Below are positions 1-46,425 of a DNA stretch of 46,425 bases, piece by piece. Position 1 is the stretch's first letter. Every line of letters begins with the position of its first letter. This DNA comes from Burkholderiaceae bacterium (GTDB lineage: Bacteria > Pseudomonadota > Gammaproteobacteria > Burkholderiales > Burkholderiaceae_C). The translations under genes were made by a program, and so were the position numbers. The notes under the pieces were generated by a model. The model saw nothing but the letters and a program-made list of their open reading frames with translations, was not told where the DNA came from and made no database searches. The stretch covers positions 1 to 46,425 of the forward strand of contig JANJVG010000178.1 in assembly GCA_024710165.1 (NCBI GenBank), read 5' to 3'.

Positions 1-29
1 ACGGACGGATGGTGCGTGCCAGCCAGTAA

Positions 30-141
30 GAGCGGCTAACAAAACTCAGCGAAGCGGCCCTGGCTAGGCGTTTCGCCGCAGGCAGTACAAGTAGTACGAC
101 AAGGCGAGACAACGACGCCAGGGGAGTTTTGTTAGCCGCTC
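30..141. mobile_element. MITE-like element, left copy (112 bp)
   Basis: A 112-bp non-coding unit bounded by perfect 18-bp terminal inverted repeats (GAGCGGCTAACAAAACTC and its complement). The same unit lies in reverse orientation at 46174-46285 with one mismatch in 112. The outer bases TAA precede the left terminus, but the inner flank is AGG, so a target duplication is not seen on this copy. Its right end is only 11 bp from the stop codon of the acyl-CoA synthetase, so its hairpin may act as that gene's terminator. The ends resemble those of the IS at 46289, which suggests the IS transposase mobilises it. Confidence 0.8.
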
Positions 142-152
142 AGGGGATGTAC

Positions 153-1769
153 CTAGTTCACCATGCGCCCACGCCCCTCCCAGTACGGGGCCTGGACGGC
201 ACGGCGCATCACCTTTCCGTTGGGGTTCTTGGGCAGAGTGGGCACAAACTCGATGCGCCGGGGCCGCTTGAAGCCGCCCAGGTGCTGGGCGCAGAACGCG
301 TCGATGGCGGCGGTGGTGTCGGCGCCGGCCGCACAGCCGGGCTTGAGCACCACGTGCGCGGCCACGGCCTCACCCCACTTGTCATCGGGCACGGCAAACA
401 CGCAGGCGTCGGCAATGGCGTCGTGCTGGTACAGCACGGCTTCCACCTCCGACGGGTACACGTTGAAGCCGCCGCTGATCACCATGTCCTTCTTGCGGTC
501 CACGATGTAGACGTAGCCCTCGTCATCCATGCGGGCCAGGTCGCCCGTGTGGTAAGCGCCGTCCTTGAGCACCTCGGCCGTGAGCTCGGGGGCGCGCCAG
601 TAGCCCGCAAAGATGTCATCGCCGCGCACCACGATCTCGCCGATATCGCCGGTCGCCACAGGCAGGCCGTCGTCGCCCAGGATCTGCACATCGCATTCCA
701 GAAACGGGCGCCCGCACGATGCCAGCCGCTGCGGCCGCGCTGCGCGGGCAAACAGATGGTCTTCCACCGACAGGCCGCACACGCCCGATGTGGTCTCGCC
801 AGCGCCATAGCCTTGCTGCAGGATGGGGCCGAACACGTCCATGGCTTTCAGGATGCGCGCAGGCGCCATGGGGGCGGCGCCGTAGCCCAGGCGCAGCAGA
901 TCGGGCAGGGGGCGGTAATGGCCCTCCAGCTCGGTCAGCAGCATGTTGATCATGGTGGGCACCATGAAGGTGTGGGTGACGCGGTCGGCCCGCATGTCCG
1001 CAATGAAACGCGGTGGCTCGAAACTGTTGAACAGCCGTATGGTGACGCCCTGGCACAGCGCAGGCACCATCTGCATGCCCGAGGCGTGGGTAATGGGCCC
1101 CACCAGCCCCAGAATATGGCCGGGCTGCTGCCCGTCCGAGCGCGTGAGGAACTTGCGCAGTTGCGCAAGGCGGTTGCCAAAGGTCTGCATGGCCGCCTTG
1201 AGCACACCCGACGAGCCCGAGGTGTAGTGCAGCACGGCGACTTCGTCCTCGTGCACGGCCACCGGGGTGAAGGTGTCGCTGGCCCGGGCCAGTGCCGCCT
1301 CGTAGCCTGCGGGGCCCGCATCGTCGGTCAGCAGCAGCCGGGGCATGGCGCCGGGCATGCTTTGCGCCACATGCGGGCGGATGGTCTCGGCGCGCTCGGC
1401 GGTGGTCACGATCAGTGCCGCGCCGCTGTTGGCAGCAATGGCGCCAACCTCGGTGGGCGAAAGCCGGGCGTTGAATGGCGCCTTGATCAGCCCGGCTTTG
1501 TAGCAGGCGATTTCGATCTCGACGACCTCGACACAGTTGGGCAGGTAGATGCCCACACGGTCGCCGCGCTGCAGGCCCAGGCCCCGCAGGGCGTTGGCCA
1601 GACGGTTGGAGCGTTGCTCCAGATCGGCGTAGGTGATGCTGCGTGCGGGGCTCTTGACCGCAATGCGGTGGGCATGGGCGCGCGCACTGCGCGCCACGAG
1701 CGCGCCCACGTTGGCGACGGGGCGGGGGGGAAGGTGGGGCGAGGTGGTAATGGCTGTCTCCTGAAACAC
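153..1769 (-). CDS. Acyl-CoA synthetase (AMP-forming, class I adenylating enzyme)
   Basis: 538 residues. It activates a carboxylic acid to acyl-AMP and then acyl-CoA in the cytoplasm. Visible adenylation motifs are the phosphate loop YTSGSSGVLKAAM near residue 181 (the family usually has TSGTTGxPKG), GYGAGETT near 318, the hinge-region TGDLARMDDEGY near 410 followed by DRKKDMVISGGFNVYPSEVE, and the C-terminal catalytic lysine in PKNPNGKVMRR near 518. The length fits FadD-like or medium-chain ligases. The start is GTG at 1767-1769; no in-frame ATG gives a full N-terminus, and the ribosome-binding site is poor. A LysR gene lies directly upstream on the same strand, and a dyad at 1850-1868 could be its operator. 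The substrate cannot be told from the sequence. Confidence 0.88.
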   Translation of the reverse strand: MFQETAITTSPHLPPRPVANVGALVARSARAHAHRIAVKSPARSITYADLEQRSNRLANALRGLGLQRGDRVGIYLPNCVEVVEIEIACYKAGLIKAPFNARLSPTEVGAIAANSGAALIVTTAERAETIRPHVAQSMPGAMPRLLLTDDAGPAGYEAALARASDTFTPVAVHEDEVAVLHYTSGSSGVLKAAMQTFGNRLAQLRKFLTRSDGQQPGHILGLVGPITHASGMQMVPALCQGVTIRLFNSFEPPRFIADMRADRVTHTFMVPTMINMLLTELEGHYRPLPDLLRLGYGAAPMAPARILKAMDVFGPILQQGYGAGETTSGVCGLSVEDHLFARAARPQRLASCGRPFLECDVQILGDDGLPVATGDIGEIVVRGDDIFAGYWRAPELTAEVLKDGAYHTGDLARMDDEGYVYIVDRKKDMVISGGFNVYPSEVEAVLYQHDAIADACVFAVPDDKWGEAVAAHVVLKPGCAAGADTTAAIDAFCAQHLGGFKRPRRIEFVPTLPKNPNGKVMRRAVQAPYWEGRGRMVN

Positions 1770-1849
1770 CAGCCCCGTCGTGTGCGGGGCATGGGGGGCA
1801 CTGTTCCAGAAGATGGGGTATCAGGGAAATACGGATTGTTGATCGAGAC

Positions 1850-1868
1850 CCATCAATCAAATTGATGG
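1850..1868 (-). promoter_or_regulatory. Candidate LysR-type operator
   Basis: CCATCAATCAAATTGATGG is a perfect 8-bp dyad with a 3-bp spacer and contains the LysR T-N11-A pattern. It sits about 80 bp upstream of the acyl-CoA synthetase start and just downstream of a LysR gene. Its role is inferred from position and symmetry only. Confidence 0.5.
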
Positions 1869-1944
1869 CCGTGGCACGGAGGGCCGGACACAAAGGCACG
1901 CCGGCCCGGCCGAGCCGAGCCCGTTCAGTCCATGCCGATGCGGG

Positions 1945-2940
1945 TCACTGCGGCAGGCCGGTATCGGCCATCTCCGCGTCCCAACGGCCTGTGGACGCGA
2001 GGCGCTGCGCCACCTCGACCAACGCATGCACTACCGCGTGCATGACAGCGTCCACGCCGGGGTCACGGTCCCGCCCGGGGGTCGTGACCAAGGTGTAGGT
2101 GCGCGACATTTGAGGGTTGACCACGCGTGCGACCAGCCAGTCAGCCCCCATGGCGGGCGTGTCGCCCAACGCACATGCGGGCGTGAAGGTGAAGCCAGCG
2201 CCGCAGGCGTAGAGGGAGCGAATCACGCGGGCCGAGTCGTGTTCATGCACGATGTTCAACGGGGTGCCGCGCTGTGCTGCAACGTCTTCCACCTGCTTGC
2301 GGATGGCATAGCGGCGGGACTGAAGCACCAGCGGCTGCGCTGCGGCCGCAGCGAAGTCGATATCCGGGCGCGCAGTTGGGGCAGACGCCAGTGGGCGCTG
2401 CAGCAGGGCACGCACGCGGCCGTTCGGGTCATGCCCGCAGAGATACATGGACTCCCGGGCGAGAGGCCTGCCCACCAGGCCCTCGACCTGCGGGGTATCG
2501 ACCAGAATCCCGATATCTGCCCGCCGGTCGAGCATCGCCTTCCTGACCATCAGACTGAGGTCATCGAGCACGAACACCCGGATGCGCGGATACGTTTCCT
2601 TGAGGTGTGCCAGCAGCGGCCCCATGAGCAGCGACGCCAACAAAAACGGCACCGCGACAGTGACCGAGCCTTCCGGCCCCTGGGGCAGGCGCTGAATGCG
2701 CTCGCGCATGGCGGCTGCATCGCTCAGCAGGCGTTGCGCGTCCTGGTACAGCTGCACGCCGGCTTGCGTGGGGGTCACGCCCGCATGCGACCGCTCCAGC
2801 AACTGCGCCCCCAGCTCCGACTCCAGCTTCTTGATCTGGGCCGTGAGCGCTGGCTGCGCGATGTACAGACTGCCTGCCGCCCGCGAGAGACTGCCCGCTT
2901 CAACCACGGCGATGAAGTAGCGCAGGCTCCGCAAATCCAT
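1945..2940 (-). CDS. LysR-family transcriptional regulator
   Basis: 331 residues from ATG at 2938-2940. The N-terminal winged helix-turn-helix (MDLRSLRYFIAVVEAGSLSR, then AAGSLYIAQPALTAQIKKLE) spans about residues 1-60 and is followed by a type 2 periplasmic-binding-like effector domain. The opening resembles the Nac/Cbl branch of LysR proteins. An upstream in-frame extension exists but overlaps the end of the GGDEF-EAL gene and lacks family similarity, so I reject it. The gene begins 10 bp after the stop of that c-di-GMP gene and is followed at 175 bp by the acyl-CoA synthetase, all on the minus strand. The most likely target is the ligase, through the dyad at 1850-1868. The effector is unknown. 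Confidence 0.88.
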   Translation of the reverse strand: MDLRSLRYFIAVVEAGSLSRAAGSLYIAQPALTAQIKKLESELGAQLLERSHAGVTPTQAGVQLYQDAQRLLSDAAAMRERIQRLPQGPEGSVTVAVPFLLASLLMGPLLAHLKETYPRIRVFVLDDLSLMVRKAMLDRRADIGILVDTPQVEGLVGRPLARESMYLCGHDPNGRVRALLQRPLASAPTARPDIDFAAAAAQPLVLQSRRYAIRKQVEDVAAQRGTPLNIVHEHDSARVIRSLYACGAGFTFTPACALGDTPAMGADWLVARVVNPQMSRTYTLVTTPGRDRDPGVDAVMHAVVHALVEVAQRLASTGRWDAEMADTGLPQ

Positions 2941-2950
2941 GGGCACAACT

Positions 2951-5900
2951 TTAGCGGGTGTGCTCTCGTGCAAACGCCGCGAAGGCCTCCGGCTCCAGGG
3001 GCCGGCTGTACCAGTAGCCCTGCATTTCATCGCAACCCAGGGCCTGCAGCAGGCGAGCCTGTTCGGCAGTCTCCACGCCTTCGGCGATGGTGGCCATGTG
3101 CAGGCTTTGCGCCATGCGCACGATGGCGGTCACGATGGCCTGGTCGCTGCTCTGGTCGGCCAGCTCGCGCACGAACGACTGGTCGATCTTGAGCTTGTCG
3201 ATGGCGTAGCGCCGCAGGTAGCTCATCGACGAGTAGCCGGTGCCAAAGTCGTCCAGCGCCACACGGAAACCCGCCTCGTGCAGGCGCCGGATGGTGGTTT
3301 CGGCCTGCTCGGGATATTTCAGGGCCACGGCCTCGGTCAGCTCCACCTCCATGCGCCGGGGCGATACGCCCACACGCTGCAGCACCTGCAGCAACTCGTC
3401 CACAAACCGGGGCCGCGCAAACTGGGCGGCCGACACGTTGACGGCCACCACGATCGGGGGCAGGCCTGCCGCGTCCCAGGCGCGCAGTTGCTGCGCCACC
3501 TGCTCGACCACCCAGAAATCGATGGCGACGATGGAGCCGCTCTGCTCGGCAATCGGGATGAATTCGGCCGGCGACACCGGCCCCCATTTGGGGTGGCGCC
3601 AGCGCAGCAGCGCCTCGGCCCCCACCAGGGCGCCATCGCCCAGCGCGCGCTGGGGCTGGTACACCAGGTGCAGCTCACCGCGGTGCGCGGCTTCCTTGAG
3701 ACCGGAGGCGAGCTCCAGCGAGCGCTGGGTGTGCGCCTGCATCTCGGGGGCAAAAAAGCGCAGCCCGTTGCGTCCGTCCTGCTTGACGCGGTACATGGCC
3801 ACCTCGGCCGCCGAGGCCAGGGTGCCGGTGGTCTTGGCATCGTCGGGATACACGGCGATGCCTGCCGAGGCGCTCACCGACACCGTGTGGCCCTGCACCT
3901 GCACCGTGGTTTGCAGGTGCGTCAGCGCGTCCTGCACCATCAGCGCCACGGCAGCCTGGTCGGCCCGGGGGACGATGGCGACAAAGGCATCGCCCGAATA
4001 GCGGGCCAGTGCAATTTGTGGCTCCAGGCTGGCGCGCAAGCGGTTGGCCATGGCCACCAGCAGCTCGTCGCCGGCGGCGTGGCCCAGGGTTTCGTTGACC
4101 ATCTTGAAGTTGTCCAGATCGAACCACAGCACCGACACCCGGTCGTGGCTGGTGTCCGCACGGCCAATGGCCTGGGTGAGCTGTTCGTCAAACGCCTTTT
4201 TGTTGAGCAGACCGGTCAGCCCGTCGTTGTTCGACAGCGCCTGGATACGCTCCTGGGCCTCGCGCCGCAGCGTGATGTCTTCCTTGTGCGCCACAAAGTG
4301 CGTGAGCTCGCCCATGGCGTCGCGGATGGGGTAGAGCGATGCGCTTTCGGTGTAAACCTGCCCGTTCTTGCGGCGGTTGATGAATTCGCCCTGCCAGGGC
4401 TGGCCGTTGCGGAGCCGTCTCCACATGCCTTCGTAGGTGGCGCGCGGCGTCAGGCCCGACTGCAGCATGCGCGGGTCGTGGCCCAGCACCTCGGGCGCGC
4501 TGTAGCCGCTGACCGTGCTGAAGGCCTGGTTCACGTAGATGATGCAGGCCTTGGTGTCGGTGATCACTACCGGGTGCGGGCTCTGGCCCAGCGCTTCGGA
4601 GAGGCGGTGGATGACGGCCTCCTGGCGGCGCTGGAGCGTGTGCTTCCAGAGGGCCTCGGCCAGGATCTGCAGGGCCTGCGCGTCCTGGGCGCTGTAGTCG
4701 GCCTCTTTGTCGGCCACCCCCAGCAGCATGCACACCTTGCCGCCCTCGATCACCGGCAGGCTGATAAGCCGGCGCAGCAGGCCCTGCTCTGGCCCGTAGC
4801 CCGCCTGCGGGTTGGGGGCGTTGAGCACCACAGCGCGCCGTTCGTGCAGTGCGCAGGCCCACACGCCGGCCTGGCCAGCCGCGCTGGCGGGCGTCTGCGC
4901 AGCTCCTGTGCGCACGGCCTCGGTGCTGGCAAGCTGGTCGTCGTGCACAAAATGGATGACCGCCAGAGCGCTGGCAGTCAGGCTGCGTGCATGCTCCACG
5001 CCCCGGCGCAGGAACACGCTTTCGTCTTCCAGCGCGTCGTGCTGCTGCAGGTCCAGCAGGGCGGTATTCAGGTGCGCCTCGAAGCGGATGCGCTGCTCCT
5101 TCTCGACCGTGGCAGTGATGTCGCGCGAGAGCACCAGGTAGGTGTCGGCCCGCCCCCGGGTGGCGGACTTGCGCGCCACGGCCAGTTCAAAATGGTAGGG
5201 GCCACCGGGCAGGTCCAAGGTCATGCGCTGTCCGCGGCTGGTGCCTTGGCGCTCGGCCTCGGCCAGCGCTTCCATGCACCGGGCGGCGGCCTGCGGCGGC
5301 AGCACGGCATCGATGCGCCGGCCCAGCAGTTCAGGGGTGGGGGCCGCCAGTCCGCTGGCATCGGGGGTATGAACGGCCAGGTACACGCCCTGGCGGTCCA
5401 GCTCGAACAGCATGTCGGGCAGGGTGTTGAGCGTGGCGCGCTGGCGCATCTCGGAGGCCTGCAGGTCCTGGTAGGGCAGTTGCACCGTCTCGACGAACAG
5501 GGCACGGAACAGGAAGCCGTAGGCCAGAATCTTGTAGATGTGGCCCGCCACGTTGTACCCATCGGTCACGTTGGCATAGAGCGTGAAGAAGTACTCGCTC
5601 ATGGCCATGGTGAACGAGGCCAGCGCCAGCCGGGCCATGCCAAACTCGCGCTCCTGGCCCAGGTGCATCAGAAAACCCGCGCCGGCCAGAGCGTACAGGG
5701 CAATCAGCACGTATTCGAAGTGCACCTTGAAGGGCGTCAGCCCGGTGCCGGGCACAAAGGTGCGCGGCACCGACTGCGGATGCCCCAGCAGCACGTAATG
5801 CACCAGCCCCACCGCCAGCAGCACCGCCATCAGGCTGGCGTAGCGTGAACGTGTGCCCACCACCGTATCCCAGCGGTGGGGCCAGAAGGCGGCGCCCAGC

Positions 5901-6280
5901 AGGGCCAGCGCTGCCAGCGAGCGCGCTGCCAGCCAGAAATTGATGGCCTTTTCCGGATCGCTGGGCGTCACAAAATCCGGCATGCCGGCGTACGACAGGG
6001 TGTGGCTCAGATCGAGCACGCCCACGCCCAGCAGGCCCAGGCCCAGCACCAGGGCGCGGCCGTTGGTGCGGTACTTCTGCGTGATCCAGGAGATGCCGAA
6101 CACCATGGCCGCCACAGAGATCGACATCACCTCCATGGCGGTATGCAGCGGCCCATAGCCGGCCAGGCCTTGCGCGGCATCGGGCGCCGGCAGCACCTTC
6201 AGCATGCCCAGGCCGCACAGCAGCAGGACCAGCCAGGTGAGCGACTGGCGGAACTCGGCGCGGTGGACGGGGTGCATCAT
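2951..6280 (-). CDS. MASE3-PAS-GAF-PAS-GGDEF-EAL membrane protein, likely c-di-GMP phosphodiesterase
   Basis: 1109 residues from the double ATG at 6275-6280 (MMHPVHR). The N-terminal roughly 270 residues hold several hydrophobic segments of the MASE3 sensor type (HTLSYAGMPDFVTPSDPEKA is diagnostic). Then come a PAS-like segment, a GAF domain, a second PAS (VITDTKACIIYVNQAFS), a GGDEF domain beginning DGLTGLLNKKAF near 690 and an EAL domain near 880-1105. The cyclase signature reads YSGDAF instead of GGDEF, losing the catalytic glutamate. The EAL part keeps EALLRW, ALDDFGTGYSS, LKIDQSF and AEGVETAEQ. I infer a membrane phosphodiesterase with a regulatory, non-synthetic GGDEF. A LysR gene follows after 10 bp. 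A 10-bp palindrome lies just before the start. Confidence 0.9.
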   Translation of the reverse strand: MMHPVHRAEFRQSLTWLVLLLCGLGMLKVLPAPDAAQGLAGYGPLHTAMEVMSISVAAMVFGISWITQKYRTNGRALVLGLGLLGVGVLDLSHTLSYAGMPDFVTPSDPEKAINFWLAARSLAALALLGAAFWPHRWDTVVGTRSRYASLMAVLLAVGLVHYVLLGHPQSVPRTFVPGTGLTPFKVHFEYVLIALYALAGAGFLMHLGQEREFGMARLALASFTMAMSEYFFTLYANVTDGYNVAGHIYKILAYGFLFRALFVETVQLPYQDLQASEMRQRATLNTLPDMLFELDRQGVYLAVHTPDASGLAAPTPELLGRRIDAVLPPQAAARCMEALAEAERQGTSRGQRMTLDLPGGPYHFELAVARKSATRGRADTYLVLSRDITATVEKEQRIRFEAHLNTALLDLQQHDALEDESVFLRRGVEHARSLTASALAVIHFVHDDQLASTEAVRTGAAQTPASAAGQAGVWACALHERRAVVLNAPNPQAGYGPEQGLLRRLISLPVIEGGKVCMLLGVADKEADYSAQDAQALQILAEALWKHTLQRRQEAVIHRLSEALGQSPHPVVITDTKACIIYVNQAFSTVSGYSAPEVLGHDPRMLQSGLTPRATYEGMWRRLRNGQPWQGEFINRRKNGQVYTESASLYPIRDAMGELTHFVAHKEDITLRREAQERIQALSNNDGLTGLLNKKAFDEQLTQAIGRADTSHDRVSVLWFDLDNFKMVNETLGHAAGDELLVAMANRLRASLEPQIALARYSGDAFVAIVPRADQAAVALMVQDALTHLQTTVQVQGHTVSVSASAGIAVYPDDAKTTGTLASAAEVAMYRVKQDGRNGLRFFAPEMQAHTQRSLELASGLKEAAHRGELHLVYQPQRALGDGALVGAEALLRWRHPKWGPVSPAEFIPIAEQSGSIVAIDFWVVEQVAQQLRAWDAAGLPPIVVAVNVSAAQFARPRFVDELLQVLQRVGVSPRRMEVELTEAVALKYPEQAETTIRRLHEAGFRVALDDFGTGYSSMSYLRRYAIDKLKIDQSFVRELADQSSDQAIVTAIVRMAQSLHMATIAEGVETAEQARLLQALGCDEMQGYWYSRPLEPEAFAAFAREHTR

Positions 6281-6293
6281 CGTGGGGGCTCTG

Positions 6294-6303
6294 AGAACGT
6301 TCT
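6294..6303. promoter_or_regulatory. 10-bp palindrome before the GGDEF-EAL gene
   Basis: AGAACGTTCT is self-complementary and lies 14 bp upstream of the MASE3 protein start, so a protein bound here could block transcription or early elongation. No regulator can be assigned. Confidence 0.25.
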
Positions 6304-6532
6304 TACGATCTCGCAGGCGCGCGCGATCGTCAACACGCGCTGAACGGGGGGGCAAAAACCCGCCAGTCCACCGATTTCTCCGATTCGCTGGACTGGGGGC
6401 GTGCGAGGGAAGCAGGGCATGGGGACGGTCAGGCAGGGTTGCGGCCCATTATAGAAATGGGCACTGGCGGGGCCGCGGAGTCCCAGGAAGGCCCTGCACA
6501 ACACCCTGCGGCCTCGGGGGGCGCTGCGGCTT

Positions 6533-6967
6533 TCAGGTGCCGTGGGCTGCCAGCGCCACTTCCGACTCGATGCGCGGATAGAAGTCGCGGTTTTCGCGCT
6601 GCATGCGCTCATGCACCATGCGCAGCACGCGGTTGGCGTCGTCGCGGAAGCCCTGCTCGTCTCGGCGCACGCTCTCGGGCAGGTTCCAGCGCCGGGCAAA
6701 GGCCTCGTAAGCCTGGGCAATCGGCCCCATGTCACGCTGGTACTGCTGGCCCATGCGCGCCAGCTCGGGGTGGTGGCCGCGCTGCAGCGCCGGGTACAGC
6801 GCCTGGTCTTCCACGGCCAGGTGCAGCTTGATGGTGGAGCTCATGCGGACGATGAGCCGCGCGATGTCGCCCGCGTTGTGCGCCACCCCGGCCTGCGCCA
6901 GACGCCGCAAGGCTGCGATGCTGTCCAGGATATCTGCGTGCTGGTGTTTGAATTTGTCGATGTTCAT
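6533..6967 (-). CDS. Hemerythrin-domain protein, NorR-regulated
   Basis: 144 residues from ATG at 6965-6967. A four-helix hemerythrin-like protein of the HHE type: candidate diiron ligands are H8/H10, the LHLAVE pair H49 and E53, and H119 with E123/E125 near the C-terminus. No signal peptide or membrane segment, so cytoplasmic. It is transcribed divergently from norR; the 166-bp gap holds two NorR boxes and a -24/-12 promoter facing this gene. By analogy with norA of Cupriavidus, a diiron protein under NorR control, I infer a role in binding NO or in repair or buffering during nitrosative stress. It is not closely similar to NorA/YtfE by eye, since it lacks the DUF542 N-terminus. Confidence 0.85.
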   Translation of the reverse strand: MNIDKFKHQHADILDSIAALRRLAQAGVAHNAGDIARLIVRMSSTIKLHLAVEDQALYPALQRGHHPELARMGQQYQRDMGPIAQAYEAFARRWNLPESVRRDEQGFRDDANRVLRMVHERMQRENRDFYPRIESEVALAAHGT

Positions 6968-7024
6968 GGAAGGCTCCGTGGAAAAAAGCGCGCTGCGCTG
7001 CTTCAAAGTGAATCGCACCAACCT

Positions 7025-7043
7025 GTTTGCACAGACCGGGCCA
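7025..7043 (-). promoter_or_regulatory. Sigma-54 (-24/-12) promoter of the hemerythrin gene
   Basis: On the minus strand the sequence TGGCCCGGTCTGTGCAAAC has the required GG-N10-GC spacing (consensus TGGCAC-N5-TTGCA). Transcription would start about 60 bp before the hemerythrin ATG, and the two NorR boxes lie 45-80 bp further upstream, a usual enhancer distance. Confidence 0.7.
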
Positions 7044-7084
7044 GCCTGCAGCGCACGACCAATCAAGGGGTTACGACCGCAAAG

Positions 7085-7097
7085 GGTCATTTCGACC
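7085..7097. promoter_or_regulatory. NorR binding site 1 (GGT-N7-ACC)
   Basis: GGTCATTTCGACC fits the GGT-N7-ACC enhancer described for betaproteobacterial NorR. It lies upstream of the sigma-54 promoter of the hemerythrin gene and 36 bp before the norR start, so it could also mediate norR autorepression. Confidence 0.75.
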
Positions 7098-7109
7098 CCA
7101 TCCAAAAAG

Positions 7110-7122
7110 GGTGTTTGATACC
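7110..7122. promoter_or_regulatory. NorR binding site 2 (GGT-N7-ACC)
   Basis: GGTGTTTGATACC is a second GGT-N7-ACC site, 25 bp centre to centre from site 1 and 11 bp before the norR start codon. Several tandem boxes are normal for NorR enhancers. A third expected box is not clear. Confidence 0.72.
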
Positions 7123-7133
7123 ATGAACGGGTA

Positions 7134-8717
7134 ATGAATACCCTCGAAGAAGCCCCTTGGCTGGCGGACCTGACCACCGAGCTGCCCTCCAACCTGCGCC
7201 TGCAGCGCCTGATTGGCGGCCTGCGTGCGCATTTCTGCTGCGGCGCCGTGGCGCTGCTGCGGCTGGAGGCAGGCCACCTGCGGCCCGTGGTGGTGGACGG
7301 GCTGGTGAGCGAATCGCTGGGGCGGCGTTTTGCCGTGCACCAGCACCCCCGGCTGGCGGCCCTTCTGGCGCGCGACGAGGTCACCGTGTTTGACCACGAC
7401 AGCCAGCTCCCCGACCCCTACGATGGCCTGCTCGACACCCTGGTGGGCGAGCCGCTGCCGGTGCACGACTGCATGGGCGTGGCACTGCGTGTGGACGGGC
7501 GGCCCTGGGGCGTGCTCACGCTGGACGCGCTGCAGACCGGCACCTTCGACGCCGCCGCCCGCGCCACGCTGGCCCGCTGCGCCGTGCATGTGGAGGCGGC
7601 CGTGCGCGTCACCCGGCTGGAGCAGCAGGTGCACGCGCTGAGCCGCGCCTCCAGCCAGCACCTAGGCGAACCCGCCGACGAGCAGCACCTGCGCGCCGCG
7701 CTGGACGACAGCGAAATCCTGGGCCAGAGCGAAGCCCTGCTGCGCCTGCAGGAGGAGGTGAAGGTGGTGGCCGGCTCCGACCTGCCCGTGCTGCTGCTGG
7801 GCGAAACCGGCGTGGGCAAGGAGTTGTTTGCGCGCTTCCTGCACCGCCACTCGCCGCGCCAGGGCAAGCCGCTGGTGCATGTGAACTGCGCGGCGCTGCC
7901 CGAATCGCTGGCCGAGAGCGAGCTCTTCGGCCACCGCCGGGGCGCGTTCTCGGGCGCGGTGACCGACCGGCCCGGCCGCTTCGAGGCCGCCGAGGGCGGC
8001 ACGCTGTTCCTGGACGAAGTGGGCGAGCTGCCCCTGAGCGTGCAGGCCAAGCTGCTGCGCACGCTGCAGAACGGCGAAATCCAGCGCCTGGGCGCCGACG
8101 AGCCCCGGCGCGTGAACGTGCGCGTGGTGGCTGCCACCAACCGCAGCCTGCGCGACCATGTGCGCGACGGCAGCTTTCGCGCCGACCTGTACCACCGCCT
8201 GTCGGTCTATCCGGTGCCGATTCCGCCGCTGCGCGAGCGCGGCGACGACGTGCTGCTGCTGGCCGGGCGTTTTCTGGAGCTCAACCGCGCCCGCCTGGGC
8301 CTGCGCAGCCTGCGCCTGTCGGCCGACGCGCAAAGCGCGCTGCGCCACTACCACTGGCCCGGCAACATCCGCGAGCTGGAGCATGTGATCAGCCGCGCCG
8401 CCCTCAAGGCCCTGAGCCGGGGCGCCAGCCGCAACGACATCGTCACGCTGGAAGCCGCCCTGCTGGACCTGGACGCACTGCAGTCCCCCCCCACCGCGCC
8501 CCCCACGGACGCAGCGCCCGCACCGGCAGCGCCTTTCATGCCCTTCCCGCCCACCCGGCCCATGCCCCTGCGCGAAGCGCTGGACACCTGCCAGCGCCAG
8601 GCCATCGAAGCCGCCCTGGCACGCCACCGCGGCCAATGGGCCCGCGCCGCACGCGAGCTGGAAATCGACCCCAGCAACCTGCACAAGCTGGCCAAGCGGC
8701 TGGGGATGAAGGCATGA
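7134..8717 (+). CDS. norR: Nitric oxide-responsive sigma-54 activator NorR
   Basis: 527 residues. An enhancer-binding protein that senses NO through iron in its GAF domain and activates sigma-54 RNA polymerase. Domains: GAF at about 15-175; AAA+ at about 197-430 with Walker A GETGVGKE near 222, the sigma-54 contact loop GAFSGA near 270 (commonly GAFTGA) and Walker B GGTLFLDE near 288; a Pro/Ala-rich linker; and a Fis-type helix-turn-helix at the C-terminus (QWARAARELEIDPSNLHKL). ATG at 7134 is preceded by a three-codon ATG reading frame at 7123. Divergent from the hemerythrin gene, with two NorR boxes in between. No norB-type reductase is in the window, so its main target here is the hemerythrin. 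Confidence 0.93.
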   Translation: MNTLEEAPWLADLTTELPSNLRLQRLIGGLRAHFCCGAVALLRLEAGHLRPVVVDGLVSESLGRRFAVHQHPRLAALLARDEVTVFDHDSQLPDPYDGLLDTLVGEPLPVHDCMGVALRVDGRPWGVLTLDALQTGTFDAAARATLARCAVHVEAAVRVTRLEQQVHALSRASSQHLGEPADEQHLRAALDDSEILGQSEALLRLQEEVKVVAGSDLPVLLLGETGVGKELFARFLHRHSPRQGKPLVHVNCAALPESLAESELFGHRRGAFSGAVTDRPGRFEAAEGGTLFLDEVGELPLSVQAKLLRTLQNGEIQRLGADEPRRVNVRVVAATNRSLRDHVRDGSFRADLYHRLSVYPVPIPPLRERGDDVLLLAGRFLELNRARLGLRSLRLSADAQSALRHYHWPGNIRELEHVISRAALKALSRGASRNDIVTLEAALLDLDALQSPPTAPPTDAAPAPAAPFMPFPPTRPMPLREALDTCQRQAIEAALARHRGQWARAARELEIDPSNLHKLAKRLGMKA

Positions 8718-8782
8718 TGCTATTATTTTGATAGCTATTCGCGCTTATCCGATAAGCGACAGAGGCCAAAAACACTTAAAAA
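8718..8782 (+). repeat. Repeat family A, copy 1
   Basis: TGCTATTATTTTGATAGCT, then GCGCTTATCCGATAAGCG and AGGCCAAAAA. It is the clearest copy of a roughly 65-bp intergenic repeat found nine times in the window. It starts directly after the norR stop and ends just before the ATPase gene. Confidence 0.85.
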
Positions 8783-8789
8783 CCACCCC

Positions 8790-10082
8790 ATGATCGACCA
8801 CCTCCACCTGCGCCACATCAAGGCCTGGCACGACAGCGGGCCGGTGCGGCTGGCGCCCGTCACCATGCTGCTGGGCAGCAACTCGTCGGGCAAGTCCACG
8901 CTGCTGCAAAGCCTGCTGCTGCTCAAGCAGACCGTGGCCGCGCCCGACCGCACCGTGCACCTGCACCTGGGCCACAGCGACGCGGGCGACCCGGTGCAGC
9001 TCGGCAGCTTTGCCGACCTGCTCTCGCAGGGCGTGGCCGCGCCGCGCCACTGCAGCATGGCGCTGGGCTTTGCGCGGCCCGAGGGCGAGCGCGTGCGCCA
9101 GGGCTACTTTGCCTGCACCTACGGCCAGACCGCCCAGGGCGCCGTGGCCGTGCAGGCGCTGGAGCTGGCCACCGTGGCGCGTCGCTTTCGGGCACTGCGG
9201 CGCGCGCGCGGCGCCTACGCGCTGTATGTGGACGACGAGGCCCGCCCCCGTGGCACCAGCCCGCTGTACGCGCCCGAGCGCTCCATCGCCCTGCCCGCCC
9301 CCGCGCTGGCGCTGCTGGGGGCCGACGCGCAGCACGCGCAGCACGCGCAGGACCTGAGCCTGGCACTGCGCTGCGCGCTGGAATCCATCGTCCACCTCGG
9401 CCCGCTGCGCCGCCTGCCCGCGCGCGACCACGCCTGGACCGGCGCCCCGCCCGGCGACCTGGGCAGCGACGGCCAGCAGGCCATCAACGCACTGCTGGCG
9501 AGCGCCCTGCTGCGCACCGACACCCAGGGCCAGGTGCTGCACAAGGTGGCGCACTGGCTGGCGCGCATGGGCATGGCCGAACAGCTCAGCGTGCGCCCCG
9601 TGGGCCGCACCGGCCGCTACGAACTGCTGGTGCACCATGACGGCGTGGCCGCCAACCTGCGCGATGTGGGCGTGGGTGTGGCCCAGGTGCTGCCGGTGCT
9701 GGCCGTCGCCTACTGCGCCCCGCCGGGCAGCACCATCCTGGTGGAAGAACCCGAAATCCACCTGCACCCCCAGGCCCAGGCCGTGCTGGCCGAGGTGTTT
9801 GCCGAGGCCAGCCAGCAACGCCAGGTGCAGTTTCTCGTCGAGACACATTCCGAACACCTGTTCCGCCGCATGCAGACCCTGATCGCCCGGCGCCAGACCA
9901 GCCCCAGCCACTGCCGCATGCTGTTTGTGCAACGCCAGGGCGCACAGGCCGTGCTCGTGCCGCTGGAGGTGGACGAGTTTGGCGCCGTGCGCAACTGGCC
10001 GCCCCAGTTCTTTGGCGACGCGATGGGCGAAGCGCGCGAACAGGCCCGCGCCCGCGCCCAGCGGCTGCGAGAAGATCAGTGA
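8790..10082 (+). CDS. AAA/ABC-type ATPase with DUF3696-like C-terminus
   Basis: 430 residues. An SMC/OLD-like stand-alone ATPase: Walker A LLGSNSSGKST at residues 27-37, a central variable region, Walker B ILVEEPEIHLHP near 315 and the following VETHSEHLF near 350. The C-terminal NWPPQFFGDAM looks like the DUF3696 signature. Proteins of this class usually work with a nuclease encoded next to them, often in phage defence. The next gene is a PIN nuclease and the third an RNA ligase, all on this strand. The gap to the PIN gene (165 bp) is filled by a hairpin repeat, so joint transcription is not certain. ATG at 8790; no membrane segments. The function is inferred from domain and context only. 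Confidence 0.8.
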   Translation: MIDHLHLRHIKAWHDSGPVRLAPVTMLLGSNSSGKSTLLQSLLLLKQTVAAPDRTVHLHLGHSDAGDPVQLGSFADLLSQGVAAPRHCSMALGFARPEGERVRQGYFACTYGQTAQGAVAVQALELATVARRFRALRRARGAYALYVDDEARPRGTSPLYAPERSIALPAPALALLGADAQHAQHAQDLSLALRCALESIVHLGPLRRLPARDHAWTGAPPGDLGSDGQQAINALLASALLRTDTQGQVLHKVAHWLARMGMAEQLSVRPVGRTGRYELLVHHDGVAANLRDVGVGVAQVLPVLAVAYCAPPGSTILVEEPEIHLHPQAQAVLAEVFAEASQQRQVQFLVETHSEHLFRRMQTLIARRQTSPSHCRMLFVQRQGAQAVLVPLEVDEFGAVRNWPPQFFGDAMGEAREQARARAQRLREDQ

Positions 10083-10196
10083 CAACCCCCTGTGGCGCTT
10101 CGCGCCTTCCCCCTTCTCTTGCAGCGCTACGCGCTGCGGAAGGGGGACGCCACCAGCGCGGCGGGGCGGCCCTTGCGCGGTGGCCGCTGGCCTGGC
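10083..10196 (+). repeat. Repeat family B, copy 1 (hairpin repeat)
   Basis: Begins CAACCCCCTGTG and contains a strong hairpin (CCCCCTTCTCTTGCAGCGC against GCGCTGCGGAAGGGGG), then GCGGCGGGGCGGCCCTTGCG. Near-identical units lie at 30252-30374 (inverted) and 39719-39836. It starts at the ATPase stop codon and fills the gap before the PIN gene; it may act as a terminator or mRNA 3' stabiliser. Confidence 0.8.
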
Positions 10197-10247
10197 CGCG
10201 CCCATTGCATACATCACAAACACTCTGCGCGGAAAGGAACCATTGAG

Positions 10248-10793
10248 ATGCAGGCCCGCCTGGTGGACACCAATGTGCTCATCGTGGCCAGCGCGGCCGA
10301 CGAGGGCTCGCCCTTCCGCGCCGAATCCACCCCCGTGGAAGAGGCCGTTCTGCGCCAGCAGGTGCTGGACTGGCTCGAAGCTTTCGAGAGCGACCCCAGG
10401 CGCCATGCCGTGCTCGATGTGGACTGGCATGTCTGCGGCGAGTACCGCCACAAGCTCACCGAGCAGGACTACGGCTGGCTGGCCATGATGCACAAGATGG
10501 ACCGCGGCGAGGTCGTGTGGGTCGATGTGCTGCTGGACAAGAACGGCAACGCCGTGCTGCCCCCCGAACTGGCCGAGGCCGTGACCGACCTGGCCGACCG
10601 CAAGATGGTGGCCGCCGCGCTCGCGGCCCTGGACGCAGGCCACGCCTGCCAGATCACCAACGCCAGCGACACCGACTGGATCGACTGCCAGCAGGCCCTG
10701 CACACCGTGGGGCTGGAGGTGGAAAACCTGCTTCCCGAGTGGCTGCAAGGCCGCTGGCACCAGAAACACCCGCCCCAGCGGCGCGCAAAATAG
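10248..10793 (+). CDS. PIN-domain nuclease
   Basis: 181 residues from ATG at 10248. A probable Mg-dependent ribonuclease fold: the first strand RLVDTNVLI carries D7 and N9, E65 lies in CGEYRHKL, D117 in DLADRKMVAAAL, and the last acidic cluster is D141/D143 in NASDTDW. These are the usual PIN positions. It is longer than a VapC toxin (about 130 residues), with an extra segment at about 15-45 and a C-terminal tail, and no antitoxin gene precedes it. An in-frame upstream extension would translate the family B repeat, so I reject it. The RNA ligase starts 7 bp after its stop, so these two genes form an operon. Pairing a nuclease with an end-joining ligase suggests cut-and-reseal RNA processing. 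Confidence 0.75.
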   Translation: MQARLVDTNVLIVASAADEGSPFRAESTPVEEAVLRQQVLDWLEAFESDPRRHAVLDVDWHVCGEYRHKLTEQDYGWLAMMHKMDRGEVVWVDVLLDKNGNAVLPPELAEAVTDLADRKMVAAALAALDAGHACQITNASDTDWIDCQQALHTVGLEVENLLPEWLQGRWHQKHPPQRRAK

Positions 10794-10800
10794 GGTTCTT

Positions 10801-11481
10801 ATGTCTGAAGATTTTTTCCGCTTCCCCCACACCCCGCACATCGCCTGGCTGGCCACGGGCGAGCCGCGCGACGACAAGGTGTTCTCCCGCGCCGAGGCTG
10901 AAGAGCTGCTCAGCGGCCCCGTGGTGCTGGAAGAAAAGCTCGACGGCGCCAACCTGGGCTTCTCGGTCTCGCCCGACGGCGTGCTGCGCGCCCAGAACCG
11001 GGGCCAGTACCTGCCCCAGCCCTTCCACGGACAGTTCGCCCGCCTGGGCCCGTGGCTGGCCGCGCACGAGGACAAACTCTTCGACGCCCTGGGCACGCAC
11101 CTGGTCGCCTTTGGCGAATGGTGCGCCGCGCGCCACTCGCTCGACTACGCCACGCTGCCCGACTGGTGGATGCTGTTCGACGTGTACGACCGCCAGGAGC
11201 AGCGCTTCTGGAGCACCACGCGCCGCAACGCCTGGGCGGCCGAAATGGGCTTCAATACCGTGCCGCGCCTGTATGCCGGCGAAGTCACGCTGGACCAACT
11301 GCGCGACTGGGTGCACGCCCACGACAGCCAGTTCCGCCAGGGCCACCTGGAAGGCATCGTGATCCGGCGCGAGAACGCCGACTGGCTGGAGAACCGGGCC
11401 AAATTGGTGCGCGCGGACTTCACGCAGACCATCGAGGCGCACTGGAAGAGCCGGGCACTGGAGTGGAACCGGGTGGTTTGA
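10801..11481 (+). CDS. ATP-dependent RNA ligase (Rnl family)
   Basis: 226 residues from ATG at 10801. Nucleotidyltransferase that would seal RNA ends through a lysyl-AMP intermediate. Motifs: I EEKLDGAN with nucleophile K46; III FGEW at 104-107; IIIa LFDVYD at 125-130; IV EGIVIR at 184-189; V RAKLVR at 199-204. The length fits a core catalytic domain without large appendages. It lies 7 bp downstream of the PIN nuclease gene and two genes after a DUF3696-type ATPase. No kinase or phosphatase for healing ends is visible next to it, so its substrates may already carry 3'-OH/5'-P ends. RNA specificity is assumed from similarity; a DNA ligase role is less likely because NTP-type DNA ligases have an OB domain. 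Confidence 0.82.
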   Translation: MSEDFFRFPHTPHIAWLATGEPRDDKVFSRAEAEELLSGPVVLEEKLDGANLGFSVSPDGVLRAQNRGQYLPQPFHGQFARLGPWLAAHEDKLFDALGTHLVAFGEWCAARHSLDYATLPDWWMLFDVYDRQEQRFWSTTRRNAWAAEMGFNTVPRLYAGEVTLDQLRDWVHAHDSQFRQGHLEGIVIRRENADWLENRAKLVRADFTQTIEAHWKSRALEWNRVV

Positions 11482-11831
11482 GGGGTGGGTGGGCAATACT
11501 GCGAAAAATGCGGCGCAAGCGGCTGCCGTATTCAACCGAGCGCTGGATGCAGACTTGATTCGTGTGACCTACTCCGAACACTCCCGGGCAGGCTACGTTG
11601 AGCACTGGGCTTGCGGTTTCTTGATCGGGTTTTGATTCCCGGCCAGCCCTGCAGAATTTTTGGCCGCATTCCAGGAATACGGTCCAAAGCGGTTCAGTCC
11701 GACCTTCCGCATCGTCCCGTCGCCTTCGATGGTGTTGCGACTCCTGTGCGCCGCCCGCACAAACACAACGCACACGCGGGGCCCGTGAGGTACGCGTACG
11801 ATGAATGTCTCTACGCCCCAAAGACAGATCC
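11482..11831. other. Gene-free 350-bp interval
   Basis: After the RNA ligase stop there are 350 bp with visibly lower G+C than the neighbours. Reading frames exist on both strands but none has a ribosome-binding site plus recognisable protein features. No tRNA-like cloverleaf, direct repeats or IS ends are seen. It may carry the promoter of the following small gene and relics of older sequence. Confidence 0.4.
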
Positions 11832-12233
11832 ATGCCCACCAAAACAAGCACCGCCACCCCCGCCGCCGCCAAGAGCAAGCCAAAGACAGCCGCCAAACCG
11901 GCTGCCAAGCCTTTCCTGCGGTTTCACCACTCGGCCCCTTTGCGGGCCAAGACGCTGAAAGTGCTGGAGACGGTGGAGAACGCCGACAAGCCGACCGAGC
12001 ATTCCGGACCCCTCACGGACCTGATTCTGGAGTTGACGGATGCCGGCATGGATCAGTTTTTTCTGCAGTCGCTCAAGGCCACCAAGGCGAATTTTGTGGT
12101 GCAGCAGTCGGCGTCGCTGGGCTTGTCGGGGGTGCAGAAGGTGATGGGCACGGTGATCCGCAACATCATCGGCCGCATGGACGACAAGCAGTTGCTGTCG
12201 GTCTGCGGGTCGATTCGCCAGTTCATGGTGTAA
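11832..12233 (+). CDS. Conserved-looking hypothetical protein with Ala/Lys/Pro-rich N-terminus
   Basis: 133 residues from ATG at 11832. Residues 1-30 are a low-complexity basic tail (TKTSTATPAAAKSKPKTAAK) like those of histone H1-like or phasin-type proteins. The remainder is a compact, probably helical domain (PLTDLILELTDAGMDQFFLQ; GVQKVMGTVIRNIIGRMDDK). No transmembrane segment or signal peptide. I do not recognise the family. The basic tail could bind nucleic acid, but this is a guess. The gene stands alone and is followed by an inverted copy of repeat A that abuts its stop codon. Confidence 0.65.
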   Translation: MPTKTSTATPAAAKSKPKTAAKPAAKPFLRFHHSAPLRAKTLKVLETVENADKPTEHSGPLTDLILELTDAGMDQFFLQSLKATKANFVVQQSASLGLSGVQKVMGTVIRNIIGRMDDKQLLSVCGSIRQFMV

Positions 12234-12235
12234 TT

Positions 12236-12296
12236 TTTAGTCAAATTCGGCCCTGGCGCTTATCCATCAAGCGTTAGCAGCTATCATTTTTAAACA
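12236..12296 (-). repeat. Repeat family A, copy 2 (inverted)
   Basis: Read on the minus strand: ATGATAGCTGCTAACGCTTG, then GGATAAGCGCCAGGGCCGAA. It begins 3 bp after the stop of the 133-residue protein and lies between two convergent genes. Confidence 0.75.
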
Positions 12297-12334
12297 ACCC
12301 ACTCCGGGCGAAGCATGGCTACGCCGCGGGCGAC

Positions 12335-13768
12335 TCAGCCCGGCCCGGATGAACCGGGCGCGAACCGGATGTGGTTGCGGCCATCTTCCTTGGCCTGGTA
12401 CATGGCCGCATCGGCCCGGTCGATCAGGCGGTCCTGGCTCTCGTCGCGGCCGTGGAAGACCACCACGCCAATGCTGGCGGTGCACTGGTGACCGATGGCC
12501 GGGGCGTTAGGCGCCGCACGAAGCACATAGGGCTCGGCCAGGTGCAGGCGGATTTTCTCTGCGACAACGGCAGCTTGGGCGACAGCCTCGTGCTGCTTGG
12601 TGTCCAGCTCGCACAGCAGCACGACGAACTCGTCCCCGCCAAAGCGCGCCACGGTATCGGCTGCGCGCACGCAGGCTTTCAGGCGCGCGGCCACCTCGAT
12701 GAGCAGCAGGTCGCCCACGCCGTGGCCATGCTGGTCGTTGAGGGGCTTGAAGTTGTCGAGGTCGAGAAACAGCAGCGCCCCATGGTGGTGGCTGCGCTTG
12801 CTGGCCGACATGGCCTGGTCCAGGTGCTCCAGCATCAGGCGGCGGTTGGCCAGGTGGGTGAGCGGGTCGTGGAAGGCGAGCTGGCGCACCTGCTCTTGCA
12901 GCCGCTTGCGCTCGGTGATCTCGCGCGTGATGCCGTGGTAGCCGATGATTTCGCCCTGCGCGTTGCGGTCGGGCTTGGAGAGCACCTCGCCCCAGACCAG
13001 GCGGCCATCCTTGCAGCGGTGCTGCACCTCGAAGTTCAGAAACCCGACCGGCGTGCCGGCCGCCTCTTCGAGTGCCCTCCGCGCGATCATGGCTTTCACC
13101 ACGGCGACGCCTTCGTCGTTGAACATGTCAAACACATGGCGGCCCACCACCTCGTCGGCCCGAAAGCCGCGCAGGCGTTCGTCCGCCGGGCTGATGTAGG
13201 TGACGATGAGCCGGGCGTCGGTGCGCCACAGCACATCTTGCGCGTCTTCGGTGAGCAGGCGGTACAGGGCCTGGCTGTCGTGCAGCGCCTGGGTGCGTTC
13301 GGCCACCTGGGCCTGCAGGGCGCTGTTCTGCTCCTGCAGGCTGTGGAGCGGGAAAACCTCGCCATCCTGCGTGCTTTGGTAGGGAACGGAATAGCTGCAG
13401 TGCACGATCATCCACTCGGCCCCTTCCAGACGGAAGATCAGCACCAGCCTTGCCACCTCCCTCGACAACTGGTGCCCGCCAGTGGGCAGGTGGATATGAA
13501 AGAAGGCGGTGACCACCACCACGTCGTCGCATAGGTCCTGCAGGGCGATATCGAGCAGCTCCATGCGGATGCAGCCGGGCACCTGGGCAAAGTCCTGCCG
13601 GGTGATGCGGACCCACTCCTCGCGGTCGCGGATCAGTTGGCTTCCGCTGCCGGGGTAGCCGCTGAAGTTCTGGCTGAAGCGCGCGGTCAGGCGGTCATCC
13701 CGCCCGGCGTACATCGCGATGTACTCGTCGAACAGCTCGCGAATCTTGCGCTGGCGATCTGGGTGCAT
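12335..13768 (-). CDS. NTF2/SnoaL-like - PAS - GGDEF diguanylate cyclase
   Basis: 477 residues from ATG at 13766-13768 (a longer TTG start is possible but weaker). Residues about 1-130 look like an NTF2/SnoaL-type cone domain (LFDEYIAMYAGRDDRLTARF; WVRITRQDF; LIFRLEGAEWMIVHCSYS). A short coiled coil follows (LQEQNSALQAQVAERTQALH), then a PAS/PAC at about 165-300 and a GGDEF at about 310-470. The cyclase site ARFGGDEFVVLL near 376 is intact, so it should make c-di-GMP from two GTP. No membrane segment, so a soluble sensor, perhaps of a small ligand in the cone domain. Divergent from the threonine ammonia-lyase gene. Confidence 0.88.
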   Translation of the reverse strand: MHPDRQRKIRELFDEYIAMYAGRDDRLTARFSQNFSGYPGSGSQLIRDREEWVRITRQDFAQVPGCIRMELLDIALQDLCDDVVVVTAFFHIHLPTGGHQLSREVARLVLIFRLEGAEWMIVHCSYSVPYQSTQDGEVFPLHSLQEQNSALQAQVAERTQALHDSQALYRLLTEDAQDVLWRTDARLIVTYISPADERLRGFRADEVVGRHVFDMFNDEGVAVVKAMIARRALEEAAGTPVGFLNFEVQHRCKDGRLVWGEVLSKPDRNAQGEIIGYHGITREITERKRLQEQVRQLAFHDPLTHLANRRLMLEHLDQAMSASKRSHHHGALLFLDLDNFKPLNDQHGHGVGDLLLIEVAARLKACVRAADTVARFGGDEFVVLLCELDTKQHEAVAQAAVVAEKIRLHLAEPYVLRAAPNAPAIGHQCTASIGVVVFHGRDESQDRLIDRADAAMYQAKEDGRNHIRFAPGSSGPG

Positions 13769-13953
13769 GGTGCTGATGGTCCGGTGATCGGGAATTTCGG
13801 GCAAAGCCCATGGCCGCCCGGAGCGCGGGCAGCGATGCGCGCAATGACTCTACACCGGCCCCGGCCGAAGGGTGCATGAATCCCTATTTTCCCTGAGGCG
13901 CATCTGACAAAAATCCATCCCGCCATACGGCATTCGCCGCCACAATGCTGTGC

Positions 13954-15153
13954 ATGATCACCCTTCAAGACATCCAGGACGCAGCATCCCGCCTACAAGG
14001 CCAGGTGCTGGAGACGCCGTGTGTGGAATCCCGAACGCTCTCGCAGATTGTGGGCGCGCAGGTGTTCCTCAAGTTTGAAAACCTGCAGTTCACCGCCTCC
14101 TTCAAGGAACGCGGGGCCTGCAACAAGCTCACGCTGCTGACGCCCGAGGAGCGCGCGCACGGCGTGGTGGCCATGAGTGCGGGCAACCATGCGCAGGGCG
14201 TGGCCTACCACGCGCAGCGGCTGGGACTTCGGGCGGTGATCGTGATGCCGCGCTTCACGCCTGGCGTGAAGGTGGAGCGCACGCGCGGCTTTGGCGCCGA
14301 AGTGGTGCTGCATGGCGACACGCTGGAGGAGGCACGTGCGCACGCCTACCGCCTGGCCGACACCGAGGGGCTGGTGTTCGTCCACCCCTACGATGATGAA
14401 GCGGTGGCTGCCGGGCAAGGCACGCTGGGGCTGGAGCTGCTGCGCGCCGTGCCCGACCTGGACACACTGGTGATTGCGGTGGGCGGCGGCGGGCTGATTG
14501 CGGGCGTGGCCACGGCGGCCAAGGCACTGCGGCCCGCCATCGAGGTCATTGGCGTGCAGACGTCACGCTTCCCGGCCATGGTGAATGCCGTGAAGGGCAC
14601 GCACCACCCGCAGGGCACGTCGACCATTGCCGAGGGCATTGCCGTGGGTTCGCCGGGCAAGATCACTCAGGAAGTGGTGAAGCGGCTGGTGGACGACCTG
14701 GTGCTGGTGGACGAAGGCGACATCGAGCAGGCGGTGCTGATGCTGCTGGAGATTGAAAAGACACTGGTGGAGGGCGCGGGCGCTGCGGGGCTGGCGGCGC
14801 TTTTGCGCTACCCCGAGCGCTTTAAGGGCAAGCGGGTGGGGCTGGTGCTGTGCGGCGGCAACATCGACCCACTGCTGCTGGCGGCCATCATCGAGCGCGG
14901 CATGGTCCGCTCGGGGCGGCTGGCGCGCATCCGCGTGAGTGCGCGCGATGTGCCAGGCGCCCTGGCCCGCATTACCGCGGCTCTGGCCGAAGTGGGCGCC
15001 AACATTGAAGAGGTGCACCACCAGCGTGCCTTCACCATGCTGGCGGCGCAGAACGTGGACATTGAACTGGTGCTGCAAACCCGCGGCCATGCGCATGTGG
15101 ACGAGGTGCTCAGGCACCTGCAGGCCACGGGCATGACGGCAAACAAGGTGTAG
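13954..15153 (+). CDS. ilvA: Threonine ammonia-lyase (threonine dehydratase) with ACT domain
   Basis: 399 residues from ATG at 13954 (another in-frame ATG lies three codons upstream). A PLP enzyme turning threonine into 2-oxobutanoate and ammonia, the first step to isoleucine. The PLP lysine is K51 in TASFKERGA; AMSAGNHAQGVAYHA and the glycine loop VGGGGLIAG are family hallmarks. The C-terminal roughly 75 residues (SARDVPGALARITAALAEVG) form a single ACT domain. This architecture matches the short TdcB/IlvA form rather than the 500-residue E. coli IlvA with two ACT-like domains. The ligand (valine/isoleucine or another effector) cannot be read from sequence. Divergent from the PAS-GGDEF gene. 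Confidence 0.92.
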   Translation: MITLQDIQDAASRLQGQVLETPCVESRTLSQIVGAQVFLKFENLQFTASFKERGACNKLTLLTPEERAHGVVAMSAGNHAQGVAYHAQRLGLRAVIVMPRFTPGVKVERTRGFGAEVVLHGDTLEEARAHAYRLADTEGLVFVHPYDDEAVAAGQGTLGLELLRAVPDLDTLVIAVGGGGLIAGVATAAKALRPAIEVIGVQTSRFPAMVNAVKGTHHPQGTSTIAEGIAVGSPGKITQEVVKRLVDDLVLVDEGDIEQAVLMLLEIEKTLVEGAGAAGLAALLRYPERFKGKRVGLVLCGGNIDPLLLAAIIERGMVRSGRLARIRVSARDVPGALARITAALAEVGANIEEVHHQRAFTMLAAQNVDIELVLQTRGHAHVDEVLRHLQATGMTANKV

Positions 15154-15240
15154 CCGGCACAGCCCTTGGGGACACCGTCAGCACGATGGCGCGCCAGCCG
15201 CTAGAATTTTTGCCACACACCCACTCCGGAGACCTGAACC

Positions 15241-15387
15241 ATGTCGCAACCCAGCCACCACCCCACCCCTGCCACGCCCTCCGACGACCCAGTGGAAGCC
15301 GTGGTGCACTACATGCCCGTGGTGCTGCCGGTGGTGGGCGGCATCATGATCTTCCTGCTGGCCATGATTGCCGTGACCATGGCCTGA
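15241..15387 (+). CDS. Small single-span membrane protein (48 aa)
   Basis: 48 residues with a polar, His/Pro-rich N-terminus (MSQPSHHPTPATPSDD) and one hydrophobic helix near the C-terminus (YMPVVLPVVGGIMIFLLAMI), ending AVTMA. A ribosome-binding sequence (CCGGAGA) precedes the ATG at 15241 by 8 bp, and a strong rho-independent terminator follows at 15414, so it looks like a real, separately terminated gene. Likely an inner-membrane microprotein with the N-terminus on either side. I do not recognise a family. Confidence 0.7.
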   Translation: MSQPSHHPTPATPSDDPVEAVVHYMPVVLPVVGGIMIFLLAMIAVTMA

Positions 15388-15413
15388 GCCAGCACCTGGC
15401 TCCATCGCCAGCC

Positions 15414-15450
15414 AACCCCGGGCAGCCCTGCTCCCGGGGTTTTGTTTTTG
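15414..15450 (+). terminator. Rho-independent terminator
   Basis: AACCCCGGG pairs with CCCGGGGTT around a 10-base loop and is followed by TTGTTTTTG. It ends the small membrane protein gene (and possibly read-through from the threonine ammonia-lyase). Confidence 0.85.
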
Positions 15451-15553
15451 CCCGCGCTGCGTGTGCCGCACCCCGGCAAAGGCCTCCGGACGGGAGTGGC
15501 GAGAATCCGAAAAACGCATAAACCAATGTTTTTTTTGCATACATCTTGCCACT

Positions 15554-15564
15554 GTCTGACAGAC
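15554..15564. promoter_or_regulatory. Palindrome in the pckG upstream region
   Basis: GTCTGACAGAC is a perfect dyad about 220 bp before pckG, next to an AT-rich tract (TTTTTTTTGCATACATCTTG). It could be an operator or promoter element; no regulator is assigned. Confidence 0.3.
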
Positions 15565-15679
15565 AAACGGTCGGCAGATTCATAAAATCGTCATCCCAGC
15601 CGACCCGCGGATTCCGTGGCCTAGCCTCCACCCCGTGGTGGCGCACCCATGGCCCCGCCCGCCGAGGGAGCACCCAAGC

Positions 15680-15762
15680 CGTTTTTTCAAAGGCAGCGCT
15701 CAGCACCCGCACCAGCGCAGGCCCCGCAGTGACACCGCCCGTCCGCTTCCTTTGAAAAAACG
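15680..15762 (+). promoter_or_regulatory. 14-bp inverted repeat in the pckG leader
   Basis: CGTTTTTTCAAAGG at 15680-15693 and its exact complement CCTTTGAAAAAACG at 15749-15762 are separated by 55 bp, 24 bp upstream of the pckG start. In RNA this would form a long-loop stem just before the ribosome-binding site (AAGGAAG); in DNA it could be a paired operator. Confidence 0.5.
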
Positions 15763-15786
15763 TTTTTCAACTTAAGGAAGCTCCCG

Positions 15787-17658
15787 ATGAACGCACCCTC
15801 GATGCAGGGCCTGAACCTCAGTGCCCCCGCTTACGTCAAGAACGCCCGCCTGCTGGCCTGGGTGGCCGACATGGTCGCCCTGTGCAAGCCCGACAGCATC
15901 GTCTGGTGCGATGGCTCGCAGGAAGAATACGATCGCCTGTGCCAGCAACTGGTGGACGCCGGCACCTTCCAGAAGCTCAACCCCGCCAAGCGCCCCGGCA
16001 GCTTTCTGGCCTGGTCCGACCCCTCGGACGTGGCCCGCGTGGAAGACCGCACCTACATCTGCTCTGCCAAAAAAGAGGACGCCGGCCCGACCAACAACTG
16101 GATGGACCCGGCCCAGATGCGCGCCACGCTGCAGCCGCTGTTTGACGGCTGCATGAAAGGCCGCACCATGTACGTGGTGCCCTTCAGCATGGGCCCGCTG
16201 GGAAGCCACATTGCCCACATTGGCGTGGAACTGACCGACAGCGCCTACGTGGCCGTGAACCAGCGCCTGATGACCCGCATGGGCAAGGCTGTGTACGACG
16301 TGCTCGGCGTGGACGGCGAGTTCGTGCCCTGCATGCACACCGTGGGTGCCCCGCTGCAGGCCGGCGAAAAAGACCAGACCAGCTGGCCTTGCAACCCCAA
16401 GGTCAAGTACATCGTGCATTACCCCGAAACGCGCGAGATCTGGTCGTACGGCTCGGGCTACGGCGGCAACGCCCTGCTGGGCAAGAAGTGCCTGGCCCTG
16501 CGCATCGCCTCCACCCTGGGCCGCGACCAGGGCTGGCTGGCCGAGCACATGCTGATCCTGGGCGTGACCAACCCCCAGGGCAAGAAGTACCACGTCGCCG
16601 CTGCCTTCCCCAGCGCCTGCGGCAAGACCAACTTCTCGATGCTCGTGCCTCCGGAGGGTTTCGAGGGCTGGAAGGTCACGACCATCGGCGACGACATCGC
16701 CTGGATCAAGCCCCATGCCGACGGCAAGATGTACGCCATCAACCCTGAGGCCGGTTATTTCGGCGTGGCCCCCGGTACGAACACGCTGACCAACCCCAAC
16801 TGCATGGCCAGCCTGAACAAGGACGTGATCTTCACCAACGTGGCCCTGACGGACGACGGCGACGTGTGGTGGGAAGGCATGGAGAAGGACCAGGGCAAGC
16901 TGCCCGACCACCTGATCGACTGGCAGGGCAAGGACTGGACGCCCCAGATCGCCAAGGAAACCGGTGCCAAGGCCGCCCACCCCAACGCCCGCTTCACCGT
17001 GGCTGCAACCAACAACCCGGCGCTGGACGCGCAGTGGGACGACGCCAACGGCGTGGCGATCGACGCCTTCATCTTCGGTGGCCGCCGCTCCACCACGGTG
17101 CCGCTGGTGACCGAAGCCCGCACCTGGATGGAAGGCGTGTACATGGCCGCCACCATGGGCAGCGAGACCACCGCCGCCGCCTTCGGCGCGCAGGGCGTGG
17201 TGCGCCGCGACCCGTTCGCCATGCTGCCGTTCTGCGGCTACAACATGAGCGACTACTTCCAGCACTGGCTCGACATGGAGCACAAGCTCGAAGAATCCGG
17301 CCATACCCTGCCCAAGATCTTCTGCGTCAACTGGTTCCGCAAGGGCGAGGATGGCAAGTTCGTCTGGCCCGGCTACGGCGACAACATGCGCGTGCTCAAG
17401 TGGATGATCGACCGCATCGAAGGCCAGGCGACGGGCCAGGACACGATGTTCGGAGTGGCACCGCAGTACGCCGAAATCAACTGGACCGGGCTGGACTTCA
17501 GCGCCCAGCAGTTCGCCACCGTGTCGAACATCGACAAGGCCGCATGGGCTGAGGAGTTCAAGTTGCACGACGCCCACTTCGAGCAGCTGGCCTACCACCT
17601 GCCCAAAGAGCTGATCGAGACCAAGGCCGCGCTGGAGCAGCGCCTGGCCGCACTCTGA
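15787..17658 (+). CDS. pckG: Phosphoenolpyruvate carboxykinase (GTP)
   Basis: 623 residues, the usual length of the GTP-dependent enzyme. It converts oxaloacetate plus GTP to phosphoenolpyruvate, CO2 and GDP for gluconeogenesis in the cytoplasm. The nucleotide P-loop is [12 protein letters not shown] near 273. Other hallmarks are [25 protein letters not shown] and [17 protein letters not shown] at 15787 follows an AAGGAAG ribosome site. The 337-bp region upstream holds an AT-rich stretch, a palindrome and a 14-bp inverted repeat, so this gene probably has its own regulated promoter. A terminator follows at 17700. Confidence 0.97.
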
Positions 17659-17699
17659 TCACCGCCGGGAGGCCGCCTGGCGGCGCGCCTCCGACCCCG

Positions 17700-17733
17700 A
17701 AAGCCGCCCGGCCTGCGCCCGGCGGCTTTTTTG
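17700..17733 (+). terminator. Rho-independent terminator after pckG
   Basis: AAGCCGCC pairs with GGCGGCTT around a GC-rich loop and runs into TTTTTT, 42 bp after the pckG stop. Confidence 0.85.
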
Positions 17734-17830
17734 TCGGACCGGGTTCATCTCCAGGGGCAGCAAGCCGCAGGGCCCGCGCTGGCGACAGCACACCTGCGCA
17801 GCCCCGTTTTCCCCGTAGACTGGCACGCCC

Positions 17831-18676
17831 ATGAAGATCCAGTTGCTGTCCGACTTGCACCTTGAGGTGCATCCCCATTTCGTTCCCGAGCCTGCGCCCG
17901 ATGCAGACCTGCTGGTGCTGGCGGGTGACATCGGCTCGTACCAGGACGAATCGCAAGTCACGGGCGAGCACTTCGGGCTGGAGCGCTTCTCGCCCCTGCC
18001 GCAGTGGGGCGGCTGGCCCACCCCGGTCGTGTTTGTGCCCGGCAACCACGAGTACGACATGCAGGACTTCGACACCGCCGACGAGCGCCTGCGGCGCACC
18101 TGCGACCGGCTCGGGCTTCTCTGGCTGGAGCGCGAGACGCTGGTGATGGACGGGGTGCGCTTGGTGGGCTGCACGTTATGGAGCGACTTTGACGCGCTGG
18201 CCGATCACGAACAGTGCACCGACCTCACGCGCCGCCTGCGCCTGCGCCAGAAGGCCTTTCGCGCCGCCAATTTCTACCTTGCCAAAACGGGCACCACCCG
18301 CGCTGGCGCTGCGTGGCTGGCCGAGCCCATGCGCGATCAGGCACTGGAGTGCCAGGCCTGGCTGCAGCACGCACTGGCCCAGCCTTTCGATGGCCCCACG
18401 GTGGCTGTCACGCACTTTGCTCCCAGCCTGCGCAGTGCCGACCCGCGCTACGGCCTGGTGCCCGGCACGGCGGGCTTTTGCAACGCACTGGATCACCTGC
18501 TGCCCCATGCCACCCTGTGGCTGCACGGGCACCTGCACGCGCCGAGCGACTACACCGTGCGCGGCCAGCAGACCGACGGCAGCACCTGGCAGTGCCGCGT
18601 GGTGGCCAATCCGCTGGGCTATGCCCGAAAAAACGAACAGGCGTTTTTTCAGCCCCAGTGCTGCCTCACCGTATGA
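17831..18676 (+). CDS. Calcineurin-like metallophosphoesterase
   Basis: 281 residues. A binuclear metal phosphoesterase: SDLHLE near residue 7 (D and H ligands), LAGDIG near 35, FVPGNHEYD near 74, a histidine in VAVTHFAPS near 196, and the C-terminal GHLHAPSDY near 235. This spacing fits the Icc/YfcE-like superfamily; the substrate (nucleotide, phosphoprotein or other) cannot be assigned. No signal peptide, so cytoplasmic. ATG at 17831. A universal stress protein gene follows on the same strand after 60 bp, so co-transcription is possible but unproven. Confidence 0.85.
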   Translation: MKIQLLSDLHLEVHPHFVPEPAPDADLLVLAGDIGSYQDESQVTGEHFGLERFSPLPQWGGWPTPVVFVPGNHEYDMQDFDTADERLRRTCDRLGLLWLERETLVMDGVRLVGCTLWSDFDALADHEQCTDLTRRLRLRQKAFRAANFYLAKTGTTRAGAAWLAEPMRDQALECQAWLQHALAQPFDGPTVAVTHFAPSLRSADPRYGLVPGTAGFCNALDHLLPHATLWLHGHLHAPSDYTVRGQQTDGSTWQCRVVANPLGYARKNEQAFFQPQCCLTV

Positions 18677-18736
18677 TGCGGGCAGGTCTGGCGGGTTCTC
18701 CCGACCGGTTGTTAATGTTCTCACCCGGAGAATTGC

Positions 18737-19159
18737 ATGAATATCCTGCTAGCTGTCGATGGCAGCGCCTACACCAAAAAAATGCTGGCTTACCTGGCCA
18801 CCCACGAAGAACTGCTCGGCAGCACCCACGAATACAGTGTGATCACCGTGCAGGCCGCACTGCCACCCCGTGCCCGTGCAGCACTGGGCAAAGAGGCGGT
18901 GAACCAGTATTACGCCGAAGAGGCCGACAAGGTGCTCAATCCGGTGGTCAAGTTCCTGGATCGCCACGGCGTCAAGGCCAAGCGCATCGTCAAGGTGGGC
19001 TCGGCCGGTGAAAACATTGGCAAGGTGGCCGACGAAGGCGGTTTTCAGCTGCTGGTGATGGGCTCCCACGGCCACGGCGCGCTGGCCACGCTGGTCATGG
19101 GCTCGGTCACGACCCAGGTGCTGGCGCACAGCAAGGTGCCGGTACTCATCGTGCGCTGA
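18737..19159 (+). CDS. Universal stress protein (UspA family)
   Basis: 140 residues, a single Usp domain. It begins MNILLAVDGSAYTKKML and carries the ATP-binding pattern G-x2-G-x9-G-S in GSHGHGALATLVMGS near residues 113-127, so it likely binds ATP. Cytoplasmic stress protein without a known fixed reaction. A GGAGA ribosome site lies 6 bp before the ATG. A short hairpin with T-run follows at 19199. Confidence 0.92.
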   Translation: MNILLAVDGSAYTKKMLAYLATHEELLGSTHEYSVITVQAALPPRARAALGKEAVNQYYAEEADKVLNPVVKFLDRHGVKAKRIVKVGSAGENIGKVADEGGFQLLVMGSHGHGALATLVMGSVTTQVLAHSKVPVLIVR

Positions 19160-19198
19160 CACGTTCCCCTGCGCCCAAGCCCGTCCCCGCCCCGCCCC

Positions 19199-19222
19199 GC
19201 CCTGCCCTGCAGGGCTTTTCTT
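19199..19222 (+). terminator. Probable terminator after uspA
   Basis: GCCCTG-CCCTG-CAGGGC hairpin followed by TTTTCTT, 40 bp after the stop codon. Confidence 0.6.
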
Positions 19223-19232
19223 CGCCGGGAAG

Positions 19233-19256
19233 TAACCGATTGGTTATGTAATAACC
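19233..19256. promoter_or_regulatory. Overlapping palindromes upstream of the fasciclin gene
   Basis: TAACCGATTGGTTA (19233-19246) overlaps GGTTATGTAATAACC (19242-19256), and a further GGTTA lies at 19271-19275. Repeated TAACC/GGTTA half-sites in an AT-rich island before the gene look like a cooperative operator next to the promoter. Confidence 0.5.
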
Positions 19257-19345
19257 ACACAGTCATATTTGATACTGTTAGGTTATACCATTCACCCACG
19301 CCCATCCTGGCGTGTCACTTTCAACCCCACCGAGAGGAACGACCC

Positions 19346-19801
19346 ATGAAAACGACCCTGATTGCACTCGCCCTGACCGCAGGCGCCACGTTCACCGCCA
19401 TGGCCCAGGACATCGTCGACACTGCCGTCAAAGCCGGCAACTTCAAGACCCTGGTGACCGCAGTGCAGGCGGCAGGCCTGGTTGACACCCTCAAGGGCCC
19501 GGGGCCGTTCACGGTATTTGCCCCGACCGATGAAGCCTTTGCCAAGATTCCCAAGGCCACCCTCGATGGCCTGCTGGCCGACAAGGCCGCGCTGACCAAG
19601 GTGCTGACCTACCACGTGGTGCCGGGCAAGGTCATGGCCAAGGATGTGAAGGGCGGCAAGGTCAAGACCGTACAGGGCCAGGAGCTCTCGGTGAGCACCA
19701 GCATGGGCGTGATGGTGGACCAGTCCAAGGTCATCGCCACCGACGTGGCCGCCAGCAATGGCGTGATCCATGCCATCGACACCGTGCTGATGCCCAAGTA
19801 G
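19346..19801 (+). CDS. Secreted fasciclin-domain protein
   Basis: 151 residues. An N-terminal signal peptide ([20 protein letters not shown], cleavage likely after AMA-Q) is followed by one FAS1 domain: [15 protein letters not shown] and [11 protein letters not shown] are the two conserved boxes, and [11 protein letters not shown] closes the domain. Expected in the periplasm or outside the cell, where such domains mediate adhesion or binding; the partner is unknown. GAGAGGAACGA is the ribosome site. The upstream AT-rich region carries the overlapping TAACC/GGTTA palindromes. A MITE-like insertion separates the stop codon from the terminator at 20018. Confidence 0.93.
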
Positions 19802-19831
19802 TCCGGACGAGGTTGAACGCATCGCACCAGC

Positions 19832-20011
19832 GAGCCTGTCGGACTTGGAGCGCTGAAAGCGAAAATCGGCCCGGCGAGGAAAGTTTTTTCCGGCTTTGCA
19901 GACCCATAGCTGGGCTATGGACAAAAAAACGGTGTTCTCGAAGAGCGGCGAAGCCAAAAATGGACCGCTGCAGTCAACTTGCAGCCGGCGATTTCCAAGT
20001 CCGACAGGCTC
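19832..20011. mobile_element. MITE-like element with 17-bp terminal inverted repeats (180 bp)
   Basis: GAGCCTGTCGGACTTGG at 19832-19848 and its exact complement at 19995-20011 bound a 180-bp non-coding unit. Internally it has a 7-bp-arm hairpin (CCATAGC/GCTATGG at 19904-19920) and several AT tracts unlike the neighbours. It sits between the fasciclin stop codon and a terminator. No clear target duplication is seen and there is no transposase, so it would need one in trans. Confidence 0.7.
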
Positions 20012-20017
20012 CTGGAT

Positions 20018-20037
20018 CCCGGCATGCCGGGCTTTTT
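20018..20037 (+). terminator. Rho-independent terminator (fasciclin gene)
   Basis: CCCGGCATGCCGGG hairpin followed by CTTTTTT. It lies beyond the MITE-like insertion and between convergent genes, before the TetR stop codon. Confidence 0.75.
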
Positions 20038-20080
20038 TGGGTTGGGAACCGCACCAACGCAGGATGCGGGCAAACCGCTT

Positions 20081-20695
20081 TCAGCGTGCTGACAGCCCGT
20101 CGAAACAGGTGCGCAGCACCAGCTCGACGATCTCGGCATCGGAATACTGCCCACCTTCCTTGAGGAAGCTGACCACCGGGTCGCAGGCCCTGGCATACAA
20201 GGTGTAGAGCACCACCAGCGGCGGCAGCGTGGGCGCGATGCGGCCCTGCGCCTGGGCTTCGGTGATCCATTGCCCGATCTGGTCGCTCACGGTGATCAAA
20301 CCATCAAGGTAGGGCTTGTTGCCCATGAGCACGGCGCGCAGCGACGAGTTGCGGCTGGGCAGCAGCGGCATTTCATCGCTGATGAGGCGCTCGAGCGACC
20401 ATTGCACCAGGGCGCGCAGCTTGTCGTAAGGCTCCATCGTCTCGGGCAGGCTGCGCAGATAGGCCTGCACGCGCTCCAGTATCTGCACCATGGCGGTGCA
20501 GCACAGTTCTTCCTTGCTGGCAAAGTGCTTGTACAGGCTGGCCTTGGCGATACCGACATTGTTGGCCACGTCATCCATGGTCATGGCGTCGAAGGCTTTT
20601 TCGCCCAGGAGGCGGCAGGTGGTCTGAAGAATCGCGTCTTCGCGCGCCTGGTGCATCTGCTCCTTGAAGGAGATTTTGGGTTGCTGCGTCTGCAT
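20081..20695 (-). CDS. TetR-family transcriptional regulator
   Basis: 204 residues from ATG at 20693-20695, chosen because GGAGG lies 2 bp upstream; two longer starts lack such a site. The N-terminal helix-turn-helix (AMTMDDVANNVGIAKASLYK, then HFASKEEL) is at about residues 37-65, and the ligand-binding helical C-terminus follows. It lies downstream of an ArgP-like LysR gene on the same strand (79-bp gap). No transporter or enzyme is divergently adjacent, so the target is unknown. Confidence 0.9.
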   Translation of the reverse strand: MQTQQPKISFKEQMHQAREDAILQTTCRLLGEKAFDAMTMDDVANNVGIAKASLYKHFASKEELCCTAMVQILERVQAYLRSLPETMEPYDKLRALVQWSLERLISDEMPLLPSRNSSLRAVLMGNKPYLDGLITVSDQIGQWITEAQAQGRIAPTLPPLVVLYTLYARACDPVVSFLKEGGQYSDAEIVELVLRTCFDGLSAR

Positions 20696-20774
20696 ACCCT
20701 CCATCTTATGCACTATGGTTGAAAAATAAATGACCCAGTTGCTTTGTAACCACGCCGTTCATTTTTCTGCTGAC

Positions 20775-21692
20775 CTACGCCCGGGCCGTGAGTGACCGCT
20801 CGGCCGCCTCGGTCAGGGCCTGCGTGAGCTGGTCGAGCACTTCGGATTCGAGGTTCCAGCAGTGCCAGCAGAGCTGGATCGGCAAGGACTGGCCTGGCGC
20901 GATGTCCACCAGCGAGCCATCGGCCAGGCCGGAACGCACCAGCAACTCGGGCATCACACCCACCGCCCAGCTGGCCCGTACCGCGTGCAGCTGGCCCTCG
21001 GAGCTGGGCACAAAAAGATGGTTGAGCCCCACGCGCTTGAGCCCGAAGGCCCGCGCCACGAACTCAGCCGCCATGTCGTCCTTGCGGTTGAACGACAGGT
21101 AGGACACCTCGCGAAAGTTGTGCGCCGTCAGCCCGCCGGGCAGATGCTTTTCGGCATAGGCCGCCGAGGCCACGGCCACATAGTGCATGGCCCCCAGCGG
21201 CACCATCTTGCAGCCACGCAGCGCCTGTTTGAGGGTGGTGACGCAGCCCAGCACCTGACCCGAACGCAGCCACTCCTGGGTGAAATCCTGGTCGTCGACA
21301 ATGATTTCCAGCGGCAGGCGCTGGCGCACGAGATCGTGCAGCGCGTCAAGCGCCCAGGTGGCAATGCTGTCGGCGTTGATGGCAATCGAGATGCGCTCCT
21401 CCTCGCGTCCGCCGCCCCGCGGGCTGGGCGCCAGCTCCTGCAAATCGCGCTCGAGGTCGGCGCGCAGCAGGCGCATCTGCTTGGTGTGCTTGAGCAGCAA
21501 CTGCCCCGCCGAGGTGGGCCGCAGCGGGCGGCTGCGCACGATGAGCACCGACCCCACCTGGGCTTCCAGCGCTCGCAGGCGCTGCGACACCGCCGATTGC
21601 GTGACATTGAGCCGCTGGGCAGCGCGCTCGAAGCCGCCTTCTTCGACGATGGCGGCAAGGCATTCCAGGGCGGCAGGATCGTAGGTGCTCAT
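20775..21692 (-). CDS. argP: ArgP-type LysR regulator
   Basis: 305 residues. The opening LECLAAIVEEGGFERAAQRL, then NVTQSAVSQRLRALEAQVG and LIVRSRPLRPTSAGQLLLKH, is typical of ArgP/IciA, which in E. coli senses lysine and arginine and controls argO and other genes. The effector domain ends with LCWHCWNLESEVLDQLTQ. No lysE/argO exporter is next to it. It is instead divergent from a DadA-like D-amino acid dehydrogenase across 109 bp, so I infer that it regulates that gene or senses its product. The symbol is by similarity only. Confidence 0.85.
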   Translation of the reverse strand: MSTYDPAALECLAAIVEEGGFERAAQRLNVTQSAVSQRLRALEAQVGSVLIVRSRPLRPTSAGQLLLKHTKQMRLLRADLERDLQELAPSPRGGGREEERISIAINADSIATWALDALHDLVRQRLPLEIIVDDQDFTQEWLRSGQVLGCVTTLKQALRGCKMVPLGAMHYVAVASAAYAEKHLPGGLTAHNFREVSYLSFNRKDDMAAEFVARAFGLKRVGLNHLFVPSSEGQLHAVRASWAVGVMPELLVRSGLADGSLVDIAPGQSLPIQLCWHCWNLESEVLDQLTQALTEAAERSLTARA

Positions 21693-21801
21693 GGTGACAA
21701 CCGGCGTCGAACCGGTCCGAAAATATTAGCGGCGCTGATGTTTTTGGATGAAGTTTAATTTCGCTTTTAGTTGCTGGCAATGTCGCGCACACTGCGCAGC
21801 C

Positions 21802-23139
21802 ATGAAAACCATTGTTCTCGGAGCCGGCATCATCGGCATCAGCACGGCGTGGCACCTGCACGAGCGCGGCCACGAGGTTATTGTGGTCGAGCGCCAGCCC
21901 GGCGCGGCGCTGGAGACGAGCTTCGCCAACGCAGGGCAGATCTCGGTCAGCTACTGCGAGCCCTGGGCCAACCGCGAGGCGCCGCTCAAGGCGCTCAAGT
22001 GGATGCTCGACAAGGAGGCGCCCCTGCTGTTCCGCCCGCAGCTGGACTGGCAGCAATGGCGCTGGGGCCTGAAGTTCCTGGCGCAGTGCCATGATGCCGC
22101 GTTCGAGCGCAACGTGCAGCAACTGGTGGCGCTGGGCGCCTACAGCCACCGCGCACTGAAAGAGCTGGTGCGCAGCACCGGCATCGAGTACCACCGGCTG
22201 GAGCGCGGCATCGCCCACTTCTACGCCGACCAGAAGTCGTTCGACGACGCCGGCCTGGCAGTGGAGCTGATGCGCAAGCACGGCGTGCAGCGCCGCCTGG
22301 TGACGCGCGACGAGCTGCTGCAGATCGAGCCGGCGTTCCGCGCCTACGGCGACCGCATCGTCGGCGGCACCTACACCCGCACCGACGAGAGCGGCGATGC
22401 ACGCGCCTTCACCGAGCAACTCGCCGAGCGCTGCGCCGCGCGTGGTGTGCAGTTCCTCTACGGCCACGACGTGCTGCGCCTGAACAAGGTGGGCGGCGCT
22501 ATCGAATCCGTAGCTATCTGCGCAAACCAGCCGGGCGCGGCAGGCCAAAAAGACCAAATACTCCAGGGTGACGCCATCGTGGTCGCCTGCGGCGCTTACA
22601 GCGCGCCGCTCCTGCGCAGCGTGGGCGTGGACCTGCCGATCTACCCCGGCAAGGGCTACAGCGCCACCTTCCCCATACTGCGCCCCGAGGCCGCGCCCAC
22701 GGTCTCGCTGCTCGACGACGGCCGCAAGATCGCCATCAGCCGCCTGGGCAACCAGCTGCGAGTGGCCGGCACCATCGAGCTGGGCGGTTTCGACATGGCG
22801 CTCGACACCCCGGTGGCCAAGGCGCGCTGCCACATGCTCTCGCGCCGCATCGAAGAGGTGTTCCCCGGCGTCTGCGACACGCGCACGCCCGAGCAGGGCG
22901 GCAACCCGCAGTACTGGACCGGCCTGCGCCCGGCCACGCCGACCAACATCCCGTTCATCGGCCGCACCCGCCTGGGCAAGCTGTGGGTGAACGCCGGCCA
23001 CGGCACGCTGGGCTGGACGCACGGCGCGGGCTCGGGCCTGGCACTGGCCGAACTCATCGACGGCCGGCGCCCGGGCATGGATTTCGGTTTCTACGGCGTT
23101 GCACCGTCGGCACCGCACATGGCCGCCCGACCGGCATGA
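21802..23139 (+). CDS. D-amino acid dehydrogenase (DadA-like FAD oxidoreductase)
   Basis: 445 residues. An FAD-dependent enzyme oxidising D-amino acids to 2-oxo acids with electron transfer to the quinone pool, membrane-associated. The dinucleotide fold is VLGAGIIGISTAWHL at 5-19 with E30 in VVERQPG; SYCEPWAN, YPGKGYSATFP and the C-terminal GLRPATPTNIPFIG and GHGTLGWTHGAGSG boxes match DadA. Residues about 232-253 (IESVAICANQPGAAGQKDQI) are encoded by a repeat A copy read in frame, which lengthens the loop before DAIVVACGAYS. ATG at 21802. Divergent from the ArgP-like regulator. A convergent hairpin region separates it from the HD-GYP gene. Confidence 0.88.
   Translation: MKTIVLGAGIIGISTAWHLHERGHEVIVVERQPGAALETSFANAGQISVSYCEPWANREAPLKALKWMLDKEAPLLFRPQLDWQQWRWGLKFLAQCHDAAFERNVQQLVALGAYSHRALKELVRSTGIEYHRLERGIAHFYADQKSFDDAGLAVELMRKHGVQRRLVTRDELLQIEPAFRAYGDRIVGGTYTRTDESGDARAFTEQLAERCAARGVQFLYGHDVLRLNKVGGAIESVAICANQPGAAGQKDQILQGDAIVVACGAYSAPLLRSVGVDLPIYPGKGYSATFPILRPEAAPTVSLLDDGRKIAISRLGNQLRVAGTIELGGFDMALDTPVAKARCHMLSRRIEEVFPGVCDTRTPEQGGNPQYWTGLRPATPTNIPFIGRTRLGKLWVNAGHGTLGWTHGAGSGLALAELIDGRRPGMDFGFYGVAPSAPHMAARPA
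22498..22560 (+). repeat. Repeat family A, copy 3, inside the dadA-like gene
   Basis: GCTATCGAATCCGTAGCTAT, then CTGCGCA, a GC-rich middle and AGGCCAAAAAGACC. The 63-bp segment keeps frame and encodes 21 residues of the dehydrogenase. Confidence 0.7.
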
Positions 23140-23146
23140 CGTGGCC

Positions 23147-23183
23147 GCCCCCTCGCGCCGCGCGAGGAGCGACACAAGGGGGC
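23147..23183. terminator. Hairpin between convergent genes
   Basis: GCCCCCT pairs with AAGGGGGC around an inner hairpin CTCGCG-CCG-CGCGAG, between the dadA-like stop and the HD-GYP stop. It resembles the core of repeat family B and could terminate from both sides, although no long T-run follows. Confidence 0.4.
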
Positions 23184-23186
23184 GCT

Positions 23187-24452
23187 TCAGGCCGTCAGAC
23201 CTTCAAAGTGACGCAGCACCATGGCCTCCATCAAGGCCCGGGCGGCCTCTTCGTCCTGGCCGTCGAGTTGCTGACGCAGTCCTGCGGCCATCTGGAGGAA
23301 CACATCCAGGACCGCCGGGTCGAAATGGCTGCCGCGCCCTTCGTGCAGGATGCGCAGCACTTCGCCGGGCGGTAGCGGCTCCTTGTAGGGGCGGCGCGAG
23401 CTGAGGGCGTCGAACACGTCGGCCACGGCAAAGATGCGCGCCGCCAGCGGAATGGCCTCGCCCACCAGCGCGCGCGGGTATCCCGAGCCGTCCCATTTCT
23501 CGTGGTGGCAGGCCACCACGTCGCGTGCGCCATCCAGCCAGCCCGCACCGGTGACGATCTCCTCGCCCTGGCGCACATGGGTGCGCATGGTGCGCATTTC
23601 CTCGTCGTCCAGCCGGCCCGGCTTGAGCAGGATGGCGTCCGGAATACCGATCTTGCCCGCGTCGTGCAGAAAGCTGCCCAGGATCAGCGACTGCATCGCC
23701 GCACCCTGCAGGCCCAGCGCCTCGCCCAGCCGGGCCGACACCCAGGCCACGCGGTAGTTGTGTGCCCCGGTGTCGGAATCGCGCTTGGCAATGGCCCGGC
23801 CCAGCGCCTCCATCATGGCGATGTGCGACTCCAGCACCTCGCGCGCCTTGTGCTCGTTCTCGCTGGCCAGGTGCACCACCACCGGGTACATGGCGGCGCC
23901 GCACACCAGCGATGCCAGGCACACCATGAGCCCGACGATCAGGGCGTCGGAGAAGATCTGGTCGGTCTGCCACTGGGGCAGCACGCGCACCCCCTCGAAA
24001 TAACCAGTGACGGGCCCACCCTGCGCCGCTTCGCGCAGCGGCACGAACACGCGCAAGACCTGCACCCCGCCATCGAGCACCAGGCGCTCGTAGAAGGCCT
24101 TCTGGTAACCGGGGGCGCCGTGCTTGGGCAGTCGTGCCTCGGTCTGCTCGCCCTGCGGCGTGACAGCCTCGGCCAGCTTGCGCCCTTCGGGTCCGTAGAT
24201 TTCGGCAATGTCGAACAGCCCCCCGGCCAGTTGGCGGGCCGCCAGCTCGGCGTGCGTGCGCGCCTCGGGGCCGTCCAGGCGCAGGGCCTGCTCACGCTGC
24301 AGCACGCGACGCACCTCTTCCTGGGCAAACGCCACCACCTCTTCTTCGGCGTTCTCGCGCGAGACGTACCAGGCCAGTGGACTGGCCAGCGCCGCCATGG
24401 TCAGGGTCACCATGGCAATGCGCAGCGCCGCCTTGCGTTTCATCGTGTTCAT
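23187..24452 (-). CDS. Membrane HD-GYP c-di-GMP phosphodiesterase
   Basis: 421 residues from ATG at 24450-24452; an ATG eight codons upstream is possible. Two membrane helices (residues about 10-28 and about 175-200) flank a periplasmic sensor of about 145 residues; the cytoplasmic HD-GYP domain is at about 215-395. The metal site HDAGKIGIPD near 260 and the HHEKWDGSGYP motif near 320 are intact, so it should hydrolyse c-di-GMP to pGpG/GMP. The stop lies close to a convergent dadA-like gene. It is preceded upstream by a repeat A copy. Confidence 0.9.
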   Translation of the reverse strand: MNTMKRKAALRIAMVTLTMAALASPLAWYVSRENAEEEVVAFAQEEVRRVLQREQALRLDGPEARTHAELAARQLAGGLFDIAEIYGPEGRKLAEAVTPQGEQTEARLPKHGAPGYQKAFYERLVLDGGVQVLRVFVPLREAAQGGPVTGYFEGVRVLPQWQTDQIFSDALIVGLMVCLASLVCGAAMYPVVVHLASENEHKAREVLESHIAMMEALGRAIAKRDSDTGAHNYRVAWVSARLGEALGLQGAAMQSLILGSFLHDAGKIGIPDAILLKPGRLDDEEMRTMRTHVRQGEEIVTGAGWLDGARDVVACHHEKWDGSGYPRALVGEAIPLAARIFAVADVFDALSSRRPYKEPLPPGEVLRILHEGRGSHFDPAVLDVFLQMAAGLRQQLDGQDEEAARALMEAMVLRHFEGLTA

Positions 24453-24487
24453 GCCGGATCTTTCATCGGTGCGCATCCCTCCATGAA

Positions 24488-24540
24488 TGCTCTTGTTTTG
24501 GTAGCTACTGGCGCTTATTCATCAATGGTCAAACCCGTTT
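24488..24540 (+). repeat. Repeat family A, copy 4
   Basis: TGCTCTTGTTTTGGTAGCTA, then CTGGCGCTTATTCATCAATG and GTCAAACCC. It overlaps the 3' end of the carboxypeptidase remnant and supplies its stop codon. Confidence 0.75.
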
Positions 24541-25213
24541 TTTTTCCTGTCCGAGCGGAAGCCGCAGCGCATGGTCGAGCTCGGTGGTCACCACCGGCAT
24601 GCCCTGCTGCACGCCGCCGTAGGGGCCGAACGAGACGGGGAAGACACCCACCCGGTCCAGGCGCTGGGTCGGGTCGTGCGGGCCGTCGAAGTCGAGCACG
24701 CCGTAGGGCGCGTGGATGCTGACCACCCGCTGCGGGAGGAATGCTTCCATCTGCGCATGCAGGAACTGCGACTCCGACCCGGACAGCGGCGCCGGGCCGG
24801 GCCAGCAGCGCGGGTCCCTGCGCGTGGGCCTCGCCGCCAGCAGGCCATCGGGTTTGAGCACCGGGATGAAACGCCAGTGCACGGGCTGGCCCGCCTTCTG
24901 GGCCAGCGCAATCCAGTGCAGCGCCAGCGAGGCCGACGCGAGCTCGTCGCCATGCATGCCCGCCACCACCAGCACACGCCGCGCCGCCCCGGGGGCGGCC
25001 GGGTACTGCGGCACCGCCACGCCGGGCAGGCGGTGCAGGAACAGCTCGCAGACGACCGCCCCGGACCGGACGCCAGACGCCGGGCGGCAACGCCACTGGC
25101 GCGGGGCGGGCTCCGGCGGGCTGCAGGGCAGCCAGGGCGCACAGCGCGGCGGCCTGCAGCGTGCGCGGCCACCGCATGGCGGTGCGTGCGGTCGGTAGCA
25201 AATCGGTGGTCAA
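24529..25213 (-). pseudogene. Decayed M14 zinc carboxypeptidase (MpaA-like)
   Basis: A signal-peptide-like start (MRWPRTLQAAALCALAALQP) lies in one frame, while the family domain (AARRVLVVAGMHGDELASAS, then HWIALAQKAGQ) is in the frame one base later and has no ATG of its own; its first usable start is GTG at 25018-25020. The zinc motif GMHGDE, SIHAPYGVLDFDGP and the catalytic-glutamate segment VVTTELDHAL remain. Members normally carry a GVDLNRNFP segment of about 30 residues between ARPTR and the RDPR-PGPAPLS stretch; here these two join directly, so the arginine-binding motif is deleted. The stop codon comes from a repeat A copy. I infer a non-functional murein-peptide amidase. A sequencing error could explain the frameshift but not the deletion. 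Confidence 0.65.
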
Positions 25214-25989
25214 TGCAGCACCCGTGTGGTGGCAAGAAAATCCAGCAATACGCCGTCAAACCCGTCCGGGTCTTCCAGCTGGGGCCAGTGCCCGACATGG
25301 GGCAGGCTCACATGGCGCGCATCGGTCAGCACCCGGGCCAGGGCCTGCAGGGCAGCGGGCGGCATGCAGCGGTCCAGGGCGCCGCTGACCAGCAGGGTGG
25401 GCATGTGCAGCTGCGACAGGGCGTCCGTCCCGCGGTCGAAGCGGGCCAGGGCGTCGAGTGCCCGGCGGTAGGTGCCCGCATAAACCTGCGCCATGGCATG
25501 TTCTGCCAGACGCACGCCCTCGGGAAGGGCGCCGCTGCCAATGCAGCGCGGCACCAGCTGCTGCGCCACCTGCTCCATCGTCTGCCCGCGGGCCAGCGCC
25601 TCCAGACGGGGCTGCAGCCAGTCCTGGCGGGCCTGGGCGTCCAGCACGGGGCCGCCAGCGCACAGCACCAGGCGCTGCACCCGGGCCGGCTGGCGGACCG
25701 CCACTTCCAGCGCCAGCATGGCCCCCATCCCATGCCCCACCAGGGTGACGGGGCCGCACTGCAGCGCTTCCACCAGTGCCAGGCAGCGCTGGGCCAGGCC
25801 CTTGAAGGCATAGGGGTCGATGGGAGCGCTGTAGCCATAGCCCGGCATGTCCCAGGCCACGGCGCGGTAACCGGAACTGGCCAGCACCTCGACCTGGGAC
25901 GCAAAGGTGAGGTGGCCGCCATCGGCGTCGTGCAGCATCAGCACAGTGGGGCCCGCGCCCAGGGAGGCAAAGACAGGAATCAGCGACAT
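25210..25989 (-). CDS. Alpha/beta-hydrolase fold protein lacking the nucleophile serine
   Basis: 259 residues from ATG at 25987-25989. The fold is clear: VLMLHDADGG near 16, WDMPGYGYS near 46, the nucleophile elbow VGHGMGAML near 84-92, the acid in SGALDRCMPP and the histidine in LPHVGHWPQLEDP near the C-terminus. The elbow reads G-H-G-M-G instead of G-H-S-M-G, so the catalytic serine is replaced by glycine 87, and the usual HG before the oxyanion loop is HD. It is therefore probably not a classical esterase; a binding or non-serine role is possible. Its stop overlaps the start of the carboxypeptidase remnant. Divergent from the flavin reductase (82 bp). Confidence 0.8.
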   Translation of the reverse strand: MSLIPVFASLGAGPTVLMLHDADGGHLTFASQVEVLASSGYRAVAWDMPGYGYSAPIDPYAFKGLAQRCLALVEALQCGPVTLVGHGMGAMLALEVAVRQPARVQRLVLCAGGPVLDAQARQDWLQPRLEALARGQTMEQVAQQLVPRCIGSGALPEGVRLAEHAMAQVYAGTYRRALDALARFDRGTDALSQLHMPTLLVSGALDRCMPPAALQALARVLTDARHVSLPHVGHWPQLEDPDGFDGVLLDFLATTRVLH

Positions 25990-26071
25990 GGGGCATTCAC
26001 AAGGCACAAAACCACAGCGCAGCACGAGTTGACGACCCGGACGATAATATCCCGTCGTTCTGCCCGTTCCT

Positions 26072-26581
26072 GTGTTGCGCCCTCTCCAGCCCCGCCCCCC
26101 CTGTTTCTCCGCCCGTGATCTCCGCTCCGCCCTGGGCATGTTTGCCACGGGCGTGACGGTGGTCACAGCCTGTGGCGCCGACGGGCTGCGGGTGGGGCTT
26201 ACCGCCAACTCCTTCAACTCGGTCTCCATGGATCCGCCGCTGGTGCTGTGGAGCCTGGCGCGGGTTTCGAATTCGATGCCGGTGTTCGAGAAGGGCGCGC
26301 ACTACGCCATCAACGTGCTGGCCGCCGACCAGATGGCGCTGGCCGAGCAGTTTGCCGCACGCGGCGTGGACCGCTGGGCTGGCGTGGAGTACCACAGCGG
26401 CATCAGCGGCGCACCGCTGCTGGCGGGCGCGGCGGCCACGTTCGAGTGCTTCAACCGCAGCCGCTACGAGGAAGGCGACCACGTCATCTTTGTGGGCGAG
26501 GTCGAGCGCTGCAGCCACCGCGAAGACGCCTCACCGCTGCTATACCACGGCGGGCGCTTCTACACCGAGCACCCGCTGTGA
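26072..26581 (+). CDS. Flavin reductase (FMN-binding split-barrel)
   Basis: 169 residues. Reduces FMN or FAD with NAD(P)H and hands the flavin to a partner. LRSALGMFATGVTVVTACGA, then GLTANSFNSVSMDPPLVLWS and HYAINVLAADQMALAEQFA, match the HpaC/ActVB-like family. The start is GTG at 26072 (TTG at 26075 possible); no ATG fits. The stop overlaps the start of the MOSC gene (GTGA), so the two are translationally coupled. This suggests the reductase feeds electrons to the MOSC protein, although a distant monooxygenase is also possible. Confidence 0.87.
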   Translation: MLRPLQPRPPCFSARDLRSALGMFATGVTVVTACGADGLRVGLTANSFNSVSMDPPLVLWSLARVSNSMPVFEKGAHYAINVLAADQMALAEQFAARGVDRWAGVEYHSGISGAPLLAGAAATFECFNRSRYEEGDHVIFVGEVERCSHREDASPLLYHGGRFYTEHPL

Positions 26582-27165
26582 CCCCGGCCCTGCACGTGCG
26601 CAGCCTGAACCTGGGCGCCGCCCGGCGCCTGCGCATCGGCGAGCGCAACATCCTCACCGCCATCGGGAAAGCCCCCGTCGCCGGCGCGGTGGCCGTGGGC
26701 CGGCTGGGGCTGGAGGGCGACGAACAGGCCGACCTGAGCGTGCACGGTGGCCTGGACAAGGCGGTGTATGCCTACCCGGCTGCACACTACGCCTTCTGGC
26801 AGGCGCAACGGCGCGAGCGCGGCATCAGCCCGCTGGACGACACCCTGCCACCGGGCTTTTTGGGCGAAAACCTCACGGTCGATGGCCTGCTGGAGCACGA
26901 GGTGTTCGTAGGCGATCGCCTGCACTTTCCCGACTGCGTGCTGCGCGTGACCGCGCCACGTGAGCCCTGCTACAAGTTCAGTGCAGTGATGGGGTTCTCG
27001 CAGGCCGGCCGCGCCATGGCCATCGCGGGCTGCTGCGGCTACTACCTGGCGGTAGAGCAGACCGGCACGCTGGCAGCGGGCCAGCAGGCGGAGCTGGAGC
27101 CCGGGCAGCGCGGCCTGAGCATCGCCCAGGCCTTTGCCGGCAAGTTTGCCAAGCACAGCCGCTGA
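26578..27165 (+). CDS. MOSC-domain protein (YiiM-like)
   Basis: 195 residues from GTG at 26578, overlapping the flavin reductase stop by 4 bp. The MOSC domain is expected to bind the molybdenum cofactor via the cysteine in APREPCYKF near 126; LSVHGGLDKAVYAYP near 58 and GFLGENLTVDG near 96 are typical of YiiM. A C-terminal 3-alpha segment (LSIAQAFAGKF) is present. YiiM/YcbX proteins reduce N-hydroxylated base analogues and need an electron donor, which the coupled flavin reductase could be. Followed by repeat A and then the convergent min operon. Confidence 0.86.
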   Translation: MTPALHVRSLNLGAARRLRIGERNILTAIGKAPVAGAVAVGRLGLEGDEQADLSVHGGLDKAVYAYPAAHYAFWQAQRRERGISPLDDTLPPGFLGENLTVDGLLEHEVFVGDRLHFPDCVLRVTAPREPCYKFSAVMGFSQAGRAMAIAGCCGYYLAVEQTGTLAAGQQAELEPGQRGLSIAQAFAGKFAKHSR

Positions 27166-27173
27166 GTCCTGGC

Positions 27174-27232
27174 GCAATCTTTTTGATAGCTGTTTGTGCT
27201 CTACTGGCAAGGGCCGGAGGCCTTTTGGATCT
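27174..27232 (+). repeat. Repeat family A, copy 5
   Basis: GCAATCTTTTTGATAGCTGT, then TTGTGCTCTACTGGCAAGGG and CCGGAGGCC. It is a diverged copy between the convergent MOSC and minE genes. Confidence 0.6.
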
Positions 27233-27499
27233 TCAACGCCCGGCTTCTGGAAGCTCGATCTTCACTTCGAGCACCTCCAGGTTGTCCTGGCGTTCCAGAT
27301 GCACCTTGAGGTCGTCGGGGTTGATCTTGACGTATTTGGAGATCACCGCCACCAACTCGCGCTGCAGCGCGGGCAGGTAGTCAGGCTCGCCGGCGTTGCG
27401 TCCGCTGCGCTCGTGCGCCAGGATGATCTGCAGGCGCTCCTTGGCGACGCTGGCGGTCTTCTTCTTTTCGCCCAGCAGAAAGGAGAGGAAGGATGCCAT
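27233..27499 (-). CDS. minE: Cell division topological specificity factor MinE
   Basis: 88 residues. It drives MinD off the membrane and sets the pole-to-pole oscillation that keeps FtsZ at mid-cell. The N-terminal membrane-targeting and MinD-contact region is [20 protein letters not shown], then QIILAHER; the topological specificity domain follows ([19 protein letters not shown]). It begins 3 bp after the minD stop, in the order minC-minD-minE. Confidence 0.97.
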
Positions 27500-27502
27500 G
27501 GC

Positions 27503-28318
27503 TTATTTGCTCCCGAACAGGCGTTTGAAGAAGCCCGGCTTTTCCGCCTCGATGAAGCGCAGGGGCTTGTCCTGCCCCAGAAATCGGTCGATCACGTCCT
27601 GGTAGGCCTCGGCCACGTCGGTGCCCTTAGCGTGGATGGCCGGAATGCCCTGGTTGGACGACTGCAGCACGGTCTCGGACTCGGGGATCACGCCGATGAG
27701 CTTGATGCGCAGGATGTCCTGGATGTCCTCCAGGCTCAGCATCTGGCCGTCCTGCACGCGGCTGGGGTTGTAGCGCGTGATGAGCAGGTGCTCCTTGATG
27801 GGCTCGGCACCGTCGATGGCGCGCTTGGTCTTGCTGCCCAGCATGCCCAGGATGCGGTCGGAGTCGCGCACCGAGGACACCTCGGGGTTGGTCACCAGCA
27901 ACGCCTCGTCGGCGAAGTGCATGGCCATGAGCGCGCCGCTTTCGATACCGGCGGGCGAATCGCAGACGATGTACTCGAAGCCCATCTCGGCCAGGTCCTT
28001 GAGCACCTTCTCCACACCTTCGAGGCGCAAGGCATCCTTGTCGCGCGTCTGGCTGGCGGCCAGCACGAACAGGTTGTCGCACTGCTTGTCCTTGATGAGG
28101 GCCTGGTTCAGGTTGGCCTCGCCGTGGATCACGTTGATGAGGTCGTACACCACGCGGCGCTCGCAGCCCATGATGAGGTCGAGGTTGCGCAGCCCGACGT
28201 CGAAGTCGATCACGGCGGTCTTGTGGCCGCGCAGGGCGAGGCCGGAGGCAAAGCTGGCACTGGTGGTGGTCTTGCCCACGCCACCCTTGCCGGAGGTCAC
28301 GACGACGATTTTGGCCAT
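27503..28318 (-). CDS. minD: Septum site-determining ATPase MinD
   Basis: 271 residues. Membrane-bound ATPase that recruits MinC to the poles. Deviant Walker A is SGKGGVGKTT at 9-18; DFDVGLRNLDLIMG and CDSPAGIESGA are the other nucleotide boxes. The C-terminal amphipathic membrane helix is FFKRLFGSK. Placed between minC (36-bp gap) and minE (3-bp gap) in one operon. Confidence 0.98.
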   Translation of the reverse strand: MAKIVVVTSGKGGVGKTTTSASFASGLALRGHKTAVIDFDVGLRNLDLIMGCERRVVYDLINVIHGEANLNQALIKDKQCDNLFVLAASQTRDKDALRLEGVEKVLKDLAEMGFEYIVCDSPAGIESGALMAMHFADEALLVTNPEVSSVRDSDRILGMLGSKTKRAIDGAEPIKEHLLITRYNPSRVQDGQMLSLEDIQDILRIKLIGVIPESETVLQSSNQGIPAIHAKGTDVAEAYQDVIDRFLGQDKPLRFIEAEKPGFFKRLFGSK

Positions 28319-28354
28319 GTGATGCTGTTTCTAAGTGGGTTGATAGGGAGAGGG

Positions 28355-29095
28355 TCAGGCGAGAGGTTCGATGAGGAGCTTCTCGCCGTCGAGCCGCACC
28401 TGGGCCGGCTTGCCGCGCACGTTGTCGGGCAGTTCGGTCTCGGTGGTGCGGTAAATGCCTGCGATGGAGACGAGCTGCGGCTCCATGCAGGTGCAGAAAA
28501 TACGGGCATCGGTGTTGCCGCGCGCGCCGGCAATGGCGCGGCCGCGCAGCGGCGCATAGACGTGGATGTTGCCGTCGGCAATGACCTCGGCGCCAAAGCT
28601 GACCATGGCCATGACGATCAGGTCGGCACCCCGCGCATAGACCTGCTGGCCCGAACGCAGTGGCTTGTCCACCACCACGGCGGGCAGCGCGGCCACGGGC
28701 ACTTCGCGCACCACCTCGACCTCACGCACCACCTCGCGCGCCCCGGGCTCAGCACGTGGGTGCGCTGCCTCGGGTGCAGCCACCAGCCCCAGGGCATGCG
28801 CAGCCTCCATCTGCTCCGGACGGCCGCCGCGCACCGCCACGGGCCGGGTGCGGTGCTGGCGCAACAACGCAATCACCGCAGCGAAGTCGATGGGCGCCTG
28901 GGCATCGCGCACCGGCGCCAGGTCGATCAGCACGGGGTCGTTGTCGAAGAAATCGGCATTGCCGGCCAGGTGATCGGCCAGGTCGACCGCCAGCACGGCG
29001 GCGTCGGTGCTCTTGAGCACCACCGCCACGACGGGCAGCGAAGCGCTTTTGAGGTCAAAACTGGTGCGGGCGTGGCCCGCCGTGTCAACGGCCAT
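28355..29095 (-). CDS. minC: Septum site-determining protein MinC
   Basis: 246 residues from ATG at 29093-29095. FtsZ assembly inhibitor delivered by MinD. The N-terminal FtsZ-binding domain (residues about 10-100, FDLKSASLPVVAVVLKSTDA) is joined by a charged linker (REVVREVEVVREV) to the C-terminal beta-helix (SGQQVYARGADLIVMAMVSF; DGNIHVYAPLRGRAIAGARG) that binds MinD. The reading frame is open further upstream, but that stretch has no family similarity. First gene of minCDE and divergent from the EamA transporter. Confidence 0.96.
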   Translation of the reverse strand: MAVDTAGHARTSFDLKSASLPVVAVVLKSTDAAVLAVDLADHLAGNADFFDNDPVLIDLAPVRDAQAPIDFAAVIALLRQHRTRPVAVRGGRPEQMEAAHALGLVAAPEAAHPRAEPGAREVVREVEVVREVPVAALPAVVVDKPLRSGQQVYARGADLIVMAMVSFGAEVIADGNIHVYAPLRGRAIAGARGNTDARIFCTCMEPQLVSIAGIYRTTETELPDNVRGKPAQVRLDGEKLLIEPLA

Positions 29096-29238
29096 GAAAG
29101 GGGGATGAAAAAGACGATCGGAACGCAGTCCGGAAGCCGCGAAGTGTACCGTGCCGCCCCGCTTTCCCCGGGGCAAGCGGGTCAGCAGGCGTCCGGCACC
29201 GGACAGACGTGCACGCCGCACGCCCCGGATAATGCGCC

Positions 29239-30162
29239 ATGTCCTTTTCCCGCAAGAATCACCTTGATGGTCTCGCTGTCTCCATTCTGCTGGCCTGCTG
29301 CATGCTCTGGGGCGTTCAGCAGGTCCTGGCCAAGGCCACGATGGCTGAAGTGGCGCCGGTATTCCAGGCCTTTGTACGCTTTGCCATTGCCCTGGTGGCC
29401 ATCGTCGCCTGGTGCCGGTGGCGCGGCGTGCGCCTGGGCAGCGCCAGCGAACCCGTGGGCGCGACACGCGCCGGTCTGCTGGCAGGCGGGCTGTTTGCAG
29501 CCGAATTTGCCTGCATTTACAGCGGCCTGCAGTTCACCACGGCTTCGCGCCTGACGGTGTTCCTATATTGCTCGCCCTTCTGGGTGGCGCTGCTGCTGCC
29601 CCGCTTTGTGCCTGGCGAGCGCCTGCGCGGCTGGCAGTGGCTGGGCCTGGCGGGTGCCTTCGTGGGTGTGGGCCTGGCCTTCAGCGACGGGCTGTTCGGC
29701 CCGGCCAACGCCGCCCTGCCCCGGGCCTGGCTGGGCGACCTGCTAGGCCTGCTGGCGGGCCTGCTGTGGGCGCTGACCACACTGGTCATCCGTGCCACAC
29801 CGCTGGGTCACGTGGCACCGGCCAAGCAATTGTTCTACCAGGTGGCCGTGAGCACGGCGGTGCTGCCCCTGATCTCGCTGGCACTGGGCGAGCGCTGGAG
29901 CTTCGACTTCAGCGCCTTCGCCACCGCCTCGCTGCTGGTGCAGGCGCTGGTGGGCGCTTTCGCCAGCTACCTGGCCTGGATGTGGATGCTGGCGCACTAC
30001 CCGGCCACCAAGATATCGGTGTTTGTGTTCCTCACCCCCGTCTTCGCCCTGCTGGCCGGCGCCTGGTGGCTGGGCGAACCCGTCACGCCCGGCCTGCTGG
30101 CCGCGCTGGCGCTGGTGGCGGCGGGGATTGTGCTGGTGAACCGCAAGCCCGCAGCCGTTTGA
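29239..30162 (+). CDS. EamA/DMT-family transporter
   Basis: 307 residues with about ten hydrophobic helices in two EamA repeats (first about 12-145, second about 165-300). VSILLACCMLWGVQQVLAKA and FVFLTPVFALLAGAWWLGEP are typical boxes. An inner-membrane exporter of small metabolites; the substrate is unknown. ATG at 29239, divergent from minC over 143 bp. Followed directly by an inverted repeat A. Confidence 0.9.
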   Translation: MSFSRKNHLDGLAVSILLACCMLWGVQQVLAKATMAEVAPVFQAFVRFAIALVAIVAWCRWRGVRLGSASEPVGATRAGLLAGGLFAAEFACIYSGLQFTTASRLTVFLYCSPFWVALLLPRFVPGERLRGWQWLGLAGAFVGVGLAFSDGLFGPANAALPRAWLGDLLGLLAGLLWALTTLVIRATPLGHVAPAKQLFYQVAVSTAVLPLISLALGERWSFDFSAFATASLLVQALVGAFASYLAWMWMLAHYPATKISVFVFLTPVFALLAGAWWLGEPVTPGLLAALALVAAGIVLVNRKPAAV

Positions 30163-30230
30163 TTTTTCAAACCAGATTAACCCCAAACGCTTGCTGGAAA
30201 AGCGCAAATAGCTATTAAATAAATAGCAAT
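30163..30230 (-). repeat. Repeat family A, copy 6 (inverted)
   Basis: On the minus strand: TGCTATTTATTTAATAGCTA, then TTTGCGCTTTTCCAGCAAGC. It abuts the stop codon of the EamA transporter. Confidence 0.8.
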
Positions 30231-30251
30231 TCTATACCTTGGGCGTGATGT

Positions 30252-30374
30252 TGGCCAGCGGCCACCGCGCAAGGGCCGCCAGCACATCACGGTTCGGGCG
30301 CCGGTGGCGTCCCCCTTCCGCAGCGCGCAGCGCTGCAAGAGAAGGGGGAAGCGGCGCAGCCGCTCAGGGGGATG
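30252..30374 (-). repeat. Repeat family B, copy 2 (inverted)
   Basis: Inverse of the unit at 10083-10196, with the same hairpin (CCCCCTTCCGCAGCGC / GCGCTGCAAGAGAAGGGGG). It reaches into the last codons of the TrpB-like gene, whose TGA stop lies inside it, so the gene's 3' end is repeat-derived. Confidence 0.75.
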
Positions 30375-31731
30375 TCACAACCGGCAAACCAGAGAGCGCC
30401 ATGGCCAGTTCCTTCTCGTCGTACGACTCTTCCTTGAGCTCGCCCGCAAAGTACTTCTGGTACGCCGCCATGTCGAAGTGGCCGTGGCCGCACAGGCCGA
30501 AGAGGATGGTTTCGCTCTTGCCCTCGCGCTTGCAGCGCAGGGCTTCCTCGATGGCGCCCTTGACGGCGTGGTTGGCTTCCGGGGCGGGCACGATGCCCTC
30601 GTTGCGGGCGAACAGCACGCCGGCCTCAAAGCACTGGTTCTGCGTGTAGGCCACGGCTTCCATCAGGCCCAGTTCCTTGGCGTGCGAGACCATGGGCGCC
30701 ATGCCGTGGTAGCGCAGGCCCCCGGCATGGAAGCCCGGCGGCGTGAAGGTGCTGCCCAGGGTGTGCATCTTGGTCAGCGGCGTCATGTGGGCGGTATCAC
30801 CGTAGTCGTAGGCGTACTTGCCGCGCGTGAGCGAGGGGCAGGCTGCGGGCTCCACCGCCACGATGCGTGGCTTGGGGCCGCCGCGCAGGCCGTGGCCAAT
30901 GAAGGGGAAGGCGATGCCGGCAAAGTTGGAGCCCCCGCCGGTGCAGCCGACCACCACATCGGGCCAGGCGTCGGCCATCTGCATCTGCTCCATGGCCTCG
31001 ATGCCGATGATGGTCTGGTGCAGCAGCACATGGTTGAGCACCGAGCCCAGCGCGTACTTGGTGTCGTCACGCTGCACGGCCAGCTCCACGGCTTCGGAGA
31101 TGGCGATGCCCAGGCTGCCCGGGTGGTCGGGGCGCTCGGCGAGCACGCTGCGGCCGTACTGCGTCTCCTGCGACGGCGAGGCCAGGCAGCGCGCGCCGTA
31201 GGTTTCCATCACGGCACGGCGGTAGGGCTTCTGGTCGTACGACACACGCACCTGGAACACCAGCACTTCCAGATCGAACAGCGAGCCCGCGAACGACAGC
31301 GAGGTGCCCCACTGGCCCGCGCCGGTCTCGGTGGTCAGGCGCTTGATGCCGGCCTGCTGGTTGTAGAAGGCCTGCGGAATCGCGGTGTTGGGCTTGTGGC
31401 TGCCGGCGGGGCTGCCGCCCTCGTACTTGTAGAAGATCTTGGCGGGCGTGCCCAGGGCCTTTTCCAGCCGGTGCGCGCGGAACAGCGGCGCGGGGCGCCA
31501 GAGCTTGTAGATCTCGCGCACGGGCTCGGGGATCTCGATCTCGCGCTCGGTGCTGACCTCCTGCAGGATCAGTTCCATGGGGAACAGCGGCGCCAGATCG
31601 TCCGGGCCCACGGGCTGGTGCGTGCCGGGGTGCAGCACGGCCGGCAGGGGCTTGGGCAGGTCGGCCTGGAGGTTGTACCAGGCCTTGGGCATCTGGCTTT
31701 CTTGCAGCAGGAACTTGGTCTGACCACTCAT
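30364..31731 (-). CDS. TrpB-like PLP enzyme (TrpB2 type tryptophan synthase beta)
   Basis: 455 residues from ATG at 31729-31731 with a GGAGAAGAA ribosome site. A fold type II PLP enzyme: the Schiff-base lysine is K113 in GSPAGSHKPNTA, the substrate/phosphate loops are TTETGAGQWGTSLSFA and GCTGGGSNFAGIAFP. The long form with a C-terminal extension is the TrpB2 class, which can work without TrpA, or serve as an indole salvage or serine/threonine deaminase enzyme. No trpA or other trp gene is near. The last codons and stop lie in a family B repeat. Confidence 0.9.
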   Translation of the reverse strand: MSGQTKFLLQESQMPKAWYNLQADLPKPLPAVLHPGTHQPVGPDDLAPLFPMELILQEVSTEREIEIPEPVREIYKLWRPAPLFRAHRLEKALGTPAKIFYKYEGGSPAGSHKPNTAIPQAFYNQQAGIKRLTTETGAGQWGTSLSFAGSLFDLEVLVFQVRVSYDQKPYRRAVMETYGARCLASPSQETQYGRSVLAERPDHPGSLGIAISEAVELAVQRDDTKYALGSVLNHVLLHQTIIGIEAMEQMQMADAWPDVVVGCTGGGSNFAGIAFPFIGHGLRGGPKPRIVAVEPAACPSLTRGKYAYDYGDTAHMTPLTKMHTLGSTFTPPGFHAGGLRYHGMAPMVSHAKELGLMEAVAYTQNQCFEAGVLFARNEGIVPAPEANHAVKGAIEEALRCKREGKSETILFGLCGHGHFDMAAYQKYFAGELKEESYDEKELAMALSGLPVVTSP

Positions 31732-31869
31732 CGCTTCTTCTCCTCGTTGGGTAATGACAACCGGGCCAGCGGGAATGCCCCGCTGCACAACCGGGTCATC
31801 CTACCAGCGGCACCCCGCATGCAACTGACACGCTCCCGGCCAGCGGCGCGCAGCGCCCCAGGGGCTTGT

Positions 31870-32496
31870 TCAGAATTTGGGAATCTTGATGCGGCTGATC
31901 ATGAGCGAGCCGGACACGGCGAACAGCAGCACCAGCGGGTGCAGCGTGAAACCAGCCAGCCGCACACTGCCGCCCCACAGGTGCGGGCCCACGGCGCCCT
32001 GCGAGGCCGCCAGCGCCAGCAGGCCCACAAGGAAGATGGAAGTAGGAATCGGGGTGCCCTCGAAATACTTCACCTTGTCGCCGCCTTCCGACAGCGCCTC
32101 GGCCGTGACGTTGAAGCGCGCCAGGCGCGAGACGCCGCAGGCCACGAAGTAGACCAGCACGATGCGGTCGTACAGGCCCTGCATGCCGCAGCCGTAGGCG
32201 ATGACGGCCGGCGCCACGCCGAACGAGATGATGTCGGCCAGCGAATCGAGTTCACGCCCGAGGGCCGAGCTCTTGTGCTGCCAGCGCGCCACGCGGCCAT
32301 CGAGCACGTCGAACACCAGCGCCGCCAGCACCAGGGCGCAGGCGAAGTAGACATGCCGCACGGCGCCGTTCTGCAGGTACGACAGCACGGAAAACAGCGC
32401 GCCGGTGCCGCACACCGCATTGCCCAGCGTGACCCAGTCGGCCAGCTGGAACTCGCGGATCATGGAGAAGCGTTTGGGCGGGGTGGGGGTGGGCAT
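31870..32496 (-). CDS. pssA: CDP-diacylglycerol-serine O-phosphatidyltransferase
   Basis: 208 residues, several membrane helices. It makes phosphatidylserine from CDP-diacylglycerol and serine in the inner membrane, the precursor of phosphatidylethanolamine. The CDP-alcohol phosphotransferase motif DG-x2-AR-x8-G-x3-D-x3-D is complete in DVLDGRVARWQHKSSALGRE, followed by LDSLAD, near residue 65. This is the Bacillus-type integral enzyme, not the E. coli peripheral one. GGAG lies 7 bp before the ATG. Located 72 bp after the acetoacetyl-CoA ligase gene on the same strand. Confidence 0.93.
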   Translation of the reverse strand: MPTPTPPKRFSMIREFQLADWVTLGNAVCGTGALFSVLSYLQNGAVRHVYFACALVLAALVFDVLDGRVARWQHKSSALGRELDSLADIISFGVAPAVIAYGCGMQGLYDRIVLVYFVACGVSRLARFNVTAEALSEGGDKVKYFEGTPIPTSIFLVGLLALAASQGAVGPHLWGGSVRLAGFTLHPLVLLFAVSGSLMISRIKIPKF

Positions 32497-32568
32497 GGGC
32501 GGAACTCCTGCGGCAGACCCATTATGGCCATGCCATGCCCGCGCCGGGGCGAGGCATGGCAGGGTGCT

Positions 32569-34629
32569 TCAGGTGGCCGCCGCGGCGCGCTTGGCCGCAA
32601 AATCCACGTACCAGTCCAGGCAGCCCGGGTTGGCCATGGCGTCCTGGTTCACCACCTTCTCGATGGGCTGGCCCAGCAGCAGCTTCTTGATGGGCAGCTC
32701 CTGCTTCTTGCCGCTGAGGGTGCGCGGCACCTCGGCCACGGCGAAGATGTCGTCGGGCACGAAGCGCGGCGAGAGCGCTGCGCGGATGGCGGCATTGATG
32801 CGCGCGCGCAGTGCGTCGTCGAGCACATGGCCGGGGCGCAGCACCACGAACAGCGGCATGTAGCTCTCGCGGCCCAGGTATTCGAGATCCACCACCAGGC
32901 TGTCGAGCACCTCGGGCAGCGACTCCACGGCGCTGTAGACCTCGCTCGTGCCCATGCGCAGGCCGTGGCGGTTGATGGTGGCGTCCGAGCGGCCGTAGAT
33001 GACGCAGCCTGCCGCCGCGCCCGTGCCGATCTGGATCCAGTCGCCGTGGCGCCACACGGCGCCCATGGCGGCCGGGCCGTCGCCGCCGCCGGGCTTGCGG
33101 CCGTGGCCCGCCGGGTACATGTCGAAGTAGCTCGCCAGGTAGCGCGTGCCGCTGTCGTCGCCCCAGAGGTACAGCGGCATGGACGGAATCGGCTGGGTGC
33201 ACACCAGCTCGCCCACGGCGTCCAGCACCGGGCGGCCCTGCTCGTCCCAGGCCTCGACGGCGGCGCCGAGCATGCGGCACTGCATCTTGCCGGGCGCTTG
33301 CGGCAGCTCGCGGTGGCCTCCAATGAAGGCGCCGGCAAAATCTGTTCCACCCGAGATGTTGCTCCACCAGATGTCGGGCACCCCCGCCTGCGCCATGAAG
33401 TCCGTTCCCCACTGCTGCACCTCGGCGCTGAGCGGCGATCCGGTGGAGCCGAGCACGCGGATGTACGACAGGTCGCCGCACTGCGCGGGCTTGATGCCGG
33501 CCTTCATGCAGTTGGCATAGAAGGCCGCGCCCGCGCCGAAGAAGGTCACGCCGGTCTCGGAGGCAAAGCGCCACAGCAGGGCCCAGTCCGGGCGCTCCTT
33601 GCTGCCGCCGGGGTTGCCGTCAAAAATCACGCAGGTGGTGCCCGCGAGCAGGCCGCCCACCTGGGCGTTCCACATCACCCAACCCGTGGAGCTGTACCAG
33701 TGGTAGCGCTCGCCCCGGCTGTTGGGGGCGTAGCTGCAGCCGATGTCGTTGTGCAGCGCACCCAGCTGCATCTGCACCAGCACCATGCCGCCGTGGCCGT
33801 GCACGATGGGCTTGGGCAAGCCGGTGGTGCCGCTCGAATAGACGATCCACAGCGGGTGGTCGAACGGCAGCCAGAGCGGCTCGAACGCATCCGTTTCATA
33901 GTCATTTTGGCCCGTAGCGCTTATCCAGCTTGCGCAGTCAGCTACTGAAACCGTAGCATTCAAATTGCCCAGCAGCAGGGTGTGCTGCACGCTGGGGAGC
34001 TGCGCGCGCAGCTCGCCGAGCACGCCCAGGCGGTCGTGGTCGCGCCCGGCGTAGGTCACCCCGTCCACGGCAATCAGCACCTTGGGTTCGATCTGGCGAA
34101 AGCGGTCGAGCACGGCGTTCGTACCCATGTCGGGCGCGCACAGGCTCCAGACGCCGCCGATGCTCACCGTGGCCAGAAAGGCCACCATGGTCTCGGGCAC
34201 GTTGGGCAGGTAGGCGGCAACGCGGTCGCCCGGCTGCACGCCCCGGGCCTGCAGGTGCAGCGCCAGCGACGCCACCTGGCGGCGCAACTCGGGCCACGAC
34301 ATCTCGCGGTGCTCACGCTTTTCGTTGCTGCTGACGATGGCCGGCACGCCCGCCGCATGCGCGGCGTCCACATGGCGCAGCACCTGGCGCGCGTAGTTGA
34401 CCTGGGCACCCGGAAACCACTGCGCGCCGGGCATGGTGTTGTGTGCCAGCACGGCGCTGTGCGGCGTGGGCGACTGCAGGTCGAAATAGTCCCAGATGCT
34501 CTGCCAGAAGGCATCGAGATCGGTGGTGGACCAGCGCCAGAGCGCGTCGTAGTCATCGAACACCAGGCCGCGCTGCGTGCGCAGCCAGTCCTGGTACAGG
34601 CAGATTTGGGGAAGGTAAGGCGCGGACAT
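32569..34629 (-). CDS. aacS: Acetoacetate-CoA ligase
   Basis: 686 residues from ATG at 34627-34629. Activates acetoacetate to acetoacetyl-CoA with ATP, linking to polyhydroxybutyrate and ketone use. Adenylation motifs: IVYSSGTTGLPKPIVHGHGG near 265, FGAGAAFYANCMKAG, GGTDFAGAFIGG near 430, HGDWIQIG and the C-terminal lysine region LSGKKQELPIKKLL near 645. The N-terminal LYQDWLRTQRGLVFDDYDAL is typical of AacS. Residues about 221-245 (NLNATVSVADCASWISATGQ, then NDYET) are encoded by a repeat A copy in frame. That makes this protein longer than the usual roughly 650-660. Divergent from the uracil permease gene. Confidence 0.93.
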   Translation of the reverse strand: MSAPYLPQICLYQDWLRTQRGLVFDDYDALWRWSTTDLDAFWQSIWDYFDLQSPTPHSAVLAHNTMPGAQWFPGAQVNYARQVLRHVDAAHAAGVPAIVSSNEKREHREMSWPELRRQVASLALHLQARGVQPGDRVAAYLPNVPETMVAFLATVSIGGVWSLCAPDMGTNAVLDRFRQIEPKVLIAVDGVTYAGRDHDRLGVLGELRAQLPSVQHTLLLGNLNATVSVADCASWISATGQNDYETDAFEPLWLPFDHPLWIVYSSGTTGLPKPIVHGHGGMVLVQMQLGALHNDIGCSYAPNSRGERYHWYSSTGWVMWNAQVGGLLAGTTCVIFDGNPGGSKERPDWALLWRFASETGVTFFGAGAAFYANCMKAGIKPAQCGDLSYIRVLGSTGSPLSAEVQQWGTDFMAQAGVPDIWWSNISGGTDFAGAFIGGHRELPQAPGKMQCRMLGAAVEAWDEQGRPVLDAVGELVCTQPIPSMPLYLWGDDSGTRYLASYFDMYPAGHGRKPGGGDGPAAMGAVWRHGDWIQIGTGAAAGCVIYGRSDATINRHGLRMGTSEVYSAVESLPEVLDSLVVDLEYLGRESYMPLFVVLRPGHVLDDALRARINAAIRAALSPRFVPDDIFAVAEVPRTLSGKKQELPIKKLLLGQPIEKVVNQDAMANPGCLDWYVDFAAKRAAAAT
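33894..33966 (-). repeat. Repeat family A, copy 7, inside aacS
   Basis: On the minus strand: AATGCTACGGTTTCAGTAGC, then TGACTGCGCAAGCTGGATAA, GCGCTACGGGCCAAAATGAC and TATGAAA. The core keeps the family landmarks and is read in frame as about 24 residues of the ligase. Confidence 0.8.
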
Positions 34630-34775
34630 GGGTGACAAGCGTAGCGCCCCCGGCGGGGTGGGGCACTCCGGTCTTGCCCGTTTCTGTGTCGCTGCGGCGA
34701 CAGCACGGCCTGGCGTGCGCGCCGCAGGCCTGTTTCGCGTAGCATCGCCGCCACCAATTCATCGAGGGAATCACC

Positions 34776-36068
34776 ATGGGAATGTTCGACTGGCAGGAAA
34801 AGAGCGCCGACGTGCTGGCGCAGGGCGGGGTGATAGGCCCGCACGAGCGGCTGCCCTGGCCGCAGACGGCCGTGATGGGTGTGCAGCACGTGATTGCCAT
34901 GTTCGGCGCCACGGTGCTGGCACCCATCCTCATGGGCTTTGACCCCAACCTGGCCATCCTGATGAGCGGCATCGGCACGCTGATCTTCTTCCTCATCACC
35001 GGCGGCAAGGTGCCCAGCTACCTGGGTTCGAGCTTCGCCTTCATCGGCGTGGTGATTGCCGCCACGGCCTACGCAGGCAAGGGGCCGAATGCCAACATCG
35101 GCGTGGCACTGGGCGGCATCATCGCCTGCGGGGCGGTGTACACGCTGATCGGCGCCATCGTGCAGATGGTGGGCACGGGCTGGATCGAGCGCTTCATGCC
35201 GCCCGTGGTCACGGGCTCGGTGGTGGCCGTGATCGGCCTGAACCTGGCTGGCATCCCCATCAAGAACATGGCCGCGAGCAACTTTGACAGCTGGATGCAG
35301 GCCGTGACCTTTGTCTGCGTGGGCCTGGTGGCCGTGCTGACACGCGGCATGGTGCAGCGCCTGCTCATTCTGGTGGGATTGATCGTCGCCAGCATCATCT
35401 ACGCCGTGCTGACCAACGGCCTGGGCCTGGGCAAACCCATGGACCTGACCGCCCTGGCCAATGCGCCCTGGTTCGGCATGCCCGGTTTTGCCGCACCCGT
35501 GTTCAGCGGCCCGGCCATGCTGCTGATTGCCCCGGTGGCCATCATTCTGGTGGCCGAGAACCTGGGGCACATCAAGGCGGTGACGGCCATGACCGGCCGC
35601 AACCTGGACCAGTACATGGGCCGCGCGTTCATCGGCGACGGCATTGCCACCATGGTCAGCGGCGGCGCCGGCGGCACGGGCGTAACGACGTACGCCGAGA
35701 ACATCGGCGTGATGGCCGCCACCAAGATCTACTCCACCGCCGTGTTCCTGACGGCGGCGCTGATCGCGGTGCTGCTGGGCTTTTCGCCCAAGTTCGGCGC
35801 CGTGATCCAGACCATTCCGCTGCCGGTGATGGGTGGCGTGTCCATCGTGGTGTTCGGCCTGATCGCCGTGGCCGGGGCGAAGATCTGGGTGGACAACAAG
35901 GTGGATTTTTCGCAGAACAAGAACCTCATCGTGGCCGCCATCACGCTCATCCTGGGCACGGGCGATTTCACGCTGAAGTTCGGCGACTTTGCGCTGGGCG
36001 GCATCGGCACCGCCACGTTTGGCGCCATCGTGCTGTACGCGCTGCTCAACCGCGACAAGCAAGCCTAA
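34776..36068 (+). CDS. uraA: Uracil permease (NCS2 family)
   Basis: 430 residues with about 12-14 membrane segments. A proton-coupled nucleobase importer. MGVQHVIAMFGATVLAPILM carries the conserved QH of the family; NLGHIKAVTAMTGRNL, FIGDGIATMVSGGAGGTGVT and TYAENIGV are typical UraA/PyrP boxes. ATG at 34776 with GAGGGAAT ahead. Divergent from aacS (146 bp) and convergent with the GAF-GGDEF-EAL gene. Uracil is the likeliest substrate, with xanthine or other bases less likely given the TYAENIGV motif. Confidence 0.92.
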   Translation: MGMFDWQEKSADVLAQGGVIGPHERLPWPQTAVMGVQHVIAMFGATVLAPILMGFDPNLAILMSGIGTLIFFLITGGKVPSYLGSSFAFIGVVIAATAYAGKGPNANIGVALGGIIACGAVYTLIGAIVQMVGTGWIERFMPPVVTGSVVAVIGLNLAGIPIKNMAASNFDSWMQAVTFVCVGLVAVLTRGMVQRLLILVGLIVASIIYAVLTNGLGLGKPMDLTALANAPWFGMPGFAAPVFSGPAMLLIAPVAIILVAENLGHIKAVTAMTGRNLDQYMGRAFIGDGIATMVSGGAGGTGVTTYAENIGVMAATKIYSTAVFLTAALIAVLLGFSPKFGAVIQTIPLPVMGGVSIVVFGLIAVAGAKIWVDNKVDFSQNKNLIVAAITLILGTGDFTLKFGDFALGGIGTATFGAIVLYALLNRDKQA

Positions 36069-36095
36069 AACACCGGGACTGGGGCGCGCCGCACT

Positions 36096-39028
36096 TCAGG
36101 GCCGGGCAGCGCTCCAGTGCTCCGCCGGTGCGGGCCACCCGAAGTAATAGCCCTGGCCGTACACACAGCCCATGCCGATGAGCACCTGGCGCTGTGCCTC
36201 GGTTTCCACACCTTCGGCAACCACGTCCAGATCCAGGGCGCGGCCCAGGCTGAGCACGGCGTCCACAATGGCCACGCTGCGAGACGGCTGTGCCTTGTCC
36301 AGCTCCCCGATGAATGACTGGTCGATCTTGACCATGCACAGCGGGAAACGGTGCACATGGCAGAGCGAAGAATAGCCGGTGCCAAAATCATCGAGCACAG
36401 TGCCCACACCGGCATCCTTCAGGCGCTGCACAAGGGCAGCCACCGCGGCGGGGTCCGCCAGCAAGGTGCCTTCGGTCACCTCGATGTGCAACTTGGCAGG
36501 GTCAAACCCCGTGCGACCCAGCAGTGCCATGAGCGACCGATCGAAATCGCTGCGCGCAAAGTGGCGAGGAGAAACGTTCAGGGTCAGAAAGCCCCCCTCG
36601 CGGACCAACGGCGCACCGGCCTCGCAGGCCAGGCCATACAGATGCCAGTCGACCGACTCGATGAGCCCGGTCTGCTCGGCAATCGGCAGGAAGTCGCCCG
36701 GGGCCAGCAGGCCCCGCACGGGATGCTGCCACCGGATCAGCGCCTCATAACCCACCACCTGAGCGTCAGCCAGGCGCACGATGGGCTGAAAGTACGGCAC
36801 CAGCTGGCCCTCCTGCAGCGCATCACGCAACTCCAGCTCCAGCTGCAGCACATCCATGGCGGCGCGTTGCTCGCGGTCATCGAACAGCTCGAAGCGCTGG
36901 CGCCCGCCCTCCTTGGCGCGGTACAGCGCCACATCGGCGTCATGCAGCAATGCGTCAATGGTCTGGTGATGCGCCTGGCCCACGGCAATGCCGATGCTGA
37001 CAGACAGGCGCAGCTCGCGCTCGCCCACCTGCACCAGGTCCTGCATGCGCGTCTGGATGCGCTGTGCGATCTTGCAGGCCGTGGCCGGTTGCGGGCCGTC
37101 TTCCAGAAGAATGGCGAATTCGTCTCCCGACAAGCGCGCCGCCACATCGGGTGTGCGCACACAGTCCAGCAGCCGGTGCGCCACCTCGCGCAAGACGATG
37201 TCGCCGGCCTGGTGACCCAGGCTGTCGTTGAACAGCTTGAACCGGTCCACGTCGAGGTAGAGCAGCGCAAAGCTGCGTTGCGGGTCGCGCCGGTGGGTCG
37301 CCAAAGCGCGTTCAAGCCGGTCGCGCAGATACACCCGGTTGGGCAGGCCGGTCAGGGGGTCGTGCATCACCTCGTGCTGCAGGCGCGCCTCCACCTGCTC
37401 GCGCATCGCAATTTCCTGGCGCAGCTCCTGGGTGCGAAGCTGCACGCGCTGCTCCAGTTCGTTGTTGAGCAGGTGCAGGGCCTCGGCCTGCTGGCGGCGC
37501 TGCACGCTGTTGGCGATCTGGTGTGATACGAAGGTCAACAAGGCGGCGTCCTGCTCGTCATAGAGCAGATCTGGCCGATAGCTCTGCACGGTGACCACGC
37601 CCATCACACCCTGCGCACCCAACAAGGGGGCGCCCAGCCAGCACACCGTGGCGGTAGTGCCCGTTTGCGACTGGATCGCAACTTCACGACTCTCGCGCAG
37701 CTGCTGCAGCCGTGCGGCATCCACCAGCTGGGTCTGGCCCGCACGGATCACGAATTCGCTCAGGCCCCGGGCCATCGGCCGGGTCTTGCCACCCTCGCCC
37801 TCCGCGTCCACGCAGTAGGGAAATTGCAGGGTGCGCCCATCCTCGGACACCAGGGCGATGTAGAAATTTTCGGCATTGATCAGTTCGCCCACCGCAGCGT
37901 GCAGGCTGCGGTAGAACTGGTCATCACTCTCCTGGCCGTTGGCCAGTGCGGCGATGCGGTACAGCGTGGCCTGCAGGTGGGCGGCGCGCTCGCGCTCGGC
38001 TACCTGTGCCTGCAGCTGCTGGTTGGCAAGCGCCAGCTCGCGCGTGCGTTCCAGCACGCGCCGCTCCAGGGCCTGGCGCCCATGCTTGCGCTCCAGCGCG
38101 GTCAGCACATGCTCGGCCACAAAACCCAGCACGGCGCCGTCCGATTCGGTATAGCCCAGGCCTTCGCGGTAGCTTTGCACTGCAATGGCACCCAGCACCT
38201 CGGCGCCCCGGCGCATGGGCACGCCCATAAAGTCCACCGACGGTGTGCCGACCACAGGGCCCCGCACGATGCCAAGCTGGCGTGCCACCTCCCACGCCGG
38301 GCCGCGCACCGCGCGTGCCTGCCGGATGATGGCGAGCGTGAAGCTCTCCTTCAGCTGGGCCGCCGGGATTTCGGTTTCGGGGTCGTACATGCCGTCATCC
38401 ACCTCGTCGGCGAAATAGATGAAGCGCAGGCTGTCGCGCTGGGGCTCATACAGCGCGATGAAGAAATTGCGGGCATACATCAGCCGCCCGATGATCTCGT
38501 GCAGGCCGCGCAGCATGCTGTCCATGTCCTGATCGGACGATGCCAGGTCCGCGATGGCAAACAGTGCCTGCTGCAACTGGCGGGACTGCTCCAGGTGCCG
38601 CACCGAAGCTTGCAGCTGCTGCAGCGTCAGCCACTCCGTCAACCGCTGCCCGGCCAATTCAAGAAAGCGCGCGGGAGCGGGGTGCAGCCGCGTGAACGCT
38701 TCCGGTACGCCCAGCACGGCGGCTTGCGGCCCGGCTGGCCCGGCTGGCAACGGGTACGCGGCAGATCCCAGCGTGGCCCGCAGATCGGGCAGGGGCGGAG
38801 CTCCTGCTCTGGTGACAAGGCCCCTGCGGGTTCGCAGGCCACATGGTCCTGCGCCTGCCAGACCACGGCATTGGCGGACACGCCGCAAGCGGCCAGGCCA
38901 CGCAGCAGGGCGGCGGCCACCGCACGCGCGTCTGTGGCCTCCAATAAGGACAGCGCACCTTCAGCCAGGGGGGACGGCACATCAACCCACCCGCTCGCTG
39001 TCAACTCCATCTGCCGCTTGTCGGCCAT
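36096..39028 (-). CDS. GAF-GAF-GGDEF-EAL c-di-GMP protein with a one-base N-terminal frameshift
   Basis: The large frame (36096-38888) encodes two GAF domains joined by coiled coils (RLMYARNFFIALYEPQRDS and GELINAENFYIALVSEDGRT), a GGDEF (RLSGDEFAILL, an accepted active variant) and an EAL (YEALIRW, VLDDFGTGYSS, MVKIDQSFIG, AEGVETEAQ). It has no good start. The N-terminal part continues in a second frame from ATG at 39026-39028 (MADKRQMELTASGWVDVP), with a TGGAG ribosome site. The frames join if one C is restored in the CCCC run at 38792-38795, giving LRPLPDLRATLGS. So the gene is either frameshifted, phase-variable or mis-sequenced. Soluble, probably a GAF-controlled phosphodiesterase or bifunctional enzyme. 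Domain calls are sure; the start is not. Confidence 0.8.
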
Positions 39029-39291
39029 GTCACGCTCCAGCACTCGCTCTCCTGCCAGGCCCGCATGCACCGCGCACGAGTGATCGGGGATTGTAGGCAC
39101 TGGCCTGCCTGCGCTTTGCCCGTCTCTCTGTTGCGGAGATCAGCAAGCGCCGTACCGACGCCGTTCTGTCGCACACCCGGCTGAAAAGGTGTGCGCTCAA
39201 CGTCGCCAGGGGGACGATGCGCCCCTGCCGGGCCACCGGATAATGCGGTGCTACCGCCACCCCCACTCCCACCCGGTGGCAAGGACACTGC

Positions 39292-39714
39292 ATGACGATC
39301 TGGAAAAAACCCATCTCCCTGGAACTGCTCCACCACACCAACGAGGGCACCGCCGCCTCCCACCTGGGCATCGAAATCACCGAAGTCGGCAACGACTTCC
39401 TGCGCGGACGCGTGCCCGTGGACGAGCGCACGCGCCAGCCCTTCGGCATCCTGCATGGCGGTGTGAGCGTGGTGCTGGCCGAAACACTGGGGTCCATCGG
39501 TGCGTTCTATGCCTGCCCGGAGGGCCACCGGGGCGTGGGGCTGGACATCAATGCCAACCATATCCGGGCCACCTCCAGCGGCTGGGTGACGGGCACAGCG
39601 CGCGCCGTGCACATCGGCCGCACCACGCAGGTGTGGCAGATCGACATGGTGAACGATGCGGGCGAGACGACCTGCGTTTCGCGCATCACCATGGCCATTC
39701 TGGCGCCACGGTAA
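39292..39714 (+). CDS. Hotdog-fold thioesterase (PaaI/YdiI-like)
   Basis: 140 residues. Hydrolyses acyl-CoA thioesters. The box RQPFGILHGGVSVVLAETLG, then SIGAF, is the PaaI/YdiI (MenI-like) signature with the catalytic glutamate in AETLGS; LDINANHIRATSSGWVTGTA follows. The exact acyl group (hydroxyphenylacetyl, 1,4-dihydroxynaphthoyl or other) cannot be told. ATG at 39292; its stop is directly followed by a family B repeat. Divergent from the GAF-GGDEF-EAL gene. Confidence 0.9.
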   Translation: MTIWKKPISLELLHHTNEGTAASHLGIEITEVGNDFLRGRVPVDERTRQPFGILHGGVSVVLAETLGSIGAFYACPEGHRGVGLDINANHIRATSSGWVTGTARAVHIGRTTQVWQIDMVNDAGETTCVSRITMAILAPR

Positions 39715-39718
39715 AGAG

Positions 39719-39836
39719 CAACCCCCTGTGCGGCGTCGCCGCTTCCCCCTTCTCTTGCAGCGCTGTGCGCTGCGGAAGGGGGACACCGCCAGCGCGGCGG
39801 GGCGGCCCTTGCGCGGCGGTCGCTGGCCTGGGGCCG
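39719..39836 (+). repeat. Repeat family B, copy 3
   Basis: CAACCCCCTGTG, hairpin CCCCCTTCTCTTGCAGCGC/GCGCTGCGGAAGGGGG and GCGGGGCGGCCCTTGCGCGG as at 10083-10196, with a few differences. Begins 4 bp after the thioesterase stop codon. Confidence 0.85.
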
Positions 39837-39868
39837 TGTCCCCAGCAGGGGTAGCGGCTGGAATCAGT

Positions 39869-40306
39869 TCAGGCGCGGGGCCGGGGGGTGCGCGCGGCTT
39901 CGCGCTCGCGCTTGCGCAGGAAGACGGCGATGTCCTTGTCGTAGCGGCGGATGTGCAGCGAGAGCCAGTCGCGCAGCAGCATCGACAGCCGGGGCGCCAC
40001 CGTGATGCTGCCAGCCTGGTACTGCGTCTGCAGGCTGCGCAGCTCGTCCACAAAGTGATCGTGCCCTTGCTTGTGCTTGGGCAGCTGGGTGTAGCCCATG
40101 CTGTGCATCAGCTGTTCTTCACGCCGGATGTGTTCGACGGTGTCGCGCACCAGCTCTTCCAGCAGCCGGGCCACGACTTCCTGGCCCCGGCCCTCGCTGG
40201 TGGCCGTGTGCAGTTCGTTGACCTGGCGCACCAGCGTCTGGTGGTCCTGATCGATCGGACCGCCGCGGTCGATCGCCATGTCATCCGCCCATTCAAAGTA
40301 AGCCAC
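39869..40306 (-). CDS. Bacteriohemerythrin
   Basis: 145 residues from GTG at 40304-40306. An O2-binding diiron protein with the complete seven-ligand set at canonical spacing: H22, H59, E63, H78, H82, H118 and D123. The start FEWADDMAIDRGGPIDQDHQ is typical. It begins 25 bp after the stop of a methyl-accepting chemotaxis protein on the same strand, so the pair is likely an operon in which the hemerythrin carries or senses O2 for chemotaxis. The tail is basic (RKREREAARTPRPRA). It differs from the NorR-linked hemerythrin at 6533 in both ligand set and sequence. Confidence 0.92.
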   Translation of the reverse strand: MAYFEWADDMAIDRGGPIDQDHQTLVRQVNELHTATSEGRGQEVVARLLEELVRDTVEHIRREEQLMHSMGYTQLPKHKQGHDHFVDELRSLQTQYQAGSITVAPRLSMLLRDWLSLHIRRYDKDIAVFLRKREREAARTPRPRA

Positions 40307-40331
40307 TATCTGTTCTCCGTGTGCCGGGCTT

Positions 40332-41909
40332 TCAGCCCTGGTAGGTCAGGGCCGGTTCGCTGCGCTGGCCGAGCTTGAACACGCCGATGGAGCGCACCAG
40401 GCCCTGCGCCTGGTGTTCCAGCGACTGCGCAGCAGCAGCAGCCTCTTCCACCAGCGCCGCATTGGACTGCGTGACCTGGTCCATCTGGCCCATGGCCTGG
40501 TTGATCTGGTCGATGCCGGAGGTCTGGTCCTGGCTGGCCAGGGTGATCTCACCCATGATGTCGGTCACCCGGCGCACGCTGACCACAATCTCGTCCATGG
40601 TGCTGCCGGCGCGCTCGACCTGCTGGCAGCCTTCGGTGACGTTGCTGACCGAGGCCTCGATCAGGCCCTTGATTTCCTTGGCCGCTTCGGCCGAGCGGCT
40701 GGCCAGGCTGCGCACCTCGCTGGCCACCACGGCAAAGCCCCGGCCTTGCTCGCCCGCGCGGGCGGCCTCCACGGCCGCGTTGAGCGCCAGGATGTTGGTC
40801 TGGAAGGCAATCGAGCCGATCACGCCAATGATGTCGGCAATCTTGCGCGAGGAGGTGTTGATCTGCTCCATGGTCTGCACCACCTGCGCCACCACCGCGC
40901 CGCCCTTGACGGCCACCTGCGAGGCCGACTCGGCAATCTGGTTGGCATGCTTTCCATGCTCGAAGTTCTGCTTGACGGTGTCGGCCAGCTCTTCCATCGA
41001 GGCGGCGGTCTGTTCCAGCGCGCTGGCCTGCTCCTCGGTACGCGAGGACAGGTCGGTATTGCCTGCGGCAATCTGGCTGGTGGCGGTGGCGATGGCTTCG
41101 GAGCCGCGGCGCACATCGGCCACGATCGTGACCAGGCTTTCGTTCATGGCGCGCAGGGCCTGCAGCAGCTCGGCGGTTTCGTCCCGGCCGCTCACTTCGA
41201 TCTGGCTGCTCAGGTCGCCTGCGGCCACGCTTTGCGCCACGGACACGGCGCGGCGCAGCGGTCGGGTGATGGAAAGGGTGATGGCCCAGGCCAGCACGGC
41301 TCCCACCACCAGGCCCGCCAGGCCCAGCGCCAGCAAAATCAGGCGGGCGCTGCGAATGTCGGCCTGCATGGCCTGCGCGTCGGACTCGGCCAGTTGCTTC
41401 TGCAGAGACACCAGGCCATTGATGGGTTCTTGCAGGGCATCGAGTGCCGGCAGGGTTTCGGCCTTGAGCAGTTGCACGGCACCCTCCCGGTCGCCGGCAT
41501 CCACCCGCTGCGCCACCTGCGTGAACGACTGCACATACTGGCCACGCAGCTGCGCCAGCCGCGCCAGCAGGGCCTTGCCTTCGGGCAGCTTCACCTTCTG
41601 ATCAAGGATGGCCAGGGCGTCGTCGATGGTTTTCTTGTTGACGGCAATGTCGGCCTTGATGGCCTGGAGCTGCGCGGCGTCGGTGGCAATCACCAGCTCC
41701 ATGGTGCGGCGGGCATTGGCGCGCGTGGTGGCATTGATGACATTGGCAGCCTCGGCCTTGACCCAGTCTTCCTCGACGATGCGGGTGGTTGAATCAGCCA
41801 CCGAACCAAAGCGCAACAGGCCCACCACCACCATGGCCAGCATCATCACGATCAGCAGCCCGAAGGTCAGCCCCAGGCGCGTGCCAATTTTCAGATCGCC
41901 CATTTTCAT
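40332..41909 (-). CDS. Methyl-accepting chemotaxis protein
   Basis: 525 residues from ATG at 41907-41909, AAGGGGG ribosome site. First membrane helix at about 12-34, periplasmic four-helix-bundle (4HB_MCP) sensor to about 185, second helix near 190-212, HAMP and a long signalling domain. The kinase-contact tip [20 protein letters not shown], then [16 protein letters not shown], is intact. It relays ligand state to CheA/CheW. The bacteriohemerythrin gene follows at 25 bp, suggesting an oxygen-related taxis function, although the periplasmic sensor itself has no visible haem or iron motif. Confidence 0.93.
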
Positions 41910-42021
41910 AAAGCCCCCTTCTGTTACCAATGCTTGCAATGGGGGCATTCTGGCGGGTTTTGCCCGCGCCTGCCACAGCCGCGTGCATGCCCGACGAACG
42001 CGCAGGGCACCACCGGGCAAA

Positions 42022-42086
42022 ACCAAGGCGAAAAATGCCTCCAGCCCAATCCAGAAAAACGCTAACAGCTATTTTTTATATAGCAT
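42022..42086 (-). repeat. Repeat family A, copy 8 (inverted)
   Basis: On the minus strand: TGCTATATAAAAAATAGCTG, then TTAGCGTTTTTCTGGATTGG and GCTGGAGGCA. It lies between the cobalamin adenosyltransferase stop and the chemoreceptor gene upstream region. Confidence 0.7.
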
Positions 42087-42098
42087 CGAAGCACCCTG

Positions 42099-42665
42099 TC
42101 ACTCCTGCACCGCCTGCGCCAGCCGCTCGCTCTTCCAGTACACGTCGTCGCCGCCGTTCATGCGGTTGAGCACGCGCGAGAGCACGAACATCAGGTCGGA
42201 GAGGCGGTTGAGGTAGTGGCGCGGGGCCTCGCGAACGGCCTCCTGGGCACCCAGCGCCACCACGGCACGCTCGGCGCGGCGGGCCACGGTGCGGCACACA
42301 TGGGCCTGTGCTGCGGCACGGGTGCCGGCGGGCAGGATGAACTCCTGCAGGCGCGGCAGCGTGGCATTGTGCTGCTCCAGCGCCTCGTCCAGCTGCAGCA
42401 CGGCCGAATCCTGCAGCAGCTCGAAGCCGGGGATGGACAGCTCGCCCCCCAGGTTGAACAGCTGGTGCTGCACATCGATGAGCAGCTCGCGCACCGCCTG
42501 CGGCAGCGGCTCGCACAGCAGCAGGCCGATGTGCGAGTTGAGTTCGTCCACATCGCCCAGGGCAGCAATGCGCGGGTGGTGCTTGGGCACGCGGGTGTTG
42601 TCACCCAGGCCGGTGCTGCCGTCGTCGCCGGTGCGCGTGGCGATCTGTGTGAGTCGTTTGCCCAT
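42099..42665 (-). CDS. Cob(I)alamin adenosyltransferase, PduO type
   Basis: 188 residues from ATG at 42663-42665 with AAGGAGAA ahead. Transfers adenosyl from ATP to cob(I)alamin to make coenzyme B12. The N-terminal TRTGDDGSTGLGDNTRVPKH and GDVDELNSHIG bind ATP; the trailing RRAERAVVAL and YLNRLSDLMFVLSRVLN are the usual PduO boxes. The wider reading frame upstream is an antisense artefact of the next gene. Divergent from the D-lactate dehydrogenase gene. No other cobalamin gene is near. Confidence 0.93.
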   Translation of the reverse strand: MGKRLTQIATRTGDDGSTGLGDNTRVPKHHPRIAALGDVDELNSHIGLLLCEPLPQAVRELLIDVQHQLFNLGGELSIPGFELLQDSAVLQLDEALEQHNATLPRLQEFILPAGTRAAAQAHVCRTVARRAERAVVALGAQEAVREAPRHYLNRLSDLMFVLSRVLNRMNGGDDVYWKSERLAQAVQE

Positions 42666-42839
42666 GGGAATTCTCCTTGCAATGTGGCCCGCATTGTGCG
42701 CGCGTGGCAATGCCCCTACCGGCCTTGCGCGCCAGCCGCCCCCTCGCGCCCATGGCCGCCTGACGGGCACATGACGACCGCACGGCGGGGCACGGAGGGC
42801 AGTGGTATTCTTTTTTTGTTGCCCCCCCTGGAGACCCCC

Positions 42840-44264
42840 ATGAACGCCCCCGCCGCCGTTTCGCACCTTCTGCCCGCCATTGCCCTGCGGCCCGTGCCGC
42901 AGGCCCTGCTCGATGCCCTGGCGCAGCGCTTTGGTGCGCAATGCTCCACGGCCCAGGCCGTGCGCGAACAGCACGGGCGCGATGAAGGCTCGCTGCAGGC
43001 TCCGCCGCCCTCGGCCGTGGTGTTTGCCCAGAGCACGCAAGATGTGCAGGACGCAATCCGCCTGGCGGCGCAGCACGACGTGCCGGTGATTCCGTACGCC
43101 GCCGGCTCCTCGCTCGAAGGCCACCTGCTCGCCGTGCAGGGCGGCATCAGCCTCGACCTCAACCGCATGAACCGGGTGCTGCGCATCAACGCCGAAGACC
43201 TGACGGTGACCGTGCAGCCCGGCATCACGCGCAAGCAGCTCAACGAGGCCATCAAGGACACCGGCCTGTTCTTCCCGATCGACCCCGGCGCCGACGCCAG
43301 CATCGGCGGCATGGCCGCCACGCGCGCCAGCGGCACCAACGCCGTGCGCTACGGCACCATGCGCGAGAACGTGCTGGCGCTGGAGGTGGTCATGGCCAGC
43401 GGCGACGCCATCCGCACCGGCACGCGTGCCAAAAAGAGCAGCGCGGGCTACGACCTCACGCGCCTGATGGTGGGCAGCGAGGGCACGCTGGGCGTGATGA
43501 CCGAAATCACCGTCCGGTTGTACCCGCTGCCCGAGGCGGTGAGCGCAGCGATTTGTTCGTTCCCCAGCATCGAGGCCGCGGTGCGCACCGTGATCCAGAC
43601 CATCCAGCTGGGGGTGCCGATTGCACGCTGCGAACTCATCGACGCCCACTCGGTGCGCATGGTCAACCAGCACAGCAAGCTGGGGCTGCGCGAAGAACCG
43701 CTGCTGCTGATGGAATTCCACGGCTCGCCCGCCAGCGTGCAGGAGCAGGCCGAGACGGTACAGGCCATCGCGCACGAATTCGGCGGCAATGCCTTTGAAT
43801 GGGCCACCACGCCCGAGGAGCGCACCCGCCTGTGGACGGCACGGCACAACGCCTACTTTGCCGCCATCCAGAGCCGCCCCGGCTGCCAGGCCATCAGCAC
43901 CGACACCTGTGTACCGATCTCGCGCCTGGCCGACTGCCTGCTCGAGTCCATCCAGGAGGCCGACGCCAGCGGGGTGCCCTACTTCCTGGTCGGCCATGTG
44001 GGCGATGGCAACTTCCACTTCGGCTACCTGATCGACCCGGCCGTGCCTGAAGAGCGCGTGCGCGCCGAGCGGCTCAACCACCAGCTGGTGGCCCGCGCGC
44101 TCGGCATGGGCGGCACCTGCACCGGCGAGCACGGTGTGGGCATCCACAAGATGGGCTTTTTGCTCGACGAAGCCGGCGCGGGGGCCGTGGGCGTGATGCG
44201 CGCCATCAAGCAGGCCCTGGACCCGAAGAACATCCTGAACCCGGGCAAGATTTTTGCCGTGTGA
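42840..44264 (+). CDS. FAD-linked D-lactate dehydrogenase (LDHD/GlcD-like)
   Basis: 474 residues from ATG at 42840. Oxidises D-lactate (or another 2-hydroxy acid) with transfer to cytochrome or quinone. The PCMH-type FAD domain is at about 55-235 (VIPYAAGSSLEGHLLAVQGG; PGADASIGGMAATRASGTNA) and the oxidase C-terminal domain follows, with GHVGDGNFHFGYLI near 398 and GGTCTGEHGVGIHKMGFL near 423. The architecture fits LDHD more than glycolate oxidase GlcD, which would come with glcE/glcF. A repeat A copy follows the stop. Confidence 0.92.
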   Translation: MNAPAAVSHLLPAIALRPVPQALLDALAQRFGAQCSTAQAVREQHGRDEGSLQAPPPSAVVFAQSTQDVQDAIRLAAQHDVPVIPYAAGSSLEGHLLAVQGGISLDLNRMNRVLRINAEDLTVTVQPGITRKQLNEAIKDTGLFFPIDPGADASIGGMAATRASGTNAVRYGTMRENVLALEVVMASGDAIRTGTRAKKSSAGYDLTRLMVGSEGTLGVMTEITVRLYPLPEAVSAAICSFPSIEAAVRTVIQTIQLGVPIARCELIDAHSVRMVNQHSKLGLREEPLLLMEFHGSPASVQEQAETVQAIAHEFGGNAFEWATTPEERTRLWTARHNAYFAAIQSRPGCQAISTDTCVPISRLADCLLESIQEADASGVPYFLVGHVGDGNFHFGYLIDPAVPEERVRAERLNHQLVARALGMGGTCTGEHGVGIHKMGFLLDEAGAGAVGVMRAIKQALDPKNILNPGKIFAV

Positions 44265-44276
44265 TGGGCATCCGAA

Positions 44277-44341
44277 TGCTATTGCATTGATAGCTGCAAG
44301 CGCTTTCAGATGTTGGGCTGCAAGCCTATTTCACTCAAAAT
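44277..44341 (+). repeat. Repeat family A, copy 9
   Basis: TGCTATTGCATTGATAGCTG, then CAAGCGCTTTCAGATGTTGG and CACTCAAAA, between the convergent D-lactate dehydrogenase and ChaC genes. Confidence 0.75.
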
Positions 44342-44357
44342 CAGGTTGCCAGGCCCT

Positions 44358-45149
44358 TCAGGCGTCCAGCCCTTTGCGGGCCGTCTCGGCCACCCGCCCA
44401 TCGCCGCCGGGGGGTTCGGTGTGCCGCCTCTTTTGCTGCACCATGGCCGAGAGCTCGCGCACATGGCCGTCCTCGATGCCCAGCACCTCCAGCTGCTCGG
44501 TCAGCTGCTGGAGATAGGCCCGGTTGCTGCCGATGCTGCCACAGGCGCTGGCGATGATGGCCGCCGTCTCGTGCAGCGAGAGGTCGTGGCGGTACTGCGG
44601 GTGGTCGGTCTTGGCCGTGAGCACCAGCGCCCGGATGCGGCCCTGCGGGGTGTCCAGCGGCAGCAGAACCGGGCAGTAACCGCCGCGGATCATCTCGCGC
44701 CGCCACAGCAGGCGCGATTCGGTCTCGACCAGCGCGCGGTGGATGCGAAAGGCCAGGCCGTGGCAGGCGCCGCTGGCAGCCTGCAGCGTGAGCACCAGGC
44801 CCGGGCATTCGGGCGTGCCCCGGCCGATGGTAGTGGCCAGGGCAAAGCGGCGTGCAAAGCCGTCAACCCGCGCCCGGCGCACCTCCTGGAAATGGATGCC
44901 GGGGTTCCACATCAAGGAGCCGTAGGCAAACACCCAGAGGTCGTCATCGGTCTCGCGCCCGGCCAGCACGTCCCGGCGCGAGCGCTCGAGTTCCTCCTCG
45001 GGCAGGCGCCAGTCGGGCGGCAGGCCCTGGGCGCGCGCCTGGGCATCCCACTCGGCCAGCACCTCGTCGGTAAGGCGCAGGCCGGAGGCCGCGGCCGGCG
45101 TGAGCCGGCCCGCCAGTTCGGGCAGGTGCAGGAAGGCCTTCGGGGTCAT
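44358..45149 (-). CDS. ChaC-like gamma-glutamylcyclotransferase
   Basis: 263 residues from ATG at 45147-45149. A BtrG/ChaC-fold enzyme expected to split glutathione to 5-oxoproline and Cys-Gly. The glycine loop LWVFAYGSLMWNPG is at 71-84, and GRGTPECPGLVLTL near 125 carries the conserved acidic residue of the family. It has about 65 extra N-terminal residues and a basic C-terminal tail compared with the compact E. coli ChaC. Cytoplasmic. No chaA/chaB neighbours. Convergent with the D-lactate dehydrogenase gene and divergent from the TRIC gene. Confidence 0.9.
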   Translation of the reverse strand: MTPKAFLHLPELAGRLTPAAASGLRLTDEVLAEWDAQARAQGLPPDWRLPEEELERSRRDVLAGRETDDDLWVFAYGSLMWNPGIHFQEVRRARVDGFARRFALATTIGRGTPECPGLVLTLQAASGACHGLAFRIHRALVETESRLLWRREMIRGGYCPVLLPLDTPQGRIRALVLTAKTDHPQYRHDLSLHETAAIIASACGSIGSNRAYLQQLTEQLEVLGIEDGHVRELSAMVQQKRRHTEPPGGDGRVAETARKGLDA

Positions 45150-45515
45150 GGTGTGTACCAGGGGTGGTGAGAAAAAACAGGGTTGATCACGGTGGGGAAG
45201 GCGCTGAGTGGTGCCTTGGGCACGGTCCAATGCACTCTAAATTGATCCGATTGATTGATCAATGGGCTTCAAACCAACTCACCGTCCTGAAATTGAGCTC
45301 CATGGCTGTTGCCCGGCACGCTGCGGGGCAGGTGGCGGCCCCGTGTCCGGGCGCAGGCGTGCAGAATGCCAGGTGAACGACGGCACACCACAAAGGCTCC
45401 CCATGGCTCTCACACTCGATCCAGGCGCCCCTCCCGCCTGCCGCTGCCGGGGCGCCGGCCGCCCTTGCGGCGGGACTCCCCGCACCTGCGGCAACCTCCG
45501 GCAGGGGGGGCCGGC
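45150..45515. other. Intergenic region before the TRIC gene
   Basis: A 366-bp gap between divergent genes. It contains an AT-rich island with the 10-bp palindrome ATTGATCAAT at 45254-45263 and, closer to the TRIC gene, a Cys-rich short frame (45402-45522) that overlaps its start and has no convincing ribosome site. The island probably carries the promoters of both genes. Confidence 0.45.
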
Positions 45516-46130
45516 ATGCTGACCATCATCTACATGATCGCCATCGTTGCCGAGGCCATGTCGGGCGCGCTGGCGGCCGGGCGTCGCAGCATGGACGTGT
45601 TTGGCGTGGCGGTCATCGCCTTTGTCACGGCGCTGGGCGGCGGCACCATCCGCGACATGGTGCTGGGCCACTTCCCCGTGGGCTGGACGCAGCACCCCGA
45701 ATACATCTACCTGGTGATTTCTGCCGGGCTGCTGACCACGCTGGTCGCGCCCTACCTGCACCACCTCAAGCGCATTTTTCTGGCGCTCGATGCCATGGGC
45801 CTGGTGGCGTTTTCGCTGATCGGCTGCAATGTGGCGCTGGAGATGAAATACCCCATCCCCGTGGTCATCATGTCCGGGATGATCACCGGCATCTGCGGCG
45901 GCGTGGTGCGCGACGTGCTGTGCAACCAGGTGCCCGTGGTGTTCCGGCGCGAGCTCTACGCCGTGGTATCGCTGGTGGTGTGCGGCCTGTTTCTGGGGCT
46001 GGGCGCCCTGGGTGTGCAGACCAATCTGAACACGGCCTTCTGCTTTGTCACTGGCCTGACGCTGCGCATGCTGGCCATCCGCTACGGCTGGAAACTGCCC
46101 ACGTTTTCTTACCGCCAGCACTGGGAATAG
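45516..46130 (+). CDS. TRIC-family (UPF0126/YicG-like) membrane protein
   Basis: 204 residues from ATG at 45516 (AGGGGGGG ribosome site); longer frames upstream are not family-like. Seven hydrophobic segments in two inverted triple-helix repeats, each with a glycine-rich kink: LGGGTIRDMVLG near 45 and GGVVRDVLCNQVP near 130. Prokaryotic relatives form trimeric monovalent cation channels; the alternative is a small-metabolite (glycine-like) transporter. Followed at 43 bp by the right MITE copy. Confidence 0.9.
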   Translation: MLTIIYMIAIVAEAMSGALAAGRRSMDVFGVAVIAFVTALGGGTIRDMVLGHFPVGWTQHPEYIYLVISAGLLTTLVAPYLHHLKRIFLALDAMGLVAFSLIGCNVALEMKYPIPVVIMSGMITGICGGVVRDVLCNQVPVVFRRELYAVVSLVVCGLFLGLGALGVQTNLNTAFCFVTGLTLRMLAIRYGWKLPTFSYRQHWE

Positions 46131-46173
46131 GCGAAGCCCCGCACGGGTACTTCACGGCGTGAAACGCTATTAA

Positions 46174-46285
46174 GAGCGGCTAACAAAACTCCCCTGGCGT
46201 CGTTGTCTCGCCTTGTCGTACTACTTGTACTGCCTGCGGCGAAACGCCTAGCCAGGGCCGCTTCGCTGAGTTTTTTTAGCCGCTC
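46174..46285. mobile_element. MITE-like element, right copy (112 bp, inverted)
   Basis: Exact reverse complement of 30-141 except for one base (TTTTTTT against TTTTGTT in the distal terminus). It is flanked by TAA on both sides (46171-46173 and 46286-46288), a 3-bp duplication expected for some IS5-family transposases. The next element begins right after the second TAA. Confidence 0.85.
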
Positions 46286-46288
46286 TAA

Positions 46289-46425
46289 GAGCTGCTAACA
46301 AAACATAGGCAGATTGCGAACGCAGATGACGCAGCATGCCAGGCAAAGCAGTGCCAAATGAATGTCGATGCGGCGCTCGAAGCGGGTGCGCAGCTTGCCA
46401 AAGGCCGCCAGCCAGGCATGGGTGC
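46289..46425 (-). mobile_element. IS5-type insertion sequence, right end only (cut by window)
   Basis: Begins GAGCTGCTAACAAAAC, matching 15 of 16 bases of the MITE terminus (GAGCGGCTAACAAAAC), then runs into a transposase gene on the minus strand. The rest of the element lies outside the window. Confidence 0.8.
46295..46425 (-). CDS. IS5-family transposase, C-terminal 42 residues (partial)
   Basis: The visible end reads HAWLAAFGKLRTRFERRIDI, then HLALLCLACCVICVRNLPMF and C. The RFERR-DIH-ALL-LAC pattern is the C-terminal signature of IS5-type DDE transposases; the DDE residues themselves are outside the window apart from the region near RFERR. The TAG stop at 46295-46297 lies inside the terminal inverted repeat, so coding and terminus overlap. 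Confidence 0.8.
   Translation of the reverse strand, partial: THAWLAAFGKLRTRFERRIDIHLALLCLACCVICVRNLPMFC

Follow-up and report, generated by a model that had tools for sequence, protein, structure and literature searches.

A conserved ATPase–PIN–RNA ligase operon related to the HEC-03 candidate defence system

Closest described systems and the composition of the locus

Cleavage of tRNA or rRNA is common among defence systems, and most known cases of ligase-based RNA repair are phage-encoded or belong to separate repair operons. RNA cleavage is set against ligase repair in the case of PrrC and the phage T4 enzymes Pnkp and Rnl1, and in that of HD-Pnk with its ligase; these cases need end-healing, and the repair enzymes are phage-encoded or separate. 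In other defence systems, ATPases of the broad superfamily containing Menshen NsnB, PARIS AriA, Gabija GajA, Septu PtuA and OLD gate a partner effector. The candidate system HEC-03 reportedly comes from the 2024 preprint of Payne et al. PMC12988326 expands HEC as Hma-embedded candidate and describes several HECs as active, naming HEC-06, and PMC13092281 notes, with references that include Payne 2024, that a PIN domain has recently been validated in another defence context. In PMC12153264, HARP, a PIN-fold RNase P, is linked to the ligase Rnl3, mostly with bidirectional genes; RNA processing or circularisation is proposed for the pair, and the Rnl3 partner makes circles.

The window analysed here is a whole stretch of 46,425 nucleotides from a Burkholderiaceae bacterium. 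In it, three neighbouring plus-strand genes (8790..11481) encode an ATPase, a likely RNA-cutting PIN protein and an RNA ligase; the initial annotation had described such a consecutive trio, and the sequence and the profile matches confirm it. The features are as follows.

8790..10082, plus strand: ATPase, 430 aa, of AAA_21/AAA_15 type with a C-terminal DUF3696; HEC-03B family (Pfam; PADLOC 7.8e-81)
8874..8900, plus strand: GSNSSGKST, residues 29-37, which we take to be Walker A (sequence, conservation)
9744..9767, plus strand: EEPEIHLH, residues 319-326, presumably the Walker B region (sequence, conservation)
10083..10247, plus strand: ATPase–PIN gap of 165 bp with a dispersed hairpin repeat, outside the operon core
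10248..10793, plus strand: predicted PIN nuclease, 181 aa, HEC-03A family (HEC-03A profile, VapC-like fold)
10266, 10440, 10587, 10596 and 10668, plus strand: codons of the PIN acidic residues D7, E65, D114, D117 and D141, respectively
10801..11481, plus strand: RNA ligase, 226 aa, with the codon of the motif I lysine K46 at 10936 (PF09414 5.1e-34, invariant motif residues)

An Rfam scan of the window at gathering scores gave zero matches, and the promoter and terminator scans found nothing exceeding chance.

For the window ATPase, HEC-03B was the best of 138 PADLOC models (7.8e-81, 270 bits), followed by weaker matches to NsnB (2.2e-50), AriA (1.1e-22), GajA (3.6e-11), PtuA (4.1e-11) and Old (1.7e-10). 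The ATPase therefore belongs to the same broad superfamily as these proteins, but its partners, a PIN protein and a ligase, differ from theirs. Among 63 ATPases, the residues G29, N31, S32, G34, K35, S36, E319, P321, E322, H324, H326 and H353 are conserved at 95% or more. The window PIN protein matches HEC-03A weakly (1.3e-7, 29.9 bits, residues 106-164), and the same model matches 71/71 aligned PIN relatives at E 0.001, with a best value of 2.1e-31. When the trio genes were scanned at E 0.1, the PIN protein matched HEC-03A alone and the ligase matched no PADLOC model; the Menshen partners NsnA and NsnC were not found among them. The initial annotation had regarded the cassette as a candidate undescribed system, which cannot be upheld for its first two genes, since the adjacent ATPase and PIN genes match both components of PADLOC HEC-03 (an assignment made from profile E-values and adjacency). 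It differs from HEC-03 in the ligase, which no PADLOC model matches at E 0.1 and which is missing from the genomes scoring best for HEC-03A. Thus, the trio is conserved and partly catalogued, and the ligase is an added third gene; among the open-licence PMC papers searched, no description of a ligase as a third gene beside HEC-03 was found.

The predicted fold of the PIN protein is VapC-like, and its acidic active-site residues are conserved, as had been proposed from the sequence; the loss of the PIN fold, named beforehand as an outcome that would count against the cassette, was not observed. Searches of PDB sequences, both by single sequence and by profile, gave no convincing relative. The fold and the acidic residues are shared with the toxin of VapBC, but the partners here are an ATPase and a ligase, and no VapB-type gene was found directly upstream of PIN in the ATPase-bearing loci, where the ATPase occupies that position.

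The ligase matches Pfam PF09414 with 118.3 bits (cut-off 27), and the residues of its nucleotidyltransferase motifs are invariant among the aligned relatives, in agreement with the earlier claim of complete ligase motifs. In the PDB search, the single sequence found nothing at E 1, and the best profile match (3qwu, E 0.014) was unconvincing. The locus resembles HARP plus Rnl3 in that genes for a PIN-superfamily nuclease and an ATP-dependent RNA ligase are linked, and a pair for RNA processing or circularisation, as proposed for HARP and Rnl3 in PMC12153264, is one explanation to be weighed. We regard it as quite unlikely. The ligase scores 13.6 bits on the Rnl3 model TIGR01209, below the cut-off of 136.9; none of the 71 PIN members matches a HARP-type Pfam model at E 0.01 (three families in all); and the genes are co-directional and often overlapping, in contrast to the mostly bidirectional HARP-ligase genes described in that paper. 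This explanation also leaves the ATPase, present in most loci, without a role.

Gene order and its variants

At the level of the order, a PIN match was found in 8 of 399 genomes, all 8 of which also have a ligase match, and a ligase search of the same 399 genomes gave 19 positives. The 12 ligase places with E <1e-50 (11 genomes) each adjoin PIN, ATPase or both, with that of G096 split over contig ends. In L045, L046 and L047, tblastn with the window PIN found none, yet an ORF with the PIN motif is present. Neither PIN nor ATPase was found within 12 kb, even by profile, around the weaker and longer ligases of L049 and L051; both were also absent within 12 kb of the disrupted ligase of L050 (G328; two frames, ~50% identical), and L048 is a ligase fragment at a contig end.

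A ligase scan of one genome per species gave at least 592 pattern stretches and at least 560 relatives, of which the best 80 were retained. Together with 11 further loci and the window they make 92, and 89 after removal of the repeated contigs L041, L043 and L045; the locus counts are conditioned on the presence of the ligase and on these best 80 matches. In 82/89 loci the ligase is immediately preceded by an open PIN frame that has the motif (81 by script, L097 by eye). A contig start cuts the locus in L060, L088, L094, L110 and L115, where a partial PIN is visible (a fragment in L094); L086 has a full-length PIN with G replacing D7, and L124 a decayed PIN in two frames. The ATPase is upstream in 66 of the 82 PIN-ligase loci (including L056 and L059, which are cut by contig starts), disrupted in L039 and L102, and missing in 14. 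Loci with the order ATPase-PIN-ligase come from Pseudomonadota, Thermodesulfobacteriota, Chlorobiota and Verrucomicrobiota, and one lies on an Actinomycetota plasmid.

Because 66 of 82 loci keep one fixed order, the adjacency is not due to chance, and the three genes form a genuine, conserved operon. The idea of three unrelated genes that are neighbours by accident, against which the recurrence of this order in four phyla and on the plasmid speaks, was refuted by the gene-neighbourhood comparison, and its probability is negligible. The initial annotation had held that a PIN-ligase pair occurring without the ATPase would reduce the trio to chance adjacency; such pairs exist, and what they remove is the obligatory nature of the trio and not its reality. 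The ligase, too, is missing from some loci. In a ligase-independent census with HEC-03A across 299 genomes of the phylum (14 positive, the window's genome included), the 13 other loci have the ATPase in 13/13 and the ligase in 10/13; the two genomes with the top HEC-03A scores, G133 and G414, and G474 have no ligase at the HEC-03A locus. Thus, the trio is not obligatory, and PIN is tolerated without the ligase. When the 14 genomes with ATPase-less pairs were searched for HEC-03B, 5 had weak matches (best 1.2e-11) and 9 had none, so the ATPase is dispensable in some loci; in the ligase tree, 11 of these pairs fall near Aquabacterium, and the remaining 3 are Pseudohongiella-like. Three arrangements were therefore found, namely ATPase-PIN, ATPase-PIN-ligase and PIN-ligase. 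No PIN without either partner was seen, although the ligase-based locus set could not reveal one.

With start codons chosen by rule, the ATPase-PIN junctions overlap in 50/65 loci and measure <=20 bp in 60/65, and the PIN-ligase junctions overlap in 33/81 and measure <=20 bp in 77/81. The hairpin repeat between the first two genes of the window, which had been pointed out as a weak point, is indeed present, but it does not belong to the operon core, given that 60/65 of the ATPase-PIN gaps are this short. The repeat (z -3.88) has 40 matches in the genome, its own copy included. The same insert, 84-89% identical, occurs in the gaps of L052, L054 and L062 and is absent from every other gap >20 bp in the compared loci; a second cassette copy, on contig C86 of the bin, has ~10 bp between ATPase and PIN. 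The likeliest explanation is that the repeat was inserted in a single lineage.

Genomic setting and evolution of the three genes

Among the 16 loci nearest to that of the window (L036, L052-L066), 9 share one or more of its chromosomal neighbours. Upstream of the cassette, a NorR-like gene is found in L052, L053, L054, L055, L061 and L062, and at least one of ORF142, a GGDEF gene and a threonine-dehydratase-like gene lies downstream in L052, L053, L055, L056, L058, L059 and L061; in L036, L057, L060 and L063-L066, shared neighbours were not seen, partly through missing sequence. These neighbours are ordinary genes without a defence island, and the base composition is unremarkable. The copy on C86 (identities of 78% for the ATPase, 90% for PIN and 95% for the ligase) is not beside NorR within the 11.8 kb examined upstream; it may come from another strain, since the bin is 6.7% contaminated. 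In a check for empty sites, 7 other genomes of the family (60 searched) have a NorR homologue at E <1e-100 with no cassette protein in flanks of <=1,500 bases on either side, 5 of these 7 homologues being 52-55% identical and possibly a different gene.

A different setting is seen on plasmids. The window ligase matches 21 plasmid records. Six of the closer plasmids were analysed by profile, three from Aeromonas and one each from Rhodococcus, Azotobacter and Tistrella, and the ordered ATPase-PIN-ligase trio is present on all six. AbiEii-type and GASH-type genes flank two of the Aeromonas copies, Hok genes lie near the cassettes on Aeromonas plasmids, and the Rhodococcus copy has a TIR effector-type gene in its vicinity. 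Toxin-antitoxin or effector genes are thus neighbours of some plasmid copies, in keeping with the defence reading of the initial annotation. Among the chromosomal flanks, 83 proteins match 227 PADLOC models against 8 models for 79 control proteins, a coarse contrast in that 25 of the 227 models are listed, many are near-copies matched by the same few proteins, and the selection rules differed slightly (flank proteins from 175 ORFs, controls from 95 ORFs in 20 arbitrary stretches). By the models listed, 2 of these flank proteins match Type I specificity subunits, 2 match Argonaute and 8 match HNH nucleases, the last 8 being an HNH gene that is possibly an operon member.

The Hok genes, together with the VapC-like fold and the loci consisting of the PIN-ligase pair only, would also suit a toxin-antitoxin unit with the ligase as its sole, enzymatic antitoxin and defence as an incidental effect. 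This is very unlikely in our estimation, as ATPase-PIN loci without the ligase occur.

Distant ligases (30-32% identity) on 4/4 plasmids examined adjoin a protein with HD and AAA_33 domains that is probably an enzyme for end-healing; the PIN-ligase operon does not include such a gene. Phage cargo was considered as an origin of the ligase and rejected: the 16 phage records all have <60% identity (the 15 listed, 24-29%), and one of five IMG/VR loci reaches 65% (L167, a 4,029-base contig that begins at the ligase, so that upstream genes are not visible), with the others at 26-33%. The Lelliottia cassette had no megablast match in 20,395 E. coli records (near mode).

The ATPase and PIN types, defined by identity clustering, agree in 63/63 loci. 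Mapped on the PIN tree (quick method), the ATPase type switches a single time; on that of the ligase (careful method, 88 rows) it switches 11 times, where at least 10 changes are forced by well-supported branches and the shuffled mean is ~21. The putative sensor and cutter appear from these sequences to travel as a unit, with the ligase being exchanged. The shared tree splits are 15/77 for ligase and PIN, 14/59 for ligase and ATPase, and 15/59 for PIN and ATPase; since they are similarly low for all pairs, whole-tree congruence favours no pair, and the co-variation of ATPase and PIN therefore rests on the type label. Pairwise dN/dS between the window and 7 relatives (Nei-Gojobori; non-independent pairs, ATPase frames taken stop to stop, some PIN frames beginning a few codons too early) was 0.41-0.53 for the ATPase, 0.21-0.31 for PIN and 0.08-0.19 for the ligase, leaving out the near-identical L052 (0.10, 0.17 and 0.03, respectively). 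These values point to a gradient from a fast-changing presumed sensor to a constrained enzyme, the ligase.

That the ligase is the most constrained gene would be expected of an operon for RNA repair or maintenance, in which PIN trims or removes damaged RNA, the ligase closes the gap and the ATPase has no more than a regulating or recruiting part. The 14 ATPase-less loci, and the ordinary, recurring chromosomal neighbours of those closely examined, agree with this explanation. We nevertheless consider it unlikely, because ATPase-PIN pairs without the ligase exist, the ATPase and PIN types are concordant while the ligase is exchanged, and three plasmid copies adjoin toxin-antitoxin or effector genes. 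A ligase that is part of the weapon, joining wrong ends after PIN cutting and yielding useless RNA products, is highly improbable. Its retention beside a nuclease with intact active-site residues and the circles made by the Rnl3 partner of HARP (PMC12153264) are in line with such a role, but purifying selection on the ligase is compatible with any enzyme.

Proposed mechanism and its meaning

The reading we prefer, with a probability of about 0.45, is that the cassette represents HEC-03, a candidate defence system, in a form that includes a ligase: the ATPase would license PIN, PIN would cut host RNA and the ligase would reseal it. Against this reading stand the ATPase-less and ligase-less loci, the disrupted lone ligase of G328, and the ordinary neighbours and unremarkable base composition of the window's own locus. 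The family of the ATPase and its co-variation with PIN suggest that it may sense an intruder or stress and license the nuclease; the co-variation would also suit a complex of the two proteins. To judge from the fold, PIN would have one defined cellular RNA as its target and would most likely cleave a loop of tRNA or rRNA, the kind of site that VapC toxins attack. PIN cuts yield 5′-phosphate and 3′-hydroxyl ends. Such ends are what ATP-dependent ligases like this one require, according to PMC7824862. Because the end chemistry of PIN suits the ligase, no end-healing enzyme would be needed for resealing, and this match is the strongest support for the inferred cut-reseal chain. The operon here also differs from the PrrC/T4 case in that nuclease and ligase share it without an end-healing gene. 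Finally, the ligase would reseal host RNA, mop up leakage and reset the cell after the trigger ends. The trigger, the gating, the RNA target, the resealing and the protection are thus the predicted parts of this scheme.

A further step, possible though rather doubtful, is that the cassette acts as a reversible immune switch: directly ligatable breaks (5′-phosphate, 3′-hydroxyl) would be made in essential host RNA, the ligase of the operon itself would restore that RNA, infected cells would stall and could then recover and not die, and different lineages would swap the sensor-cutter pair ahead of a ligase that stays conserved. Since a cutter and a chemically matching ligase lie in one operon of three small genes, the reversibility of RNA-cleaving immunity becomes directly testable. 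With the ligase, the catalogued candidate HEC-03 gains a frequent third gene, and HARP-Rnl3 is joined by a second case in which a PIN nuclease is paired with an ATP-dependent RNA ligase. The conserved trio suggests a defence or stress switch, its function being predicted, that would carry its own repair enzyme.

Repeats and open frames around the cassette

The 165-bp gap between the ATPase and PIN nuclease genes (10083-10247) contains a hairpin repeat, roughly 120 bp long, that is dispersed in the genome: it has 40 genomic matches, its own copy counted, and two further ones among these 40 lie in the window. The region immediately upstream of the ATPase gene is also composed of dispersed-repeat sequence (26 genomic matches, likewise counting its own copy). 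The features concerned in the window are as follows.

6533-7384, hemerythrin-domain gene, divergent from the adjoining activator
7134-8717, sigma-54 activator with a GAF domain, presumably NorR-like
8718-8789, dispersed-repeat sequence
8745-11096, minus strand, 783-codon open frame antisense to most of the cassette
30253-30374, hairpin-repeat copy
39719-39831, hairpin-repeat copy

The antisense frame is most likely a by-product of the high G+C content.

Other arrangements of PIN and ligase genes

A second ATPase-PIN-ligase trio (L036) is located at a different site in the same genome bin (G000, contig C86:29822-32184), its ligase being truncated by the contig end. PIN-ligase pairs lacking the ATPase have recurring neighbours at seven loci (L074, L076, L077, L078, L082, L093, and L096): the pair is adjoined at six of them by a gene that we take to encode a cyanophycin synthetase-like protein, and also by a divergent gene, presumably for an ExeA/GspA-like ATPase (read in L074, L076, and L096). 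On plasmids of Pseudomonas aeruginosa, Variovorax, Sphaerospermopsis, and Bosea (L177, L178, L179, and L180), a different RNA ligase adjoins an HD plus AAA_33 protein, and the two are likely to be an end-healing RNA repair pair.

A fourth gene downstream of the ligase

Besides the window, 88 distinct loci were compared, and 12 of them carry a gene for an HNH_2-type endonuclease (about 250 aa) directly 3′ of the ligase: L044, L086 (counted on a short match), L088, L097, L098, L099, L100, L107, L108, L113, L120, and L129. This gene starts between −55 and +49 bp relative to the ligase end in the 12 loci. The arrangement suggests that the cassette with the HNH_2-type endonuclease is a four-gene form.
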